From positions 310,001 to 374,000 of the forward strand of contig NZ_CP096884.1 of the NCBI RefSeq assembly GCF_023273855.1: a stretch of DNA of 64,000 bases, read 5' to 3'. Numbering within the stretch: the first letter of the stretch is position 1; each line of letters opens with the position of its first letter. Shown in pieces: positions 1-64,000 of this stretch. Both the position numbers and the translations under genes were made by a program. Source of the DNA: Seonamhaeicola sp. ML3. Lineage in GTDB: Bacteria; Bacteroidota; Bacteroidia; Flavobacteriales; Flavobacteriaceae. The notes beneath the pieces were generated by a model, which was not told the DNA's origin, did not search any database, and saw only the letters and a list, made by a program, of their open reading frames with translations.

Positions 1-341
1 TTTTATTCTTTTTGTTTAACTTTTTTGAAAAAATTATAAACAATTTAAAATCAAACAGCCTTCATACCTCTGTTTTGTTGACAAGAAACAATATGAAAAA
101 TCAAAACTTAAAACCAGTTAAATGCCTGAATATCAATATAAAAACTAAAAAATATCGTAAAGAAAAAAGTTCATTAGCAAAGAACTACACTAAACATTAA
201 AAAAAAAATTAACGGATGGTAAATGACTGATTTTGTTTAACTTCTATAATTCTTAAGAGACAAGAAGTGTTTATTTATAGAAAGGTTATTCCCAGTTGAG
301 AACTATTTTAGGAAGGGAAAAAGAATGTAGATTTAACTAGT
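1..341. other. AT-rich stretch without a recognisable gene
   Basis: Very AT-rich sequence before the first convincing gene. The only open frame (12-200, plus strand, 62 codons) is rich in Lys and Asn, has no recognisable motif and looks like chance. I see no tRNA, terminator hairpin or repeat here. It may hold the 3' flank of a gene that lies outside the window. Confidence 0.5.
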
Positions 342-923
342 TTATATTAGGGACCTAATGTTTGCATAAGAATTTTGAAGAGCATTATCCGCTTGGCTTT
401 TGCTTAACCATTTTACTTTTGTTATACCCTCTTTTTCTTGCGGATAAAGTTTACCATCAAAGCTCGTTGTCATCTCAAACCAATACGTAATTTTTATTTT
501 GTGCTTTCCATTACGCTTAAAAATATGATACGTAGTTTGCAATGGTTTGGTGATTTGGAGACCATTAACGCCTGTTTCTTCCTCAACCTCTCTGATGGAG
601 GTTTCTTCTATGGTTTCTTTGCCTTCAGCTTTTCCTTTTGGTAAATCCCATTTTTCATTTCTGAAAATAAATAAAATTTCATTTTTAGAATTTAGGACTT
701 TTCCTCCACCAGCTATAACATTGGGTAATTTTTTTAAGAACTTAACAAGTAGTTTATCGGGTTTTTTATGAATGAGCCTAACTTCCTGTAAAGAAGATTT
801 ATTGAGGGCTTTAATAACCTTTCCAATATTTACAGTATCTAACAAATAATTTTTAAAGTTTGTTTCCTGCTCAACTTTGTTTGTTAATATTATGGGCTTG
901 TCTCCAACAAAAACTTTATACAT
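342..923 (-). CDS. NUDIX hydrolase
   Basis: Predicted pyrophosphohydrolase acting on a nucleoside diphosphate linked to another group; the substrate cannot be read from the sequence. The Nudix box is complete: GKAEGKETIEETSIREVEEETGV-like spacing with the REVEEETG core near residues 115-125. About 90 N-terminal residues precede it, which is usual for the flavobacterial form found beside pyrE. I chose the ATG at 923. An upstream extension to 1004 would run through a 13-nt A-tract and gives a low-complexity leader. The gene is divergent from pyrE with a shared control region of about 120 bp. Cytosolic. Family assignment is firm, substrate unknown. Confidence 0.88.
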   Translation of the reverse strand: MYKVFVGDKPIILTNKVEQETNFKNYLLDTVNIGKVIKALNKSSLQEVRLIHKKPDKLLVKFLKKLPNVIAGGGKVLNSKNEILFIFRNEKWDLPKGKAEGKETIEETSIREVEEETGVNGLQITKPLQTTYHIFKRNGKHKIKITYWFEMTTSFDGKLYPQEKEGITKVKWLSKSQADNALQNSYANIRSLI

Positions 924-1018
924 ACAATCATTCAAAAATATGTTGGCAATATAAAAATATCTTTTAAGTAATAAATTGGCTTTTGTTAAAAAAAAAAAAA
1001 TCAATCTTGATATTACTT

Positions 1019-1033
1019 TTACAATAATTGTAA
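1019..1033. promoter_or_regulatory. 15-bp perfect dyad upstream of pyrE
   Basis: TTACAAT-A-ATTGTAA is a perfect 7-bp inverted repeat with a 1-nt spacer, ending 10 bp before the pyrE ATG and inside the pyrE/NUDIX divergent region. It overlaps a TACTTTTA sequence (1014-1021) that resembles the TAnnTTTG -7 box. It could be an operator; this is inference from symmetry and position only. Confidence 0.35.
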
Positions 1034-1043
1034 TTTAGCCCTC

Positions 1044-1688
1044 ATGATTTTTAATAAAAATACAGCAAGAAAAACAGCCGAAGTTTTATTACAGGTTAAT
1101 GCGATAAAACTCAGCCCAAAAGCACCATTTACTTGGGCCTCTGGATGGAAATCACCCATTTACTGTGATAATCGAATCATTCTTTCGTTTCCTCCCATTC
1201 GTAATTATGTTAGGGAAACCATGGCGAAACAGATAGAAAAACAATACGGCAAACCCGATGCCATTGCTGGAGTTGCCACAGGAGCCATTGGTATAGGCAT
1301 GCTAGTTGCCGAATACCTTGGTTTACCTTTTATTTACGTAAGACCCAATGCAAAAGGTCATGGTCGTAAAAATCAGATTGAAGGTTTTATTGAAAGCGGG
1401 CAAAATGTTGTTGTTGTAGAAGACTTAATAAGCACAGGAAAAAGTAGCTTAAATGCAGTATCTGCTCTAAGGGAAGCTGGCGTAAACGTTAAGGGCATGA
1501 TCGCCATTTTTAGTTATGGTTTTGATATTGCAACCGAGAATTTTGAAAAAGAAAACGTATTTCTGCAAACCTTGGGCAACTACGAAAGTTTACTCGATCA
1601 AGCATTAAAAACGAAATATATAACTGAATCGGAATTGGAAACCTTATCTGAATGGAATTCCAACCCAAGCGAATGGAATGGTATTTGA
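1044..1688 (+). CDS. pyrE: Orotate phosphoribosyltransferase
   Basis: Converts orotate and PRPP to orotidine 5'-phosphate in de novo pyrimidine synthesis; cytosolic. The 214-residue length fits bacterial PyrE. The PRPP-binding motif VVVVEDLISTGKSS is at about residues 121-134. The substrate region WASGWKSPIYCDNR is at about 31-44, and the flexible-loop segment RPNAKGHGRKNQIEG is at about 99-113. It is followed after 26 bp by a small SRPBCC-fold gene on the same strand, a pairing that suggests one transcript. It is divergent from a NUDIX gene. A 15-bp dyad sits just upstream of the start and may control transcription. Confidence 0.97.
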   Translation: MIFNKNTARKTAEVLLQVNAIKLSPKAPFTWASGWKSPIYCDNRIILSFPPIRNYVRETMAKQIEKQYGKPDAIAGVATGAIGIGMLVAEYLGLPFIYVRPNAKGHGRKNQIEGFIESGQNVVVVEDLISTGKSSLNAVSALREAGVNVKGMIAIFSYGFDIATENFEKENVFLQTLGNYESLLDQALKTKYITESELETLSEWNSNPSEWNGI

Positions 1689-1714
1689 TTTAGTAAAGCA
1701 AATAATGACAAACT

Positions 1715-2110
1715 ATGAATCTAGAATCTCCTAAAATAAACGTTGAAAAATCACCAGAAGAAGTATTTGCTTTTTTAGCAGATGTTAAAAACTTCGAATC
1801 ATTAATGCCAGAAAACATAAGCAAGTTTGAAGTTCTTGAAGACGACAAGTTTGTTTTCGCTTTAAAAGGCATGCCAGAAATTATCCTGAAGAAGAAAGAG
1901 GTCATAGCACCTAACAAAATTGTTTTAGGTGCAGCCGGGGGCAAAATCGATTTTTCGTTAGTTGGTAATATTGTAGAAGCTAGTGATAATTCAAGTGACG
2001 TGCAACTATTGTTCTCTGGAGACTTTAACCCCATGATGTCGATGATGATAAAAGGTCCAATTACCAAATTTATAGAAACACTAGCTACAAGTATCCCAAA
2101 TGCCATTTAG
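1715..2110 (+). CDS. SRPBCC family protein
   Basis: A 131-residue protein with the START/Bet v1-like pattern of a short polyketide cyclase/dehydrase-type SRPBCC domain. It opens with an amphipathic beta strand followed by EEVFAFLADVKNFESLMPENI, the usual helix-grip beginning, and ends in a long C-terminal helix (MIKGPITKFIETLATSI). Such proteins bind hydrophobic ligands in a central cavity; no ligand or reaction can be named. It lies 26 bp after pyrE on the same strand, probably co-transcribed. No signal peptide or membrane segment is visible. Confidence 0.75.
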   Translation: MNLESPKINVEKSPEEVFAFLADVKNFESLMPENISKFEVLEDDKFVFALKGMPEIILKKKEVIAPNKIVLGAAGGKIDFSLVGNIVEASDNSSDVQLLFSGDFNPMMSMMIKGPITKFIETLATSIPNAI

Positions 2111-2216
2111 CTTGTAAATAATAATGTAGCTATCACATTTTCATCATTTCAAATCTTGAAAAACCACATATTTGTGAAAATCGGTAGTTTTTGTTTTGTG
2201 TAAAACATAACCTGAT

Positions 2217-2951
2217 TTAGTAGAGTAATTCTATTTGCTTTAAATCAAATTTTGCAATTATACCATCTTCTATGGCCACCATTAACTTTCCGTATTTGGT
2301 GACTCCTCTTATAAACCCTGAAAACAAATTGCCTTCACTGTTTTTAAAGGTAGAAGGTTTGTCTTTCCTAAAGAGATTGGCTTCATATTCATTTTTTACT
2401 AAATCATATTCACCTTTTTGTAAAAGTTCAGAATATTCAATAGTACATGTTATAATTCTGTGTAAAACTTCATCTAAATTGAAATGAACACCGGAAATAT
2501 TTTTCAAAGATGATGCTTTTGGTAAGCCTTCAAATTTGGTTTGGTTTACATTGACCCCGACACCGATGATGGTTGACTCTAGTTTGTTTTTTATGACATT
2601 TTCTATTAAAATTCCGCATATTTTTTTATTATCTGACAAAATGTCGTTTGGCCATTTTATTGATACGTTTGGGATATTGAAAGATTTTAATGCCTTTAAA
2701 ATAGCCAAAGACATCGCCATACTTAAATAAAAGGGAAACTCAACTACATGTATACTTAAATCCTTAAACATACTAAAAGTGAGGTTTTTAGAACCTTGCG
2801 AACTCCAAACAGTACCCATTTGTCCTCTACCATTAGTCTGCTCTTTTGCTACAACAACCGTATAGTCTTCCACTTCATTATCCATAATGTACCTTCGCAA
2901 ATAACTATTTGTAGAATCGGTGGCATTAAGTTTGATTATATTCACTGACAA
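2217..2951 (-). CDS. birA: Biotin--[acetyl-CoA-carboxylase] ligase
   Basis: Attaches biotin to the carrier domain of acetyl-CoA carboxylase through biotinyl-AMP; cytosolic. The biotinyl-AMP-binding loop GRGQMGTVWSS is at about residues 41-51. The catalytic core continues with SIKWPNDI and a conserved Lys in KKICGILIE. At 244 residues it has only the ligase and small C-terminal domains, with no N-terminal winged helix, so it is a group I enzyme without repressor function. The frame opens with TTG at 2951; a GTG at 2945 is an alternative start two codons later. The region up to rsfS is a divergent promoter region. Confidence 0.93.
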   Translation of the reverse strand: MSVNIIKLNATDSTNSYLRRYIMDNEVEDYTVVVAKEQTNGRGQMGTVWSSQGSKNLTFSMFKDLSIHVVEFPFYLSMAMSLAILKALKSFNIPNVSIKWPNDILSDNKKICGILIENVIKNKLESTIIGVGVNVNQTKFEGLPKASSLKNISGVHFNLDEVLHRIITCTIEYSELLQKGEYDLVKNEYEANLFRKDKPSTFKNSEGNLFSGFIRGVTKYGKLMVAIEDGIIAKFDLKQIELLY

Positions 2952-3013
2952 AGGTTATGTTTTAAGAAAAAAATCTTATGATTTTTTTAAAGTGTAAACA
3001 ACTAAAAAAGTAA

Positions 3014-3021
3014 TAACTTTG
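3014..3021 (+). promoter_or_regulatory. -7 box of the rsfS-ftsH promoter
   Basis: TAACTTTG matches the Bacteroidota TAnnTTTG -7 consensus and lies 19 bp before the rsfS ATG. No clear -33 TTG is present at the usual spacing. Confidence 0.55.
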
Positions 3022-3040
3022 CACAAATTAAATAAATTTA

Positions 3041-3412
3041 ATGGCGAAAGAAAAAATAAGCGCAGACCAATTAATATCCGTAATTATAAGTGGCATTGAA
3101 GATGTTAAGGGGCAAGAGATAAATATTTTAGATTTAAGGGAGATTGATAATACGGTTTGCGATTACTTCATAATCTGTGAAGGGACTTCAAACACACAAG
3201 TAAACGCCATAGTTAACTCCATCCAAAAAAAGGTAAGCAAAGAACTTAAAGATAAACCTTGGCATACTGAAGGTGAAGATAATGCAGAATGGGTACTTAT
3301 AGATTACGTTAATGTTGTTGTACATGTTTTCCAAAAGCATGTAAGGGAATATTATGATATTGAAAGCCTGTGGGGTGATGCTAAAACAACATTAATAGAA
3401 ACAAGTTATTAA
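3041..3412 (+). CDS. rsfS: Ribosome silencing factor RsfS
   Basis: Binds ribosomal protein uL14 on the large subunit and blocks subunit joining when nutrients are limited. The 123-residue length and the motifs VCDYFIICEGTSNTQVNAI (about 39-57), WHTEGEDNAEWVLIDYVNVVVHVF (about 80-103) and the C-terminal YYDIESLWGDA are diagnostic of the RsfS/Iojap family. It is followed after 6 bp by ftsH, the order usual in flavobacteria, and a -7 box precedes it. Cytosolic, ribosome-associated. Confidence 0.96.
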   Translation: MAKEKISADQLISVIISGIEDVKGQEINILDLREIDNTVCDYFIICEGTSNTQVNAIVNSIQKKVSKELKDKPWHTEGEDNAEWVLIDYVNVVVHVFQKHVREYYDIESLWGDAKTTLIETSY

Positions 3413-3418
3413 AGACAC

Positions 3419-5410
3419 ATGGCAAACGATAAAAAAAATCCAAGAGAAAAAAAACCAAAATTTAGTCCTTATTGGATCTACGGCTTATTGATTGCCCTTT
3501 TTCTTGGCTTTCAATTCTTTGGAGATAGTGGAAACAGTAGTGGTTCTAAAATTACCACATCAGATTTCTTCGAGTTTTTGAAAGAAGGTGATGTTAAGAA
3601 AATTGATATTGTAAAAAACACAAGGGTAGCCAGAGTGTATCTTACAAAAGATGCTGAAATAAAAGATGTTCACAAAAACTCCAAACAACAACCTTTTATT
3701 CCTACTGTAAGCGCTTTACCTAATTACAGATTTGAATTTGGAGATCTTCAAAATTTTGAAAATAAGCTAAACGAAATCATTGTAGATCTGGATTCTAAAC
3801 CTGTTATTGAATTTGATACTGAAACAGATACCTTCGGTAATATACTCATAGGCATATTACCATTTATACTTCTTATTGGTGTATGGATTTTTATCATGAG
3901 ACGTATGTCTGGTGGCGCTGGCGGAGGTGCTGGTGGACAAATCTTTAATATCGGAAAGTCCAGAGCTAAACTATTTGATCAAAATACAGAAGTAAAAACG
4001 TCTTTTAAAGATGTTGCAGGACTCGAAGGTGCCAAAGAAGAAGTTCAAGAAATTGTAGATTTTTTAAAATTCCCCGAAAAATATACAACTCTAGGAGGTA
4101 AAATTCCGAAAGGAGCTCTTTTAGTAGGGCCTCCGGGAACAGGTAAAACCTTATTAGCTAAAGCCGTTGCAGGTGAGGCCAAAGTACCTTTCTTCTCGCT
4201 TTCTGGTTCAGATTTTGTGGAAATGTTCGTAGGTGTGGGAGCATCTCGTGTTAGAGATTTATTCAAACAGGCTAAAGAAAAATCACCTTCAATCATTTTT
4301 ATCGATGAGATTGATGCCATTGGTAGAGCTAGAGGTAAAAACGCTATGTCTGGAAGTAATGATGAACGTGAAAACACATTAAATCAACTACTTACCGAAA
4401 TGGATGGTTTTGGGACCAATACCAATGTTATTGTTCTTGCAGCTACCAACAGAGCAGATATTTTAGATAAAGCTTTGATGCGTGCGGGACGATTTGACAG
4501 ACAAATTTATGTGGACTTACCAGATGTACGTGAGCGTAAAGAGATTTTTGAGGTACACTTGAGACCATTAAAAAAATCCAAAGGCTTAGACACAGATTTT
4601 CTTTCGAAACAAACACCTGGATTTTCTGGTGCTGATATTGCAAATGTGTGCAACGAAGCTGCTTTAATAGCCGCAAGAAACGGTAAAAAAGAAGTTGATA
4701 AACAAGATTTCCTTGATGCAGTAGATAGAATTATTGGTGGTCTGGAAAAGAAAAACAAAATCATAACTCCGGCTGAGAAAAAAGCAGTGGCTTTTCACGA
4801 AGCAGGACATGCCACCGTGAGTTGGATGCTCGAACATGCAGCGCCACTAATTAAAGTTACTATTGTGCCTAGAGGACGCTCTTTAGGAGCAGCTTGGTAT
4901 TTACCCGAGGAACGATTAATTGTTCGACCAGAGCAAATGTTGGACGAGATGTGTGCTGCACTTGGAGGAAGAGCCGCCGAACAAGTTATATTCAATAAAA
5001 TATCTACCGGGGCTTTAAGTGATTTAGAAAAAGTAACTAAGCAAGCCCGCGCCATGGTAACTATTTATGGGCTAAGTGACAAAATAGGAAATCTTACTTA
5101 TTACGATTCTTCGGGTCAAAGTGAATACGGATTTACAAAACCTTACAGTGAGCAAACAGCCGAGCTTATAGACAAGGAAATTTCAGATATCATTGAAAAG
5201 CAATACCAACGCGCTATAAAACTTCTTGAAGAGAATAAAGATAAACTCACAGAACTGGCCGAAGTACTTCTAGATAAAGAAGTTATTTTTAAAGATAACC
5301 TAGAGAAGATTTTTGGAAAACGTAATTTTGGAAGCTCGGAGGAGAGCCCAAAAGAAACAAGCGAAAAAAACGAAAATACAGAAACTGAAGAGGAATCTGA
5401 AAACAGTTAA
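3419..5410 (+). CDS. ftsH: ATP-dependent zinc metalloprotease FtsH
   Basis: Membrane-anchored AAA+ protease that degrades misfolded membrane proteins and regulatory proteins. Order of parts: a transmembrane helix (about 17-33), a periplasmic domain, a second transmembrane helix (about 142-162), and a Gly-rich linker. The AAA module has Walker A GPPGTGKT (about 237-244), Walker [12 protein letters not shown] and an SRH ending RAGRFDRQ. The M41 peptidase carries HEAGH with its first His at 460. The 663 residues end in an acidic, low-complexity tail typical of the family. It is co-transcribed with rsfS and ends in a strong hairpin at 5438-5477. Confidence 0.98.
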
Positions 5411-5437
5411 AATACAACTTTTTGTTGGCCTTTTATT

Positions 5438-5477
5438 AAAAATCTTAAATTAACCATATGGTTAGTTTAAGATTTTT
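5438..5477 (+). terminator. Long hairpin terminator after ftsH
   Basis: Inverted repeat of about 20 bp per arm. AAAAATCTTAAA and TAACCA pair with TGGTTA and TTTAAGATTTTT across a TA centre and one t/g mismatch, ending in a T-run. The following promoter box (5478-5485) begins immediately after the stem. Confidence 0.8.
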
Positions 5478-5485
5478 TATATTTG
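5478..5485 (+). promoter_or_regulatory. -7 box of the LUD-cdsA-psd-ACBP operon
   Basis: TATATTTG is a full match to TAnnTTTG, placed 38 bp before the first gene of the operon and directly abutting the ftsH terminator stem. Confidence 0.55.
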
Positions 5486-5523
5486 ATTATCAACGAAAGA
5501 ATTGGGTTAATAGCAAGAGCTAA

Positions 5524-6132
5524 ATGAGTCTTTTTAGAAAACTATTTGGTTCCAAATCTCAAAAAACAGGAGAGGAACTAAAATCTGAAGATAGAGGCAA
5601 ATATATGCCTGAAGTTAAGCTGCCAATAGACGAAAGGTTTACCATAAACTTTAAGGCTAATGGTGGTAAGTTTTTGTATTGCGAAAATTTAAACGAAGTC
5701 TACGAAAATCTTCAAAATATCATTGATGAAAACAAATGGCAGGAGAAGAAAGTCCTTCTCTTGGATAAAAATCTTGAAGATAAATTCAAAAATTCCAATC
5801 TAAACCCGACTAGAACAGTTAGCGCATCTACTTTTTTTCTCACTACCTGTGAGAATCTCATAGCAGATGATGGTTCTCTACTCATTTCATCAAATCATAT
5901 CTTCGAAAAAAAATTACCGGAATTACCCTTTAATTTCATTGTTTTTGCCACCACAAGTCAGATTACAGAAAACATTGGAGAAGGGCTACGTGGTATAAAA
6001 TCGAAAAACAAAAATAATATCCCTACCAATATCACAACCATAAAGCACTTTAAATCGGGAGAGGAAAAAGATTTCTTGAGCTATGGAAGCAGTGCCAAAA
6101 ACCTTTACCTACTACTTTTAGAAGATCTATAA
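5524..6132 (+). CDS. LUD domain-containing protein (LutC/YkgG-like)
   Basis: A 202-residue protein with an N-terminal basic segment (MSLFRKLFGSKSQK) and a C-terminal LUD (lactate utilisation) fold. The LUD part is recognisable by a segment with CENLIADDGSLLISSNHIF (about 116-134), FIVFATTSQI and the GLRGIKSKN loop. True LutC works with LutA and LutB in lactate oxidation. Neither partner is present here, and the gene heads a phospholipid operon, so a lactate role is not supported. It is 3 bp before cdsA, hence probably translated from the same transcript. Function unknown. Confidence 0.75.
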   Translation: MSLFRKLFGSKSQKTGEELKSEDRGKYMPEVKLPIDERFTINFKANGGKFLYCENLNEVYENLQNIIDENKWQEKKVLLLDKNLEDKFKNSNLNPTRTVSASTFFLTTCENLIADDGSLLISSNHIFEKKLPELPFNFIVFATTSQITENIGEGLRGIKSKNKNNIPTNITTIKHFKSGEEKDFLSYGSSAKNLYLLLLEDL

Positions 6133-6135
6133 TAC

Positions 6136-6957
6136 ATGAAAGAAACCCTAACAAGAGGGCTCTCGGGCATACTTTATATTGCTTTATTAATTAGTTGCTT
6201 TCAAAACGAACATGCGTTAATCATACTGTTTTTTGTTTTCGGATTGATTTCCCTTGCTGAGTTTAAAAAACTCATTCAATTAAAAAGTTTCATTCCCTAC
6301 ATAATTTTTGTTATTCTATATTTTGTGTTTGTTTACTGGAAACTGGTTTTAAACACCAATTTTGGTCTAGATGAAGCCATTCAGATTTTAACCGTCATTA
6401 CAATTTTTGTTGAATTATTTCTTATCAAAGATTTATTTTCTGAAAAAAAAATTCCCCTTTTTGCAACTAAGAGATTCATACTAACAACTTTCTATCTTTC
6501 AAGTGCTTTCGTTTTCATTACACTTATAGGAAACTATCAAGATAGTAACAATGCCTATATTCTACTGGGCGCTTTTATTCTTGTGTGGGTTAATGATTCT
6601 TTTGCTTATATCGTTGGTAAGAATTTTGGCAAACAAAAATTATTCGAAAAGATTTCTCCCAAAAAAACAGTCGAAGGTTTTCTAGGAGGTCTCCTCTTCT
6701 CTTGTATAGCAAGTTATTTTATTGCTAACTTTACAGAAACACTAAACTTTACCAATTGGCTCATATTAAGCATTATCGTAAGTGTTTTTGGGACTTTGGG
6801 CGACTTGATAGAGTCTAAATTTAAAAGGCAGGCGGGTGTTAAAGATAGTGGTGTCATCATGCCTGGTCACGGCGGTTTGCTAGATCGTTTAGATAGTATC
6901 ATATTTGCAGCACCATTTATTTATTCATTTTTAAGTTTACTAAATTATGTTTCATAA
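6136..6957 (+). CDS. cdsA: Phosphatidate cytidylyltransferase
   Basis: Makes CDP-diacylglycerol from phosphatidate and CTP, the branch point of bacterial phospholipid synthesis; integral inner-membrane enzyme. The family signature lies near the C-terminus: GDLIESKFKRQAGVKDSG followed by PGHGGLLDRLDS (about 221-255). A second conserved stretch, VNDSFAYIVGKNFGKQK, is at about 151-167. About seven hydrophobic segments cover the rest of the 273 residues. Its end overlaps the start of psd by 11 bp, indicating translational coupling. Confidence 0.95.
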   Translation: MKETLTRGLSGILYIALLISCFQNEHALIILFFVFGLISLAEFKKLIQLKSFIPYIIFVILYFVFVYWKLVLNTNFGLDEAIQILTVITIFVELFLIKDLFSEKKIPLFATKRFILTTFYLSSAFVFITLIGNYQDSNNAYILLGAFILVWVNDSFAYIVGKNFGKQKLFEKISPKKTVEGFLGGLLFSCIASYFIANFTETLNFTNWLILSIIVSVFGTLGDLIESKFKRQAGVKDSGVIMPGHGGLLDRLDSIIFAAPFIYSFLSLLNYVS

Positions 6958-7597
6958 AGAAGGCCATAAAATCATTTTAATAACATTTCTTATTGTTATA
7001 GCGGGTGTTGTTCTTGCCGACAGTTTTATTACAATTGAATGGCTTAGGTTAATTTTAATCATAGCACTGCTAGTCTTGTTGGTATTAATCCTGCAATTTT
7101 TCAGAAATCCAAAGCGACGAACACTTGCAAATGACAAACAGGTAATTTCACCTGTTGATGGGAAAGTAGTGGTGATTGAGGAGGTTTTTGAAAAAGAATA
7201 TTTTAAGGAAAAACGATTACAGGTTAGTGTTTTTATGTCGCCAATAAACGTACATGTAACCCGTTATCCTATTGGCGGCAACGTACTATTTAGTAAATAC
7301 CATCCCGGAAAATATTTGGTGGCCTGGCATCCTAAAGCTAGCGAAGAAAATGAACGCACAACCATTGTTGTAGAAAATGACACTTATGGTAAAGTGTTAT
7401 ACAGACAGATCGCCGGTGCTCTTGCAAAGCGTATTGTGAACTATGCGAAACCAAATGACAAGGCCGTTCAAGGTGCCGATGCTGGATTTATTAAATTTGG
7501 CTCTAGGGTAGATTTATTTTTACCTCTAGATACCAATATAAAAGTTGCGTTAAACCAAAAAGTTAGAGGTGGAGAAACTGTAATTGCAGAACACTAA
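6947..7597 (+). CDS. psd: Phosphatidylserine decarboxylase
   Basis: Converts phosphatidylserine to phosphatidylethanolamine using a pyruvoyl group made by self-cleavage. The protein is of the short type (216 residues). It has two N-terminal hydrophobic helices (about 7-48), the HVTRYPIGG core (about 103-111) and a Gly-Ser cleavage site in FIKFGSRVDLFLP (about 184-196). Cleavage at this site would give a small alpha chain beginning with pyruvoyl-Ser. It overlaps cdsA by 11 bp and is immediately followed by an acyl-CoA-binding protein gene, so the three form a lipid-synthesis unit. A phosphatidylserine synthase gene is not seen nearby. Confidence 0.95.
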   Translation: MFHKEGHKIILITFLIVIAGVVLADSFITIEWLRLILIIALLVLLVLILQFFRNPKRRTLANDKQVISPVDGKVVVIEEVFEKEYFKEKRLQVSVFMSPINVHVTRYPIGGNVLFSKYHPGKYLVAWHPKASEENERTTIVVENDTYGKVLYRQIAGALAKRIVNYAKPNDKAVQGADAGFIKFGSRVDLFLPLDTNIKVALNQKVRGGETVIAEH

Positions 7598-7864
7598 ATG
7601 ACAAACGAGGAACTAGACATAGCATTTAAAGAAGCGGTAGCTAGAGTTAACGCCCATACAGAGCCTTTCCCTGCAGATACGCTTCTAAAACTTTATGCCT
7701 ATTACAAAAGAGCTACCAACGACTACGGAAGACCTAGAAGCCGTGAAGCGCTAATAAATGCGTTTAAGACCAATGCGCTATTCCAAGCCAAGGATATTAC
7801 CGAGGAAGAAGCCAAAAGACATTATGTAGATTTGGTAAACAAGTACTTTCTTTACAGGGAGTAG
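7598..7864 (+). CDS. Acyl-CoA-binding protein
   Basis: An 88-residue four-helix acyl-CoA-binding protein (ACBP). Such proteins sequester and deliver long-chain acyl-CoA in the cytosol. The conserved pattern is present: LLKLYAYYKRATNDY (about 30-44, with the Tyr and Lys that contact acyl-CoA) and the C-terminal AKRHYVDLVNKYF. The usual W-x-A-W segment is altered to ALINAFKTNALF, so the central helix is divergent. It starts one base after the psd stop, so it is the last gene of the lipid operon. Confidence 0.85.
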   Translation: MTNEELDIAFKEAVARVNAHTEPFPADTLLKLYAYYKRATNDYGRPRSREALINAFKTNALFQAKDITEEEAKRHYVDLVNKYFLYRE

Positions 7865-8157
7865 TTACTCTTTTGAAAAGCTTTTCTTGAGCTTCCAAAA
7901 TTACCGATAAATTATTGTAGAGCTAATTTTTGTTAAAAGTTTTGGCTACCGATAAAACACCACTACCTTCACAGATTTTTGTTCATAAATAGCTTATTTA
8001 TGATTCATAAACTGATGGATACATACATCCTTTTTAACTTGATTTTGTAAAAAATTTCATCTACTTTCGTTTATCTGATATAAGTTATTGAAACGTTGCA
8101 TATCAGTAAAACCCTCGGCAATAATTTGAGATAACCCTAAAAAAATAAATAGACTGA
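7865..8157. other. Intergenic region at the left edge of the accessory island
   Basis: No gene. It contains a 12-bp palindrome GAAAAGCTTTTC (7875-7886) and a direct repeat TACCGATAAA (7902-7911 and 7947-7956). It also holds a perfect hairpin CATAAATA-GCT-TATTTATG (7984-8002) and a promoter module (8038-8108) that recurs at 37687-37766. Confidence 0.6.
8038..8108 (+). repeat. Repeated promoter module, copy A
   Basis: This stretch begins CTTGATTTTGTAAAAA and continues to a short tail ending near ATATCAG. It is similar over its length to 37687-37766. Both copies contain TTG, then 20 nt, then a TAnTTTCG box (here 8039-8041 and 8062-8069), and both precede an orphan secreted-protein gene. It is therefore probably a mobile or duplicated promoter. 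Confidence 0.6.
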
Positions 8158-9339
8158 ATGAAATACTATATTAGCTTTTTAGTTTTAAATGCATTAATTT
8201 TTATGACTACTTCTTGTCAAGAAAATAGAAACATAGAAAACAAGTTTTCATCATTAAATGATACAATCTCAATAAAAACAAAAAAAATAAAAGGAAGAGG
8301 GTTATTTGAATTAGGGTACGGCAGTCTAAAATTTAAAGATACTTCTGAAACCTTTTCTAATTCGATTAAGTATCCAAAAAACATAGAAAACATAAAACGA
8401 TATCAATTAAAAGTTGATTTTAGTGAAAAGCAAAATAACAATGTGGAAATTTTATTGGGTAACAAAAATGGAAATCAAGTTTTTATAGTAGACCAAAACA
8501 ACAATAAAGATTTAACTGATGATATTGTAAGAATGTGTGAAAATATAATTTGGACAGCTCCTCCAGAAATAATTAAATGTGAATATTTGATTTCCAATGG
8601 AAAAGAAATGGTTAAAGATTCATCTTGGCTATGCATTGGTAAAGGAAATGGAAAAATTTTATTAGGAAAAAGAGAATATTTTCTCGGGAAATTCAGTATT
8701 GATAATGAGAATTATGAAATTGGTGTTATTGAGCCGAGAAACTCTATGAGCTTTGCCTATAACTTTTTACCTGAAATTGCACTATTATCAAAATTTGGAG
8801 TAAATAAAGATTCTTTATCTTACAGTGATTTAATTAAGATTGGTGAAATCTTAATTTTAAACGACAAACATTATCGCTTTGAAAAAATATCTAATAATGG
8901 AGATTTAGTAACACTAGTAAAAGAAGAAAGATTTGATAATAAAATTGGAACTCAGAAAGGGATGATTGCCCCCGAATTTAAGGCTATAACAATTTCAGGA
9001 GATACTATTACCAATTCTATTTTCGGAAAAAAATTAACAGTTATAGCTAATTCTTGTGGATGTGGAGGAGACAAGAAGTCTACAGAGGATTTTTACGAAA
9101 TGGAACGGTTATACGGTAATGATATTAATGTTTTACACGTAGACTTTAACATAAAAAAAACAAATACTGGAATACATATTGACTCAGAAAAAGAGTTTAA
9201 CAAAGATTTTTCCAATCATTACAGACAAGAATATTGTTCAAGAATTTGCTATGTAATTGGAAAAAATAAAAGAATTATTGATAAATTCAATATCAATCAA
9301 TGGAAAGATAGATTATCTACCATAATCAATAAAAACTAA
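8158..9339 (+). CDS. Thioredoxin-fold lipoprotein lacking CxxC
   Basis: A 393-residue predicted lipoprotein: a hydrophobic signal ends in MTTSC, with Cys20 as the lipid site. Residues about 75-260 form an unrecognised domain with an Asp/Asn-rich loop DQNNNKDLTDD that resembles a calcium-binding loop. A thioredoxin/AhpC-TSA-like domain follows from IGTQKGMIAPEF to the end. At the position of the redox motif it has C300-G-C302-G instead of CxxC, so ordinary disulfide exchange is doubtful. The next gene has the same architecture with an intact CPPC, so the two are tandem paralogs. Probably periplasmic or outer-membrane anchored. Confidence 0.7.
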   Translation: MKYYISFLVLNALIFMTTSCQENRNIENKFSSLNDTISIKTKKIKGRGLFELGYGSLKFKDTSETFSNSIKYPKNIENIKRYQLKVDFSEKQNNNVEILLGNKNGNQVFIVDQNNNKDLTDDIVRMCENIIWTAPPEIIKCEYLISNGKEMVKDSSWLCIGKGNGKILLGKREYFLGKFSIDNENYEIGVIEPRNSMSFAYNFLPEIALLSKFGVNKDSLSYSDLIKIGEILILNDKHYRFEKISNNGDLVTLVKEERFDNKIGTQKGMIAPEFKAITISGDTITNSIFGKKLTVIANSCGCGGDKKSTEDFYEMERLYGNDINVLHVDFNIKKTNTGIHIDSEKEFNKDFSNHYRQEYCSRICYVIGKNKRIIDKFNINQWKDRLSTIINKN

Positions 9340-9340
9340 T

Positions 9341-9383
9341 GCCAACATATCCTACCGAAAATTCCTTCCATTTTGTTATGTTG
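9341..9383. repeat. Short palindrome between the paralogous genes
   Basis: CAACATA (9343-9349) and TATGTTG (9377-9383) form a 7-bp inverted repeat. The loop contains CGAAAATTCC and TTCCATTTT, words also found in the larger palindrome at 10806-10930. It may be a decayed, deleted copy of that element. Confidence 0.4.
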
Positions 9384-9430
9384 TTTTACGGCCGAAAATC
9401 CTGAAGAATATTAACTAAATCTTTAAATAA

Positions 9431-10801
9431 ATGAAAAACAAACTATTCTTGACTTTTATTTTATTAACCACTGTTACTATTCACGCTCAAAGAATTAAAA
9501 ACAACCCTGAATTTAAAAATATTATAGTAATAGATACCACAAAAACAATTTCAAAAATAGTTGAACTTGATAAAGTTGTACATGGGTTTGGCCCTTCTGG
9601 TAATTTCGGTATTGAAATAGGTTCAAGAGATTTAATTAGTAAAAATAGTGAGGAGTTAAAAGGGTACCCTACAATGAAAAATCTACCTGACTCGTTGACC
9701 AATATAAAAGAGTATCTTATTATTTTGAACGACCTACAATTCTACTACCAAAATTACAAGCAGGGTATTTATAGCAAAGAATTCTTTCTTCAAAGTGTTA
9801 AAGTAAGGAAAAGAAACCTTTCAGATACTATCCATTTAACTGATAAGATGGTAAAAAACACAATTTCAGTAGTATCTGGTTTAACAACGGATGATAGAAT
9901 TGTATATATAGTCGATACCAATAATAATAATGATTATTCTGATGACGAAATGAAGCCTCTATTGTTTGATTTAAGAAAACATGATGATATAATTAAAAAT
10001 TCTCAATCTGTTGATATCGAATATTTTGATGGAGATTCAATAAAAAAAGACCAACAATTGCTTTGGGTCAAAAACAGTTATAATAGTCAAGAATTAACAT
10101 TTAGTTTTCCGCAATTTAGATATGGTAAAGTCGAATTAGGGAACGAAACCTATTTGATGATTTCCGAATCATTTAGTCTTAACAATTCTATCTATCTAGT
10201 AAAAGACCGCCCTTATTTTAGCAATCTTGACCGAAAAGATATGATAAACCCTTATCAATATTTAAATGTAAATGGTTATTACATACAATATTCTCCAGTT
10301 TCACAAAACAATGATAAAGTAAAACTAACCATAAGTTCTGACGACTCGGATAATAGAAAGACTCCCATCGGAGCTCAAGTTGGAATGATAGCCCCAAATT
10401 TTAGTGGCAATAATATACTAGATGACATTAAAATTTCTTTGGATAAATACAGAGGGAAATATGTATATGTCGACTTCTGGAGCTCATCATGTCCCCCATG
10501 CATCATAGAGTTTCCCTACATAAATGAAACTTACAATAAATTTAACAGGAGTGAAATAGAATTTATTGGAATTGCCGACATTAGGAAAAACATTGATATT
10601 AAAAAATTTGTTAAAGAAAAGAATATTAATTGGCCAACTATTAATGAGGCAGAAAAAACAACAATTACAAAAGGCTATAACATCAACTCCTGGCCAACTA
10701 CATATCTAATTGATCCTAACGGAAGAATTATTGCTACCAATTTGAGAGGAAAAGACTTGAACAATAAATTAGAATTGTTAGGAATATCTACAAAAAAATA
10801 A
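9431..10801 (+). CDS. TlpA-like disulfide reductase
   Basis: A 456-residue exported protein: its signal peptide ends at about VTIHAQ (residue 19). An N-terminal domain of about 300 residues is shared in outline with the preceding gene, including the loop DTNNNNDYSDDE. A C-terminal TlpA/ResA-like thioredoxin domain follows, starting IGAQVGMIAPNF. Its redox motif is SSSCPPC (Cys354 and Cys357), followed by the cis-Pro region NSWPTTYLIDPNGRI. Expected to act as a periplasmic thiol-disulfide reductase; the substrate is unknown. It sits 91 bp after its paralog and is followed by a long palindromic element before valS. Confidence 0.82.
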   Translation: MKNKLFLTFILLTTVTIHAQRIKNNPEFKNIIVIDTTKTISKIVELDKVVHGFGPSGNFGIEIGSRDLISKNSEELKGYPTMKNLPDSLTNIKEYLIILNDLQFYYQNYKQGIYSKEFFLQSVKVRKRNLSDTIHLTDKMVKNTISVVSGLTTDDRIVYIVDTNNNNDYSDDEMKPLLFDLRKHDDIIKNSQSVDIEYFDGDSIKKDQQLLWVKNSYNSQELTFSFPQFRYGKVELGNETYLMISESFSLNNSIYLVKDRPYFSNLDRKDMINPYQYLNVNGYYIQYSPVSQNNDKVKLTISSDDSDNRKTPIGAQVGMIAPNFSGNNILDDIKISLDKYRGKYVYVDFWSSSCPPCIIEFPYINETYNKFNRSEIEFIGIADIRKNIDIKKFVKEKNINWPTINEAEKTTITKGYNINSWPTTYLIDPNGRIIATNLRGKDLNNKLELLGISTKK

Positions 10802-10805
10802 GAAA

Positions 10806-10930
10806 CGTGTTCTAGCATCTATAATAATAATTGCTTGGTTCTAGCCTACTCGGAAAATCCTGCGGATTTTCCTCTGGTTCGTTCCATTTTTTCTAAGTTA
10901 GGGGCTTAACCACGCAACTATCCTAACACC
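10806..10930. repeat. Long imperfect palindromic element at the island's right edge
   Basis: It folds as three nested stems. The outer stem is GTGTT (10807-10811) with AACAC (10925-10929). The middle arms are AATTGCTTGGTTCTAGCC (10829-10846) and the complement of GGCTTAACCACGCAACT (10903-10919). The perfect inner hairpin is GGAAAATCC-TGC-GGATTTTCC (10852-10872). It lies between the TlpA-like gene and the 3' end of valS. I cannot name its family. Confidence 0.65.
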
Positions 10931-10946
10931 AACCGTTAAACGAACA

Positions 10947-13673
10947 CTACCCCAAACTAGCTAAACTCGCCTTTAAGGTTTCAATCTTAGCCAATGCATC
11001 TGCTTCCTTTTTCTTTTCACTAGCGACAACCTGCTCTGGCGCATTATTTACAAAACGTTCGTTAGAGAGTTTCTTTTGTACAGATTTAAGGAAACCTTCA
11101 GTATAACTTAACTCGTCTGTTAGCTTTTTAATTTCAGCCTCCACATCAATAGCACCAGCCATTGGTATAAAGTATTCGTTAGATTTTACACGATAGGTCA
11201 ACGCGCCATCAATTGTTTCGTTTACATATTCAACACCTTCAAGGTTACCTAATTTCTTAATAACGGCATCGAAAGTGTTGGCTTGCTTTTCATTGTTAAT
11301 TACCGAAAACGCGATAGCATCTTTAAACGCAATATTCTTTTCTTTTCTTATGGTCCTAATACCAGAAATAACATCGGCGGCAAAATCAAATTCAGCAATT
11401 AAGGGTTCATTTGCAGGTTTTAATTCTGGCCATGTAGCTACTATTAAGGCGTCTTCTGATGTTCTTTCAGTAATTAACTGCCAAATTTCTTCGGTAATAA
11501 ACGGCATAAACGGATGCAAGATCTTTAAGTTGTCTTCTAGTAAACTTATAACTGCATTGTATGTTATAGCATCTATTGGTTGTTGATATGCTGGTTTTAC
11601 AATTTCCAGTAACCAACCGCAGAAATCATCATAAATTAATTTGTAAATGGCCATAATAGCATCGCTTAAGCGGTATTTACTAAAATGGTCTTCAATGTCT
11701 GCTAAAGCTTTTTGAAATTTAGCTTCGTACCATTCTAATGCTATTTTACTGGATTGTGGCTGCTCAACAGTTTCAGACACCTCCCATAAGGTTGTTAAAT
11801 AAAACGCACTCCAAATTTTATTACCTAAACCTTTTCCTTGCTGACATAGGGCTTCATCGAACAATAAATCGTTACCAGCAGCTGCACTCAACAGCAATCC
11901 AACACGTACACCTCCAGCACCGTATTCCTCGATAAGTTTTAAAGCATCGGGTGAATTCCCCAGAGACTTACTCATTTTACGACGTTGTTTATCGCGTACT
12001 AAACCTGTTAAATACACATTTTTAAAAGGCTTATCATTTTTGTACTCGTACCCAGCAATAATCATACGGGCCACCCAGAAAAATAGAATATCTGGACCTG
12101 TTACCAAATCGTTGGTTGGGTAATAGTATTTTATATCGTCGTTTTCGGGGTTTCTTATGCCATCAAAAACGCTCATTGGCCATAACCACGATGAGAACCA
12201 AGTGTCTAGCGCATCGGTTTCTTGTTTTAAGTCTTCTTTAGTAATTGACCTCTCGACTCCGCTCGAGGTGACATTTAGCTTTTTATTAGCCAATTCTAGA
12301 GCTTCTTCAACAGATTCTGCAACAACAAAATCTTCTTTGCCATCGCCATAGTAATATGCCGGAATTTGTTGCCCCCATAATAACTGACGTGAAATATTCC
12401 AATCGCGGATGTTTTCCATCCAGTGACGATAGGTGTTTTCGAACTTCTTTGGGAATAACTGAATGTCATTTTCTTCATCTAAAACTGCCTTAATAGCCGG
12501 TTTTACCAAATCTTCCATCTTTAAAAACCACTGGTCTGATAGCCTTGGCTCAATGATAGCTTTGGTTCTTTCTGAAATTCCAACACGGTTATTATGTTCT
12601 TCAATCTTAGCAATCAGTCCTAGCTCGTCAAGTTCCTTTACAATGGCCTTTCTAACCTCAAAACGGTCTTTGCCCTCGTAATGCAAGCCGTAACTATTTA
12701 GAGTAGCATCTTCATTAAAGATATCTACCACTTCTAAATTGTGCTTGTCCCCTAATACTTTATCGTTCTCATCATGAGCCGGTGTAACTTTTAAACATCC
12801 GGTACCAAACTCAACATCTACATACTCATCTTCAATTATAGGAATCACTCTATCACAAATTGGCACAACGGCCTTTTTACCTTTTAAATTGAAATGACGC
12901 TCATCTGTTGGGTTGATGCAAATTGCTGTATCTCCCAAAATAGTTTCAGGGCGTGTAGTTGCAATAGTTAAAAAGGCCTCCCCTAACCCCTCCGAAGGAG
13001 GGGAACTCTCACTCTTATGTTGAGCATCCTGCTCAGTTCCCCCTTCGGGGGTTAGGGGGCTTATTTTATATTTTATATGATATAACTTCCCTTGTTTGTC
13101 GATATACTCAACTTCTTCATCCGATAAAGTAGTTTTGGCTTCAGGATCCCAATTCACCATTCTATAGCCACGATAAATTAAGCCTTTGTTATATAAATCC
13201 ACAAATACCTTAATCACCGCTTCACTCATATCGTCATCCATAGTGAATTTAGAGCGGTCCCAATCGCAAGAACACCCTAGCTTTTTCAATTGCTCAAGAA
13301 TAACACCCCCATATTCATGGGTCCAATCCCAAGCATGTTTTAAAAACTCATCTCTAGTTAAATCGTTTTTATTAATTCCTTGTTCCTTTAACTTAGCAAC
13401 AACCTTGGCTTCGGTAGCAATAGAGGCATGATCTGTTCCGGGTACCCAACACGCATTTTTACCTTGTAAACGCGCCCTTCTAATCAATACGTCCTGTATG
13501 GTATTGTTAAGCATATGCCCCATGTGCAAGACTCCGGTAACATTAGGCGGAGGAATGACTATGGTATAAGGCTCTCTTTCATCGGGTTCTGAATGAAAAT
13601 AATTATGTTTCATCCAGTAGTCGTACCACTTGCTTTCTACCTTGCTAGCATCGTATTTAGACGGAATTTGCAT
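10947..13673 (-). CDS. valS: Valine--tRNA ligase, with two in-frame repeat insertions
   Basis: Charges tRNA-Val with valine and edits mischarged threonine. It is a class I synthetase: the HIGH motif is in PPNVTGVLHMGHM near the N-terminus and KMSKS is in RRKMSKSLGN near residue 590. The ATTRPET editing-domain signature follows the first insertion, and a C-terminal coiled coil closes the protein. I chose the ATG at 13673; a TTG at 13706 would add 11 residues that are not family-like. Two stretches look foreign: residues about 204-233 (GGTEQDAQ...SPPSEGLGEA) and about 467-476 (TSSGVERS). Both are encoded by palindromic repeats. The frame stays open, so the enzyme is probably functional. Confidence 0.96.
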   Translation of the reverse strand: MQIPSKYDASKVESKWYDYWMKHNYFHSEPDEREPYTIVIPPPNVTGVLHMGHMLNNTIQDVLIRRARLQGKNACWVPGTDHASIATEAKVVAKLKEQGINKNDLTRDEFLKHAWDWTHEYGGVILEQLKKLGCSCDWDRSKFTMDDDMSEAVIKVFVDLYNKGLIYRGYRMVNWDPEAKTTLSDEEVEYIDKQGKLYHIKYKISPLTPEGGTEQDAQHKSESSPPSEGLGEAFLTIATTRPETILGDTAICINPTDERHFNLKGKKAVVPICDRVIPIIEDEYVDVEFGTGCLKVTPAHDENDKVLGDKHNLEVVDIFNEDATLNSYGLHYEGKDRFEVRKAIVKELDELGLIAKIEEHNNRVGISERTKAIIEPRLSDQWFLKMEDLVKPAIKAVLDEENDIQLFPKKFENTYRHWMENIRDWNISRQLLWGQQIPAYYYGDGKEDFVVAESVEEALELANKKLNVTSSGVERSITKEDLKQETDALDTWFSSWLWPMSVFDGIRNPENDDIKYYYPTNDLVTGPDILFFWVARMIIAGYEYKNDKPFKNVYLTGLVRDKQRRKMSKSLGNSPDALKLIEEYGAGGVRVGLLLSAAAGNDLLFDEALCQQGKGLGNKIWSAFYLTTLWEVSETVEQPQSSKIALEWYEAKFQKALADIEDHFSKYRLSDAIMAIYKLIYDDFCGWLLEIVKPAYQQPIDAITYNAVISLLEDNLKILHPFMPFITEEIWQLITERTSEDALIVATWPELKPANEPLIAEFDFAADVISGIRTIRKEKNIAFKDAIAFSVINNEKQANTFDAVIKKLGNLEGVEYVNETIDGALTYRVKSNEYFIPMAGAIDVEAEIKKLTDELSYTEGFLKSVQKKLSNERFVNNAPEQVVASEKKKEADALAKIETLKASLASLG
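12246..12275. repeat. Palindromic repeat inside valS (second insertion)
   Basis: The sequence TTGACCTCTCGACTCCGCTC continues as GAGGTGACAT. ACCTCtCGA can pair with TCGaGGT apart from a bulge. This word pair resembles a repeat I recall from many Bacteroidota genomes (GTCACCTCGAGC...GTCGAGAGGTC). It encodes about ten residues between LANKKLN and ITKEDLKQETD of ValRS. Confidence 0.6.
12975..13062. repeat. Palindromic repeat inside valS (first insertion)
   Basis: The two arms are inverted copies. The left arm begins GGCCTCCCCTAACCCCTCCG and ends GAACT (12975-13007). The right arm begins AGTTCCCCCTTCGGGGG and ends GGGGGCTT (13035-13062). Each arm also forms its own hairpin (CCCTCC-GAA-GGAGGG and CCCCC-TT-CGGGGG type), and a small GAGCA-TCC-TGCTC hairpin (13022-13034) lies between. 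It is locally far richer in GC than its surroundings, and it is read through in frame. Confidence 0.8.
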
Positions 13674-13907
13674 ACTTTGGAATGATTTTTGACTTTTGAT
13701 GAGCAAAAGTACTTATATTTCTGTTTCTGTGAAAACTATTGTGTCCTTTTGGACGGTTAATAATTTAACTAAAATTTTAGGGTATCACAGGAAAGTTATA
13801 TGTAACTTTAGCCAAGTAGAATATGTTAACATTGGTGCATTTCATCTATAAATTTTGCATGTTGTAGAAAAAGTACCTATGTTTACGAAGAATTAAAAAA
13901 TAAAGTA

Positions 13908-14333
13908 ATGAAAAATTTAATTACAATTTTATTTATCGGATTAGTCAGCTTTTCTGTAAATGCACAAGACAAAGTCGCTAAAATTAAGTTTGAGACTGAA
14001 ACTATAGACTATGGTACTATTGAAAAAGGTTCAGATGGTGTTCGTGTTTTTGAATTTACAAATACAGGAGATGCGCCTCTAGTAATTACTGATGTTAAAT
14101 CGTCTTGTGGTTGTACCATCCCTTCAAAACCTAAAGAGCCTATCTTACCTGGTAAAACTGGTGAAATTAAGGTTAAATATGATACTAACAGAGTTAACCC
14201 TATAAGAAAGACTATAACGGTAATATCTAATGCCGATACACCAACAGTTGCCCTAAAAATAAAAGGTTTGGTTGTAGACTCGAGCAAAGCAAGTATTATT
14301 GAAAAAAAGGATAAAAGTATCGTTCAGAAATAA
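13908..14333 (+). CDS. DUF1573 domain-containing secreted protein
   Basis: A 141-residue exported protein with a signal peptide ending at about FSVNAQ (residue 20). It has one Ig-like DUF1573 domain: DYGTIEKGSDGVRVFEFTNTG, then SSCGCTIPSKPKEPILPGKTGEI, then the closing strand NPIRKTITVISNADTP. The CGCT motif with its paired Cys is the hallmark of this Bacteroidota family. The role is unknown; it is thought to be a periplasmic or surface beta-sandwich. It is divergent from valS and ends at a bidirectional terminator. Confidence 0.9.
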   Translation: MKNLITILFIGLVSFSVNAQDKVAKIKFETETIDYGTIEKGSDGVRVFEFTNTGDAPLVITDVKSSCGCTIPSKPKEPILPGKTGEIKVKYDTNRVNPIRKTITVISNADTPTVALKIKGLVVDSSKASIIEKKDKSIVQK

Positions 14334-14354
14334 AAATATATTTATCTAAAGATT

Positions 14355-14388
14355 AAAGGCCTAAAAAATTGTTTTTAGGCCTTTTTTA
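14355..14388. terminator. Bidirectional terminator, DUF1573 / aspartyl protease
   Basis: AAAGGCCTAAAAA and TTTTTAGGCCTTTTTT form a stem with a short loop between two convergent genes. A-rich and T-rich flanks allow termination in both directions. Confidence 0.85.
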
Positions 14389-14389
14389 T

Positions 14390-15727
14390 TTAATCTAACA
14401 AACTTTCTAATCTAAAGGTAAACGTTAGGATGTCTTGTCCCCTTTCTACTTTCAATCTAATCTGTTTACCTACGTTACCATAAAAATCTAACATAATACT
14501 CTGCAATTCCATTTGATGCGTAGACTTACCATTAACCGATAAGATAATATCACCTTTTTTTAAACCTGCATTATAAGCTGCTGAATGTTCCCTAAGTTCA
14601 ACAACAGCTATTGCTGGTTTTAAAAGCAGTTTATATTGTCTACTTAAATGAAAGGTAGCACTATTGTCCCCATCAGACTGGTTCTTGCCAAATACTTTAT
14701 AGCTACTGGGCTCATACTCTTTAATTAATCGCATACCCTGGTGAGCTAGCTCAATACCACTTCTGTTATAACTAAACTTTTCTTTAAAATTTTTGTTTTT
14801 ACTTATTGTAATCAGGGCTTTATTATAGTCCAATACAATATTAAAACGTTTAAGAACATTTCCGGCTAAACTACCGTTTCTAACTTTAACACGTTTGGCA
14901 TGAACAATAGACGTTGAATCTGGATAAGCAACATTCACGTTTTTGAGCACAAACGAGCTTAAATGGAGTGCACCTATTCGTCCTCTTTTCCCAAAAACAC
15001 TTCCACTTAATCCTCTACCCAAAAAATCTTTAAAATAGTTACTTCCAGATTGTATCCCCAAAGAATCATCTTCAAATAACCACAAACTATCGCTACCACC
15101 AGAATCTATTAAAAGCTTTACAGGAATTTTATTTCCACCCATACTTACATGAGCATTCAAATAAGGTTTATCATTATAAAACTCAAGATTTAGGCGTTCA
15201 CATTTTCTACATGACTTGTACTTGTACAATTCTGGTTTAGTCAACTTTATATGGCCCGAGACATATTTTATTTCAACTACAAAATCTTTGAATATATCGA
15301 GTCCAATAATACCATGTATGGGAACGCCCAATCTCGAACCAAAATCAACACCTAAATCATAAACTGAAAATAAATCCTGTTCGATACTTATGGCTTCTCC
15401 TATTTCAAATATATTACGTTGCGATTTTGAGGCCTCTACAACTTCACCACCGCCAAGGCCCCTCATAAAAATAGACTCCGAGCTTTTTAAGTTTAAAGAG
15501 TCTGAAGCATTTAAAAAATTGAAGATAATGGGTTTGCTCACCCCCGTATCCAAAATAAAAGATAAGTCCACGCCATTGACCTTTACAGGAATAACGATTA
15601 GATTGTTAATTAGCTTGAAATTAACTTTTGTAACTTGTTTTTTATTCTGAATTATAAATTTGTTTTGAGAAAACAATCCATGACAACAAGTGATTAAAAG
15701 CAAAGCTAATGGCACTAACTTTTTCAT
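14390..15727 (-). CDS. Secreted aspartyl protease with PDZ domain
   Basis: A 445-residue exported protein; its signal peptide has a Cys-rich hydrophobic core (LLLITCCHGLFSQ). Two retropepsin-like halves follow. The first has FILDTGVSKPIIF (about 59-71, the DTG active site). The second has KLLIDSGGSDSLWLF (about 204-218, DSG in place of DTG). A C-terminal PDZ domain carries NAGLKKGDIILSVNG (about 387-401). This is the common flavobacterial aspartyl protease-PDZ family; its substrate is unknown. Convergent with DUF1573, sharing a terminator. Confidence 0.88.
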   Translation of the reverse strand: MKKLVPLALLLITCCHGLFSQNKFIIQNKKQVTKVNFKLINNLIVIPVKVNGVDLSFILDTGVSKPIIFNFLNASDSLNLKSSESIFMRGLGGGEVVEASKSQRNIFEIGEAISIEQDLFSVYDLGVDFGSRLGVPIHGIIGLDIFKDFVVEIKYVSGHIKLTKPELYKYKSCRKCERLNLEFYNDKPYLNAHVSMGGNKIPVKLLIDSGGSDSLWLFEDDSLGIQSGSNYFKDFLGRGLSGSVFGKRGRIGALHLSSFVLKNVNVAYPDSTSIVHAKRVKVRNGSLAGNVLKRFNIVLDYNKALITISKNKNFKEKFSYNRSGIELAHQGMRLIKEYEPSSYKVFGKNQSDGDNSATFHLSRQYKLLLKPAIAVVELREHSAAYNAGLKKGDIILSVNGKSTHQMELQSIMLDFYGNVGKQIRLKVERGQDILTFTFRLESLLD

Positions 15728-15852
15728 TTATAGAAATGTATCATTAGTTGTTTCAATTTACAAATCTTTCAAAAAGGCTTTGGATTTATCATCAATTTTT
15801 AAAAAAACTTTAAGATAATTTTCTCAAATTTGCAGACTAAAATTAAAATTGG

Positions 15853-17043
15853 ATGCCAACAATATCTAAAAAGGGACAATTAATGCCGGAATCTCCAATA
15901 AGGAAATTGGTTCCGTATGCAGAGGAAGCTAGAAAACATGGCAAGCATATATATCATTTAAATATTGGACAGCCCGATATTAAAACACCCGAAATCGCTC
16001 TAAATGCAGTAAAAGAAAATACTGTAGAGATTTTATCCTATTCACGTTCTGAGGGCTCTGAAACCTACAGAAAGAAATTAGCAGCATATTACGATTACCA
16101 TAATATTAAAGTTTCTCATAAAGATATTGTAGTTACTACTGGAGCTAGCGAGGCCATTGCCTTTATATTTGGTAGTATTATGGATGTTGATGACGAGGTA
16201 ATAATTTGCGAACCTTTTTATGCGAATTACATTGCCTTTGCCACTGCTGCAAGTGTAAAAGTCGTTCCGATTGTCTCTAAAATGGAAGATAATTTTGCAT
16301 TACCCGAGATTGAGGAATTTGAAAAGCTAATTACACCAAGAACAAAGGCCATAATGATATGCAACCCAGGAAACCCTACAGGTTGCTTATATTCAAAAGA
16401 AGAAATTAAACAATTGGCCGATATTGTTAAGCGCCATGATTTGTTTTTAATATCTGATGAAGTATACCGTGAGTTTACATATGATGGGGAACCTCATTAT
16501 TCTATTTTAGAGTTAGAAGGCCTTGACGAACACACCATAATGATAGACTCTGTTTCTAAACGTTACAGTATGTGTGGTGCAAGGGTTGGTTGTTTGGTAA
16601 CCAGAAATGAAACCATAAGACATACCGTTTTAAAATTTGCACAAGCACGATTAAGTCCACCTACTTATGCTCAAATAGCCAGTGAAGCCGCATTAGATAC
16701 TCCTCAAAGCTATTTCGAGGAAGTAAAAAACAAGTATATTAACAGAAGAGATACCTTAATTGAAGCACTCAAAAAAATAGATGGTGTTAAAGTTTCTTTG
16801 CCTAAGGGTGCGTTTTATTGCATCGCTGAACTTCCGGTAAAAAATGCCGATCATTTTGCACAATGGATTTTAGAGTCTTTTGATATTGATAATGAAACGG
16901 TTATGGTAGCTCCTGCAAGCGGATTTTACTCCTCTCAAGATATTGGTAAAAACCAAATAAGAATTGCCTACGTACTTAATAGAAGAAGCTTGGTTAAAGC
17001 CGTAAATATTATAAAGGAAGCCTTAAAAGTTTATAAAGACTAG
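15853..17043 (+). CDS. Pyridoxal phosphate-dependent aminotransferase (aspartate type)
   Basis: Fold-type I class I/II aminotransferase of 396 residues. Seen: a substrate-binding N-terminus (LNIGQPDIKTPE), TTGASEAI for cofactor phosphate, CNPGNPTGCLYS (about 175-186), the SDEVYREF Asp that holds the pyridine ring, and the Schiff-base Lys in DSVSKRYSMCGARVG. The conserved Arg that binds the alpha-carboxylate is in QIRIAYVL. The likely reaction is transamination between aspartate (or a related amino acid) and 2-oxoglutarate. The stop TAG shares its last base with the GTG start of murB, so the two genes are translationally coupled. Confidence 0.92.
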   Translation: MPTISKKGQLMPESPIRKLVPYAEEARKHGKHIYHLNIGQPDIKTPEIALNAVKENTVEILSYSRSEGSETYRKKLAAYYDYHNIKVSHKDIVVTTGASEAIAFIFGSIMDVDDEVIICEPFYANYIAFATAASVKVVPIVSKMEDNFALPEIEEFEKLITPRTKAIMICNPGNPTGCLYSKEEIKQLADIVKRHDLFLISDEVYREFTYDGEPHYSILELEGLDEHTIMIDSVSKRYSMCGARVGCLVTRNETIRHTVLKFAQARLSPPTYAQIASEAALDTPQSYFEEVKNKYINRRDTLIEALKKIDGVKVSLPKGAFYCIAELPVKNADHFAQWILESFDIDNETVMVAPASGFYSSQDIGKNQIRIAYVLNRRSLVKAVNIIKEALKVYKD

Positions 17044-18056
17044 TGCATATTGAACAAAACATATCTTTAAAACCTTATAATACGTTTGGTATTGATGTTA
17101 ATGCCAAATATTTTATTTCAGTTTCAAATAACAAGGAATTAAAGGATGTTTTAAAATTATCGAACTACCCTAAGAAATTAATATTAGGTGGCGGCAGCAA
17201 CATGCTCCTTACCAAAGATTTTGATGGACTTGCTATTCATGTTAACATAAAGGGTATTTCTGTTATTACAGAAAACAGTGATTATGTTACGGTAAAAGCT
17301 AACGCAGGTGAAAACTGGCACGGGTTTGTTTTATGGTGTCTAGACCATGATTATGGAGGTATTGAAAACCTATCATTAATCCCCGGAAATGTTGGCACAG
17401 CTCCCATACAAAATATTGGAGCCTATGGTGTGGAACTTAAAGATACTTTTGAATCTTGTAAAGCAATTTCCATTGATAACCAATCCTTAAAAACATTTTC
17501 AAAATCAGATTGTGAGTTTGGTTATAGAAATTCCATTTTTAAAAATGACGCCAAGGGCAAATTCATCATCACCAGTGTTACTTTCAAACTAAGCAAACGA
17601 AATCATACTTTACATACTAACTACGGTGCTATAACTTCAGAATTAGATACTATGGGCGTAAGAACGCCAACGATTCAAGATGTTTCTAAAGCTGTAATTG
17701 CCATTAGAGAACGTAAATTGCCAAATCCGAAGGTGATAGGTAATAGTGGTAGCTTTTTTAAAAATCCTGTGATCTCTACAACCCTATTTAAAACGCTACA
17801 AGATAATTTTGAAGATATCCCAAGCTATCCTATTTCTGAAACAGAAGTAAAAGTACCGGCCGGTTGGCTTATAGAAAAATCAGGGTTTAAGGGCAAACGT
17901 TTTGACAGTTACGGCGTTCACAAAAACCAAGCCTTGGTGTTGGTTAATTATGGAGGTGCTAAAGGTGAAGATATTTTAAAGCTTTCTCAGTTAATCCAGA
18001 AAACTGTAAAGAGATTATTCAATATTTCTATCGAAGCCGAGGTTAATATCCTGTAA
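17043..18056 (+). CDS. murB: UDP-N-acetylenolpyruvoylglucosamine reductase
   Basis: Reduces enolpyruvyl-UDP-GlcNAc to UDP-MurNAc with NADPH and FAD in peptidoglycan synthesis; cytosolic. At 337 residues it matches type I (E. coli-like) MurB. The FAD-binding motif LGGGSNMLL is at about 48-56, with IPGNVGTAPIQNIGAYG at about 118-134. The catalytic Ser is in GNSGSFFKNPV (about 235-245), and the C-terminal GWLIEKSGFKG is present. It starts with GTG overlapping the stop of the aminotransferase gene by one base. Confidence 0.96.
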   Translation: MHIEQNISLKPYNTFGIDVNAKYFISVSNNKELKDVLKLSNYPKKLILGGGSNMLLTKDFDGLAIHVNIKGISVITENSDYVTVKANAGENWHGFVLWCLDHDYGGIENLSLIPGNVGTAPIQNIGAYGVELKDTFESCKAISIDNQSLKTFSKSDCEFGYRNSIFKNDAKGKFIITSVTFKLSKRNHTLHTNYGAITSELDTMGVRTPTIQDVSKAVIAIRERKLPNPKVIGNSGSFFKNPVISTTLFKTLQDNFEDIPSYPISETEVKVPAGWLIEKSGFKGKRFDSYGVHKNQALVLVNYGGAKGEDILKLSQLIQKTVKRLFNISIEAEVNIL

Positions 18057-18071
18057 TGTAAAAGAAATTTC

Positions 18072-18079
18072 TAAATTTG
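18072..18079 (+). promoter_or_regulatory. -7 box before the ECF sigma gene
   Basis: TAAATTTG matches TAnnTTTG and is 34 bp before the TTG start of the sigma factor gene. Confidence 0.45.
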
Positions 18080-18113
18080 GAGTAATTGTATCATCGGCTA
18101 AACTGCATTTAAT

Positions 18114-18644
18114 TTGGTAACATCAATTGAAAAACAAATAGTGGCTCTATTGGAAGTGGGAGATAAAAAAGCCATTTCTTTACTCTATGAAAACTATGCT
18201 GATGCACTCTATGGTGTTATTAAAAAAGTAATAAAAGACGAAGATACGGCCCAAGATGTCCTTCAAGAAAGTTTTGTAAAAATTTGGCGATATGCTAAAA
18301 AATACGATGCCAGCAAGGCCAAATTGTTCACTTGGCTATACAGGATAGCCTATAATACGGCAATAGACAAAGTACGATCTTTAAAGAATAAGACCGGCAA
18401 AGACATCCAAATTGAGACCTCTGTCGTATATACATTTACAGCAGATAGCATTAACCAAGACGTTATAGACATAAAAAAACATCTAGGAACGCTTGATGAA
18501 AAATATCAAATTGTTTTGAATGCGCTCTTTTTCGAGGGTATGACACAACAAGAAGCCAGTGATGAATTGGATATTCCGCTGGGAACCATAAAATCGAGAT
18601 TAAAAATTGGATTACGTGAATTGAAAAAGATTTACAATCCGTAA
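18114..18644 (+). CDS. ECF RNA polymerase sigma factor
   Basis: A 176-residue group 4 sigma factor. Region 2 covers about residues 20-90, with YADALYGVIKKVIKDEDTAQDVLQESFVKIWRY and the WLYRIAYNTAID core. Region 4 covers about 115-170, with the helix-turn-helix MTQQEASDELDIPLGTIKSRLKIGL. The start is TTG at 18114; no ATG is available before region 2. It is followed after 11 bp by an anti-sigma gene, which is the expected arrangement, so it is probably held inactive at the membrane until a signal arrives. The signal is unknown. Confidence 0.92.
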   Translation: MVTSIEKQIVALLEVGDKKAISLLYENYADALYGVIKKVIKDEDTAQDVLQESFVKIWRYAKKYDASKAKLFTWLYRIAYNTAIDKVRSLKNKTGKDIQIETSVVYTFTADSINQDVIDIKKHLGTLDEKYQIVLNALFFEGMTQQEASDELDIPLGTIKSRLKIGLRELKKIYNP

Positions 18645-18655
18645 ATGATAAAGTC

Positions 18656-19444
18656 ATGAATGAGAAAATAAATACTTTTTTAAGTTCTGGCCTTTTAGAA
18701 AAATATCTAATAGGGGCAACCTCTCCTGCTGAAACGGAACAGGTTGAAACTTTTATATCAAAGTACCCCGAGGTACAGAATGCATACAACACCTTGCAGC
18801 ATAACCTTGAAGTAGTTGCAAAAAGTAATGCCGTTGAAGCTCCCAAAAATATTCTAAACCATATTTTAGAAGAGTTAGACGAAGCTCCAGTCATCAATAT
18901 GGCAAGCACAAATAAATACAAAAAGTGGTATAAATTAAGTATCGCTGCTTGTTTTGCAGCCTTGCTTTTTGCAGGAACATCAATTTATTACTACGACCAA
19001 GCTCAAAAATTAGAAAGTGACACTGTTGTATTTGATGAAGAAATTTGGGATTTACGCGATGATATAGCAGAAAACAGAAAGGCTCTAGATGCTGTTTACA
19101 GACAGTTATTAAAACTTAACGACCCAGAAACGGCTAAATACATCATTAATGGTAACGAAAGAGCTAAAGAACTAAAAACGGTAGCCTACATTAATCCTAA
19201 GGAGAAGACTTCGATGATAGACGTCGTTTCCTTACCAGAATTACCCGATGAGCAATGCTATCAAATTTGGGCAGAATTACAAGGTAAGATGATTAGTTTG
19301 GGCATTTTAAACGAGGCAGATAGACAGCTTATAAATATTCCTTATGCCGAAGATGCTCTTGCGTTAAACATAACTATAGAGCCAAAGGGAGGTAATAAAA
19401 TCGCATCTCTAGAAAACAAAGTAGCCGAAATTAGTTTACAATAA
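18656..19444 (+). CDS. Anti-sigma factor (RskA-type C-terminal domain)
   Basis: A 262-residue membrane protein paired with the upstream sigma factor. The N-terminal segment (about 12-70, LLEKYLIGATSPAETEQVETFISKYPE) resembles a zinc-less anti-sigma domain. One transmembrane helix is at about 93-112 (LSIAACFAALLFAGTSIYYY), followed by a short coiled coil. The extracytoplasmic domain (about 170-262, SLPELPDEQCYQIWAELQGKM and the IEPKGGN motif) is the RskA family. It is expected to sequester the ECF sigma factor at the inner membrane. A strong terminator follows. Confidence 0.9.
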   Translation: MNEKINTFLSSGLLEKYLIGATSPAETEQVETFISKYPEVQNAYNTLQHNLEVVAKSNAVEAPKNILNHILEELDEAPVINMASTNKYKKWYKLSIAACFAALLFAGTSIYYYDQAQKLESDTVVFDEEIWDLRDDIAENRKALDAVYRQLLKLNDPETAKYIINGNERAKELKTVAYINPKEKTSMIDVVSLPELPDEQCYQIWAELQGKMISLGILNEADRQLINIPYAEDALALNITIEPKGGNKIASLENKVAEISLQ

Positions 19445-19462
19445 AAATATAAGTCTAAAAAT

Positions 19463-19503
19463 AAAAAAGCGCTATTCCAACAGTTGGAATAGCGCTTTTT
19501 TTT
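19463..19503 (+). terminator. Rho-independent terminator after the anti-sigma gene
   Basis: GCGCTATTCCAA and TTGGAATAGCGC form a perfect 12-bp stem with a 3-nt loop, followed by eight or more T residues. Confidence 0.92.
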
Positions 19504-19538
19504 ATACCCGTGAGTCTGCCTATTAAAGTATAAAACAT

Positions 19539-19546
19539 TAACTTTG
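19539..19546 (+). promoter_or_regulatory. -7 box of the 19.5-23.5 kb operon
   Basis: TAACTTTG is a full TAnnTTTG match placed 16 bp before the first ATG of a run of five tightly packed genes. Confidence 0.5.
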
Positions 19547-19562
19547 CTCAAAATTATCCTAA

Positions 19563-19766
19563 ATGAAACTTTTCTTAATCACCATAGCTATTTTAGGTCT
19601 TGCCATTGCAGGTATAGCTATTAAAATCTGGGCAAAAAAAGACGGTAAATTCGCAGGCACTTGCGCCAGCCAAAACCCCATGCTAAACCAAGAAGGCGAA
19701 GCTTGTGGTTTTTGCGGAAAAACACCAGATCAATTTGCAGATTGTAACGAACCTCAACATTCGTAA
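19563..19766 (+). CDS. Small Cys-rich membrane protein
   Basis: A 67-residue protein: an N-terminal transmembrane helix (about 3-21) is followed by KFAGTCASQNPMLNQEGEACGFCGK, so C34, C49 and C52 could bind metal, with a later Cys near residue 61. The layout resembles the NqrM family (one helix plus a short Cys motif after a GTC or GSC word) that helps mature Na(+)-translocating NADH:quinone reductase. No nqr genes are in the window, so that link is weak. It is 6 bp before the glycosyltransferase gene and is probably co-transcribed. Real gene, function uncertain. Confidence 0.7.
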   Translation: MKLFLITIAILGLAIAGIAIKIWAKKDGKFAGTCASQNPMLNQEGEACGFCGKTPDQFADCNEPQHS

Positions 19767-19772
19767 ACATTA

Positions 19773-20885
19773 ATGATTGTACTTGATATTATTTACTATG
19801 CGTTTATTGGTATAGTTAGTGTTCAAGTAATATTCCACGTATTCTTTTTCGGGAAATTCTCGTTTTCAAAAGAAAAAAAACAACAGCCAAAAAAAATAGG
19901 TGTTTCGGTAATTATCTGCGCAAAAAATGAAGCCGAAAACCTAAAAAGATTCCTTCCTTCAATTGTAGCTCAAAAATATCCAGACTTTGAAATCGTCCTT
20001 ATTAATGATGCTTCCAGTGATGACACACTCGAGGTTATGGAGGCTTTCGAAAAACAACACGATACAATCAAAATAGTAAACGTTAAGAATGTTGAAGCAT
20101 TTTGGGGAAACAAGAAGTATGCCCTTACGTTGGGTATTAAAGCCTCTAAGTACGATTATTTATTGTTTACAGATGCCGACTGTAAACCAGTTTCAAAATA
20201 TTGGATTTATGAGATGACCTCTCATTTTAATAATGAGAAAAGTATCGTACTTGGTTATGGAGCTTACACAAAAATTAAAAAATCGTTCATAAACAAACTA
20301 GTACGGTTTGAAACCCTAGTTACAGCTATTCAATATTTTTCGTTTGCCAAATTAGGATTACCCTATATGGGCGTGGGTAGAAACTTAGCTTACACAAAAA
20401 AAGAATTCTTTAATGCTAACGGATTTATAAATCACATTCAAGTGCGCTCGGGAGACGATGATCTATTTGTAAACCAAGCAGCAACAAAGCATAATACGGC
20501 TATATGCTATACTAAAAATAGTATAACGACTTCCACCCCCAAACTAACCTTTAAAACGTGGTTTAAGCAAAAACGCCGCCACGTTTCTACTGCTAAACAC
20601 TATAAACTAAAACATAAAATACTACTAACGGTATTTTATTGCAGCACCTTTCTTTTTTGGTTTTTAGGCTGCGTGCTTCTAATCGCTTTATATAAGTGGC
20701 CCATAGTCTTGTTATTAGTTTTATCTAGAATCATTATTCAATATATCGTTTATGGCTTTTCAGCTAAAAAACTAAATGAAACCGATGTTTTATGGCTCCT
20801 TCCTTTTTGGGAAGTTTTTTTAGTTGTTTCACAATTAGCTATATTTATAAACAATCTTATTTCAAAACCAAACCATTGGAAATAA
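19773..20885 (+). CDS. Membrane glycosyltransferase, family 2
   Basis: A 370-residue membrane enzyme. It has an N-terminal helix (about 4-28) and a cytosolic GT-A domain starting VSVIICAKNEAENLKRFLPS. The nucleotide-sugar site is INDASSDDT and LFTDADCKP. The acceptor-side motifs are GVGRNLAYTKK, SGDDDLFVNQA and KQKRRHVSTAKHY (QxxRRH type), and two or three C-terminal helices follow. Donor and product are unknown; processive or lipid-linked glycan synthesis is possible. Its 3' end overlaps the next gene by 10 bp. Confidence 0.9.
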   Translation: MIVLDIIYYAFIGIVSVQVIFHVFFFGKFSFSKEKKQQPKKIGVSVIICAKNEAENLKRFLPSIVAQKYPDFEIVLINDASSDDTLEVMEAFEKQHDTIKIVNVKNVEAFWGNKKYALTLGIKASKYDYLLFTDADCKPVSKYWIYEMTSHFNNEKSIVLGYGAYTKIKKSFINKLVRFETLVTAIQYFSFAKLGLPYMGVGRNLAYTKKEFFNANGFINHIQVRSGDDDLFVNQAATKHNTAICYTKNSITTSTPKLTFKTWFKQKRRHVSTAKHYKLKHKILLTVFYCSTFLFWFLGCVLLIALYKWPIVLLLVLSRIIIQYIVYGFSAKKLNETDVLWLLPFWEVFLVVSQLAIFINNLISKPNHWK

Positions 20886-21430
20886 ACGAAGCCATTAAAC
20901 GGGCCAAAGAAAACGATCAAAAAGCATTCAATTTTTTACTAGATAAGTATTGGGATGATGTTTACGGATTTCAGTTAAAACGTATTGAAAACGAAAATGA
21001 CGCCGAGGATATCGCTATCCAAACATTTTCTAGAGCTTTTGATAGGATAGAAACTTTCGACCCTTCATTTAAATTCAAAACTTGGCTGATAACCATTTCT
21101 AAAAACATTCATATCGATTTACTAAGGAAAGAGAAGAAGTCTATTTCCAACATGCTTTCTAATGATGAAAAATCGGTATTACAAATTTTAGACGAATCGC
21201 CTTCGGTAGAAGACAAACTAATTACCGAGCAGAATTTAGCCAAACTTCTTCGCGACATTAAAAAACTAAAACCCCATTACCAAAAGGTTATAAACCTAAG
21301 ATATTTTCAAGAATTGAGTTATAGAGAAATTTCTAAAGAACTCGATGAACCCATAAACAATGTTAAGGTAAAACTTCTAAGAGCCAAAAAATTATTGGCA
21401 GACATTATTAAGAAAAATACACCTAAATGA
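20876..21430 (+). CDS. RNA polymerase sigma factor, sigma-70 family
   Basis: A second ECF-like sigma factor of 184 residues. Region 2 includes NDQKAFNFLLDKYWDDVYGFQLKRI and the DAEDIAIQTFSRAFDRIETF core, followed by WLITISKNIHIDLLR. Region 4 holds LRYFQELSYREISKELDEPINNVKVKLLRAKKLL. The start is TTG at 20876, just inside the 3' end of the glycosyltransferase gene. Upstream codons in this frame encode glycosyltransferase antisense-like residues and are not family-like. There is no adjacent anti-sigma gene; the next gene encodes an unrelated membrane protein, which might play that part. Confidence 0.88.
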   Translation: MEINEAIKRAKENDQKAFNFLLDKYWDDVYGFQLKRIENENDAEDIAIQTFSRAFDRIETFDPSFKFKTWLITISKNIHIDLLRKEKKSISNMLSNDEKSVLQILDESPSVEDKLITEQNLAKLLRDIKKLKPHYQKVINLRYFQELSYREISKELDEPINNVKVKLLRAKKLLADIIKKNTPK

Positions 21431-22323
21431 ATCCGCAAACTGTATTTTACAAAGAATCTGGTATTGCCCCACCAATAAACCTATCGCTTTACTTTATTTG
21501 TAGTTCTATTGTAATTCTAATTTTTAGTTTCTTTTACAGCCTTATCATTACCTTCTTACCTATAATATATTTCAACTTTTTAATTGTGATTGCCTATGGT
21601 TTTATAGTATCTTTTGTAAGTAGAGGGTTTAAAGCCATCTTTAAAATACGAAACAGAAAACTGTCTATAACGGCAACCATAATCCTAGCTGTTTTAGCGG
21701 TTTACTTTCAATGGGTTTGTTACCTTTTTATTGTTTCCTTTGAAGACTTCAAACCCGGACTTCTTATTTCAGAATTTGGTTTTTTCATTAACATACTAGG
21801 CCGACCAGATTTAGTTATTGAATACATTACAGACATTAACAAAATAGGACTTTGGTCGCTGGGACTTTCCAATCCAATTCCACTTACAGGTATTGCACTG
21901 TGGTTAGTTTGGCTAGCAGAAGCCGCCATTACTATTTATGTGTCATGGAACAATTTTCAAAATTTTAATGAAATTCCTTTTTCCGAAAAGGATAACAAAT
22001 GGTTTAAAAAAGAAACTCTAGATTTTGATTTTGAACGTATTCCGTTTAAAAAAAACTTTATCGAAGACTTTACTGGCAATCCATCAGATACACTTATAAA
22101 CCTCGGGAAAGGTGATGGCCTAAGGCATGCTAAAGTCTCTATTTTTAGCTCTGACACAGAACCTAAAAGCCTTATTACAGTTGATAATATAGTAGTTACC
22201 CAAAGAGGAAAAGGAAAAAGAGACGTTACCAAAGTTTTGGAATATTGTTATGTTGACAATATGCACTTAATGAAGATTAAAGACAATTTCAGAATAAAAA
22301 AATCATCCCTCTTTGATTACTAA
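21427..22323 (+). CDS. Unknown multi-span membrane protein
   Basis: 298 residues that I do not recognise. There are about four hydrophobic helices (roughly 20-60, 75-105, 120-145 and 155-180) and then a C-terminal cytosolic domain of about 110 residues (from SWNNFQNFNEIPFSEKDNKW). That domain contains ERIPFKKNFIEDFTGNPSDTL and a basic RGKGKRDVTKV. The start overlaps the stop of the sigma factor gene (ATGA), so it is translationally coupled and could be a partner or regulator of it. The end overlaps the Nramp-like gene by 11 bp. Confidence 0.7.
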   Translation: MNPQTVFYKESGIAPPINLSLYFICSSIVILIFSFFYSLIITFLPIIYFNFLIVIAYGFIVSFVSRGFKAIFKIRNRKLSITATIILAVLAVYFQWVCYLFIVSFEDFKPGLLISEFGFFINILGRPDLVIEYITDINKIGLWSLGLSNPIPLTGIALWLVWLAEAAITIYVSWNNFQNFNEIPFSEKDNKWFKKETLDFDFERIPFKKNFIEDFTGNPSDTLINLGKGDGLRHAKVSIFSSDTEPKSLITVDNIVVTQRGKGKRDVTKVLEYCYVDNMHLMKIKDNFRIKKSSLFDY

Positions 22324-23542
22324 AATTAAAAACCTAGGCCCAGGATTACTGTTTGCCGGGGCGGCCATTGGAGTATCGCATTTAGTACAATCTACCAGAG
22401 CTGGAGCCGATTTTGGTTTGGGTTTACTCTGGGCACTATTATTGGCAAACCTGTTTAAGTATCCTTTTTTTCAATACGGCCCCAAATACGCTGCAGCAAC
22501 AGGTGAAAGTCTATTAGACGGTTACAAAAAATTAGGTAAAGGCGTATTAGCAGCCTATTATATCTTAACGCTTGCCACAATGTTCACCATACAAACGGCG
22601 GTTACTATTGTTACTGCGGGATTGGCTTCTTCCCTATTTGGAAACCTTGGTTTTGATGCCGATTTAACCATAAAAATTTGGACCGTTATCATACTCCTAA
22701 TTTGTTTAATATTACTCCTTGTTGGAAAATACAAACTACTGGATAACCTCATAAAAATCATCATCGTAGTGCTATCGCTAAGTACTATAGCGGCTGTATC
22801 AATGGCTTTTTACGGTAACCATTCTGATGTTTCGTTTACTCAAATATTTCCGAAGGAAACTCCCGAAATAATATTCCTAATTGCCTTTATGGGATGGATG
22901 CCAGCACCTTTAGATGTTTCGGTTTGGCATTCGCTTTGGGCTGTAGAAAAACATAAAGACACTAAATCGAAAAACCCAAATTCAGCTTTATTCGATTTTA
23001 ATGTAGGGTATCTAGGCACTGTGTTTTTAGGTGTTTGTTTTGTGCTACTGGGCTGTTTAGTAATGTTTGGTACAGACAAATCTTTTGGAGGCTCGGCAGG
23101 TCAATTCGCAAATCAACTCATAGACATGTACACAGGAAGCATTGGAAAATGGGCCAAACCCCTAGTAGCGATTGCTGCATTTACAACGATGTTCAGCACG
23201 ACATTAACCTGTTTAGATGCCTCTCCTAGAGCTATGAATAAAACCCAAGAACTACTATTAAATAGAAATTACAAACAAGGCTATTTAATTTGGATACTGC
23301 TATTGGTAGTAGGTACCATTGGTATATTTTTCTTCTTTGCTTCTGAAATGGCGTTATTAGTAAAAATTGCCACTATACTGTCGTTTATAACAGCGCCATT
23401 TTATGCGTTTATTAACTTTAGACTAATCTCCAGCAAACACACCCCTAAAGCATGGCACCCCAATAAATACATGAAAATATTAAGTTGGTCTGGTATCGTT
23501 TTTTTAATTGGCTTTAGCATCTGGTATCTTACCACTTTATAA
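22313..23542 (+). CDS. Nramp-family divalent cation transporter (divergent)
   Basis: A 409-residue integral membrane protein with about 11 helices and the NRAMP/SLC11 pattern starting GPGLLFAGAAIGVSHLVQSTRAGADFG. In classical Nramp the first helix has DPGN and the sixth has MPHN. Here the corresponding stretches read SHLVQST and GWMPAPLDVS. So the usual Asp, Asn and Met metal ligands are not seen, and the transported ion cannot be inferred. The start is TTG at 22313, overlapping the preceding gene. It is the last gene of the overlapping set. Confidence 0.85.
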   Translation: MITKIKNLGPGLLFAGAAIGVSHLVQSTRAGADFGLGLLWALLLANLFKYPFFQYGPKYAAATGESLLDGYKKLGKGVLAAYYILTLATMFTIQTAVTIVTAGLASSLFGNLGFDADLTIKIWTVIILLICLILLLVGKYKLLDNLIKIIIVVLSLSTIAAVSMAFYGNHSDVSFTQIFPKETPEIIFLIAFMGWMPAPLDVSVWHSLWAVEKHKDTKSKNPNSALFDFNVGYLGTVFLGVCFVLLGCLVMFGTDKSFGGSAGQFANQLIDMYTGSIGKWAKPLVAIAAFTTMFSTTLTCLDASPRAMNKTQELLLNRNYKQGYLIWILLLVVGTIGIFFFFASEMALLVKIATILSFITAPFYAFINFRLISSKHTPKAWHPNKYMKILSWSGIVFLIGFSIWYLTTL

Positions 23543-23552
23543 AAAAATCACG

Positions 23553-23560
23553 TATTTTTG
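23553..23560 (+). promoter_or_regulatory. -7 box of the lipA-gap promoter
   Basis: TATTTTTG, a TAnnTTTG match, 17 bp before the lipA ATG and just after the Nramp-like stop codon. Confidence 0.5.
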
Positions 23561-23577
23561 CAATTCATTTTTTTACT

Positions 23578-24456
23578 ATGCAAAAAGAAGCAACATCTAA
23601 TATATTACCTGAAAGAAAAGCAAAACCAAAATGGTTACGTGTTAAACTTCCAACAGGAAAGAAATATACCGAATTAAGAGGCTTAGTAGACAAATACCAA
23701 TTGAATACAATTTGCACCTCCGGAAGTTGTCCTAACATGGGAGAATGTTGGGGAGAAGGTACTGCTACATTCATGATTCTTGGTAATATTTGCACACGCT
23801 CTTGTGGTTTTTGTGGAGTAAAAACTGGCAGACCAGAATCTGTTGATTGGGATGAACCCGAAAAGGTAGCACGCTCTATAAAAATCATGAAAATAAAACA
23901 TGCCGTTTTAACAAGTGTAGATAGAGATGATCTTAAGGATATGGGAAGTATCATGTGGGCAGAAACGGTTAAAGCCGTTCGCAGAATGAATCCTGAGACT
24001 ACACTTGAAACCTTAATACCAGATTTTCAAGGCCTAGAAAAACATATAGATAGAATAGTTGATGTAGCGCCCGAGGTTGTTTCTCATAATATTGAAACTG
24101 TACGACGCTTAACCCGAGAGGTTAGAATCCAGGCACAGTATGATCGTAGTATGGGTGTTTTAAAATATTTAAAGCAGGCCGGACAAAGACGCACAAAATC
24201 TGGAATAATGCTTGGACTTGGTGAAACTCGTGAAGAAGTCATTGAAACCCTTCATGACTTAAAGGATAACGATGTAGATGTTGTTACCATAGGGCAATAT
24301 CTTCAACCTAGTAAAAAACATCTTCCTGTTAAAAAATTTATTGATCCGGACCAATTCAAGGAATTTGAAGAAATTGGTAAATCGCTAGGATTTCGTCATG
24401 TAGAAAGTAGCGCTTTAGTACGCTCGTCTTATAGAGCACAGAAACATATTCACTAA
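23578..24456 (+). CDS. lipA: Lipoyl synthase
   Basis: Radical SAM enzyme that inserts two sulfur atoms into octanoyl chains on carrier proteins; cytosolic. Both iron-sulfur motifs are complete. The auxiliary cluster has CTSGSCPNMGECW (Cys at about 42, 47 and 53). The radical SAM cluster has CTRSCGFC (about 68-75). The C-terminal RSSYRA (about 283-288) supplies the Ser ligand. The 292-residue length is typical. One base separates it from gap, so the two are co-transcribed. Confidence 0.98.
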   Translation: MQKEATSNILPERKAKPKWLRVKLPTGKKYTELRGLVDKYQLNTICTSGSCPNMGECWGEGTATFMILGNICTRSCGFCGVKTGRPESVDWDEPEKVARSIKIMKIKHAVLTSVDRDDLKDMGSIMWAETVKAVRRMNPETTLETLIPDFQGLEKHIDRIVDVAPEVVSHNIETVRRLTREVRIQAQYDRSMGVLKYLKQAGQRRTKSGIMLGLGETREEVIETLHDLKDNDVDVVTIGQYLQPSKKHLPVKKFIDPDQFKEFEEIGKSLGFRHVESSALVRSSYRAQKHIH

Positions 24457-24457
24457 A

Positions 24458-25447
24458 ATGACCACTGTTGCAATAAACGGCTTTGGTCGTATAGGCCGTC
24501 GTGTTTTTAGATTACTCCAAGAATATAAAAACATAAAAGTAGTGGCTATTAATGATTTAGCCGATGCTAAAACCTTAGCCCACCTTCTTAAATACGATAG
24601 TGTTCATGGCCTTTTTAATGGTCATATTTCTTCAGATGAAAGCCACATCATCATTAATAATGAAAACGTTCCCCTACTAAGAGAAACTCATCCTAAAACT
24701 ATTGATTGGTCTCCCTATAATGTAGATTTCGTTATTGAATCTACAGGAAAATTTAAAAGTACTTCAGAATTAAATTATCATGTAAAAAACGGAGCTAAAA
24801 AAGTAATTTTAAGTGTCCCTTCTATCGAAGATGACATTAAAACTATTGTTTTGGGTGTTAACGATGATAGCCTTGACGGTTCTGAAACTATTATCTCTAA
24901 TGCGTCCTGTACAACAAACAATGCCGCTCCAATGATTGACATTGTCAACAAACTATGCGGAATAGACCAGGCTTATATAACTACAGTCCACTCCTACACT
25001 ACCGACCAAAGTTTACACGACCAACCACATAGAGATTTACGGCGATCAAGAGCAGCGAGCCAATCTATTGTTCCTACTACAACAGGTGCTGCTAAGGCAT
25101 TGACTAAAATTTTCCCAGAACTCTCCAGTGTTATAGGAGGTTGTGGTATTCGGGTTCCTGTCATTAATGGCTCTTTAACAGATATTACCTTTAATGTAAA
25201 AGAAACGGTCTCTATTGAAGATATAAACACCGCTTTCAAAAAAGCTGCTCAGAACGACTACAAAGGTATATTAGAGTATACCGAAGACCCAATAGTTTCC
25301 ATTGATATTATTGGAAATACACACTCCTGTGTTTTCGATTCACAAATGACCTCTGTAATTGGTAACATGGTAAAAATTATAGGTTGGTACGACAACGAAA
25401 CTGGCTATTCTCAAAGAATTATAGACTTATTGTGTAATTTGTCGTGA
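24458..25447 (+). CDS. gap: Glyceraldehyde-3-phosphate dehydrogenase
   Basis: Type I GAPDH of 329 residues. The Rossmann start is INGFGRIGRRVFR (about 5-17). The catalytic Cys is in SNASCTTNNAAP (about 147-158), followed by the His in TTVHSYTTDQ and RAASQSIVPTTTGAAKA. The C-terminal WYDNETGYSQR (about 311-321) is conserved. It oxidises glyceraldehyde 3-phosphate with NAD(P)+ in glycolysis; residues fixing cofactor choice were not resolved. Its stop lies within the first of three 21-bp-spaced repeats that precede the histidine kinase gene. Confidence 0.96.
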   Translation: MTTVAINGFGRIGRRVFRLLQEYKNIKVVAINDLADAKTLAHLLKYDSVHGLFNGHISSDESHIIINNENVPLLRETHPKTIDWSPYNVDFVIESTGKFKSTSELNYHVKNGAKKVILSVPSIEDDIKTIVLGVNDDSLDGSETIISNASCTTNNAAPMIDIVNKLCGIDQAYITTVHSYTTDQSLHDQPHRDLRRSRAASQSIVPTTTGAAKALTKIFPELSSVIGGCGIRVPVINGSLTDITFNVKETVSIEDINTAFKKAAQNDYKGILEYTEDPIVSIDIIGNTHSCVFDSQMTSVIGNMVKIIGWYDNETGYSQRIIDLLCNLS

Positions 25448-25490
25448 AAAAAGTGTATTTTGTCGATAAAATGATTATATTTGTCGATAA
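25438..25490 (+). repeat. Three TTTGTCG repeats at 21-bp spacing
   Basis: TTTGTCGTGAA (25438-25448), TTTGTCGATAA (25459-25469) and TTTGTCGATAA (25480-25490) start exactly 21 bp apart, which is two helical turns. The last copy overlaps a TATATTTG -7 box (25476-25483) of the following kinase gene. This is the form expected of a cooperative operator. Confidence 0.6.
25476..25483 (+). promoter_or_regulatory. -7 box of the hybrid kinase gene
   Basis: TATATTTG, a full TAnnTTTG match, 20 bp before the preferred ATG and partly inside the third TTTGTCG repeat. Confidence 0.5.
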
Positions 25491-25503
25491 TAATTGAGTG
25501 ATT

Positions 25504-27741
25504 ATGTCCCAAATAAAACAATATACTATTGCATTTATAATGCTTTTAGGCGCTTTAGTCTATTCTCAAAAAAGTATTAGTGATGACCCTGAGTTACTTC
25601 AAAATAGTATTAATCATCATATAGAACAATCTCAAATTGAGCTTGAACGATTTAATTATTCCGAATCTCAAAGAAATCTTGATGAAGCCTTAAAGCTTGC
25701 TGAGAAAGGTAATAACAAGAAATATCTGGGTATTATATACGGTAGAAAAGGAAAGCTTCAACTTCTTATTGAAGAGGAAGATAATGCCATAAATTCTTTA
25801 AACGAGGCCAAGACACTTCAATTAGAAATAAACGATTACAGTAATTTAGCCGAAACCTATAAAACTCTTGGAGAGGTATTTGTTAGCAAGGGCAACTACT
25901 ACCAGGCTACTAGTTATTTCACCTCAGCAAAAAACCTTTTTGAGCAGGTAGATCTAGATGAGGGGATTGCAGAAACTTTACTTTGTGAAGGTAAAACGTA
26001 TATACTACTTAACAATTTTAATCAAGCTAGGTCTATTTTAGAGCAAGCTGTTGCTCAAGCTAAAAAAACAGGTTTGCAAAAAACCCAAAGCGAGGGTCTT
26101 ATCAACCACGCTTTAGTTTACAATAAGCTTGGAGATAACCAAAAAGCTATTGAATTGATAAATGAAGGAATGCAACTTGCAAAGCAGAATAAATTCACTT
26201 CTATTTTAAATCAAGCCTATATTATAGCCAGTAACATACATAATAATATTGGCAACTATCAATTGTCTAGAGAGCTATTAAATACTCACTTACAACTTAC
26301 AGATTCTATAAGGAACTTAACAAGAGTAAGCTCTACAAAAGAACAGGAAACAGAGTTTCTTATTAAAGAAAAGAACGATAGAATCGAAGAACTTGAAGCC
26401 CAAGCTAAAGAGGAAGAAGAAGATAATGGGGTAAGAACACTAATTTCTATTTTAAGTGTGGCTCTAATTACCATTCTGTCTCTATTAACACTTTCGCTAT
26501 ATAAGAACAACAACATAAGATTAAAGACCAATAATATGCTTCACAAAAAAAATGGTGAACTTATTATTGCAAAAGAAAAAGCCGAATTAGCTTCAAAAAC
26601 AAAAGCCAACTTCCTTTCTACCGTAACCCATGAGCTACGAACGCCATTATATGCGGTGACAGGATTAAGTAACATGCTGTTAGAAGAAGACCCCAAACCT
26701 TCTCAAATTCAGCATTTAAAATCTTTAAAATTCTCGGGTGATTATTTATTGACCTTCATCAATGATATTCTTCAAATAAATAAAATTGAAGCCAATAAAG
26801 TTAACTTAGAGTTAGAACCATTCAACTTAAAAAAGAAGATAAACAATATCATTTTGGCATTAAACAATTCTGCTCAGGATAATAATGTTCAGATTCACTT
26901 CGAATACGACCAGCATCTCCCTGAAAACTTTATTGCAGACCAAATAAAAATATCTCAAATCTTAATAAACCTTATAGGTAATTCCATCAAGTTCACCAAA
27001 GATGGCGACATATGGATAAGAGTATACCAGATGGAAGTTAAGAAGAAAATGTATACGCTAAGATTTGAAGTTGAAGATAATGGTATTGGTATTAGCCAAG
27101 AGAAACAAGAAAAGATGTTTGAAAGTTTCTCTCAAGGATCTATTCAAATTAATAGAAAATATGGAGGTACCGGTTTAGGACTATCTATTGTTAAAGGTTT
27201 GATTGATATCCTTAAAGGTGAAATCCATGTAAAAAGTGAATTAGAAAAAGGAACAACTTTCTATTTCGAAATACCTTTAGAAAAAACCAAAGCCAAAGAA
27301 GTTAGTACTGAAAAACCATCGTATTTTGATGAGGAGAGTACAGAGTTAGATTTAACCAATGTTAAAATATTAGTGGTCGAAGACAACAAAATCAATCAAA
27401 TGATTACCAAAAAGATTCTTACTAAAATGAATCTTAAATGTGATATCGTTGATAATGGTACAGATGCGGTGGATAAGATTAAAACTAATGACTACAACAT
27501 TATTTTAATGGATATCCATATGCCGGGCATTAGTGGTATTGAAGCTACAAAAATTGTTAGGACATTTGATAAAGAACTAACCATTTTCGCACTTACTGCA
27601 GTTACTATTGAAGATAAAATGCATGAGTTTGAAGAAGCTGGATTTACTGATATCATTCCGAAGCCTTTTAAACAAGAAGAGTTCGAAAAGAAACTATTTA
27701 ATGCCTTATCGTCTAAGAAAAATAAATCGGCTACTGCATAG
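25504..27741 (+). CDS. TPR hybrid sensor histidine kinase/response regulator
   Basis: A 745-residue hybrid two-component protein. It has an N-terminal signal or signal-anchor (QYTIAFIMLLGALVYSQ). Five or six TPR units follow to about residue 275 and act as the periplasmic sensor. A short coiled coil and one transmembrane helix (about 314-336) come next. The HisKA domain has THELRTPLYAV (phospho-His at about 376). The HATPase has NLIGNSIKFT, EDNGIGIS and GGTGLGLSIVKGL. The receiver has VVEDNKINQ and the phospho-Asp in ILMDIHMPG (about 670). A GTG two codons upstream is an alternative start. The last 11 bp overlap the convergent lpxK. Confidence 0.93.
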   Translation: MSQIKQYTIAFIMLLGALVYSQKSISDDPELLQNSINHHIEQSQIELERFNYSESQRNLDEALKLAEKGNNKKYLGIIYGRKGKLQLLIEEEDNAINSLNEAKTLQLEINDYSNLAETYKTLGEVFVSKGNYYQATSYFTSAKNLFEQVDLDEGIAETLLCEGKTYILLNNFNQARSILEQAVAQAKKTGLQKTQSEGLINHALVYNKLGDNQKAIELINEGMQLAKQNKFTSILNQAYIIASNIHNNIGNYQLSRELLNTHLQLTDSIRNLTRVSSTKEQETEFLIKEKNDRIEELEAQAKEEEEDNGVRTLISILSVALITILSLLTLSLYKNNNIRLKTNNMLHKKNGELIIAKEKAELASKTKANFLSTVTHELRTPLYAVTGLSNMLLEEDPKPSQIQHLKSLKFSGDYLLTFINDILQINKIEANKVNLELEPFNLKKKINNIILALNNSAQDNNVQIHFEYDQHLPENFIADQIKISQILINLIGNSIKFTKDGDIWIRVYQMEVKKKMYTLRFEVEDNGIGISQEKQEKMFESFSQGSIQINRKYGGTGLGLSIVKGLIDILKGEIHVKSELEKGTTFYFEIPLEKTKAKEVSTEKPSYFDEESTELDLTNVKILVVEDNKINQMITKKILTKMNLKCDIVDNGTDAVDKIKTNDYNIILMDIHMPGISGIEATKIVRTFDKELTIFALTAVTIEDKMHEFEEAGFTDIIPKPFKQEEFEKKLFNALSSKKNKSATA

Positions 27742-28741
27742 AAGCTATAAAGCGCTTAATCTTTATATCAAAGGCTTTTTCATTATCTAAAGAAACCTTT
27801 ATTGGCAAATAATATAGTTTTTCCTTTAAAGATTCATATTGCTTTAATCGCATAAAATCTTTTTCTGTAGTTACAATTAAATCTTCCTTTTCTAAATTTT
27901 GAATATCATTCTTGGAAAATTCATGATGATCCTTGTAATTCAGATGTTTGTAAATGCATCCTTGAGTGTTTAAAAACTCTAGCATAGGACTTGCATTTGC
28001 TATACCTGTAACCAAAGTAAATTCTGGTAGTTCTTCTAGCTTAATGCCTTGACCTTTACAAACTACCTCATCAGAGTATACTATAGAACTAAAAAACACG
28101 TCTTGATTGTCCTTGGGCTTAATCCGCTCTAAGTAATCTTGCTTATCGGAGTCACTCAAATTATCGGGGCATTTGGTCACAACAATAACATCGGCTCTTT
28201 GGGCTCCACTTCTGGGTTCCCTTAAATCACCTGTTGGTAAAACAATATCATTAAAATAAGGTTTGCTATAAGTGGTTAACAAAATATTGAAACCTGCTTT
28301 TACTTTTCTGTGCTGAAAAGCGTCATCAAGCAAAATCACTTCAGGAGATTTTTCTTGACTTAAAAGATTTTTAATACCATTGTTTCTATCAGCATCCACA
28401 GAAACCATGATTTCACCTTTAAACTTGTTGTAAAACTGAAAAGGCTCGTCTCCAATAGACTCGGCATTAGAGTTTTCATCGGCCAATTGGAAACCTTGTG
28501 TTTTACGTTTATACCCCCTACTTAATGTAGCAACTCTAAAATCGGTTTTAAGTAAATTTATTAAATACTCAATCATAGGCGTTTTGCCAGTACCTCCAAC
28601 GCTTAAGTTCCCAACACAAATAACAGGAACATCGTATACCGTAGATTTTTTAATGCCAGAATCATATAACTTATTACGTAAACAAGTGACTAAATAATAA
28701 GCCGGAACAAATGGAAAAGCGATGTATCTAATAATTTTCAT
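27731..28741 (-). CDS. lpxK: Tetraacyldisaccharide 4'-kinase
   Basis: Phosphorylates the 4' position of the tetraacyldisaccharide in lipid A synthesis at the inner membrane. The P-loop is GNLSVGGTGKTPM (about 42-54). LDDAFQHRKVKAGFNILLTTY (about 140-160), GDLREPRSGAQRADVIVVTKCP (about 171-192) and the C-terminal TEKDFMRL are all conserved LpxK motifs. An N-terminal hydrophobic stretch anchors it. 336 residues is normal. I chose the ATG at 28741; the frame also has a TTG one codon earlier. Divergent from the Nif3-like gene. Confidence 0.96.
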   Translation of the reverse strand: MKIIRYIAFPFVPAYYLVTCLRNKLYDSGIKKSTVYDVPVICVGNLSVGGTGKTPMIEYLINLLKTDFRVATLSRGYKRKTQGFQLADENSNAESIGDEPFQFYNKFKGEIMVSVDADRNNGIKNLLSQEKSPEVILLDDAFQHRKVKAGFNILLTTYSKPYFNDIVLPTGDLREPRSGAQRADVIVVTKCPDNLSDSDKQDYLERIKPKDNQDVFFSSIVYSDEVVCKGQGIKLEELPEFTLVTGIANASPMLEFLNTQGCIYKHLNYKDHHEFSKNDIQNLEKEDLIVTTEKDFMRLKQYESLKEKLYYLPIKVSLDNEKAFDIKIKRFIASMQ

Positions 28742-28760
28742 CAAGGCAAAGTAAATATTT

Positions 28761-28768
28761 TATATTTG
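28761..28768 (+). promoter_or_regulatory. -7 box before the Nif3-like gene
   Basis: TATATTTG, a TAnnTTTG match, 26 bp before the ATG in the divergent region with lpxK. Confidence 0.45.
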
Positions 28769-28794
28769 TTTAATAATCAAATCGCACAAATAAA

Positions 28795-29889
28795 ATGATT
28801 ATTCAGGATGTCATTGATCACTTAGAAGAATTAGCGCCTTTGGCTTACGCCGAAGATTTTGATAATGTTGGGCTTTTAGTTGGAGACAAAAAAGAAAAGT
28901 TAACAGGTATACTGGTTACTCTGGATACATTGGAGGCTGTTGTAGATGAAGCCATTACTAATAACTGCAATTTAATTATAAGCTTTCATCCTATTATCTT
29001 TAAGGGTTTGAAAAAAATCACAGGTAAAACTTATGTTGAACGTGTTATTCTTAAAGCCATTAAACACGGTATTGCCATTTATGCGATACATACTGCCCTT
29101 GATAATGCTATTCAAGGAGTCAATGCTATGATTTGCAACAAACTTGGCCTAAAAAACAAAAACATTCTCATACCGCAAGGTGGCACCATAAAAAAGCTAA
29201 CAACTTATGTTCCCAAACATGAAGCCGAACAATTAAGAAAGGCCTTATTTGCAGCTGGTGCTGGTAATATAGGAAACTACAGCAATTGTAGTTTCAATAC
29301 AGATGGCCTAGGCACCTATCAGGGCAATGAAGATTCCAACCCTACAATTGGTGAAAAAGGAAAAACACATGAGGAAGAAGAGACTCAAGTTTCAGTTATT
29401 TTTGCAAAACATTTAGAGTCTAATATCATAAAGACCCTAATTAAAACACACAGCTATGAAGAGGTAGCATACGAAGTGTTTACTATTGAAAACCGAAACA
29501 AAGATATTGGCATGGGTATGATTGGGGAACTTAATACCCCGATGACGGAAGAAGATTTTCTAGCATTTCTTAAATCTACCATGAAAACAGGCTGTATAAG
29601 ACATTCCTCGTTTTTAAATAAAGAAGTAAAAAAAGTGGCTGTTTTGGGCGGCTCTGGTAGTTTTGCAATAAATGCCGCTAAAGCAAATGGTGCAGACGCT
29701 TTTGTTACGGCAGATTTGAAGTATCATGACTTTTTCATGGCCGAAAACAGTATTCTATTAGCAGATATTGGACATTACGAGAGTGAACAGTACACAAAAA
29801 ACTTAATAGTACAGTATCTTACAAAAAAAATTACTAATTTTGCAGTCGTTTTATCAAACACCAATACCAATCCTGTTAAGTATTTTTAA
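28795..29889 (+). CDS. Nif3-like dinuclear metal centre protein
   Basis: A 364-residue member of the Nif3/YbgI family, long type with a central CutA1-like insertion (about 130-240), like B. subtilis YqfO. Metal ligands are visible in NLIISFHPIIFKG (about 62-74), in AIHTALDNA (about 97-105), and near the C-terminus in VLGGSGSFA and IGHYESEQY. These proteins form hexamers with a two-metal site; the physiological reaction is not established. It precedes the coiled-coil protein gene by 3 bp, a pairing common in bacteria and suggesting joint expression. Confidence 0.93.
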   Translation: MIIQDVIDHLEELAPLAYAEDFDNVGLLVGDKKEKLTGILVTLDTLEAVVDEAITNNCNLIISFHPIIFKGLKKITGKTYVERVILKAIKHGIAIYAIHTALDNAIQGVNAMICNKLGLKNKNILIPQGGTIKKLTTYVPKHEAEQLRKALFAAGAGNIGNYSNCSFNTDGLGTYQGNEDSNPTIGEKGKTHEEEETQVSVIFAKHLESNIIKTLIKTHSYEEVAYEVFTIENRNKDIGMGMIGELNTPMTEEDFLAFLKSTMKTGCIRHSSFLNKEVKKVAVLGGSGSFAINAAKANGADAFVTADLKYHDFFMAENSILLADIGHYESEQYTKNLIVQYLTKKITNFAVVLSNTNTNPVKYF

Positions 29890-29892
29890 AGT

Positions 29893-30672
29893 ATGGCTAA
29901 AAAGAAAGAAGCAACTGTAGAAGAGCGTTTAAGAGCTTTATACGATTTACAGCTTATAGATTCTCGTATAGATGAAATTAGAAATGTTCGTGGAGAACTT
30001 CCATTAGAAGTTCGTGATTTAGAAGATGAAGTTGCCGGATTAAACATTAGACTAGAAAAACTTGTTGCTAGTTTAGAGGTTATCGAGAACGATATCAGTT
30101 CTAAAAAGAACCTAATTGAAGAGTCTAAAGCTTTAATAGGAAAATATACAGAGCAACAAAAGAATGTTAGAAATAACAGAGAATACAACTCTTTATCTAA
30201 AGAAATCGAGTTCCAAGAATTAGAAATTCAATTAGCTGAAAAGCACATCAAGGAATTTAAAGCCCAAATAGAACAAAAGAAAGAGGTTATTTCTGAAACT
30301 AAAGAGCGTTTAAAAGAACGTGAATCTCACCTTAAACACAAAAAGGGTGAACTTGATGCTATTTTAGCTGAAACAGAAAAAGAAGAGCAAGCACTAATCA
30401 ACAAATCTGATGAATACAAAACTCAAATAGAAGACAGATTAGTTGCTGCTTACGATAGAATTAGAGGAAGCGTAAAAAATGGACTAGCGGTTGTACCAAT
30501 CGAAAGAGGTGCTTCTGGAGGGTCTTTCTTTACTATTCCACCACAAATACAAGTTGAAATTGCTTCTCGTAAAAAAGTAATTACCGATGAGCATAGTGGT
30601 AGAATTTTGGTAGACGCTGTTTTGGCAGAAGAACAAAAAGCAAAAATGGAAAAGTTATTTGCAAAGCTTTAA
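29893..30672 (+). CDS. Coiled-coil protein with degenerate C4 zinc ribbon
   Basis: A 259-residue protein of the family usually named 'zinc ribbon domain-containing protein, C4-type' (CT398-like). Residues about 15-180 form a long antiparallel coiled coil rich in Glu and Lys. The C-terminal ribbon normally has two CxxC pairs. Here the same places read GASGGSFFTIPPQ and DEHSGRILVD, and the protein contains no Cys at all, so zinc cannot be bound in the usual way. It is 3 bp after the Nif3-like gene and followed by a strong terminator. Its function in the family is unclear; a nucleic-acid or Nif3-linked role has been suggested by context. Confidence 0.88.
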   Translation: MAKKKEATVEERLRALYDLQLIDSRIDEIRNVRGELPLEVRDLEDEVAGLNIRLEKLVASLEVIENDISSKKNLIEESKALIGKYTEQQKNVRNNREYNSLSKEIEFQELEIQLAEKHIKEFKAQIEQKKEVISETKERLKERESHLKHKKGELDAILAETEKEEQALINKSDEYKTQIEDRLVAAYDRIRGSVKNGLAVVPIERGASGGSFFTIPPQIQVEIASRKKVITDEHSGRILVDAVLAEEQKAKMEKLFAKL

Positions 30673-30689
30673 TCCATTTAAATTATATT

Positions 30690-30720
30690 AAAAAGCCTCC
30701 ACATTGTGGAGGCTTTTTTG
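30690..30720 (+). terminator. Terminator after the coiled-coil gene
   Basis: AAAAAGCCTCCACA and TGTGGAGGCTTTTTT form a stem with a TT-containing loop followed by a T-run. Confidence 0.92.
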
Positions 30721-30738
30721 TTTGTTCTTTTTTACGCT

Positions 30739-30851
30739 TCGTCATTCTGAGTGAAGCAGAAACGTAAGAGTCTATTAAATGGTTATCCATATTTTTATTC
30801 GTTCAAACAAACAAAGAGATTATCACGTCGCTGTGCTCCTCATATTGACGA
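30739..30851. repeat. Inverted-repeat element between coiled-coil gene and msrA
   Basis: Two 35-nt arms (30739-30773 and 30817-30851) match in inverted orientation at 23 of 35 positions, with a 43-nt loop. The left arm begins TCGTCATTCTGAGTGAAGC and the right arm ends TTGACGA. GTCATTCTGAG(T/C)GAAGC is a word I recall as a common intergenic repeat in Bacteroidota. Confidence 0.6.
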
Positions 30852-30943
30852 CTCTCCTTTATGACCACCTGTTTAGAAACAAAATGAACAACAATAATTT
30901 TAAGGTTTTGTATTTTTACACGTCTTACTTTAAAAAATATGCC

Positions 30944-31606
30944 ATGAAAAACATCATATCACTCTTCATTATCGCCCTACTCGTTAGTTGTCATAATTCG
31001 GCTCAATCCAAAAAGAAAATGGAAAATGTCGTCAATGCCGAGCCGGTTGAGGTCCCTCTAGAAAACGGTAAAGCAAGAGCATATTTCGCTAGCGGATGTT
31101 TCTGGTGCGTTGAAGCTGTTTTCGAAAGCGTTAAAGGCGTGGAAGAATCTATTTCTGGATATTCTGGCGGACATACTAAATCGCCAACCTATGCTGCAAG
31201 TAATACAGGACGTACCGGACATGCAGAAGCAGTAGAAATCATCTACGACCCCAATATTGTAAGTTTTTCAATATTAGTCGATGTCTATTTCGCTTCTCAA
31301 AACCCACTACAAGTAAACGGACAAGGGCCCGACCACGGCTCACAATATCGCTCAATTATTTTTTATCAAAACGAAGCCCAAAAACAAATTATTCTGGAGA
31401 AAAAAACAGCTTTGACAGAAAAACTAAATGCTAAAATAGCTGCTGAAGTTTATCCTTTCCAAAAGTTCTGGATAGCCGAAGATTATCATCAGAATTTTGA
31501 GAGACTACACCCAGACCACCCTTACATACAACGTATTTCTATCCCCAGACTTAATAGATTTAAAGCTAAATTCCCCAAAGAATTTCTTAAGGAAGAAACG
31601 CATTAA
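30944..31606 (+). CDS. msrA: Peptide-methionine (S)-S-oxide reductase, exported
   Basis: Repairs oxidised methionine (S-sulfoxide) in proteins. The catalytic motif is GCFWCVEAVFESVKGV (about 56-71; first Cys nucleophilic). YSGGHTKSPTYAASNTGRTGHAEAV and the C-terminal EDYHQNF are conserved. The chosen ATG at 30944 gives a signal with LLVSC, a lipoprotein-type signal, so this enzyme would act in the periplasm. Upstream codons to 30779 run through a repeat element and are not part of the protein. No msrB gene is adjacent. Confidence 0.94.
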   Translation: MKNIISLFIIALLVSCHNSAQSKKKMENVVNAEPVEVPLENGKARAYFASGCFWCVEAVFESVKGVEESISGYSGGHTKSPTYAASNTGRTGHAEAVEIIYDPNIVSFSILVDVYFASQNPLQVNGQGPDHGSQYRSIIFYQNEAQKQIILEKKTALTEKLNAKIAAEVYPFQKFWIAEDYHQNFERLHPDHPYIQRISIPRLNRFKAKFPKEFLKEETH

Positions 31607-31651
31607 ACACGTTTGAAAGACTATTATTACAACAGTTAATCCTGAAGTAGC

Positions 31652-31725
31652 TTGATTGTATCGGCTAAAATATCAATATGATAATTTATCGATTAAAATT
31701 TATTGATTACATATTATACAATCAA
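31652..31725. promoter_or_regulatory. Nested inverted repeat upstream of the ATP-grasp operon
   Basis: Outer arms TTGATTGTA (31652-31660) and TACAATCAA (31717-31725) are perfect 9-bp complements. Inner arms ATCAATA (31672-31678) and TATTGAT (31701-31707) are perfect 7-bp complements. A direct repeat GATAATTTAT (31680-31689 and 31741-31750) overlaps. Possible operator or structured leader region; inference only. Confidence 0.35.
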
Positions 31726-31794
31726 CAAATTATTGTTTTTGATAATTTATATTCAACTAAAAATCAAATTCTATGATAATAACTGAACAATTAT

Positions 31795-31802
31795 TAAATT
31801 TG
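31795..31802 (+). promoter_or_regulatory. -7 box of the ATP-grasp/alpha-E/transglutaminase operon
   Basis: TAAATTTG matches TAnnTTTG. Its position implies transcription starting at about 31809, which favours the ATG at 31828 over a TTG at 31804 as the translation start. Confidence 0.5.
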
Positions 31803-31827
31803 GTTGAATGACCCTCAAAAACTAATT

Positions 31828-33270
31828 ATGGATAAATCTCAGTTCATCTCACCTTACGATCTACAAAAAGACACATGGGATGAAATGTATACCAATGATT
31901 TAAAGTTAAGACAGCAATACGAAACAATCAACAACTACCTCAATAGCACATCTATTGAAGAGCTTTCAAAAAAAGAAGAACTTTCCAAGCAGCTTTTTAT
32001 AAACGAGGGGGTTACGTTCACTGTTTATAACGACTCAAAAGGTATTGAAAAGATTTTTCCATTCGATATCATTCCTAGGATTATTACCTCTAAAGAATGG
32101 AGCAAAATTGAGAGCGGCATAAAACAACGTATAACCGCTTTAAATCTATTTATTAAGGATATTTATAATGAGCAATTTATTTTAAAGGATGGTATAATTC
32201 CGCCTGAATTGATCTATAGTTGCCCATACTTTTTGCGTGAAATGAAAGGAGTAGTCCCACCTTTCGATATTTACGTTCATATAACAGGTGTAGACCTTAT
32301 ACGAAACACCGATGGTGAATTTTATGTACTAGAAGACAATCTTAGAACACCTTCTGGAGTAAGTTATATGCTCGAAAATCGTGAAATTTCTAAACGTATT
32401 TTTCCCGGTATTTTACCCATGTGCAATGTGCTTTCTGTTTCTAGCTACCCAAATATTCTTTATGAAAATCTAAAATCCTGTAGTCACCAAGATAACCCTA
32501 ATGTGGTTCTGCTTACGCCAGGGATTTACAATTCTGCGTACTATGAGCATACTACCTTGGCAAGACTTATGGGTATTGAGCTTGTAGAAGGTTCCGATTT
32601 GGTTGTAAAGGATCATGTGGTGTACATGAAAACTACTTTCGGACTTAAACGTGTTGATGTTATATACCGAAGAGTTGACGACGACTTTTTAGACCCTATG
32701 GAGTTTAACGCCAATAGTGTTTTGGGAGTGGCTGGAATAATGTCGGCCTACAGAAAAGGTAATGTAGTTATAGTTAATGCTCCTGGAACGGGTGTTGCAG
32801 ACGATAAAGCCGTGTACACCTTTGTTCCCGATATGATAAGGTATTATTTAAACGAAGAACCCATATTAAAAAACATTCAAACCTACCAACTTGGTAAACC
32901 TGATGAATTAAAATATGTAAAAAAACATATTAATAAAATGGTTATAAAGAAAACCGATGGTAGTGGCGGTTATGGTATGTTAATGGGACACGAGGCCAGT
33001 GAACAGGAAATAAAGGAATATCTTGATAATGTAGATAAAAATCCTGCGGCATTTATAGCGCAACCCATACTTAAACTATCCACCACACCGTGTTTTATAG
33101 ACGGTCAACTTTCACCAAGATGTGTAGACTTAAGACCATTTGCTGTTTATGGACGAAACGGTATTGAAATATGTCCAGGCGGATTGACCCGAGTGGCACT
33201 TAAAAAAGGATCCCTAGTAGTAAACAGCTCTCAAGGTGGCGGTAGTAAAGATACTTGGGTGATAAAATAA
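31828..33270 (+). CDS. Circularly permuted type 2 ATP-grasp protein
   Basis: A 480-residue member of the CP_ATPgrasp family (COG2308 type). Conserved features seen: LNLFIKDIYNEQFIL (about 105-119), the VLEDNLRTPSGVSYMLENR stretch (about 168-186), DVIYRRVDDDFLDP (about 280-293), and the ATP-binding VIKKTDGSGGYGMLMG followed by FIAQPILKLSTTPC. Known from comparative genomics (Iyer and colleagues) as an amide-bond ligase-like enzyme encoded with alpha-E and transglutaminase genes; the product is unknown. It is 5 bp before the alpha-E gene. Confidence 0.92.
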   Translation: MDKSQFISPYDLQKDTWDEMYTNDLKLRQQYETINNYLNSTSIEELSKKEELSKQLFINEGVTFTVYNDSKGIEKIFPFDIIPRIITSKEWSKIESGIKQRITALNLFIKDIYNEQFILKDGIIPPELIYSCPYFLREMKGVVPPFDIYVHITGVDLIRNTDGEFYVLEDNLRTPSGVSYMLENREISKRIFPGILPMCNVLSVSSYPNILYENLKSCSHQDNPNVVLLTPGIYNSAYYEHTTLARLMGIELVEGSDLVVKDHVVYMKTTFGLKRVDVIYRRVDDDFLDPMEFNANSVLGVAGIMSAYRKGNVVIVNAPGTGVADDKAVYTFVPDMIRYYLNEEPILKNIQTYQLGKPDELKYVKKHINKMVIKKTDGSGGYGMLMGHEASEQEIKEYLDNVDKNPAAFIAQPILKLSTTPCFIDGQLSPRCVDLRPFAVYGRNGIEICPGGLTRVALKKGSLVVNSSQGGGSKDTWVIK

Positions 33271-33275
33271 AATTT

Positions 33276-34199
33276 ATGCTTAGTAGAGTTGCAAACAATC
33301 TTATTTGGATGAACCGCTATATGGAGCGGGGTTATAGTATTTTAAGACTATTAAAAACAAACTATTCTGCACATCAGGATTCTCCTGTGCTTTTCTCTTG
33401 GGAACCTATTCTTAAAAACTATGGGGACGAATCTAATTTTCGTTCTGAAAACACCATAGCCTGTTTGGATTATATGATTTTCGATAACAATAACCCCAAC
33501 GCTATAGTTAACTTGGTTACCCGATCTCGAGAAAATGCACGAAGTGTTCAAGAGCATATTCCAAGAGAAATATGGTTATCCATAAACAGTTACTTTCTCT
33601 ATCTCAATGACCCAAATACCCAAAAAGAACTTACCCACAGTGACCCAGTAACGTTTTTGGACCAACTTCTAAGATATCAACTTATTTATTATGGCAACAT
33701 CGATATTACGCAAGAACGCGGACCAGCTTATTACTTTATGGATGTGGGCAAATTTTTAGAACGCGTTATACAAATTTCAGATATAACAAGTATGAAACTA
33801 AAGGAAATATCGAAAACATCCGATAGCTTAGAACGTAGTTTTCATTGGAAAAACCTACTGCTATCTGTTGGCGCCTATCAACTTTACTTAAAAAATTACA
33901 AATCGGTTTTCACTTCAGACTCCATTATAAAAGTTATTTTTCAAGAACAATTATTTCCAAAATCATTGTACTATTGCATCAATAAATTGAGCAGGCACAT
34001 TAACCACCTAATTTTAACAAACGAATTGGTTAAAAACGATTTGGAGTTCCTTTTAGGAAAACTGGAAAGCACTATAAAATACACAACCATAGAAAGTATA
34101 AACGATCAAGGTCTAGAACAATTTATTGAAAGTATTAAGAGTGACATAAGCAACATTTCACTTAGTATTAACAATGTCTATTTCTCTGCGCAAAGCTAG
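33276..34199 (+). CDS. Alpha-E domain-containing protein
   Basis: A 307-residue, mostly helical protein of the alpha-E family (COG2307 type). The hallmark N-terminus is MLSRVANNLIWMNRYMERG, followed by conserved SRENARSVQEHIPREIWLSIN (about 89-109) and FMDVGKFLERVIQISDI. The function is unproven; it always travels with the circularly permuted ATP-grasp gene and is thought to work with it on a peptide or small molecule. I chose the ATG at 33276; a TTG at 33255 lies inside the preceding gene. 8 bp separate it from the transglutaminase gene. Confidence 0.92.
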   Translation: MLSRVANNLIWMNRYMERGYSILRLLKTNYSAHQDSPVLFSWEPILKNYGDESNFRSENTIACLDYMIFDNNNPNAIVNLVTRSRENARSVQEHIPREIWLSINSYFLYLNDPNTQKELTHSDPVTFLDQLLRYQLIYYGNIDITQERGPAYYFMDVGKFLERVIQISDITSMKLKEISKTSDSLERSFHWKNLLLSVGAYQLYLKNYKSVFTSDSIIKVIFQEQLFPKSLYYCINKLSRHINHLILTNELVKNDLEFLLGKLESTIKYTTIESINDQGLEQFIESIKSDISNISLSINNVYFSAQS

Positions 34200-34207
34200 A
34201 CACATTT

Positions 34208-35185
34208 ATGGGTTTATTTTACATTAAACATATTACGAGGTACGACTATAGCGGTGCTGTAATTGACGGGGCAAACCAAATTAAACTATACCCCTTTAAC
34301 AATGAATACCAAAAAGTTAATTCCCAAAAAATAACTATAAACGATAATCCCAACATACAGACTTACAAAGATTTTTATTTTAATACTGTGGGAACCTTTA
34401 TGCTGGTGAAACCACATAATTTTTTATCAATAGAATCTGATATTGAAGTAAAAACATATCCGGTGCAATTTCCAGAGGATTCTGCTTCACCAAACGAGCA
34501 GTGGAAAGTTTTAGAATCCTTAAAAAGCGACACGCAGTTTATTGACTATTTAAAATTTATCACTTTTGATGGCACCCCTGAAATACTTGAATTAATCAAT
34601 TCCAAGGATAAATCTACCATCACACCCTATAAAGTCGCTTTAGAGTTTTGCGAGTATATTTTCAAGAATTTTAAATACATACAAGGTATTACCAATGTAG
34701 ATTCTAAACTAGACCATGTTTGGGAGTTAAAGGCGGGTGTTTGTCAGGATTTTACCAATATTTTACTTCAGATGGTTAGAAAAATTGGAATTCCGGCGCG
34801 TTATGTTAGTGGTTATATTTGTCCGAGCGACTCCAAAACAAGAGGTGAGGGCGCAACCCATGCTTGGATTGAAATTTACATCCCGTTTTACGGATGGCTA
34901 GGTCTAGACCCTACCAACAACCTTATTGCATCAGAATATCACGTTAAATTGGCTGTGGGCAGAAATTATAAGGATTGTGCTCCTTTAAAAGGCGTTTATA
35001 AAGGCAATGTAACCGATAGCTTGTTCGTGAAGGTTCATGTAAGTACCAAAAGAACAAACGGTGTGATAGCTATTAGCGAAGACACCGATGCAGAAAAATC
35101 CAAAGCACAGGTAAAAACCGATTCAAAAAATAGTTATCGCCAAAATTTAGAATTCATTCAACAGCAACAACAGCAACAGCAATAA
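34208..35185 (+). CDS. Transglutaminase-like protease family protein
   Basis: A 325-residue protein with an N-terminal beta-rich Bact_transglu_N-like domain (YIKHITRYDYSGAVIDG...). A transglutaminase core follows. The Cys is in ELKAGVCQDFTNILLQMVRKIGIPARYVSGY (about 176-206), the His is in GEGATHAWIEIYIP and the Asp is in GLDPTNN. Such cores usually hydrolyse or form amide bonds. It is the third gene of the ATP-grasp/alpha-E operon. The C-terminus ends in eight Gln encoded by mixed CAA and CAG codons, then tandem TAA stops. No signal peptide, so probably cytosolic. Confidence 0.92.
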   Translation: MGLFYIKHITRYDYSGAVIDGANQIKLYPFNNEYQKVNSQKITINDNPNIQTYKDFYFNTVGTFMLVKPHNFLSIESDIEVKTYPVQFPEDSASPNEQWKVLESLKSDTQFIDYLKFITFDGTPEILELINSKDKSTITPYKVALEFCEYIFKNFKYIQGITNVDSKLDHVWELKAGVCQDFTNILLQMVRKIGIPARYVSGYICPSDSKTRGEGATHAWIEIYIPFYGWLGLDPTNNLIASEYHVKLAVGRNYKDCAPLKGVYKGNVTDSLFVKVHVSTKRTNGVIAISEDTDAEKSKAQVKTDSKNSYRQNLEFIQQQQQQQQ

Positions 35186-35192
35186 TAACACG

Positions 35193-37415
35193 CTAGAGCA
35201 CCTGACTGTTTTCGGTAAGACTTGCCTTTTCTTCTAATCTTTTTTTCACCACTTCTGTAGCTAATTGGTCCACATAATTTAATAAGTCCATTAATGGCTC
35301 ACCTTCTTGAATATGGCTCCAAGCGTTATGGATTAGCATTACCCTACGCTTACACTCTATCGTATAAGGATTATTGGAAATAATTTCTGTGATGCCGGGA
35401 GTAAAAAAAGTATCGATTAGGTCTTGATTATTTCCAAATACATTAAACGGCCTATGGTTAGTTTTAGGCATGAGTTTAAAATCATAGTCTGTAATGAAAT
35501 CAAATAAGTCTGTTTTATCTTTGGTATAAAAGTCTGGAATCCCGCCTTTGTCAATATTAAAAATTAAAGCTATAGTGCATGTACTTGTTTCAGTAGAAAA
35601 CTCGCCAGCGCTCACATACGTAATATCACAAAGCATAAAACTGTAATGCTCTCGGGTACCAAGCACAAAATTTCTTGCGCGTCTTAGTTTAGACAAAATG
35701 GAGAACGCACTTAAATACGGTCTAATTAGTGACGGACTTAGGTTAGCTTCAAAGTCTAATTGATTCACCAATGCCATATTTTGGATACGCTGTGCACGTT
35801 TCGACAAATCAAAATTGCCATTAACCTGTTGAAAAGGGTTTGTGATTAAGCGTCTCGAAGCCAAATGGTGACTGGATTGAAAATGATGGTTTTCAAAACC
35901 TGTTTTAATAAGCTCACCACCTTCTTTTGAAAACTTATTTTGAATACTATTAATATTATTTAAAAACGTGTGGTCAATAAAATGAGCGCCTGCAAAATCT
36001 AGAACTATTTTTTTATTCTTTGGCTGTGCATCAATAAGCGTCTTAAACTTAAGATAATTGATGAAAGAAGCCACACCATCAACCTTTATAACCAACCCAT
36101 TATCACCCGAAAACATTTGTGTCTTTAGACTAAACATTTCTTTAACTCGTACCCCTTGCATCAGTTCCATGACAATTTTTAATGCTATTCCAGAGGCTAC
36201 ACCAACCAATAGGTCGGTCATTAACGTTACAATCAAAGTTGTTAAAAATTGAAGCAACTGATCCAGCCCTATACTTTTAATTTTCTTAAGCTCTTTTGGC
36301 GAGGCTAATTTAAATCCGGTGTAAACCAACATGGCCGCCAAAGCCGTGTTTGGGATGGTCTTGATTACAGATGCAGCTAATAAAACAAAAAGAAACAAGA
36401 ACAGGCCGTGATAAAAATTACTCATGCGTCCTTTGGCTCCAGCATTGATGTTAGCCGAGCTCCTTACAATTTCAGAAATCATAGGCAATCCGCCAATAAA
36501 ACCTGCAATAGTATTTCCTATACCAACCGCAACCAAATCTTGGTTAAGTTTGGTTTCCCGCCCTTTAGGATCTAAAGCATCGACTGCCTTAGCACTTAAA
36601 ACAGATTCAATACTACCAACTAAAGCAAACATGATAATGTATTTTACAGAAGAATAGGATAGTAATTGGGAGAAATCTGGAAAAGTAATCCCACTTAAAA
36701 AACTATCGGGCAACATCACCAAAAACTGAGATGGATCAATTTCAAAATTTAAAGTACCAATATTATAAGTGTGTTGTTGGGATAAATTAAAAACGAAACC
36801 TAAAGGAATTGCAATAAGTAAAGTAAGCAGTGGTGCCGGTAATTTCCGTAATGTGCCATGTTTAAGGTAAGGATGCCCAAAAAGAAACAATAAACTTAAA
36901 GTCCCTATAATGGCCACCTTGGGGTTTAAATGCATGATACTATTTGGCACTTCTGCCAACAATGCCATGGGGGATTTCGCCTCTGGCACAACACCTAATA
37001 TTACATGAATTTGTTTGCTTATAATAATAACACCAATAGCAGCCAACATACCCCTTATCACCGAAATGGGAAACATATCGCCTAACTTTCCAAACTTAGC
37101 CAAGCCCATAAAAAGCTGGAGTACTCCAGAAACCACAATTACAGCCAAAGTGAGCTTATAGCCCATAATAGGGTCATCTCCTCCTAGTTCTTCTACAGCA
37201 CTTATGGCTATTGCAATTAATCCAGCAGCAGGGCCTTTAATGGCCAATGGTGCCTTAGACAAGAAAGTAACAACAAGCCCGCCTATAATAGCTGTATAAA
37301 TTCCAGCAATTGGTGGAAATCCGCTAGCCTTAGCAATACCTAAACAGAGTGGAAGGGCAATAAGAAAAACTAAAAACCCAGAAATGATATTGGACTTAGT
37401 GGCGTTGTGAGTCAT
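35193..37415 (-). CDS. SulP family inorganic anion transporter
   Basis: A 740-residue membrane protein. The SulP core (about 1-415) has about 12 helices with the N-terminal signature SGFLVFLIALPLCLGIAKASGFPP and GLVVTFLSKAPLAIKGPAAGL. A STAS-like domain follows (about 425-530: GLVIKVDGVASFIN, IVLDFAGAHFIDHTFLNNI). A further 200 residues (about 535-740) match no domain I recognise. It may carry bicarbonate, sulfate or a related anion. There is no carbonic anhydrase gene beside it. Convergent with the transglutaminase gene, 7 bp apart. Confidence 0.9.
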   Translation of the reverse strand: MTHNATKSNIISGFLVFLIALPLCLGIAKASGFPPIAGIYTAIIGGLVVTFLSKAPLAIKGPAAGLIAIAISAVEELGGDDPIMGYKLTLAVIVVSGVLQLFMGLAKFGKLGDMFPISVIRGMLAAIGVIIISKQIHVILGVVPEAKSPMALLAEVPNSIMHLNPKVAIIGTLSLLFLFGHPYLKHGTLRKLPAPLLTLLIAIPLGFVFNLSQQHTYNIGTLNFEIDPSQFLVMLPDSFLSGITFPDFSQLLSYSSVKYIIMFALVGSIESVLSAKAVDALDPKGRETKLNQDLVAVGIGNTIAGFIGGLPMISEIVRSSANINAGAKGRMSNFYHGLFLFLFVLLAASVIKTIPNTALAAMLVYTGFKLASPKELKKIKSIGLDQLLQFLTTLIVTLMTDLLVGVASGIALKIVMELMQGVRVKEMFSLKTQMFSGDNGLVIKVDGVASFINYLKFKTLIDAQPKNKKIVLDFAGAHFIDHTFLNNINSIQNKFSKEGGELIKTGFENHHFQSSHHLASRRLITNPFQQVNGNFDLSKRAQRIQNMALVNQLDFEANLSPSLIRPYLSAFSILSKLRRARNFVLGTREHYSFMLCDITYVSAGEFSTETSTCTIALIFNIDKGGIPDFYTKDKTDLFDFITDYDFKLMPKTNHRPFNVFGNNQDLIDTFFTPGITEIISNNPYTIECKRRVMLIHNAWSHIQEGEPLMDLLNYVDQLATEVVKKRLEEKASLTENSQVL

Positions 37416-37789
37416 TTGCTATAGGGTTTTGTTCTAAGTGCAAAACTCTAAAACTCTATTGGAAACAGAACAGTGATTTTAATTAATATATTTTATAAAT
37501 ATCATAAACTATAGTATATAATACAGGTTTTATAAGCTGCTAAAAGTTGATAATTAGAGACATACCAGCAAAGTATTTTAATGAAATTGTATTAAAAAAA
37601 GACATCCATAATTCTAAAAAAGTAATTGCATGCACTTTTTTGTAGGTATATTTAAGATAATTACCCAAACGCTTTTCTAGTAACAGCTTGATTTTGTAAA
37701 AATTTTCAACTAATTTCGTTTAACGATACATATAAGACATTAAAACACCGCAAGGCACATGTTAGTTCCAAATCTAAAAAACCTATGAA
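37416..37789. other. 374-bp intergenic region with promoter module
   Basis: No gene. The left half is AT-rich with no clear structure. The right half (37687-37766) carries copy B of the promoter module also found at 8038-8108. Confidence 0.6.
37687..37766 (+). repeat. Repeated promoter module, copy B
   Basis: It begins CTTGATTTTGTAAAAATTTT and ends AAGGCACATGTTAG. It contains TTG (37688-37690), 20 nt, then TAATTTCG (37711-37718), the same layout as copy A at 8038-8108. It drives the orphan secreted-protein gene at 37790. Confidence 0.6.
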
Positions 37790-38413
37790 ATGATAAAAAA
37801 AATTATTCTAATTTTAATGGTATTCTTTAATTCAGAAATTTATTCTCAAAATAAATCGTATTTTAAGTCTGGGTTCTATAAAGATCTTATTGAATTTGAT
37901 TTGAGAACAAGTTCATCAAACTCTGATTTCAAAGCTAATAAAATTAAAACCACGTTACACTATCGCTTAAAATATAAATCAGGAAAAAGAATAAAAAGCC
38001 CCTTTGCTGTTTCTGATGGGGAAAAACTATATATCAAAACAAAAAGTATTAGTGATAATCTCAGCAATGATTATTGGATTATATTAAGTGATGAAGGATC
38101 TGTTTATTCAATAGCTTCTAAAATAAATGACAAGCTGATTTATCTTGAAGAAGAAGAATTAGGAAAAACAATTGCTTTCATCGGAATCGCGACAGCTAAA
38201 ACCAGAGGGATTATTTACGAACATGAAACAAAAAAATTCACTGTATTGAAAAAAAATTCTGATCTATTTGATTTTTTAAATAGAAACTCTCCTGAATTAA
38301 TTAGACAATATTGCATAGAAAACAGTAACGATAAAGTTAAAATTGAATTCTTAAGGAAAATAATATCACATATATTCAATCAAACAACATCACCCAGTAA
38401 AGTGTTTGAATAA
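37790..38413 (+). CDS. Unknown secreted protein
   Basis: 207 residues that I do not recognise. A signal peptide (MIKKIILILMVFFNSEIYSQ) is followed by a mixed, probably beta-rich region. Notable words are HYRLKYKSGKRIKSPFAVSDGEKLYIKTK (about 59-87) and YWIILSDEGSVYSIASK. The C-terminal part is helical and charged. Its base composition is lower in GC than that of its neighbours. It is preceded by the promoter module shared with the 8.1-kb island and followed by an inverted repeat, so it looks like a single-gene accessory insertion. Confidence 0.65.
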   Translation: MIKKIILILMVFFNSEIYSQNKSYFKSGFYKDLIEFDLRTSSSNSDFKANKIKTTLHYRLKYKSGKRIKSPFAVSDGEKLYIKTKSISDNLSNDYWIILSDEGSVYSIASKINDKLIYLEEEELGKTIAFIGIATAKTRGIIYEHETKKFTVLKKNSDLFDFLNRNSPELIRQYCIENSNDKVKIEFLRKIISHIFNQTTSPSKVFE

Positions 38414-38447
38414 TTGATAGATTTAAACTCAAAACATAAACATAGTT

Positions 38448-38496
38448 CGATTTTGACACTTTTTTTTTCATCCTGAAAATCACTCTCTCAAAATCG
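38448..38496. repeat. Inverted repeat after the orphan secreted-protein gene
   Basis: CGATTTTGA (38448-38456) and TCAAAATCG (38488-38496) are perfect 9-bp complements separated by 31 nt with a T-run (38459-38468) in the loop. Confidence 0.4.
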
Positions 38497-38531
38497 TAAC
38501 CGTTCATTAACTAGCCATTTAAAACACCCCA

Positions 38532-39332
38532 TCAAACCTTAACAGCCTTCAACTCAAAAATTAATGGATAGAGTTTATCCTTAGTTTCGAATAAGCCTTT
38601 TTCATTTTCAATTAAATTAGGCAATACGTTATAGGGGCTGGCATGATGCTCTTTTAAATATTCAATGTGCAGCCCGGCTTCGGTTAAAGCCGAGATAATT
38701 TCACCCATACCATGATTCCAGCCATACTCCTTACTTATCATACTAGAGTTTTCATCGGCATAGGTACCTTGGTATTCTTCGTAAATGGGTTCATCTTGCA
38801 TGTAACCATAGGCCATAACAGGTTGCTCTTTTAAATAATCGAACATCCAGACAATAGGATGAAATTCTACCATATAAAATGTACCGCCTTGGGCTAGTCT
38901 TTCAGCAATCATTTGTCCCCAAGGCTTTAAATCGGGCAACCACCCTATAACCCCGTAACTTGTAAAAACGATATCGAAAGTTGCTTCAACGAATTTAGAG
39001 GTCTCTAAAACATTACAGCACACAAACTGGGCATTAAGTTGCAGTTCATCGTTCAATGCTCTGGCCAGCTTGATACCTTCATCGCTTAAATCTATTCCAG
39101 TACACCGTGCTCCCATTCTACTCCAACTTAAAGTGTCCTGTCCAAAATGACATTGCAAATGCAACAACGACTTTCCATTCACATCGCCCAAGGCATCTAA
39201 TTCATAGGGCATTAACGAGGATTTTCCATTTTTAAAGGCCTCGATATCGTACATTTCACTTTTGGCATGTACTTTCACCTTTTCATTCCAAGTAGATTTA
39301 TTCGTTTTAAAATAGATGTCGTTTTTACCCAT
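38532..39332 (-). CDS. Class I SAM-dependent methyltransferase
   Basis: A 266-residue cytosolic methyltransferase. Motif I is SLLHLQCHFGQDTLSWSRMG (about 54-73), followed by the acidic CTGIDLSDEGI; motif IV-like FDIVFTSYGVIGWLPD is at about 120-135. The acceptor is unknown. The frame opens with GTG at 39344; I prefer the ATG at 39332 because it matches the family's short N-terminus. Divergent from a lipoprotein gene with only about 35 bp between them. Confidence 0.88.
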   Translation of the reverse strand: MGKNDIYFKTNKSTWNEKVKVHAKSEMYDIEAFKNGKSSLMPYELDALGDVNGKSLLHLQCHFGQDTLSWSRMGARCTGIDLSDEGIKLARALNDELQLNAQFVCCNVLETSKFVEATFDIVFTSYGVIGWLPDLKPWGQMIAERLAQGGTFYMVEFHPIVWMFDYLKEQPVMAYGYMQDEPIYEEYQGTYADENSSMISKEYGWNHGMGEIISALTEAGLHIEYLKEHHASPYNVLPNLIENEKGLFETKDKLYPLIFELKAVKV

Positions 39333-39367
39333 AGCTAAGTTCACTATCTTTACAAAAACTCTAAATT

Positions 39368-40012
39368 ATGAAAAAAGCACTAGTCTGTATTGGTCTTATC
39401 GCTGTTTGTTTATCCTGTAAAGACAACCCCAAGAAAACGACTGAAATACCAGAGCCAACGGTGGCCGAGCTTATTGCAGAGGCTCACGGTTATAAACACT
39501 GGGATAAGGTTTCTGAAATCCAATTTAGATTTGGTAAAAACCGACTTTGGAATTGGAACCTAACTACCGATGCGATAAAACTCACCACAAAAAAAGATAC
39601 GATTCAGTATTACAGACGCGCTATAGATAGTGTATCGCAAAAAGCAGACCGGGCGTTTATAAATGACAAATTTTGGCTTTTAATTCCCTTTCAATTGGTT
39701 TGGGATGATATCGAGTATACCGTTTCTCCCATGGAGACGGCTCCAATTAGTAAACAACCCATGAGCAAGATGGTTGTCACCTATCCACAGCAAGGCGGAT
39801 ACACTCCTGGAGACGCTTACGATATTTATTTTGATGAAAACTATATTATTAGGGAATGGGTATTTAGAAGAGGTAACAAAAAAGAACCATCTCTCATAAA
39901 CACTTTTGAAAACTATAAAGATTTCGAGGGTATTAAAATAGCACAAGACCACACAAGAAATAACGGTAAGCCCATGGTAAAGCTATCAGATATTAAGATT
40001 ACCCTTAAGTAA
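39368..40012 (+). CDS. Conserved flavobacterial lipoprotein
   Basis: 214 residues with a lipoprotein signal ending in AVCLSC (Cys17). The mature part has TVAELIAEAHGYKHWDKVSEIQFRF, a WLLIPFQLVWDD segment, and late VTYPQQGGYTPGDAYDIYFDENY with a GIKIAQDHTRNNGKPMVKLSDI ending. It resembles outer-membrane lipoprotein-sorting (LolA-like) half-barrels in rhythm, but I cannot assign it. No neighbour explains its role. A perfect terminator follows. Confidence 0.7.
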   Translation: MKKALVCIGLIAVCLSCKDNPKKTTEIPEPTVAELIAEAHGYKHWDKVSEIQFRFGKNRLWNWNLTTDAIKLTTKKDTIQYYRRAIDSVSQKADRAFINDKFWLLIPFQLVWDDIEYTVSPMETAPISKQPMSKMVVTYPQQGGYTPGDAYDIYFDENYIIREWVFRRGNKKEPSLINTFENYKDFEGIKIAQDHTRNNGKPMVKLSDIKITLK

Positions 40013-40142
40013 GTTTGGCACAAGATTTGGTTATAGAATACTAGAAAAATTTTTTAGTTTTTTGTGTAAGCAAAACATCTAAACACCGTCTAAAAGCGTA
40101 TATATAATAAACAAATATCCCGCATTAGCGTCTCTATATATG

Positions 40143-40175
40143 AAAAGGGCTTTAACCAATGGTTAAAGCCCTTTT
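40143..40175 (+). terminator. Terminator after the lipoprotein gene
   Basis: AAAAGGGCTTTAACC and GGTTAAAGCCCTTTT are a perfect 15-bp stem with an AAT loop. Symmetry also allows use from the opposite strand, where the CDGSH gene ends. Confidence 0.88.
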
Positions 40176-40228
40176 CCTTTGCGTAAATCTCAGTTAGAAA
40201 TATAATCCTAATTTAAACCAATGTCTAT

Positions 40229-40648
40229 TTAGCCCTTAAAACCTGCTTTGGTATGTGCGCCATCGCAAAAGGGTTTGTTATTAGAGTGACCGCATCTACA
40301 AAAAGCTGTGGTGTTTTCTTTTATTTCAGAAGTACCATCCTTATGAGTAATGGTTAACGTACCATGAACCAATAAAGGACCATCCTCTAAAATTTGAGCT
40401 TTGGTAGACGAATTCTCGACGGTTTCTTCTTTTTCATTATTCATATAATAGCGTAATGCCCCAGACGGACATTGCTTTACTTGATTAACGATGGTTTCGG
40501 TTTTATCCTCGTCTAATTTAATCCATGGCCTAAGTCTGGGACGAAATACTTTGGGAAGTCCTTTGGCACAAATAGCCGAATGAATGCATTTTTCAGCCTC
40601 CCAAATTACAGTAACCTCTCCGTTGGTGTATTCTTTTGTCTTTCCCAT
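40229..40648 (-). CDS. Divergent ferredoxin-CDGSH iron-sulfur fusion protein
   Basis: A 139-residue two-domain iron-sulfur protein. Residues about 1-68 are a Fer4_19-type domain (EKCIHSAICAKGLPKVF and VKQCPSGALRYY), with three Cys visible for a single cluster. Residues about 85-139 are a CDGSH domain with CRCGHSNNKPFCDGAH (about 117-132), which binds a 2Fe-2S cluster through three Cys and one His. Cytosolic; no role in a named pathway can be inferred. Divergent from kynU. Confidence 0.92.
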   Translation of the reverse strand: MGKTKEYTNGEVTVIWEAEKCIHSAICAKGLPKVFRPRLRPWIKLDEDKTETIVNQVKQCPSGALRYYMNNEKEETVENSSTKAQILEDGPLLVHGTLTITHKDGTSEIKENTTAFCRCGHSNNKPFCDGAHTKAGFKG

Positions 40649-40766
40649 AGTATTGTGTTTTCATTAAAGTTACAAAAAATATTGTTTTGAAGGCACAAGC
40701 GTTTGAGTCTTAATAATATCAATAATTTCTGCTATTAGAGTACTAATTTTCAAGTGGAAAAATTCA

Positions 40767-40774
40767 TACTTTTG
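40767..40774 (+). promoter_or_regulatory. -7 box of the kynurenine cluster
   Basis: TACTTTTG, a TAnnTTTG match, 23 bp before the kynU GTG start. Confidence 0.5.
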
Positions 40775-40797
40775 TTAGAAACAGAAAAACATCAATA

Positions 40798-42066
40798 GTG
40801 TTAGCTTACAAAACAGGTAAAGATTTCGCCATAGAATTAGATAAAAACGATGAGCTTGCATCTTATAGAAATCAATTCCATATCCCCAAAGACAAGAACG
40901 GAAACAACCTCATTTACATGACGGGCAACTCCTTAGGCCTGCAACCAAAATCCACAAAAGAATACATAGACCAAGAGCTTAATGATTGGGCAGAATTGGG
41001 TGTTGAAGGCCATTTTGAAGCTAAAAACCCTTGGTTGGGTTACCATGAATATTTAACTAAAAAAATGGCCAATGTTGTTGGGGCCAAACCCATTGAAACC
41101 ATAGTAATGAATACCTTAACGGTAAACCTTCACCTCATGATGGTTTCATTTTATAAACCAACAAAAACACGTTACAAAATACTTATTGAGAGCGATGCGT
41201 TTCCTTCTGATAAATATGCGGTAGAATCGCAACTACGCCACCATGGTTTTTGCGATAAAGAAGGACTTATACTCTGGAAACCAAGATACGGAGAAGAATT
41301 GCTTAACTACGACGATTTAGAAACCATTTTAAAACAACAAGGCGATGATATTGCCTTGATATTGCTCGGCGGTGTTAATTATTATACTGGACAATTCTTC
41401 GACCTTAAACGCATAACATCTTTAGGTCATGAATACGGTTGCTTGGTAGGTTTTGATTGTGCCCATGGTGCTGGTAATGTAAAACTCGACCTTCATGATT
41501 CAGGCGCCGATTTTGCCGTTTGGTGCTCCTATAAATATTTAAACTCCGGACCTGGCAGTTTGGCCGGGTGCTTTGTGAATGAAAAACATGCTCACCGAAA
41601 GGATTTAAACCGATTTACAGGTTGGTGGAGTCATAACAAAGCGACTCGATTTACTATGCGAGATGAGTTCGACCAACTTCCCGGAGCCGAGGGGTGGCAA
41701 CTTAGTAATCCGCCTATTTTATCTATGGCGGCCATAAAGGCTTCGCTTGATATGTTTGAAGAAGTGGGCATGGATAAGCTGGTTGAAAAATCGAAAAAAC
41801 TTACTGGATATTTTGAGTTTTTAATGAAACAGCTAGGTGAAGATGCAATAAGAATTATTACTCCTGAAAATCCAGATGAGCGTGGTTGCCAATTATCTAT
41901 ACAAGTAAAAAAAGCCGATAAATCATTACACAAAAGACTAACAGCTTCTGGAGTAATTAGCGATTGGCGAGAACCCGATGTAATTCGTTGTGCACCGGTA
42001 CCGCTTTATAATTCATTTCAAGATATTTATAATTTGGTTGAACGCCTTAAAGAAATATTAACTTAA
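40798..42066 (+). CDS. kynU: Kynureninase
   Basis: Pyridoxal phosphate enzyme that cleaves kynurenine or 3-hydroxykynurenine to (3-hydroxy)anthranilate and alanine; cytosolic, 422 residues. Conserved: YMTGNSLGLQPK near the N-terminus, ESDAFPSDKYAVESQLRHHG, the Asp in VGFDCAHGAGNV, the Schiff-base Lys in WCSYKYLNSGPGS and GWWSHN. It starts with GTG. It is followed by kmo after 55 bp and heads the tryptophan-catabolism cluster; 3-hydroxykynurenine is the likely substrate. Confidence 0.96.
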   Translation: MLAYKTGKDFAIELDKNDELASYRNQFHIPKDKNGNNLIYMTGNSLGLQPKSTKEYIDQELNDWAELGVEGHFEAKNPWLGYHEYLTKKMANVVGAKPIETIVMNTLTVNLHLMMVSFYKPTKTRYKILIESDAFPSDKYAVESQLRHHGFCDKEGLILWKPRYGEELLNYDDLETILKQQGDDIALILLGGVNYYTGQFFDLKRITSLGHEYGCLVGFDCAHGAGNVKLDLHDSGADFAVWCSYKYLNSGPGSLAGCFVNEKHAHRKDLNRFTGWWSHNKATRFTMRDEFDQLPGAEGWQLSNPPILSMAAIKASLDMFEEVGMDKLVEKSKKLTGYFEFLMKQLGEDAIRIITPENPDERGCQLSIQVKKADKSLHKRLTASGVISDWREPDVIRCAPVPLYNSFQDIYNLVERLKEILT

Positions 42067-42121
42067 CTTGTCTATAATTAGGCGTATACCTAACTAATTT
42101 CAGCGAGAAAGGAATTGCAAA

Positions 42122-43522
42122 ATGAAAGAACAAAAACAAAATATTCTAATCATTGGAGCTGGTCTTTGTGGAGCGTTACTGGCATTACGCTTGGGGCAAC
42201 GTGGTTATAGCGTCTCGGTTTATGAAAAACGCCCCGATTTAAGAACAGTAGATATTAGTGCTGGCCGTTCTATAAATCTAGCGTTTTCAAATAGAGGTGT
42301 AAAAGCCATGAAACTCGTTGGTTTAGGTGAAAAAGTAAAACAGCTTTGCATACCTATGCATGGCCGTATGATTCATGGAAAAAAAGGACAGACCTTCCTT
42401 TCGCCCTACAGCGGTAGAGACCATGAATACATTAATTCGATTTCAAGAGGAGACTTGAATGCTCTACTTTTAGATGAAGCCGAAAAGCATAAGAATGTCA
42501 ACATTTATTTTAATAAAAAATGCAAATCTGTTGACTTTGAAAACACTACGGCAACGTTTAAAGATTACGAATCAAAATCAGAATTTATTGAGGATGCCGA
42601 TATCATTATCGGAACAGATGGTGCTGGCTCAGTGCTTAGGAAAAGTTATTACTTGGGTAAAAAATTTCTGTTTAGTTTTTCTCAAGACTATCTAACCCAT
42701 GGTTATAAAGAGTTGAGTATTCTCCCAAAGCCCAATGGTGGGTTTAAAATTGATAAAAACGCTTTACATATTTGGCCAAGAGGGCGCTTTATGTTAATTG
42801 CCCTTCCCAACCTTGATGGAAGTTTTACCGTTACCTTATTCCTAAGCTATAATGAGGGCACTTATAATTTCAAAAATCTAGATACCGATGACAAGATTCT
42901 GGATTTCTTTAAAAATGAATTCCCCGATGCCTTAGCCAAAATGCCAAATCTACTTGAAGATTTTAAGAACAATCCAACGGCGCCTCTAGGCACCATTAAA
43001 TGTTCGCCGTGGCATTATAAAGGCAACACCTTGTTAATGGGTGATGCTGCTCATGCCATTGTGCCCTTTTACGGTCAAGGGATGAACGCGAGTTTTGAAG
43101 ATGTTGTTGAATTTGACAAGATACTCGATAAAAAATTAGGTGATTGGGAATCTATTTTTAAAGCCTATGAAAAAACTCGAAAAAAAGATACCGACGCCAT
43201 AGCCGATTTAGCTATCGATAATTATTATGAAATGCGAGATCATGTTGCCAACCCCATATTCAAGGAAAAACGTAAACTAGAAATGGCATTGGAAAAAGAA
43301 TTTCCCGAGGATTATGCATCTAAATATGCTTTGGTTACTTTTAATGACGCCATAGGTTATGAAAAAGCTATGCTGAGAGGTAGAGCTCAAGATAAGGCCA
43401 TTTTAAATATGCTATCTCAAGAACACACCGACTTATTTAGTGATTTGAAATCTACTCTAGAAATGGTTAAAAAAGAAACCGAAGCCATACTAACAGAAGA
43501 TAAAATCGCTGGATTAAAATAA
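42122..43522 (+). CDS. kmo: Kynurenine 3-monooxygenase
   Basis: FAD- and NADPH-dependent hydroxylase converting kynurenine to 3-hydroxykynurenine; 466 residues. It has the FAD Rossmann motif GAGLCGALLALRLGQRGYSV (about 11-30), the Kmo-typical ISAGRSINLAFSNRG, ISRGDLNALLLDEA, and the FAD-ribityl motif GDAAHAIVPFYGQGMNASFED. C-terminal hydrophobic and helical segments match the family. Second gene of the kynurenine cluster. A palindromic repeat element lies between it and the SDR gene. Confidence 0.95.
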   Translation: MKEQKQNILIIGAGLCGALLALRLGQRGYSVSVYEKRPDLRTVDISAGRSINLAFSNRGVKAMKLVGLGEKVKQLCIPMHGRMIHGKKGQTFLSPYSGRDHEYINSISRGDLNALLLDEAEKHKNVNIYFNKKCKSVDFENTTATFKDYESKSEFIEDADIIIGTDGAGSVLRKSYYLGKKFLFSFSQDYLTHGYKELSILPKPNGGFKIDKNALHIWPRGRFMLIALPNLDGSFTVTLFLSYNEGTYNFKNLDTDDKILDFFKNEFPDALAKMPNLLEDFKNNPTAPLGTIKCSPWHYKGNTLLMGDAAHAIVPFYGQGMNASFEDVVEFDKILDKKLGDWESIFKAYEKTRKKDTDAIADLAIDNYYEMRDHVANPIFKEKRKLEMALEKEFPEDYASKYALVTFNDAIGYEKAMLRGRAQDKAILNMLSQEHTDLFSDLKSTLEMVKKETEAILTEDKIAGLK

Positions 43523-43578
43523 ACACTATTTGAAACCCTTGGTTTAATAAAAAAGATGATATTCTTTTCAACGTCAGA

Positions 43579-43645
43579 TTGTCATTCCTGCGAAGGCAGG
43601 AATCCATAAGAAAAACTGGATTCCGTAACAAGTACGGAATGACAA
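43579..43645. repeat. Cruciform-type palindromic repeat after kmo
   Basis: Outer stem TTGTCATTCC (43579-43588) with GGAATGACAA (43636-43645). Inner stem GGAATCCA (43599-43606) with TGGATTCC (43617-43624). Two side hairpins: ATTCCTGC-GAAG-GCAGGAAT (43584-43603) and ATTCCGTA-ACAAG-TACGGAAT (43620-43640). This is a complete REP-like unit of 67 bp. Confidence 0.85.
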
Positions 43646-43728
43646 ACAGATTGAAAAAAGTTTACAAAAACTAATGTAACTACAATAGGAATGCAGGTTT
43701 TTAACATCCAACTTGAAAATAAAACAGA

Positions 43729-44511
43729 ATGAACCTTAATTTAAACAATAAAAATGCTCTAGTATGTGGTAGCACGCAAGGCATAGGAAAAGCAACGGCC
43801 ATGTTACTCGCCCAAGAAGGCGTAAATGTTACTCTAGTAGCTAGAAACAGAGAAAAACTAAAAAAAGTTTTAGCAGAACTACCTCAACACAGAAACCATA
43901 ATTATATAGTTGCAGACTTCTCCAATCCAAGGGAATTACAAGAACAGGTTATTAAGTTTATAAATAGCAATCATGGATTCCATATTGTAGTTAATAATAC
44001 TGGCGGACCAAGAAGCGGGGATATTCTAAATGCCAGTTTAGATGAATTCGAAAATGCATTTACCATGCATATTAAATGTAACCATGTGCTGGCACAAGCC
44101 ACGATTCCGTTTATGAAAGACCAAGGTTTTGGACGCATTGTAAATATCATTTCCACTTCGGTTAAAGAACCTATACCAATGCTTGGTGTTAGCAATACCA
44201 TAAGAGGGGCTGTTGGGAACTGGAGCAAAACACTTTCTACCGAAGTTGCTCCATACGGCATAACCGTTAACAATGTGCTTCCTGGCTTTACCGATACAGA
44301 AAGGTTACATGAAATCATAAAAATAAAAGCAACTATTGAAGGAACTAGCCCTGAGGAAATGGCCGAAATCATAAAAAACTATGCCCCAGCCAAACGTTTT
44401 GCAAGTCCAGAAGAAGTTGCCAATGCCGTTGTCTTTTTAGCCAGTGATGCCGCAAGTTATATTAACGGTATAAACATCCCGGTAGATGGCGGTAGAACAA
44501 AATCACTTTAA
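43729..44511 (+). CDS. SDR family oxidoreductase with altered active site
   Basis: 260-residue short-chain dehydrogenase/reductase fold. The cofactor loop is GSTQGIGKA (about 14-22), NNTGGPRSGD replaces the NAG motif, and the C-terminal INGINIPVDGG is present. In place of YxxxK it has SNTIR in MLGVSNTIRGAVGNWSKTL: Ser for Tyr and Arg for Lys. Its reaction is therefore uncertain. It sits between kmo and the 3-hydroxyanthranilate dioxygenase gene and may take part in the pathway downstream of aminomuconate, but no step can be assigned from sequence. Confidence 0.85.
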   Translation: MNLNLNNKNALVCGSTQGIGKATAMLLAQEGVNVTLVARNREKLKKVLAELPQHRNHNYIVADFSNPRELQEQVIKFINSNHGFHIVVNNTGGPRSGDILNASLDEFENAFTMHIKCNHVLAQATIPFMKDQGFGRIVNIISTSVKEPIPMLGVSNTIRGAVGNWSKTLSTEVAPYGITVNNVLPGFTDTERLHEIIKIKATIEGTSPEEMAEIIKNYAPAKRFASPEEVANAVVFLASDAASYINGINIPVDGGRTKSL

Positions 44512-44640
44512 AACCTTCTCCATTGGTGTAATCTTTAGATGTTTTATATCTTTAGTATAAATTAAAAATCATTGTTTCATTACCACTCAAACTTTCAATT
44601 TTGAGTGTTACATAACAAACCGAATTAAGAAAACACTATC

Positions 44641-45132
44641 ATGAGCAAATTAGTATCACCCATAAACTTTAAAGCGTGGATTGAAGAAAACCGTCATCTT
44701 TTAAAACCACCAGTAGGCAATAAAGTTGTTTGGGAAGATGGCGATGTTATAGTCATGGTTGTTGGCGGGCCTAATAGCAGAACAGATTATCATTATAACG
44801 AAACACCAGAATTTTTCTATCAAATAGAAGGCGATATTGTTTTAAAGGTTATTGAAGAAGGTAAGCAAAAAGACATCCACATTAAAGAGGGAGAAATTTT
44901 TCTATTACCCCCAAAAGTGCCGCACTCACCTCAACGTGGTGCTAACACTGTTGGTTTAGTGATAGAATATCCAAGACCCGCTGGTGTAAAAGACAAGCTA
45001 CAATGGTATTCTGAAGACAACGGAAGTTTATTGTACGAAGAAGAATTTACTTTGTCTAATATTGAAACCGATTTACCAGCAATTTTTGATAGATACAACT
45101 CCAAAATAAAGAAAGACGCTAAACGCAAGTGA
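44641..45132 (+). CDS. nbaC: 3-hydroxyanthranilate 3,4-dioxygenase
   Basis: Opens the ring of 3-hydroxyanthranilate to 2-amino-3-carboxymuconate semialdehyde; cupin fold, non-heme iron. The iron ligands His51, Glu57 and His95 ([11 protein letters not shown] and KVPHSPQR) are present, as are substrate Arg47 and Arg99. At 163 residues it is slightly short. The C-terminal rubredoxin-like Cys site of many bacterial homologs is absent: [13 protein letters not shown] stands where WYCEEC would be, and the protein has no Cys. Cytosolic. Followed by the decarboxylase gene that acts on its product. Confidence 0.94.
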
Positions 45133-45245
45133 TTTTTTGTTGTATTCAAAAAGTTGAGATGAACTTTTAGTATTAAGGATTTTAACTAAAAGAAAGTAAG
45201 ACGACGTGATTAATGTCTTAAACAAATAGGTTACAATACATCGAT

Positions 45246-46331
45246 ATGGAAAAGCGTAAACTTAGAATAAATGGCCACTCCCACTTGCTCCCCTACCCTG
45301 AGGAGATTCCTGAGTTTATGCGCGAAAAAGGGATTTTTTGGGTGGACAAGGACCGAAAGTTCATGTTACAAAAAGGATGGAAACGTCCCGTTACAGATTC
45401 TAGCTTCTTTTTAAACGAAAAGCTGGAATGGATGGAACGCAACCAGATAGACCATGCTGTTGTTCTTAATCTGTCGCAATTATACGGTAACGGTTTACGT
45501 GTCGAGGAAATGAAAAAAGCCCTGCGCTTTCAAAATGATTTTAACGCTAGGATTCAGCATCAACACCCTAACAAATTTACTTGTGGATTTGTGGTTCACC
45601 CCGGATTTATAAGAAGTGCTTGCTGGGAAATAGAGCGCTGTGTGGAAGAACACGGTCTACAATTACTATGTCTTCCCACGCATTACATGGATACAATTGG
45701 TACTTGGCGGTGTATATACGACGAGGAAAACGAACCACTTTTTGAGTTGGCAAACGCCTATAACCTAGCAGTTGAAATTCATCCTTACGATGGTGAAAAA
45801 TTTATTAAACTGGAAAATACCTCATGGCGATTCCATTTAATTTGGATGTTGGCCCAATGTGCCGATGCCTATCACTTTTTAACCTTAAACGGCTACCAAG
45901 AAAAATACCCCAACATGAGAACCTGTTTTGCTCATGGCGGACAATTAGCCCAAATTAATCTGGGACGGCGCATTCAAGGCTTTGATGGCAGACCCGATTT
46001 GTTTGAAGGTAAGCACCATCCAAGAAAAGCTGTTGGCCATAAAAATATTTTCTTCGATACTCTAGTACACGATACAGGTGGTCTTGAACTCCTCATCAGA
46101 AATCATGGTTCAAAACAGGTCATTATGGGGTTAGATGACCCCTATCCACTTGGTGAAATGGAAAGTGAACCTCAATCATCTTACCCTGGGAAACTCCTAG
46201 ACCTAGCCATGAATCGAAACATTATCAACCAAAGCGAATACAATGCTATCTGGGAGGATAATGTTATACAATGGCTCTGCGGTGAAGACATGGCATACAA
46301 ACAAAAATTAGTGGATAGAATTCTAAGCTAA
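45246..46331 (+). CDS. 2-amino-3-carboxymuconate-6-semialdehyde decarboxylase-like amidohydrolase
   Basis: A 361-residue amidohydrolase-2 family enzyme. The metal-binding pattern fits ACMS decarboxylase: HSHLLPYP at the start (two His), VEIHPYDGE in the middle (about 175-183), FAHGGQLAQINLGRR (about 231-245) and MGLDDPYPLGEMES (Asp, about 294-307). It follows the 3-hydroxyanthranilate dioxygenase gene, so removing CO2 from its ring-opening product is the natural job. That diverts flux away from quinolinate and NAD toward catabolism. Specificity is inferred from context. Confidence 0.88.
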   Translation: MEKRKLRINGHSHLLPYPEEIPEFMREKGIFWVDKDRKFMLQKGWKRPVTDSSFFLNEKLEWMERNQIDHAVVLNLSQLYGNGLRVEEMKKALRFQNDFNARIQHQHPNKFTCGFVVHPGFIRSACWEIERCVEEHGLQLLCLPTHYMDTIGTWRCIYDEENEPLFELANAYNLAVEIHPYDGEKFIKLENTSWRFHLIWMLAQCADAYHFLTLNGYQEKYPNMRTCFAHGGQLAQINLGRRIQGFDGRPDLFEGKHHPRKAVGHKNIFFDTLVHDTGGLELLIRNHGSKQVIMGLDDPYPLGEMESEPQSSYPGKLLDLAMNRNIINQSEYNAIWEDNVIQWLCGEDMAYKQKLVDRILS

Positions 46332-46370
46332 TACACTGAATATAAGCAAAAACTAATCAAGTCTATCTAG

Positions 46371-49232
46371 TTAGTTTTTCACTTCTTCTTTTAATTCTGG
46401 TAATAATTTGGCAATCAAACTTGGGTCTTCAATATATTTCTTAGCAACACGATTAACTAACTTTGTTGTTATATTATCTAAATTCTCTTCATAACCATCA
46501 ATGCCATCATCGAATGTCTTTTTCCAATAGACCTTATTGTACATATGGTTGAGCCAAAAGCTATTGGTTTCCAGACCTTTCTTTCTATTAAGCACCCAAT
46601 TTTTCTTCACGCCCTCTACTTCTTTTTTAGATACGCCTTTTTTAATAAGCTCCTGTAAAACAGCTAAACTCTCATTTTCAAGGCTTTCCACATTGTCCGG
46701 AGCACAAGAAAAAGTAATACTACCAGTGTATCTGGAATAAGGACGACCAATATGTCTTAAACCAGCGCTTACCGAGTAAACACCGCCCTTTTCTTCTCGA
46801 ATCTTATCTCGAAGATGAGTTTGAAATATATTTCCGAATATATTTAATGCCTTATCCTCATTTTTAATGTGCTTTGCTTCTTTTAAAAACTCTATTTTTA
46901 GAGTTGCCTTATCCTCCAGTCCTTTACGCACCTCTACACGCTCACCAGAAAGTATATTTTTAAAAGTAGTTAGCTTATAGTTCTCACGTTCCTCTGTACT
47001 GGGTAAGGAAGCAATATATTTTTCAACAAAATCTTTTAAAATATCCTCATCAAAATCACCAACAAAGAAGAAATTAAAATCACCAGCATTTTCAAATCGC
47101 TTGGTATAGGTTTTGTATAAATCTTTATAAGGTACAGAGTCTAGCAACTTCTCCATATTATCACCTTCGTTGATATCAAAATACCTTGGATTATCTTTGT
47201 TTTTCAACTTGCTAATGGCACTAGAAAACTCGTTTCTAGGGCTTAATTTTCTATTTTTTAGTACCGCTTTTATTTTATCTACGTAATTTAAATACATGGT
47301 TTCATCATAATTAACCTCTGTAAAAACTAGGTAGATGAGTTTAAATAGCGTTTCTAAATCTTCAACCCTTCCGCCACCTCTTAAGCCTTCTTCATAAGAA
47401 GATACAAATGGAGAAACGTTTACCATTTTACCATCCAAAACCCGTTTTAACTCATGGGGCTTATATCCACCAATACCACAAACGTTAACAATTTCCATGT
47501 GTCCTACCCGTTTAATTTCTTCGTCATTTAGTAACGAAGTTCCGCCGTAGCTAAAGGCTTTAAAGCTTATTTTTTCTTTATCGAAATCTGTTTTTTTATA
47601 AAATACCTTAGCACCATTGCTAAGCTCAATTTTTTTAATACCATGAGCCCCATCTTCCTCATGAACAATCTGACCTTTTGGTCTGATTTCTTTTAAAAGT
47701 TCATTTTTAAGTATTTTAGGTATATAAGGTGTTAAGGTAGAATCCTTTTCTGCAGTACTTAACACGCTGAGTAGAGCCTCATTAGTAGGAAGAACAAAAC
47801 CTTCTTTTTCTGGAGCCGTTACTATTAAAGCTCTGTTGTCTTTATGGTAATAGGTATTAAACAACGTTTCAATATCTTTAACTGTTATTTCAGGAATTAT
47901 TGCTTTATCAAAAGCATATTTCCAATCTTTGGAATAAAGTACCCAATCTCCAGAAAACTCTTGTTCTAAAAGCCTTAAATAACTACCAGAATACCAATCA
48001 TCTTTACTTTCTATAAAAGATTCATTACTGGCCAACATATCCTTTTTTATATCGCTTAGCTCTTCTTCACTAAAACCAAAACGTTTGATACGCTCTAGCT
48101 CTAAAACCATGTGTTTAAGTGTCTTTTCAATTTCAGATTCCTTTGCAGAGGCACCAATAGAAAAATTATAGTGATATTTACTTAAAGTGGATGAAATGCC
48201 CACACCGGCACCGATAAAAGGTGGTTGTTCACTATTAGAAAGCTCATCCAGCCTTCTATTAATTATTCTTTGCATTATACTTTTTACAATACCTTCTTTT
48301 CTATGCTTCATTAAGGTATTCTGTCTCCTTTTTGGGTATTTATCAAAAAAGCGCAGTCGAATAGAAGTCAAGGTCTTTTCTTTATCGGTGATAACCTTTA
48401 CACGTGTTTTATTGTAATAAGGTACCGTATCGAAAGTCTTGAGTTGTTTTTCATTAACAGGGTTCGTCAATGCAGAAAAGTGTGTCTTTATTTTATCTTC
48501 GACATAAGCGGCATCTATATCTCCGGCAACTACAATTCCCATTAAGTTGGGGCGGTACCATTCTGTATAATATCTTCTTAACTCATCGTAAATAAAGGTT
48601 TCAATATTTTCAACCTGTTTATCAAGTTCAAAAAACTCCAATTGTCTCATTCCCTTATACAAAAAGCTACGTATCTCATCACCTACGCGTTGACCACTAC
48701 CTCGCATTCCCCTTAATTCTTCTACAATAACAGGCCTTTCATCATCTATTGCATCATCCTTTAACAACATATTATGTGCCCAATCTTCTAAAATTTGAAA
48801 TGCCTTATCTACTTGTTTTAAGTTTTTAGTGGGTACTTTTAACTTGTAAACCGTTTGATTCTGCCCTGTACTGGCATTTAGGTCCATCCCGAACTTAACA
48901 CCTATACTCTCTAAATATTTAATGAGTTTATCTTTTTTGAAGTTCTTGGTTCCATTAAAGCCCATATGCTCTAACAGATGTGCTAGCCCGTGTTGTTTTT
49001 CATCCTCTTGCAGAAAACCAGCCTTAACAATTAACCGAATGTAAACGGTCTCTTTTGGTCTATCGTTTTCTTTTATAAAGTATTTTAATCCGTTGGGAAG
49101 TTGCCCTCTTAAGGCAGTGGTGTCTTTAGGGATTTCACTTTCTAAGTTGTAGGTTGTTATGGCTTTATTAGTTTCTTGGGCGCTTAAAAGCATAGATATG
49201 CTTAAAAAGCAGAACGCTAAGAAGTGTTTCAT
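46371..49232 (-). CDS. M16 family (insulinase-like) zinc peptidase
   Basis: A 953-residue exported double-domain peptidase; its signal peptide ends near SMLLSAQ (about 18). The first M16 domain has the HxxEH zinc motif H85-LLE-H89 (GLAHLLEHMGFNGT), with the second Glu in the VIVEELRGM region. The second domain (about 520-950) has no HxxEH and is the inactive, structural half. Probably periplasmic, with unknown peptide substrates. Convergent with the decarboxylase gene, 39 bp apart, no terminator seen. Confidence 0.93.
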   Translation of the reverse strand: MKHFLAFCFLSISMLLSAQETNKAITTYNLESEIPKDTTALRGQLPNGLKYFIKENDRPKETVYIRLIVKAGFLQEDEKQHGLAHLLEHMGFNGTKNFKKDKLIKYLESIGVKFGMDLNASTGQNQTVYKLKVPTKNLKQVDKAFQILEDWAHNMLLKDDAIDDERPVIVEELRGMRGSGQRVGDEIRSFLYKGMRQLEFFELDKQVENIETFIYDELRRYYTEWYRPNLMGIVVAGDIDAAYVEDKIKTHFSALTNPVNEKQLKTFDTVPYYNKTRVKVITDKEKTLTSIRLRFFDKYPKRRQNTLMKHRKEGIVKSIMQRIINRRLDELSNSEQPPFIGAGVGISSTLSKYHYNFSIGASAKESEIEKTLKHMVLELERIKRFGFSEEELSDIKKDMLASNESFIESKDDWYSGSYLRLLEQEFSGDWVLYSKDWKYAFDKAIIPEITVKDIETLFNTYYHKDNRALIVTAPEKEGFVLPTNEALLSVLSTAEKDSTLTPYIPKILKNELLKEIRPKGQIVHEEDGAHGIKKIELSNGAKVFYKKTDFDKEKISFKAFSYGGTSLLNDEEIKRVGHMEIVNVCGIGGYKPHELKRVLDGKMVNVSPFVSSYEEGLRGGGRVEDLETLFKLIYLVFTEVNYDETMYLNYVDKIKAVLKNRKLSPRNEFSSAISKLKNKDNPRYFDINEGDNMEKLLDSVPYKDLYKTYTKRFENAGDFNFFFVGDFDEDILKDFVEKYIASLPSTEERENYKLTTFKNILSGERVEVRKGLEDKATLKIEFLKEAKHIKNEDKALNIFGNIFQTHLRDKIREEKGGVYSVSAGLRHIGRPYSRYTGSITFSCAPDNVESLENESLAVLQELIKKGVSKKEVEGVKKNWVLNRKKGLETNSFWLNHMYNKVYWKKTFDDGIDGYEENLDNITTKLVNRVAKKYIEDPSLIAKLLPELKEEVKN

Positions 49233-49452
49233 AAGTAGATTATTGTGTTTTTTAAGGTTTACAAGTTAGTGTTTGTTTTGTAATAAAAGTTACATGTTTA
49301 GTTCTTTTTTTATTTTTTAAAATAACCCCTTCCTATTGTTATTTACAAAGTGATTTACGCCTCAAAGAAATCTATAAAAGATTATTCTACATATCAATGT
49401 CTTACAAACTGCATTATAGCCTTATAAATTGCAAATACTTTATAAAATTTGG

Positions 49453-49460
49453 TAATTTTG
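49453..49460 (+). promoter_or_regulatory. -7 box before the O-methyltransferase gene
   Basis: TAATTTTG, a TAnnTTTG match, with a TTG (49429-49431) 21 bp upstream as a possible -33 element and the ATG 20 bp downstream. Confidence 0.55.
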
Positions 49461-49479
49461 AGGACCTTATTAAAATTTC

Positions 49480-50124
49480 ATGCATTTTATCCCAGAAGAA
49501 TTAGACGATTATGTAGTAGCACATTCTGAAAGCGAACCAGAATTACTGCAACAGCTAAATAGGGAAACCTACCAGAAAATATTACAACCCCGGATGCTTA
49601 GCGGACATTACCAAGGGCGTGTTTTAAGTATGATTTCTAAATTAGTAAACCCAAAAACCATTTTGGAAATTGGTACCTACACCGGTTACTCAGCTTTATG
49701 TTTAGCAGAGGGCATGCAACAAAATGGCACTTTACATACTATAGATGTTAATGAGGAACTTTATGATTTTCAAAGGGCTTATTTTAACAAATCGGGGTAT
49801 GGTAATCAAATAGTTCAACACTTGGGAAATGCCTTAGATATCATTCCTGAAATAAATACCGCTTTTGACCTTATTTTTATAGATGCCGATAAAACCAATT
49901 ACCCAAACTACTTTAACGTGATTATCGACAAACTAAACCCGGGAGGGATTATACTATCGGATAATGTATTGTGGAGCGGTAAAATTATTGAAGATTTAAA
50001 ATCCGATGATTCTGATACCAGAGCACTACTTGAGTATAACAAAATGCTAAAAGAAGATCATCGCATTGAAACGGTTATACTACCAATAAGAGATGGGTTA
50101 ACAATAAGCAGGAAAATAGGTTAA
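49480..50124 (+). CDS. O-methyltransferase (class I, COMT-like)
   Basis: 214-residue SAM-dependent O-methyltransferase of the caffeoyl-CoA/catechol type. Motif I is ILEIGTYTGYSALCLAEGM (about 64-82), then TIDVNEELYDFQRAY and the metal-site Asp in FIDADKTNYPNYF (about 133-145), followed by ILSDNVLWSGKI. Probably uses a divalent metal; acceptor unknown. Cytosolic. Convergent with tatA. Confidence 0.93.
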   Translation: MHFIPEELDDYVVAHSESEPELLQQLNRETYQKILQPRMLSGHYQGRVLSMISKLVNPKTILEIGTYTGYSALCLAEGMQQNGTLHTIDVNEELYDFQRAYFNKSGYGNQIVQHLGNALDIIPEINTAFDLIFIDADKTNYPNYFNVIIDKLNPGGIILSDNVLWSGKIIEDLKSDDSDTRALLEYNKMLKEDHRIETVILPIRDGLTISRKIG

Positions 50125-50193
50125 AGGATTGAAAATACTCAATCTAAAAAAGATGAGATACTGTCTCTAAGATTATGGAAAGTTGTGATTTAA

Positions 50194-50496
50194 CTAGAAC
50201 CTACGCTTTACAGAGCCTGTGAAGTCATCGATATCGTCTTTTACCTTATCGATTTCTTTCTTAACATCTTTCGTAATACTGGTGTCGATACCATGATTTT
50301 CGGCACTCTTGGTAATTTCATGCTTAATATCGTTGGTGGCATCTTTAAGAGTTCGCATACCTTTACCCAAACCTCTGGCAATTTCAGGTAATTTATCGGC
50401 ACCAAAAACCATAATGGCGATAAACAAAATGAAGGCAATCTCTGCGCCGCTGATAAACAAAAATGTAGGCTTATAAATCACGTTACAAAAGTACAT
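50194..50496 (-). CDS. tatA: Twin-arginine translocase subunit TatA/TatE
   Basis: 100-residue membrane component of the Tat system that exports folded proteins. One short transmembrane helix (about 12-31) is followed by the FGADKLPEIARGLGKGMRTLKDATNDIKHEI amphipathic helix and a charged tail; the FG hinge is intact. TatC is not in the window. The M1 peptidase gene lies upstream on the same strand, separated by a terminator. Confidence 0.93.
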   Translation of the reverse strand: MYFCNVIYKPTFLFISGAEIAFILFIAIMVFGADKLPEIARGLGKGMRTLKDATNDIKHEITKSAENHGIDTSITKDVKKEIDKVKDDIDDFTGSVKRRF

Positions 50497-50573
50497 TAAA
50501 TTTTAAACGAAAAAAACTAATGCTCTATTGAATTTGCTTAGGATACATGTAATTGTCAAAAGCATAATTCACA

Positions 50574-50600
50574 AAAAAACCGACTTTAAAAGTCGGTTTT
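50574..50600 (-). terminator. Terminator after the M1 peptidase gene
   Basis: AAAACCGACTTT and AAAGTCGGTTTT pair closely; read on the minus strand the hairpin is followed by a T-run. It separates the M1 gene from tatA. Confidence 0.9.
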
Positions 50601-50603
50601 ATA

Positions 50604-52913
50604 TTAACCTTTTATCCTGGTTTTAAATTTTTCGAAAGCGCTAGTCTCTTCTTCTGTAATTGGCCATTTGTTGTTGCTAGTGTCTACATCGGCTGTTTCT
50701 AAGTCGGGATCTATAACAATACCAACTATTTCTTTATCAGAGGCAATAGATTTACTAACTTCATTATCATTCAACCTCCAAATTTGGGCAGGATACGTTT
50801 CTCTTTTCTTAGAACCATCTGCATAGGTATACTCTACTATTATGGGCATAACTAAACCTCCTGGTTTTTCAAAAGTAATATCATAGAAGAACTTTGGTGC
50901 TTTGATATTCTTTTGCTCTTCTGGCGTAAAATTATCCATTATGTACTCTTTAAGAGGAGTAGAATTTTCTAATAACGTTCCATTTTTCATTTCTTCTTTA
51001 TATTCTTCACTACCCTCTTCTATCATGTACACCAAAGGTTTTAACTGTGTTGGTTTTACATTGTATTTTTTCATGTAATCCTTGATATATTGGTTGTGCT
51101 CTGAAGACACATAATATCGTTTTACATCTTTTAAACCTATGTCTACCCAGTCTGTAGTGTAGAACCATCCTCTCCAGTACCAATCTAAATCGAAAGCCGA
51201 AGCGTCTTCCATAGTCCTAAAGAAATCTTCAGGAGTTGGGTGTTTAAACATCCATCTTTGCGCATATTCTTTGAATGCATAATCGAAAAGCTCTCGTCCC
51301 ATTACGGTTTCACGAAGAATATTTAATGCCGTGGCGGGTTTTCCGTAGGCGTTATTACCAAACTGATAGGTGTTTAATCCTTTTGTCATTATGGGTGCAA
51401 TGTAATCTTGGTCACCGCTCATGTAAGGTATGATTTTATGAGCTGGGCCTCGTTTAGAGGGATACACTTTATCGTCTGGTGATAGAGCTTCTGGATACTT
51501 TTCACCAAAATCTACCTGAGCCACATGCTGTACAAAAGAGTTTAGACCTTCGTCCATCCATGTCCATTGACGCTCGTCGCTGTTTACAATCATAGGAAAG
51601 AAGTTATGTCCCACTTCATGAATAATAACACTCATCATTCCATATTTTACACGATCGCTATAAGTGCCATCTTCCTTGGGTCTACCATAGTTCCAACAAA
51701 TCATAGGATACTCCATACCTTGTTGCTTTGCATGAACAGAAATTGCTTTGTGGTAAGGATAATCGAACGTCATTCTAGAATAAGACTCCAATGTACTGGC
51801 CACAGCTTTTGTAGACCATTCCTCCCATAATGGGTTACCTTCTTTTGGGTAGAGTGAGACTGCCATGATATCTTCGCCACCTATTTTTACAGCCATCATA
51901 TCGAGAATAAACTTTCTAGATGTTGCGAATCCGAAATCACGAACATTTTCTGCTCTTAACTTCCATGTTTTTGTGGCTTTAGAAAAACCCTTTTCAGCTG
52001 CTTCAGCCTCAGACTGACTGACAATTATAACAGGTTCTTTGTAACTCTTTTTTGCTTGCTCATAACGATTCATCATAGTTTTAGAGTAAACGTCCTTCCT
52101 GTTTATGAGTCTTCCTGTACCATCTAAGATATGATCGGCGGGAACGGTGATATCGACCTCAAAATCACCAAAAGGCAAAGCGAATTCATCTCTCCCCCAA
52201 AATTGTGAATTTTGCCATCCTTCTACATCATTGTAAACTGCCATTCTTGGATAGAATTGAGCAATGACATAAGCACGATTCCCATCTTTGGGAAAGTACT
52301 CGTAACCAGAACGCCCATCTTCCTCTACATGATTATTAATATAGTACCACCATTGTATTGAAAAGGTAAACTTATCTCCTGTAGACATGGGTTTTGGCAG
52401 CTCTATACGCATCATAGTTCTATTGATGTAATGTTTAAGAGGTGCTCCTTTAGCATTTACAACCTTTTGAATATTAAAGCCACGCTCTAGGGGTTCACCC
52501 ATATATTTTGCGGCAAAATCATTGGGGAGCATTACAGGTTCTATACTATCGGCTTCTATAAGTGGCGATTTAGAATCTTGCGCTCTTTTATTTTGATCTA
52601 ACTGAACCCACAAATACTTTAACTCATCTGGTGAATTGTTTGTATATGTAATTGTTTCGTATCCTGAAATTTTTGCATTTTCATCATCTAACACAATCTT
52701 CATTTTATAATCTGCCTGCTGCTGATAATAAGCACTACCTGGAGCTCCCGAAGCTGTTCTATACATATTTGGAGTTGCAAATTCATCGTATAGTTGCTTA
52801 AATTTGTTTGTATTAGTATGCCCTGTTTTGATTTGTTCAACATTGCTATCTTGGGCATGAGCACCAATAAAGGTTAATACAAATACAACAAAAGTTAGTT
52901 TCAGTTTATTCAT
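50604..52913 (-). CDS. M1 family metallopeptidase
   Basis: A 769-residue exported zinc aminopeptidase-like enzyme with a signal peptide ending near FIGAHAQ (about 21). An N-terminal beta domain is followed by the gluzincin core. HEVGHNFFPMIVNSDERQWTWMDEG has the HExxH (about 430-435) and the third ligand Glu in DEG. The GxMEN motif is replaced by MEYPMICWNY. It probably trims peptides in the periplasm. Upstream on the same strand lie a DUF6702-like gene and two paired CarboxypepD_reg-like genes, a grouping that recurs in flavobacteria. Confidence 0.94.
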   Translation of the reverse strand: MNKLKLTFVVFVLTFIGAHAQDSNVEQIKTGHTNTNKFKQLYDEFATPNMYRTASGAPGSAYYQQQADYKMKIVLDDENAKISGYETITYTNNSPDELKYLWVQLDQNKRAQDSKSPLIEADSIEPVMLPNDFAAKYMGEPLERGFNIQKVVNAKGAPLKHYINRTMMRIELPKPMSTGDKFTFSIQWWYYINNHVEEDGRSGYEYFPKDGNRAYVIAQFYPRMAVYNDVEGWQNSQFWGRDEFALPFGDFEVDITVPADHILDGTGRLINRKDVYSKTMMNRYEQAKKSYKEPVIIVSQSEAEAAEKGFSKATKTWKLRAENVRDFGFATSRKFILDMMAVKIGGEDIMAVSLYPKEGNPLWEEWSTKAVASTLESYSRMTFDYPYHKAISVHAKQQGMEYPMICWNYGRPKEDGTYSDRVKYGMMSVIIHEVGHNFFPMIVNSDERQWTWMDEGLNSFVQHVAQVDFGEKYPEALSPDDKVYPSKRGPAHKIIPYMSGDQDYIAPIMTKGLNTYQFGNNAYGKPATALNILRETVMGRELFDYAFKEYAQRWMFKHPTPEDFFRTMEDASAFDLDWYWRGWFYTTDWVDIGLKDVKRYYVSSEHNQYIKDYMKKYNVKPTQLKPLVYMIEEGSEEYKEEMKNGTLLENSTPLKEYIMDNFTPEEQKNIKAPKFFYDITFEKPGGLVMPIIVEYTYADGSKKRETYPAQIWRLNDNEVSKSIASDKEIVGIVIDPDLETADVDTSNNKWPITEEETSAFEKFKTRIKG

Positions 52914-53022
52914 TATAAAATTTTTAAATAACTACAAAAAGACTTACTGATTATAACAACAAACAGACAATCTTTTAAAAATTGAACGAAATTAAGGATT
53001 TTAAGAAAAGTCTAACTTATTT

Positions 53023-53526
53023 TTAATTAAAATTTAACACCTCTCTATTTTTTTGGGCAACTAGAATAAAACTCTTCTTCTTAGAATTAATATTTGTTTT
53101 TATGATATTTTGTTGTCCTTCAAACAAGTCAAATAAAACAGAATTACTTATTTCAAAGGAATTAATTGAGGCTACATCCTCGATTTCCAGATAGACTTTT
53201 AAAAGGTCTAAATCGTATTCCTTACCTATGTATTTAATATCTGCTGCTTCACCATTAATCTTTATGTTAATTTTCCCCTTGAGGTAAAGCTCAATATACT
53301 CGTTTGTCGACACCATTTCTTCGTGTTCCTCTAAAACAATGGCCTCATTATAGCGTTGCTGCAATAAATTTTCGAAATCATCCAAAAAAATTCTGGTAAT
53401 GATTTGTACAGACTGTTTATCCTCAACATATTCCACTTGTGTAACACTTAGGTAGTATTTATGCATCACCGAAAAAGCAAACAGCGGTATGCAGAATAAA
53501 AGAACTAGTGATTTGTAAGTTTTCAT
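53023..53526 (-). CDS. DUF6702-like exported protein
   Basis: A 167-residue exported protein; its signal peptide ends near CIPLFAFSVMH. Its mature part opens KYYLSVTQVEYVEDKQSVQIITRIFLDDFENLLQQRY (about 23-60), the hallmark of a small Bacteroidota family (DUF6702). It is rich in beta strands, has no catalytic motif and no known function. Between the M1 peptidase gene and two CarboxypepD_reg-like genes, all on the same strand, so possibly part of one surface-processing unit. Confidence 0.82.
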   Translation of the reverse strand: MKTYKSLVLLFCIPLFAFSVMHKYYLSVTQVEYVEDKQSVQIITRIFLDDFENLLQQRYNEAIVLEEHEEMVSTNEYIELYLKGKINIKINGEAADIKYIGKEYDLDLLKVYLEIEDVASINSFEISNSVLFDLFEGQQNIIKTNINSKKKSFILVAQKNREVLNFN

Positions 53527-53583
53527 TTATTTTTTTTGCTAATGTAACGATTCTTGATTGTTCAAAAAGTATTCCAAAGGGGA

Positions 53584-54378
53584 TTAATCGACTTTTGTCT
53601 TTAAAATTTTTTTGAAAGCTTTTAATCTTTCTGTGAGATATTGAAAGACCTGAAAATCTGATTTTCCTTTACATCTAACCATGAAATCTGATGCTTCTTC
53701 ACAAAAAAAGAAGAATTCGTTTCTATGTTGTTCTTTTAACTCATAACTAGTAAATAGTGCTTTGGAATGTTTTGATCTAATTTTACGGATTAAGTTCTGC
53801 CTGTTTTCAATTTCTACCCGTTCTTTTAACATTTTGGTTCTACCTGTTAATCCATTTATTATAGGATCAAGAGAAGCTCCTCCCAAAATCATACCTATTA
53901 ACATTTTTGGTTTAAATTCTCCTGCTTGAGCTAACCGCCTTTCACTTTGTGTAGCAATTTTTCCTTTATAACCAGGAATACCCACATCGTAAAAATTAAT
54001 GGGTGTATTGGTATCTGCATTTTCGATATCGGATAATAAATTACCTGTTAAGACCTTACCAACAAGAACTTCTTCAAGTTCATTTGTTTGCTCATCTAGG
54101 GGCACTATCATGGTTTTGGACAATATAGTACCTTTAGTCACTATAATATCTTTAACTCCAAATTGAATCGAAGAAAATTGAAGCGTATCGTGCACCTCGG
54201 CATTGATCTTAAACTCGCCGTTAATATTTGTTATGGTAAATACTTGTGCTGTTTTGTTTATAACATGAATATTTTCAACATCGGTTTTACTTATAACCTT
54301 TCCGGAAATTTCAACCTCTTGAGCGAAAGAAATTCCAAATATGAAGAAAAATGCAAAAACTAAATTAGTTTTTAGCAT
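53584..54378 (-). CDS. CarboxypepD_reg-like domain protein (second of a pair)
   Basis: A 264-residue exported protein with a signal peptide ending at FGISFAQ (about 19). A CarboxypepD_reg-like Ig domain covers about 21-100 (EVEISGKVISKTDVENIHVINK, FTITNINGEFKINAEVHDTLQFSSIQF). An undefined C-terminal half of about 160 residues ends in a basic helix. No TonB-dependent channel follows the Ig domain. Its start overlaps the 3' end of the neighbouring paralog by 14 bp. The role is unknown; the pair is a tandem duplication. Confidence 0.82.
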   Translation of the reverse strand: MLKTNLVFAFFFIFGISFAQEVEISGKVISKTDVENIHVINKTAQVFTITNINGEFKINAEVHDTLQFSSIQFGVKDIIVTKGTILSKTMIVPLDEQTNELEEVLVGKVLTGNLLSDIENADTNTPINFYDVGIPGYKGKIATQSERRLAQAGEFKPKMLIGMILGGASLDPIINGLTGRTKMLKERVEIENRQNLIRKIRSKHSKALFTSYELKEQHRNEFFFFCEEASDFMVRCKGKSDFQVFQYLTERLKAFKKILKTKVD

Positions 54379-55168
54379 CCTGTTTTTTTAGAAACTGCTC
54401 GCTTTTTTCGAAAAGGAACTGTAAGCATTTAATCTCATTGCCCTTTTTTAAAAGTTCGCGATCTAAATCTTGATTATCTACATAAGCCACAAAAGCGTCT
54501 ACTTCTGCTAAAGGAATATCAAACATTTCGCTTATGTATTCATGCGAGTAGACATCGGTCAACTCAATGGGGTGTTCAATTTCAAGGTAATCGGGTAGCT
54601 TGTACGATTTGTCTTTTTTACCAAAAATGAGCTTACCTATTTTTTTAACATCAAAACCGTTATACAATTCCCCTTTACTAATTCTGGACTTCAAATCATT
54701 TTGAACCGCCTGAGCATCAAATATTTTATCATCAAAGTATTCATAGTTGGTATTCATGTTCCCCATATCTAGAATAAGGGGTTTTATGTTAGCTACATTT
54801 TTTATATCAGCATCTACATTCCCCGTTAGTCCAGAGCGCAATAGAACAGCATCTAATTTATGTATTTGCTCTACTAAATGAATGCCTAATTGTTTTGAAT
54901 CTACAACATCTTCGGGAACAGTAATGGACAGTGCTTCAAATTGAATAGCAGAAATCTGGACAATATCATTAACAGCAACCGCAATGCTAAACTCTCCTTT
55001 ATCGTTAGTAATAGTCCCTTCATTTGATGACGCATTGTAAACTGTAATGCCTTCCACATCATTGGCATCGGCGTATATTTTCCCTTGTACTTTTATCCTT
55101 TCGGTAGTTTGAGCAACACTCAATAAAGGCATCATAATTAAACAGAAAACAAATACAACTTTTCTCAT
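54365..55168 (-). CDS. CarboxypepD_reg-like domain protein (first of a pair)
   Basis: A 267-residue exported protein with a signal peptide ending at LLSVAQ (about 19). The Ig-like domain (about 23-105) has IKVQGKIYADANDVEGITVYN, EGTITNDKGEFSIAVAVNDIVQISAIQF and MELL-free beta strands like those of its partner. The C-terminal half has an acidic helix (LAEVDAFVAYVDNQDLDRELL). It is upstream of and overlapping its paralog, so the two are translationally coupled and probably act together. Divergent from pepE. Confidence 0.82.
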   Translation of the reverse strand: MRKVVFVFCLIMMPLLSVAQTTERIKVQGKIYADANDVEGITVYNASSNEGTITNDKGEFSIAVAVNDIVQISAIQFEALSITVPEDVVDSKQLGIHLVEQIHKLDAVLLRSGLTGNVDADIKNVANIKPLILDMGNMNTNYEYFDDKIFDAQAVQNDLKSRISKGELYNGFDVKKIGKLIFGKKDKSYKLPDYLEIEHPIELTDVYSHEYISEMFDIPLAEVDAFVAYVDNQDLDRELLKKGNEIKCLQFLFEKSEQFLKKQDAKN

Positions 55169-55281
55169 AAAACGAATTTTCTATAAATTTCGGGTTTACT
55201 TTTTTAATCCAAATTAAAACTCATTATAAACTTTTGTTAAAAAGACTGTTTCACTAATTTTAACAACATTCTTGAATTTAA

Positions 55282-56004
55282 ATGTCATCGTTAATCATGA
55301 GAAACATCATTCTTGCAAGTACATCTACAATCCACGGAGGCGAATACCTTGAGTATTTATTACTGGAATTAGCTACTTTTTTTAAAGATACGGAAGAAAT
55401 TTTATTTATTCCTTATGCCAGACCAAGTGGTTTAAGTCATGATGATTACACAAAAAAAGCTGAAAAAGCATTTGCGAAAATCAAAAAAAATGTAATTGGT
55501 ATTCACTCTACTAAAAACCCCGTAGAAGCCATAAAAAAAGCTAAGGGTATTTTTACTGGAGGTGGCAATACATTTGTTTTAACCAATATACTATACAAAT
55601 ACAACTTAATTGAGACTTTAAGGGCATCTGTGCAGAATGGCACACCTTATTTGGGCACTAGTGCCGGAAGCAATATTTGTGGCTTGGATATAAAGACTAC
55701 CAACGATATGCCCATAGTTTATCCGCCAAGTTTTGGTGCCTTAAAACTAGTTCCGTTTAACATAAACCCGCATTATTTGGATCCAGACCCTAATTCCAAA
55801 CATATGGGTGAAACACGAGAAACTAGAATAAATGAATTTCATAAATTTAATTCACAACCCGTTGTTGGTTTAAGGGAAGGTAGTTGGTTATATATAAAAG
55901 GCGAATCGATACTCTTAAAAGGAAACTTATCGGCCCGAATTTTTGAAGCTAACAAAACACCCTATGAAATTGATACTGAGACCAACCTTAGCTCCATAAA
56001 ATAA
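55282..56004 (+). CDS. pepE: Dipeptidase E
   Basis: Serine peptidase of family S51 that cleaves N-terminal Asp-containing dipeptides; cytosolic, 240 residues. The nucleophile elbow is LGTSAGSNICG (about 126-136, Ser in GTSAGS). GGGNTFVLTNIL (about 93-104) and NINPHYLDPDP are also characteristic. An internal ATG at 55297 (MRNIIL) is an alternative start five residues later and fits the family N-terminus about equally well. Followed by a bidirectional terminator shared with tRNA-Gly. Confidence 0.92.
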   Translation: MSSLIMRNIILASTSTIHGGEYLEYLLLELATFFKDTEEILFIPYARPSGLSHDDYTKKAEKAFAKIKKNVIGIHSTKNPVEAIKKAKGIFTGGGNTFVLTNILYKYNLIETLRASVQNGTPYLGTSAGSNICGLDIKTTNDMPIVYPPSFGALKLVPFNINPHYLDPDPNSKHMGETRETRINEFHKFNSQPVVGLREGSWLYIKGESILLKGNLSARIFEANKTPYEIDTETNLSSIK

Positions 56005-56012
56005 ATTTACAC

Positions 56013-56045
56013 AAAAAAAAGACCTCACTTAAAGTGAGGCCTTTT
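56013..56045. terminator. Bidirectional terminator, pepE / tRNA-Gly
   Basis: GACCTCACTT and AAGTGAGGCC flank a short loop, with an A-run on the left and T-rich sequence on the right; it lies between pepE and the convergent tRNA-Gly gene. Confidence 0.85.
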
Positions 56046-56046
56046 G

Positions 56047-56119
56047 AGCGGGAGACCAGGTTCGAACTGGCGACATTCAGCTTGGAAGGCTGACGCTCTA
56101 CCAACTGAGCTACTCCCGC
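56047..56119 (-). tRNA. tRNA-Gly (anticodon TCC)
   Basis: 73 nt read on the minus strand: acceptor stem GCGGGAG/CTCCCGC with discriminator T, D-arm GTAGCTCAGTTGGTAGAGC, anticodon loop CTTCCAA giving TCC, and T-arm with GTTCGAAC. It ends at 56047; CCA is not encoded. Confidence 0.97.
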
Positions 56120-56162
56120 CTTTTTGCGCTTGCAAATATAAAATCTATTTATTTATCTCCAA

Positions 56163-56597
56163 CTATTTTGTTAGATTTTTTAAAAAATGAAAGCCTAAAA
56201 TTTTAAAACCTTCGTTAAAATAAAATTTATGTGAAGGAGCATTTGCTACATAGGTATTTAGCTCTACAGCTTCATATCCTTTACTTTTGGCATGCTCGTA
56301 AATCCAACTAAAAAATTGTTTTCCTAATCCCTGTCCGCGGTAGTCTTTCTCAATAAAAACATGATCGGGCTCAACACTTCTTCCTGAATAATGCCTTGTA
56401 CAATACCATAATCCGGAAACACCTATTATCCTATCATTATGGTAAACGACTGCACACTCGTAATTATCAAAATTTGCCATTTCTGCAAACCGTTGTTTTA
56501 AGACCCCATACGATATTTTGTTATTGTTTAGTTTTTCCACTAATGGAATAACTTCATTTATTCGATTCTTTTCAATAATTTTAAAAACGAATGCCAT
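56163..56597 (-). CDS. GNAT family N-acetyltransferase
   Basis: A 144-residue GNAT. Motif A is HVFIEKDYRGQGLGKQFFSWIYEHAKSKG (about 78-106) with the acetyl-CoA loop RGQGLG, and motif B is VELNTYVANAPSHKFYFNEGFKILG (about 110-134). The acceptor is unknown. Beside a second GNAT gene on the opposite strand and tRNA-Gly. Cytosolic. Confidence 0.9.
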   Translation of the reverse strand: MAFVFKIIEKNRINEVIPLVEKLNNNKISYGVLKQRFAEMANFDNYECAVVYHNDRIIGVSGLWYCTRHYSGRSVEPDHVFIEKDYRGQGLGKQFFSWIYEHAKSKGYEAVELNTYVANAPSHKFYFNEGFKILGFHFLKNLTK

Positions 56598-56649
56598 AGC
56601 GATTAGAACTCTATAAATTAATTACGGTAGACGAAATTATCAAGAAAAA

Positions 56650-57090
56650 ATGAATTATCATATTAAGTTCATAACTGCTAAGGAAACACACACTGTAAGA
56701 CACCCCGTTTTACGACCTGGTAAACCTATTTCATCTTGCATCTTTTATGGAGATGAACTTGATAATAATTTTCATCTTGGCTTATATAAAAACACCAAGC
56801 TTGTTGGTGTAGCTTCGTTTTTTAACAACAAGCATCCTAGTTTAAAATTTAACAGGCAATATCAATTAAGAGGTATGGCGATTTTAGAACCGTATCAAGG
56901 GAAAGGTCTCGGTAATAGACTCATTAATCATGCTGAAGATATCCTAAAAGCTAAACATATAGAAGCCATATGGTGTAACGCCAGAAAAATAGCAGTAAAC
57001 TTTTACAGTAGAAATAATTTTCAAATTAAAGGAGACCCTTTTGAGATTGAAGATATTGGAACACACTATGTTATGTTTAAAAAAATCTAA
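56650..57090 (+). CDS. GNAT family N-acetyltransferase
   Basis: A 146-residue GNAT. The acetyl-CoA site is RGMAILEPYQGKGLGNRLINHAEDILK (about 75-101), followed by IWCNARKIAVNFYSRNNFQIKGDPFE (about 107-132). The substrate is unknown. It is divergent from the other GNAT gene and precedes an M48 peptidase gene by about 80 bp. The two GNATs are not close copies of each other. Confidence 0.9.
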   Translation: MNYHIKFITAKETHTVRHPVLRPGKPISSCIFYGDELDNNFHLGLYKNTKLVGVASFFNNKHPSLKFNRQYQLRGMAILEPYQGKGLGNRLINHAEDILKAKHIEAIWCNARKIAVNFYSRNNFQIKGDPFEIEDIGTHYVMFKKI

Positions 57091-57172
57091 CTTAGATGTG
57101 ACAATTATTATTTTAGAGTGTCATAAATTTAAGATGGTAATTTATTGCTTTTAACTACACAAAAATAAACAG

Positions 57173-57943
57173 ATGAGAGGTAGAAATCTAAAATTCAGGT
57201 TATTAATAGGTGCTGCAATAGCTATTTTCTTTGTTTTTAAAAGATGTAGCCAACAGGAAAAGAACCCTTATACAGGTCGTGTACAAACTATATCGATGAC
57301 TCCTGACAAAGAAATTGCCATAGGTTTACAAAGTGCGCCCCAAATGGCACAACAACATGGCGGCTTACACCCAAACAACAAATACCAAGCTTTTGTAGAT
57401 GAAGTTGGAAATAAATTGGTTTACAGCAGTATGGCTAAGGACACACCTTACAAATATGATTTTCACTTACTTAACGATAATAAAACCATCAATGCATTTG
57501 CGCTACCGGGTGGACAAATATTTATTACCTACGCCTTATTTTCCAAATTGGAAAATGAGGACCAACTAGCCGGAGTACTTGGCCATGAGATAGGACATGT
57601 ACTGGGCAGGCACAGTGCAGAACGAATTGCTGAAAGTGAATACTGGCAGGGTTTGGCTACGGCAGGTTCGGTTGGCGCAGACATGGGTGGTTTGGTAAGC
57701 GGCATTGGTCAGCAGAAATTATTAACCAATGGTAGAGATGATGAATTAGAAAGTGATGATTTAGGGGTCCTGTTTATGCTCAATGCTGGCTACAACCCCA
57801 AAGAGATGATTGGCGTAATGCAAATTCTAAAAAAAGCAGCAGGCCCCAACAGAGTTCCAGAATTTCAAAGTACTCATCCTGACCCTGATAACCGGATAGA
57901 AAAAATAAAAGCAGCAATAAGAAAGTATGAAAACATCCAATAA
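57173..57943 (+). CDS. M48 family metalloprotease
   Basis: A 256-residue zinc metalloprotease with an N-terminal hydrophobic signal or anchor (FRLLIGAAIAIFFVFKRC). The zinc motif is HEIGHVLGRHSAERI (His at about 138 and 142). The third ligand Glu is in RDDELESDDLGVLFMLNAGY, and FQSTHPDPDNRI is near the end. It belongs to the Oma1/BepA-like exported peptidases, probably acting on misfolded envelope proteins. A terminator follows. Confidence 0.94.
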   Translation: MRGRNLKFRLLIGAAIAIFFVFKRCSQQEKNPYTGRVQTISMTPDKEIAIGLQSAPQMAQQHGGLHPNNKYQAFVDEVGNKLVYSSMAKDTPYKYDFHLLNDNKTINAFALPGGQIFITYALFSKLENEDQLAGVLGHEIGHVLGRHSAERIAESEYWQGLATAGSVGADMGGLVSGIGQQKLLTNGRDDELESDDLGVLFMLNAGYNPKEMIGVMQILKKAAGPNRVPEFQSTHPDPDNRIEKIKAAIRKYENIQ

Positions 57944-57971
57944 AAAAAGCCTCGTTAAACGAGGCTTTTTT
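57944..57971. terminator. Terminator after the M48 gene
   Basis: GCCTCGT and ACGAGGC with a TAA loop, flanked by A-run and T-run; it can serve both the M48 gene and the convergent ankyrin gene. Confidence 0.9.
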
Positions 57972-58010
57972 GACTGACTAACTCAAAATAATTTATAAAA
58001 GTTATTATAA

Positions 58011-58412
58011 TTATTTTCTCTTTTTCTTCTTAAGATTTGCTTTGATCATTGCAGCAGCTTCATCTGCCCCATGAAGTTCGGCATACTTAACCGCTGTAAA
58101 GCTTTTGTTTGAACATCTTAATTTTAAGTTAGCTCCATTATCAATTAAGAGCTTTAAAATTTCGGTTCTGTTAAATTTTGCTGCATACATTGCTGGTGTC
58201 ATTCCATTAGATCGTTCATTAACATCGGCTCCTCGTTCTATTAGTTTCTTTACAGTATCTATGTCTCCTTTTGCTATAGAAACACAAAATGAATTTACCT
58301 TAAAGAAATATTCTGAAGAACTATTCTTAATAGTTGAAGTGGCAGATGTTGTGTTAACAGAAACTAATGCAACACACAAAGCTAGTACTGAAGTAATGAT
58401 TGTTTTTTTCAT
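58011..58412 (-). CDS. Ankyrin repeat domain-containing exported protein
   Basis: A 133-residue exported protein with a signal peptide (VLALCVALVSVNTTSA). Two full ankyrin repeats follow: DIDTVKKLIERGADVNERSNGMTPAMYAAKFNRTEILKLLIDNGANLKLR, plus a partial third with KSFTAVKYAELHG. It ends in a Lys-rich tail (LKKKKRK). Ankyrin repeats bind proteins; the partner is unknown. Alone on the minus strand between M48 and gpmI genes. Confidence 0.9.
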   Translation of the reverse strand: MKKTIITSVLALCVALVSVNTTSATSTIKNSSSEYFFKVNSFCVSIAKGDIDTVKKLIERGADVNERSNGMTPAMYAAKFNRTEILKLLIDNGANLKLRCSNKSFTAVKYAELHGADEAAAMIKANLKKKKRK

Positions 58413-58629
58413 GATGAAAGATTTTAAGTTTGATTAAATGATTCGCTTTTTGATATACTAAAGAGACGACATTTTTTTTAGATTGTTACAGTCTTCACTA
58501 TTAATAACACATTTTTAACGTTTGTTTCACAAATCATTAACGAAAACGTTTTCTTGCTATATTTTTCGAAAACCTAGAAAAATAAAGGTTTTTCAGAGAT
58601 TTTAAACTTCGTATTTTACGAAACTTCAG

Positions 58630-58637
58630 TATCTTTG
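58630..58637 (+). promoter_or_regulatory. -7 box of gpmI
   Basis: TATCTTTG, a full TAnnTTTG match, 23 bp before the ATG. Confidence 0.55.
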
Positions 58638-58660
58638 CCTAGTTTTAAAATTTAACAAAA

Positions 58661-60178
58661 ATGAACAAAAAAGTTATCTTAATGATACTAGATGGTTGGG
58701 GAAATTCTCCCGACCCAAAGGTGTCGGCAATAGATCATGCCAATACTTCTTTCATAGATTCACTATATACTAAATATCCTCACGCCACTTTAAGAACAGA
58801 CGGCCTTCATGTCGGCCTACCTGAAGGGCAAATGGGAAATAGTGAAGTAGGTCACATGAACTTAGGAGCTGGTAGAATTGTATATCAAGATCTAGTTAAA
58901 GTTAATCTGGCGGTAGAGAATAAAACCCTAAACAACGAAAAAGTACTTGTAGATGCTTTTACATATGCAAAAGAAAACAATAAAGATGTTCATTTTTTGG
59001 GCTTACTAAGTAATGGTGGTGTACATTCACATATAAACCACTTATTAGGTTTAATAGATGCTGCTAATGACTTTGGTGTTAAAAATTCTTATGTTCATGG
59101 ATTTACCGATGGTAGAGATGTCGACCCAAAATCCGGTGCGGGCTTTGTTAAGCAATTACAAAATCACATCGAAGGAACAAACACAGAAATAGCAAGTATT
59201 TCTGGTCGTTACTATGCTATGGATAGAGACAAGCGATGGGAACGCATTAAATTTGTTTATGATGCTCTTGTGAACGGTAAAGGTGAAAACTCAACCAATA
59301 TTGTAGATGCTATAGAAGCTAATTATGCGAATGATATTACCGATGAATTTATAAAACCTATCGTTTCTGTTAACGATAACAACGAAGCCATAGGAAAAAT
59401 AAAAGAAGATGATGTCATTATATTCTTCAATTTCAGAACAGACAGAGGTCGCGAATTAACCGAGGCGCTATCTCAGGTAGATTTCCCTGAACACAACATG
59501 AAGAAACTGAAGTTACACTATGTAACCCTGACAAATTACAATGACACTTACAAAAACGTTAATGTAATATTCAATAAAGAAAACTTAAACGAAACTCTAG
59601 GTGAAGTTTTAGAAAAGAACAACAAAACACAGATAAGAATAGCAGAAACAGAAAAGTATCCTCATGTTACATTTTTCTTTTCTGGAGGTCGTGAAGAGCC
59701 TTTTAAAGGGGAGCAACGCATCTTAAGGAACTCACCAAAGGTGGCTACCTACGACTTAAAACCAGAAATGAGTGCTTTTGAACTTAAAGATGCTTTAGTT
59801 CCTGAACTTCAAAAAGGTGAAGTAGATTTTGTATGTCTAAATTTTGCTAACGGTGATATGGTTGGCCATACTGGTGTTATGGATGCAGCAATAAAAGCAT
59901 GTGAGGCAGTAGATCAATGTGTCAACGAAGTAATCACAACAGCTCTTGAGCACAACTACACAACTCTTTTAATTGCCGATCATGGTAACTGCGAAACTAT
60001 GATCAATCCAGATGGTTCTCCAAACACGGCGCATACAACTAATCCAGTTCCTGTAATCCTAATAGACAAAGAACTTAATGCCATCAAAGATGGTATACTT
60101 GGTGATATGGCACCAACTATTTTAAAACTTATGGGAGTTGAACAGCCAGAAGCTATGACTCAACACGCTTTGGTTTAA
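58661..60178 (+). CDS. gpmI: 2,3-bisphosphoglycerate-independent phosphoglycerate mutase
   Basis: Interconverts 3- and 2-phosphoglycerate in glycolysis; 505 residues, metal-dependent (manganese type). The phosphoserine site is GQMGNSEVGHMNLGAG (Ser at about 61). VHGFTDGRDVDP (about 145-156), FFNFRTDRGRELTEAL, and the metal ligands in NFANGDMVGHTG and ADHGNCE are all present. Monocistronic with its own -7 box and a strong terminator. Confidence 0.98.
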   Translation: MNKKVILMILDGWGNSPDPKVSAIDHANTSFIDSLYTKYPHATLRTDGLHVGLPEGQMGNSEVGHMNLGAGRIVYQDLVKVNLAVENKTLNNEKVLVDAFTYAKENNKDVHFLGLLSNGGVHSHINHLLGLIDAANDFGVKNSYVHGFTDGRDVDPKSGAGFVKQLQNHIEGTNTEIASISGRYYAMDRDKRWERIKFVYDALVNGKGENSTNIVDAIEANYANDITDEFIKPIVSVNDNNEAIGKIKEDDVIIFFNFRTDRGRELTEALSQVDFPEHNMKKLKLHYVTLTNYNDTYKNVNVIFNKENLNETLGEVLEKNNKTQIRIAETEKYPHVTFFFSGGREEPFKGEQRILRNSPKVATYDLKPEMSAFELKDALVPELQKGEVDFVCLNFANGDMVGHTGVMDAAIKACEAVDQCVNEVITTALEHNYTTLLIADHGNCETMINPDGSPNTAHTTNPVPVILIDKELNAIKDGILGDMAPTILKLMGVEQPEAMTQHALV

Positions 60179-60201
60179 TATTTATAAGAGAATTAAATTT
60201 G

Positions 60202-60227
60202 AAAACCCCGCTTTTAGCGGGGTTTTT
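60202..60227 (+). terminator. Terminator after gpmI
   Basis: AAAACCCCGCT and AGCGGGGTTTT pair across a TTT loop and end in a T-run. Confidence 0.93.
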
Positions 60228-60268
60228 AGTTGTATGGTATTTAGACAAGTTACATCAGAAAAATAATG

Positions 60269-60276
60269 TATTTTTG
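60269..60276 (+). promoter_or_regulatory. -7 box before the HAD-like hydrolase gene
   Basis: TATTTTTG, a TAnnTTTG match, 21 bp before the ATG at 60298. It supports that start rather than one upstream that would read through the gpmI terminator. Confidence 0.5.
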
Positions 60277-60297
60277 TGTATTCGAATCTATCATAAC

Positions 60298-60702
60298 ATG
60301 AATTTTAGCAACACACTTACAATAGCCGTAGATTTTGATGGCACTATAGTAGAAGATGCTTACCCAAAGATTGGTAAACCCCAAATGTTTGCCTTCGAAA
60401 CTCTAAAAAAACTACAGGACGATGGACATCGATTAATTTTATGGACTTATAGGCACGGCATAAGACTTAATGAAGCCGTTGAGTTTTGTAAAAAAAATGG
60501 CATTAATTTTTATGCAGTAAACAACAGTTTTCCAGAAGAGCATTACCTTTACGATGCCAGCAGAAAAATTAACGCAGACCTATTTATTGATGATAGAAAT
60601 TTTGGTGGCTTTCCAGGTTGGGGTGAAATCTACCAAGACCTCACGAATTCCGAAGCTCCAAAACCAAAAAAATCTAAAGGCTTTTTTGGCTTATTTAAAT
60701 AA
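60298..60702 (+). CDS. HAD-like BT0820-type hydrolase
   Basis: 134 residues with the HAD motif I IAVDFDGTIVED (about 9-20), a lysine-bearing middle (LILWTYRHGIRLNEAVEF), and motif IV FIDDRNFGG (about 98-106). It is much smaller than ordinary HAD phosphatases and matches the Bacteroidota BT0820 family. Substrate unknown. The ATG at 60298 is chosen because the upstream frame crosses the gpmI terminator and a -7 box lies at 60269. Confidence 0.9.
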   Translation: MNFSNTLTIAVDFDGTIVEDAYPKIGKPQMFAFETLKKLQDDGHRLILWTYRHGIRLNEAVEFCKKNGINFYAVNNSFPEEHYLYDASRKINADLFIDDRNFGGFPGWGEIYQDLTNSEAPKPKKSKGFFGLFK

Positions 60703-60765
60703 AACCTTTTTTCATATAACTATAGTCTCATAAAGCTTTTGAAAATATACTTTAGGAGTATTTAG

Positions 60766-60773
60766 TATCTTTG
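60766..60773 (+). promoter_or_regulatory. -7 box of map
   Basis: TATCTTTG, a full TAnnTTTG match, 15 bp before the map ATG at 60789; it excludes the TTG at 60771 as the start. Confidence 0.55.
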
Positions 60774-60788
60774 CCATTATTTTTTAAC

Positions 60789-61607
60789 ATGATAGAAGTA
60801 AAAAACCGAGAGGAAATAGAATTAATGCGCGAAAGCGCCCTTATCGTATCAAAAACGCTTGGGGTTTTAGCAAAAGAAATCAAGCCAGGCGTAACCACGT
60901 TACAATTAGATAAAATTGCTGAAGAACATATAAGAGATTGTGGCGCCGAACCCGGTTTTTTAGGATTATATGATTTCCCAAATACGCTTTGTATGAGTCC
61001 CAATGAACAGGTCGTTCATGGCATTCCAAATGGTACACCGCTAAAAGAAGGGGATATTATTTCTATAGATTGTGGAGCGTTAAAAAATGGATTTTATGGT
61101 GACCATGCGTACACATTCGCAGTTGGGGATATAGAACCCGAAGTCGAAAAACTACTAAAAATAACAAAAGAGTCTCTTTACGTAGGAATAAGAGAGTTTA
61201 AGCTAAATAATCGTGTTGGTGATGTAGGCTATGCTATTCAGCAGTATTGTGAAGCTCATGGTTATGGCGTAGTGAGAGAACTTGTAGGCCATGGATTAGG
61301 CAGAAAAATGCACGAAGATCCAGAAATGCCAAACTATGGAAGACGGGGCAAAGGAAAGAAATTTATTGAAGGCATGGTTGTGGCTATTGAACCCATGATC
61401 AATATGGGAACTCACCGAATCAAGCAACACAGAGACGGCTGGACCATAACTACTCAAGATAAAAAGCCTAGTGCTCATTTCGAACACGATGTAGCTTTAG
61501 TAGATGGAAAACCCGAATTGCTATCAACCTTTGCATACATTTACGATGCTTTAGGTATAAAAAGCGATGAAGAAGCCGAATTCCGTCAAGAGACATTGGT
61601 GCTTTAA
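60789..61607 (+). CDS. map: Methionine aminopeptidase, type I
   Basis: Removes initiator Met from new proteins; cytosolic, 272 residues, two-metal site. Metal ligands: Asp in SIDCGALKNGFYGDHAYTF (two Asp), His in VGHGLGRKMHEDPEMPN, and Glu in AIEPMINMG and AHFEHDVAL. Start at ATG 60789, supported by the promoter box. It heads a short run with a methyltransferase gene (5 bp gap) and DUF423. Confidence 0.97.
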   Translation: MIEVKNREEIELMRESALIVSKTLGVLAKEIKPGVTTLQLDKIAEEHIRDCGAEPGFLGLYDFPNTLCMSPNEQVVHGIPNGTPLKEGDIISIDCGALKNGFYGDHAYTFAVGDIEPEVEKLLKITKESLYVGIREFKLNNRVGDVGYAIQQYCEAHGYGVVRELVGHGLGRKMHEDPEMPNYGRRGKGKKFIEGMVVAIEPMINMGTHRIKQHRDGWTITTQDKKPSAHFEHDVALVDGKPELLSTFAYIYDALGIKSDEEAEFRQETLVL

Positions 61608-61612
61608 CAATA

Positions 61613-62380
61613 ATGAAAAAACTCTTCAAACTTGTTCTAAACCTTGTACCAAGGCCAATATTAATAAGGTTGAGTTACATGGTTAGGCCTATTTTAATAT
61701 TCTACCTAAAGGGAAACAAATTTACAGACCCTATAGATGGTAAAAGCTTCAAATCTTTTTTACCTTATGGATATGGTCATCAGCGTAACAATGTTTTATC
61801 CCCATCTACGCTTTCGCTGGAACGGCACAGGTTATTATGGCTATATTTAAAAAACGAAACCAATTTTTTCACTGGCAACCATAGAGTTTTACACTTCGCT
61901 CCCGAACAAGCATTTCATAAAAGATTTAAGAAGATGCGTAATTTAGATTATGTTACAACTGATCTAAATTCTCCTCTAGCAGATGTGAAAGCAGATATAT
62001 GCAGCTTGCCTTTTGAGGACAATTCTTTTGATATCATTTTTTGCAATCATGTTCTAGAGCATATCCCTGATGACACAAAAGCCATGGAAGAAATGTATCG
62101 TGTTATGAAAACTGGTGGCATGGGAATTTTTCAAATACCACAGGATTTGAACCGTCAAATTACTTTCGAAGATGATAGTATTATAGACCGTAAAGAGCGC
62201 GCTAAAATTTTTGGACAATATGACCACGTTCGTATCTACGGACGCGACTATTTCGACAAGCTTAGAAATATTGGATTTACAGTTAAGGAAGTAGATTATA
62301 CCGCTACCTTAAGCGAAGAAGAAAATAAAAAGTATTGCTTAGCAAAAGGGGAAATTATTCCCGTAGTTTTTAAATCTTGA
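61613..62380 (+). CDS. Class I SAM-dependent methyltransferase
   Basis: 255 residues. The first 40 residues are hydrophobic and basic (LFKLVLNLVPRPILIRLSYMVRPILIFY), possibly a membrane-binding region. The methyltransferase core has VLHFAPEQAFHKRFKKM as motif I, the acidic VTTDLNSPLADVKADI, and FDIIFCNHVLEHIPDDTKAMEEMYRVM (about 141-167). Substrate unknown. Its stop TGA overlaps the region just before DUF423, so the two are likely coupled. Confidence 0.9.
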   Translation: MKKLFKLVLNLVPRPILIRLSYMVRPILIFYLKGNKFTDPIDGKSFKSFLPYGYGHQRNNVLSPSTLSLERHRLLWLYLKNETNFFTGNHRVLHFAPEQAFHKRFKKMRNLDYVTTDLNSPLADVKADICSLPFEDNSFDIIFCNHVLEHIPDDTKAMEEMYRVMKTGGMGIFQIPQDLNRQITFEDDSIIDRKERAKIFGQYDHVRIYGRDYFDKLRNIGFTVKEVDYTATLSEEENKKYCLAKGEIIPVVFKS

Positions 62381-62382
62381 TT

Positions 62383-62748
62383 ATGATTCAGCAATTTATA
62401 ATGACTGCCGCGATATTTGGAGCTTTAGCTGTTATTTTTGGGGCTTTTGGTGCCCATGCATTAAAAAAAATATTATCTGTAGAGGAACAAAAAAGTTTTG
62501 AAACGGGTGTAAAATATCAAATGTATCATGCCCTTGTATTATTAGCTCTTGGGTTAAATCCTGAATACAGTTCCACTAGCATATATTGGTGCTTTACGTT
62601 AGGTATTATATGCTTTTCCTTTAGTATTTATGGGTTAGTATTGTCTAGTGCAAAGAATAAAAAGCTAAAATTTTTGGGTCCAATAACTCCATTGGGAGGC
62701 TTGCTTTTTGTTATGGGCTGGATACTTCTTCTATTTAAAACCTTTTAA
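62383..62748 (+). CDS. DUF423 membrane protein (YwdK-like)
   Basis: 121 residues with four hydrophobic helices. The family signature GAFGAHALKK is near the N-terminus (about 20-29), followed by FETGVKYQMYHALVLLALG (about 39-57) and PLGGLLFVMGWILL at the end. Function unknown across bacteria. The frame opens with TTG at 62377; I prefer the ATG at 62383. Directly downstream of the methyltransferase gene. Confidence 0.92.
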   Translation: MIQQFIMTAAIFGALAVIFGAFGAHALKKILSVEEQKSFETGVKYQMYHALVLLALGLNPEYSSTSIYWCFTLGIICFSFSIYGLVLSSAKNKKLKFLGPITPLGGLLFVMGWILLLFKTF

Positions 62749-62757
62749 ATCAAAGCC

Positions 62758-63750
62758 CTAATCAGGAAATCCGTTTAAAGATAAGGTCTCGAAAGCATTA
62801 TCCTCATTTTCAAAAATCAAGAACACTTTTAACTCTGGGTGGTGTTTTAAAAACGATTTAATTTTTTCAATACCCATGGCCTTAAAAGCAGTTGCATAGG
62901 CATCGGCTGTCATACAATCATCAGATATTACTGTTATACTTAGCAGGTTAGTTTTGCTGGGATAACCAGTTTTTGTATCAATGATATGAGAATACTTATT
63001 ACCGTTTTCATCAACCTTGAACTTTCTATAGGTGCCAGATGTAGCCATAGCAGCATCTTTTAATGGTATAGCCTTAAAAACCGATTGTGTCCCATCAAAA
63101 TGTGGTCTTTCAACACCAACTGTCCAAGCCTTTTGCTTTTCAGTATTAATACCTCTCACTCTAATCTCCCCTCCAATTTCAACAAGATAATTTTTAATGT
63201 TTTTCCCTTCCAGAAACTCACCAATCACATCAACACCATAGCCTTTTGCAATAGCGTTAAACTCCATATAAATATTGGGATGGTCTTTTTCAATACTTGT
63301 GTTAATCCTCCTTGTTTTATCAAATCCAACAAACTGCATTAAACTATCTATTTTTAGACTATCCAGTTCTTGGATAATGTCTTGAGCACCAAATTGCCAA
63401 GCATTAACGATATTACCAATTGTTGGATCAAAAGCACCATTGGTAAGTTCAAATATTTTTTTTGAGGCATCAAAAACCTTAATAAAATGTTCATCTATTT
63501 TCACGAGCTCATTTCTATTAAGCTTTGAAATATCAGAATCTATCTGATAAGTTGACAAAGACCCATTTAAGACTTCAAATAAATTTTCAAATGCCTTTTG
63601 ATAATTTTCATCTGAATCATAAATAACAGAATAGGATGTTCCGAATACAGTGCCAGACAATTTTGTGTTTTTTTCTTCATTGGTGCAAGACATAAAACAA
63701 CAAAACAAAAGGAATATCATAAAAATTCTGGCGGAGCTCAAGCGCTTCAC
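62758..63750 (-). CDS. apbE: FAD:protein FMN transferase
   Basis: Attaches FMN covalently to periplasmic flavoproteins such as NQR or RNF subunits. Conserved: FDPTIGNIVNAWQFG (about 107-121), MEFNAIAKGYGVDVI, NYLVEIGGEIRVRG (about 189-202), MATSGTYRKF and HIIDTKTGYPS (the Asp-x-Thr that binds Mg). A lipoprotein signal ends in LLFCCFMSC. I chose the GTG at 63750, which gives a KR-rich n-region; ATG at 63792 would give a longer leader. No nqr or rnf genes are in the window. Confidence 0.93.
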   Translation of the reverse strand: MKRLSSARIFMIFLLFCCFMSCTNEEKNTKLSGTVFGTSYSVIYDSDENYQKAFENLFEVLNGSLSTYQIDSDISKLNRNELVKIDEHFIKVFDASKKIFELTNGAFDPTIGNIVNAWQFGAQDIIQELDSLKIDSLMQFVGFDKTRRINTSIEKDHPNIYMEFNAIAKGYGVDVIGEFLEGKNIKNYLVEIGGEIRVRGINTEKQKAWTVGVERPHFDGTQSVFKAIPLKDAAMATSGTYRKFKVDENGNKYSHIIDTKTGYPSKTNLLSITVISDDCMTADAYATAFKAMGIEKIKSFLKHHPELKVFLIFENEDNAFETLSLNGFPD

Positions 63751-63811
63751 CTTAATTTGAAACTGATTTAAAAGTATTTGTAAAAGTTCCATTATCACAA
63801 TACAATAAAGA

Positions 63812-64000
63812 TTAATTCAAATGAGTATCTAAAACTTGTATACCATTGTATTCTAGTAAGTAATCTTCGTTTAGATAAATATGCTCCTTTTCACCATTTG
63901 GATTACCTAAACCAACCCCTGCATAAAGTACTTTCGCATCATTATCTCTAGCATGTTTTTTAAAGGATTCCATCCAAACCACATCGTAATTATTGGGATT
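63812..64000 (-). CDS. 3' end of an unidentified gene, cut by the window edge
   Basis: The minus strand is open from the window edge to a TAA at 63812, giving a 62-residue C-terminal fragment. It starts NPNNYDVVWMESFKKHARDN and includes YAGVGLGNPNGEKEHIYLNED and the ending LEYNGIQVLDTHLN. The codon use and amino-acid mix look genuine. I do not recognise the family. It is upstream of apbE on the same strand with about 60 bp between, so the two may be co-transcribed. Confidence 0.7.
   Translation of the reverse strand, partial: NPNNYDVVWMESFKKHARDNDAKVLYAGVGLGNPNGEKEHIYLNEDYLLEYNGIQVLDTHLN

Follow-up and report, generated by a model that had tools for sequence, protein, structure and literature searches.

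An in-frame palindromic insert in valS of Seonamhaeicola sp. ML3 and related palindromic arms around DUF559 domains

The valS gene and its palindromic insert

The window analysed is a stretch of 64,000 nucleotides from Seonamhaeicola sp. ML3 (contig NZ_CP096884.1, positions 310,001 to 374,000). Its minus strand carries valS, the gene for valine--tRNA ligase, identified by a profile match of 1085 bits (cut-off 704). Within the gene lies an 88-base element (12975-13062) consisting of two inverted arms, 32 and 28 nt long, separated by a spacer of 27 nt. The reading frame is open throughout, insert included, and the insert, at ORF residues 216-245, is followed immediately by LTIATTRPET. The features are summarized in Table 1.

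Table 1. Features of the valS locus (positions in the window)
Feature	Position	Strand	Remarks
valS	10947..13706	-	Valine--tRNA ligase; open from TTG 13706, likely start ATG 13673
In-frame insert	12972..13061	-	90 nt, SPLTPEGGTEQDAQHKSESSPPSEGLGEAF; codes for 30 aa where congeners have a 6-aa turn
First arm in gene sense	13035..13062	-	AAGCCCCCTAACCCCCGAAGGGGGAACT; short type, own hairpin
Inter-arm spacer	13008..13034	-	27 nt; place occupied by the endonuclease domain in DUF559-bearing relatives
Small central hairpin	13021..13035		TGAGCA-TCC-TGCTCA
Second, inverted arm in gene sense	12976..13007	-	AGTTCCCCTCCTTCGGAGGGGTTAGGGGAGGC; long type, own hairpin
Editing-domain motif ATTRPET	12942..12962	-	Codons directly after the insert
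Second, unrelated palindromic repeat	12249..12274	-	In frame (VTSSGVERS); precedes DALDTWFSS

The 95 bases from 12972 to 13066 fold far better than expected, both as RNA of the minus strand (z -4.65) and as DNA of the plus strand (z -5.59), with none of 200 dinucleotide shuffles as good in either case. The G+C content of the element is 0.602, as against 0.387 for valS, and is the highest of any 88-mer in the window; this value was reached in only 3 of 63,912 88-base segments, all of which overlap the element. The insert is missing from ValRS of all six congeners, which carry a six-residue turn instead, e.g. EGSDEV (YHINYQI-EGSDEV-LTIATTRPET), so that 30 residues replace 6 and the net gain is 24. 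A palindromic sequence has thus been inserted into valS with the frame kept open. The predicted ValRS model is poor (mean pLDDT 57) and shows the insert in a loop of low confidence that joins strands 69-86 and 114-120, a predicted position that fits the tip of a beta-hairpin.

No Rfam match was found between positions 12200 and 13800, and plasmid and phage sequences gave no match to the 95-base query. A Pfam scan of the ValRS protein returned synthetase domains only; a splicing domain was not found. An earlier note, made from the letters alone, had described an 88-bp element with inverted arms, each forming its own hairpin, in an essential tRNA synthetase gene of much lower G+C content, and all of this was borne out. 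Its statement that about 30 residues are added before ATTRPET stands for the number of residues, the position and the open frame; the insert is, however, a replacement of six residues and not a pure addition.

The second palindrome of valS is a separate repeat. With up to two mismatches, its core CTCGACTCCGCTCGAG matches 7 places in this genome (valS included), 17 in G001 and 3 in G004. Among the six congeners a similar peptide (VTLSAVEAP) occupies the site in G002 only, and the DNA of G002 gave no match to the pattern with two mismatches allowed.

Distribution and settings of the arm repeat

Short and long arms align out of register, so fuzzy patterns were used in place of a covariance model. 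The closed 3.47-Mb genome holds four arms at three places, i.e. two places besides valS. The pattern CCCCTARCCCC-hairpin-GGGGRA is present in 34 of 149 genomes of the family, with no match to the reversed control pattern in any, and reaches 118 matches in G039 (some places are possibly counted twice). A 32-base long-arm pattern with three loop bases left free found 52 loci in genome contigs, almost all with Bacteroidota titles; the exceptions by title are a MAG called Bdellovibrio and 'Bacterium BMS3Abin03', and no Rickettsia title is among them.

Most arms seen stand alone in the manner of REP sequences. Many lie directly behind stop codons (judged by eye), none of 22 arms sampled from G039 falls inside an ORF of at least 70 aa, and 9 of these lie within 150 bp 3' of a stop codon on the same strand. 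The fetched DNA contains DUF559 at only 5 of the 52 long-arm loci.

Ten ORFs with a long arm in frame were scanned. Five exceeded the curated cut-off, namely ValRS (L106), MutS2 (L102), HisB (L090), AroA (L123) and LeuRS (L096); the others were below the cut-off or without match (IcmF-like L093, V-ATPase subunit I-like L137, ABC transporter L133, L122 and L094). All four open frames of the arm are represented, but these ORFs were picked by their open frame and do not address frame bias. In ValRS L106 the arm precedes DVLDTWFSS, the same place as the second palindrome of the present valS. An apparently decayed two-arm insert occupies the insertion turn of ValRS in G170, a member of another genus; no other such insert was seen by eye in the peptides of 39 ValRS rows (37 genes). 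A HisH-like gene (L015/L075, G005:C2:303408) appears by eye to have an arm of another type in frame at its N-terminus, with the sequence DSSPSGRLGGASVVIIDYG.

Since the valS insert is missing in congeners and its arm occurs elsewhere, a repeat has entered coding sequence and left the frame open. The suspicion that it might be ordinary conserved ValRS sequence, or confined to one place, was thus removed by the alignment of close relatives and by the genome search. The interpretation offered with the earlier note, a repeat that spreads into coding sequence and is tolerated there, is supported in part: entry and open frame hold, and the likeness to Rickettsia palindromic elements is an analogy. 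With so few copies in this genome, spread is seen from comparison between genomes and not inside it.

DUF559 domains between palindromes in host genes

DUF559 domains flanked by inverted arms like those of valS sit in frame within LeuRS, where they occupy the turn before TTRPDT, and within MetH; this observation is new. In LeuRS of G189 the order is CCCCCTAGCCCCCAAAGGGGGAAC, DUF559, GTTCCCCCTTCGGGGGTTAGGGGG. The arms of valS and those of LeuRS in G189 and G029 and of MetH in G191 follow the same consensus, and both are inverted pairs. Among nine LeuRS loci with a readable editing motif, five carry a DUF559-like sequence before FTTRPDT (L031, L096, L119, L124, L127), confirmed by HMM in four of them and seen for L031 as L191 in the DUF559 locus set; three are empty, and L105 holds a peptide like the second valS repeat. 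The shared motif marks the LeuRS turn before FTTRPDT as the counterpart of the ValRS insertion turn. Hyunsoonleella ulvae has a filled site and H. jejuensis an empty one. In LeuRS of G189 (L217), LNTMPGWAGSSWY is preceded by an additional palindrome-like peptide, GPPTPKGGADAENTPSGVYG, and L268 has another repeat-like stretch there.

DUF559 (PF04480) occurs in 55 of the 149 family genomes: in 31 of the 34 arm-positive genomes and in 24 of the other 115 (Fisher p 8e-14), arms adjoining DUF559 being counted on both sides of the test. Of 92 DUF559 places listed, 86 were parsed. The hosts are LeuRS (12), HemD at the N-terminus (6), RecG (5), MetH (3), HisD at the C-terminus (1), a threonine-dehydratase-like protein (1, L266) and a possible intein (1, L271); the other 57 were taken as standalone. 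Hosts were checked by HMM for L217, L226 and L272 (LeuRS), L233 (RecG), L275 (MetH), L193 (HisD) and L196 and L203 (HemD), with L266 falling below the HMM cut-offs; the others were named from shared motifs.

At these 86 loci the arm density within 250 bp of DUF559 is 0.88 per kb, 23-fold the 0.038 per kb found more than 1 kb away; control densities are 0.035 per kb in 26 RAYT loci and 0.004 per kb in 50 ValRS loci. By a GC-hairpin criterion, a hairpin lies beside DUF559 (260 bp upstream, 200 bp downstream) in 43 of 86 loci, as compared with 14 of 1024 far 200-bp windows and 5 of 52 RAYT flanks. The arm pattern matches at 11 of 26 gene-embedded loci examined, with both arms caught in three, and the orientation at those 11 is that of valS throughout (upstream plus in 5/5, downstream minus in 9/9). 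Over all 86 loci orientation is mixed (upstream 8 plus and 5 minus, downstream 16 plus and 9 minus). No match to the arm pattern was found at the five RecG and six HemD copies, which by eye are flanked by other palindrome types. The HemD copies (L189, L194, L196, L202, L203, L213) have DUF559 fused to the N-terminus via palindrome-derived linkers and form a separate DUF559 group (100/99).

DUF559 is present, and a splicing domain was not found, in each of L217 LeuRS, L233 RecG and L275 MetH. At L271 (G170:C1:236312) DUF559 lies in a protein that holds VVVHNC and has a weak intein-splicing match (28 bits, below the cut-off of 35.8); here the domain is perhaps in a splicing context. No DUF559-bearing ValRS was found among the places listed, with no frame above 935 aa in about 150 of them (392 of 394 genomes matched). 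Among 18 odd genomes, the ValRS matches of G524, G466 and G458 (L334-L336, L343-L345) are split near the insertion site, at query residues 218-229, and the frame of G458 is 1020 aa long.

The recG gene of the present genome carries DUF559 in frame, with a palindrome of another type on its flanks, between the motifs DEQH and TAT (L233, G000:C1:2751845-2752141). A second DUF559 gene of this genome is standalone (C1:1041525), and neither of the two adjoins the arm pattern. The structure predicted for the recG-embedded domain (pLDDT 87) matches 3hrl (E 9.5e-7) and I-Bth0305I (3r3p_B, E 3.6e-4, TMt 0.76), which suggests a fold of this kind. The insert is present in two of seven genomes of the genus (G000, G003) and missing in five; 3 of 30 recG loci read are filled and most others have the short turn KLWxKNxxPPH. 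In G001, G006 and G004 (L374, L373, L378) the turn has one extra residue compared with most insert-free relatives, a possible excision scar in each.

A tree of 81 DUF559 domains (114 columns, midpoint root, many forks weak) has a branch (99/93) that separates the embedded copies of LeuRS (12), RecG (5), MetH (3) and HisD (1) from the standalone and HemD copies. The LeuRS copies are not one group: L217 groups with MetH (98/89) and L197 with HisD (94/76). The nuclease motif D58, E69, D71, H75 is kept in 19 of 21 embedded copies; part of it is gone from LeuRS L268 and L272, whose branch has a length of 1.68. In all 10 pairs of five RecG copies and all 45 pairs of ten LeuRS copies, similarity is lower for the insert than for its host, and so there is no sign of recent horizontal spread of the embedded copies, a possibility that was considered and is unsupported.

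Origin of the valS insert and comparison with known systems

The valS insert is likely to be an arms-only, non-autonomous copy of a mobile Bacteroidota element that is palindrome-ended, inserted in frame, endonuclease-bearing and not spliced. The full form would consist of a palindromic arm, DUF559 (EDxHD-homing-endonuclease-like) and an inverted arm, with a single ORF through all three, inserted in frame close to motifs conserved in LeuRS, MetH, RecG and others. It would persist in the mature protein, since no splicing domain is seen. As valS has a 27-nt spacer with no DUF559 between the arms, its insert is called an arms-only copy and not a full member. Descent from an endonuclease-bearing form is probable, by loss or absence of DUF559; the endonuclease would drive mobility by making the break where the arms enter, with about 18 bp of target lost, and the translated insert would be tolerated at the beta-hairpin tip. 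A wider proposal is put forward tentatively: a self-mobile EDxHD/DUF559 element of Bacteroidota with inverted palindromic ends may invade essential genes in frame and unspliced, near conserved motifs, with arms-only copies such as that in valS as its non-autonomous, MITE-like form. It would survive without splicing on account of its palindromes, which would encode linkers that the host protein tolerates. The full element may have arisen long ago and now pass on mostly vertically, the arms spreading or being left behind by unseen steps.

An unlikely but not negligible alternative is that the arms are an independent REP-like family moved by another enzyme, that DUF559 genes merely lie within or next to such repeats and carried them along, and that the valS insert is a REP dimer. 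The sampled arms of G039, all outside ORFs, agree with it, as do the 47 of 52 long-arm loci with fetched DNA free of DUF559, the Y1 transposase found in 7 of the 15 genomes looked at (two of them the arm-rich G056 and G053), and the published intragenic REP dimers that code for 20-30 residues, some in tRNA synthetases (PMC3733652). Against it, the arms caught at 11 of 26 gene-embedded DUF559 loci have the orientation expected of an inverted pair, and neither this genome nor the arm-rich G039, G029 and G033 have the Y1 transposase (PF01797). A RAYT was weighed as mover and is unlikely on the same absence and because none of 26 RAYT loci has an arm by the first pattern; the looser pattern found three arms in 85.8 kb.

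It is very improbable that the insert is skipped by ribosomal bypass or removed by protein splicing, giving a mature ValRS free of it. Hairpin elements hopped by ribosomes do occur near homing endonucleases (T4 gene 60/mobE; mitochondrial byps), and the below-cut-off splicing match of L271 counts in favour of this reading. The insert, however, keeps the frame and is stop-free, though one frame per arm strand holds TAA or TAG; leuS, aroA and others are likewise stop-free, but were chosen by open frame. The splicing domain was not found in ValRS, L217, L233 or L275. That a natural ValRS loop simply varies in length here and is palindromic by chance can practically be dismissed: turn length does vary in nature (e.g. 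G164 and G309, the latter with a longer loop, its DNA by eye free of a GC-rich palindrome), but none of 200 shuffles folds as well, family members occur elsewhere and all six congeners lack the insert.

If the reading as an arms-only copy of a palindrome-ended endonuclease element is true, such genes would have a further entry route, by way of a palindrome-ended endonuclease retained in the mature protein. Intragenic palindromes of Bacteroidota would then have a testable enzyme, and LeuRS, ValRS, MetH and RecG of these bacteria would be natural experiments in insertion tolerance. The open-licence papers searched, by title and opening lines of the abstract, name neither this repeat nor DUF559 inserts in synthetases, which is not proof of their being unpublished.

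Rickettsia palindromic elements (RPEs) are alike in that a palindrome lies in frame in a conserved gene and is kept as a peptide insert (PMC3733652). The valS insert would work like RPEs and intragenic REPs; the likeness to RPEs is an analogy, and the arms here are CCCCTARCCCC hairpins of Bacteroidota, for which DUF559-bearing full forms exist. REP/BIME dimers of the GTAG and CGTC families are short hairpins, also in inverted pairs, mostly intergenic near gene ends and sometimes inside ORFs including tRNA synthetases, where they code for 20-30 aa; in-frame palindromes are thus already published for other bacteria and phyla, tRNA synthetases included (PMC3733652). The GTAG/CGTC foot was not seen by eye in the arms, in which CTAA, CTAG or CGAA precedes the hairpin. 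RAYT-associated REPs differ further, as this genome and the copy-rich G039, G029 and G033 are without Y1 transposase, and the RAYT-REP features looked for were not found.

A DUF559 gene is placed in the EDxHD family in PMC9403480. The modelled recG-embedded fold resembles EDxHD homing endonucleases such as I-Bth0305I (3r3p) and 3hrl, whereas the domain here lies inside host proteins between palindromes, with no intron or intein. Inteins, too, are in-frame insertions that bring an endonuclease into essential proteins close to conserved motifs; the present inserts differ in that no splicing domain was found in ValRS or in the LeuRS, RecG and MetH proteins scanned, and the valS insert is only 30 aa long. 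Gene-entering hairpins, some tied to homing endonucleases, are also known as the GC clusters and double-hairpin elements of fungal mitochondria and from the T4 mobE/gene 60 cassette. Those systems belong to other organisms and to other endonuclease families than the valS insert and its DUF559-bearing relatives.
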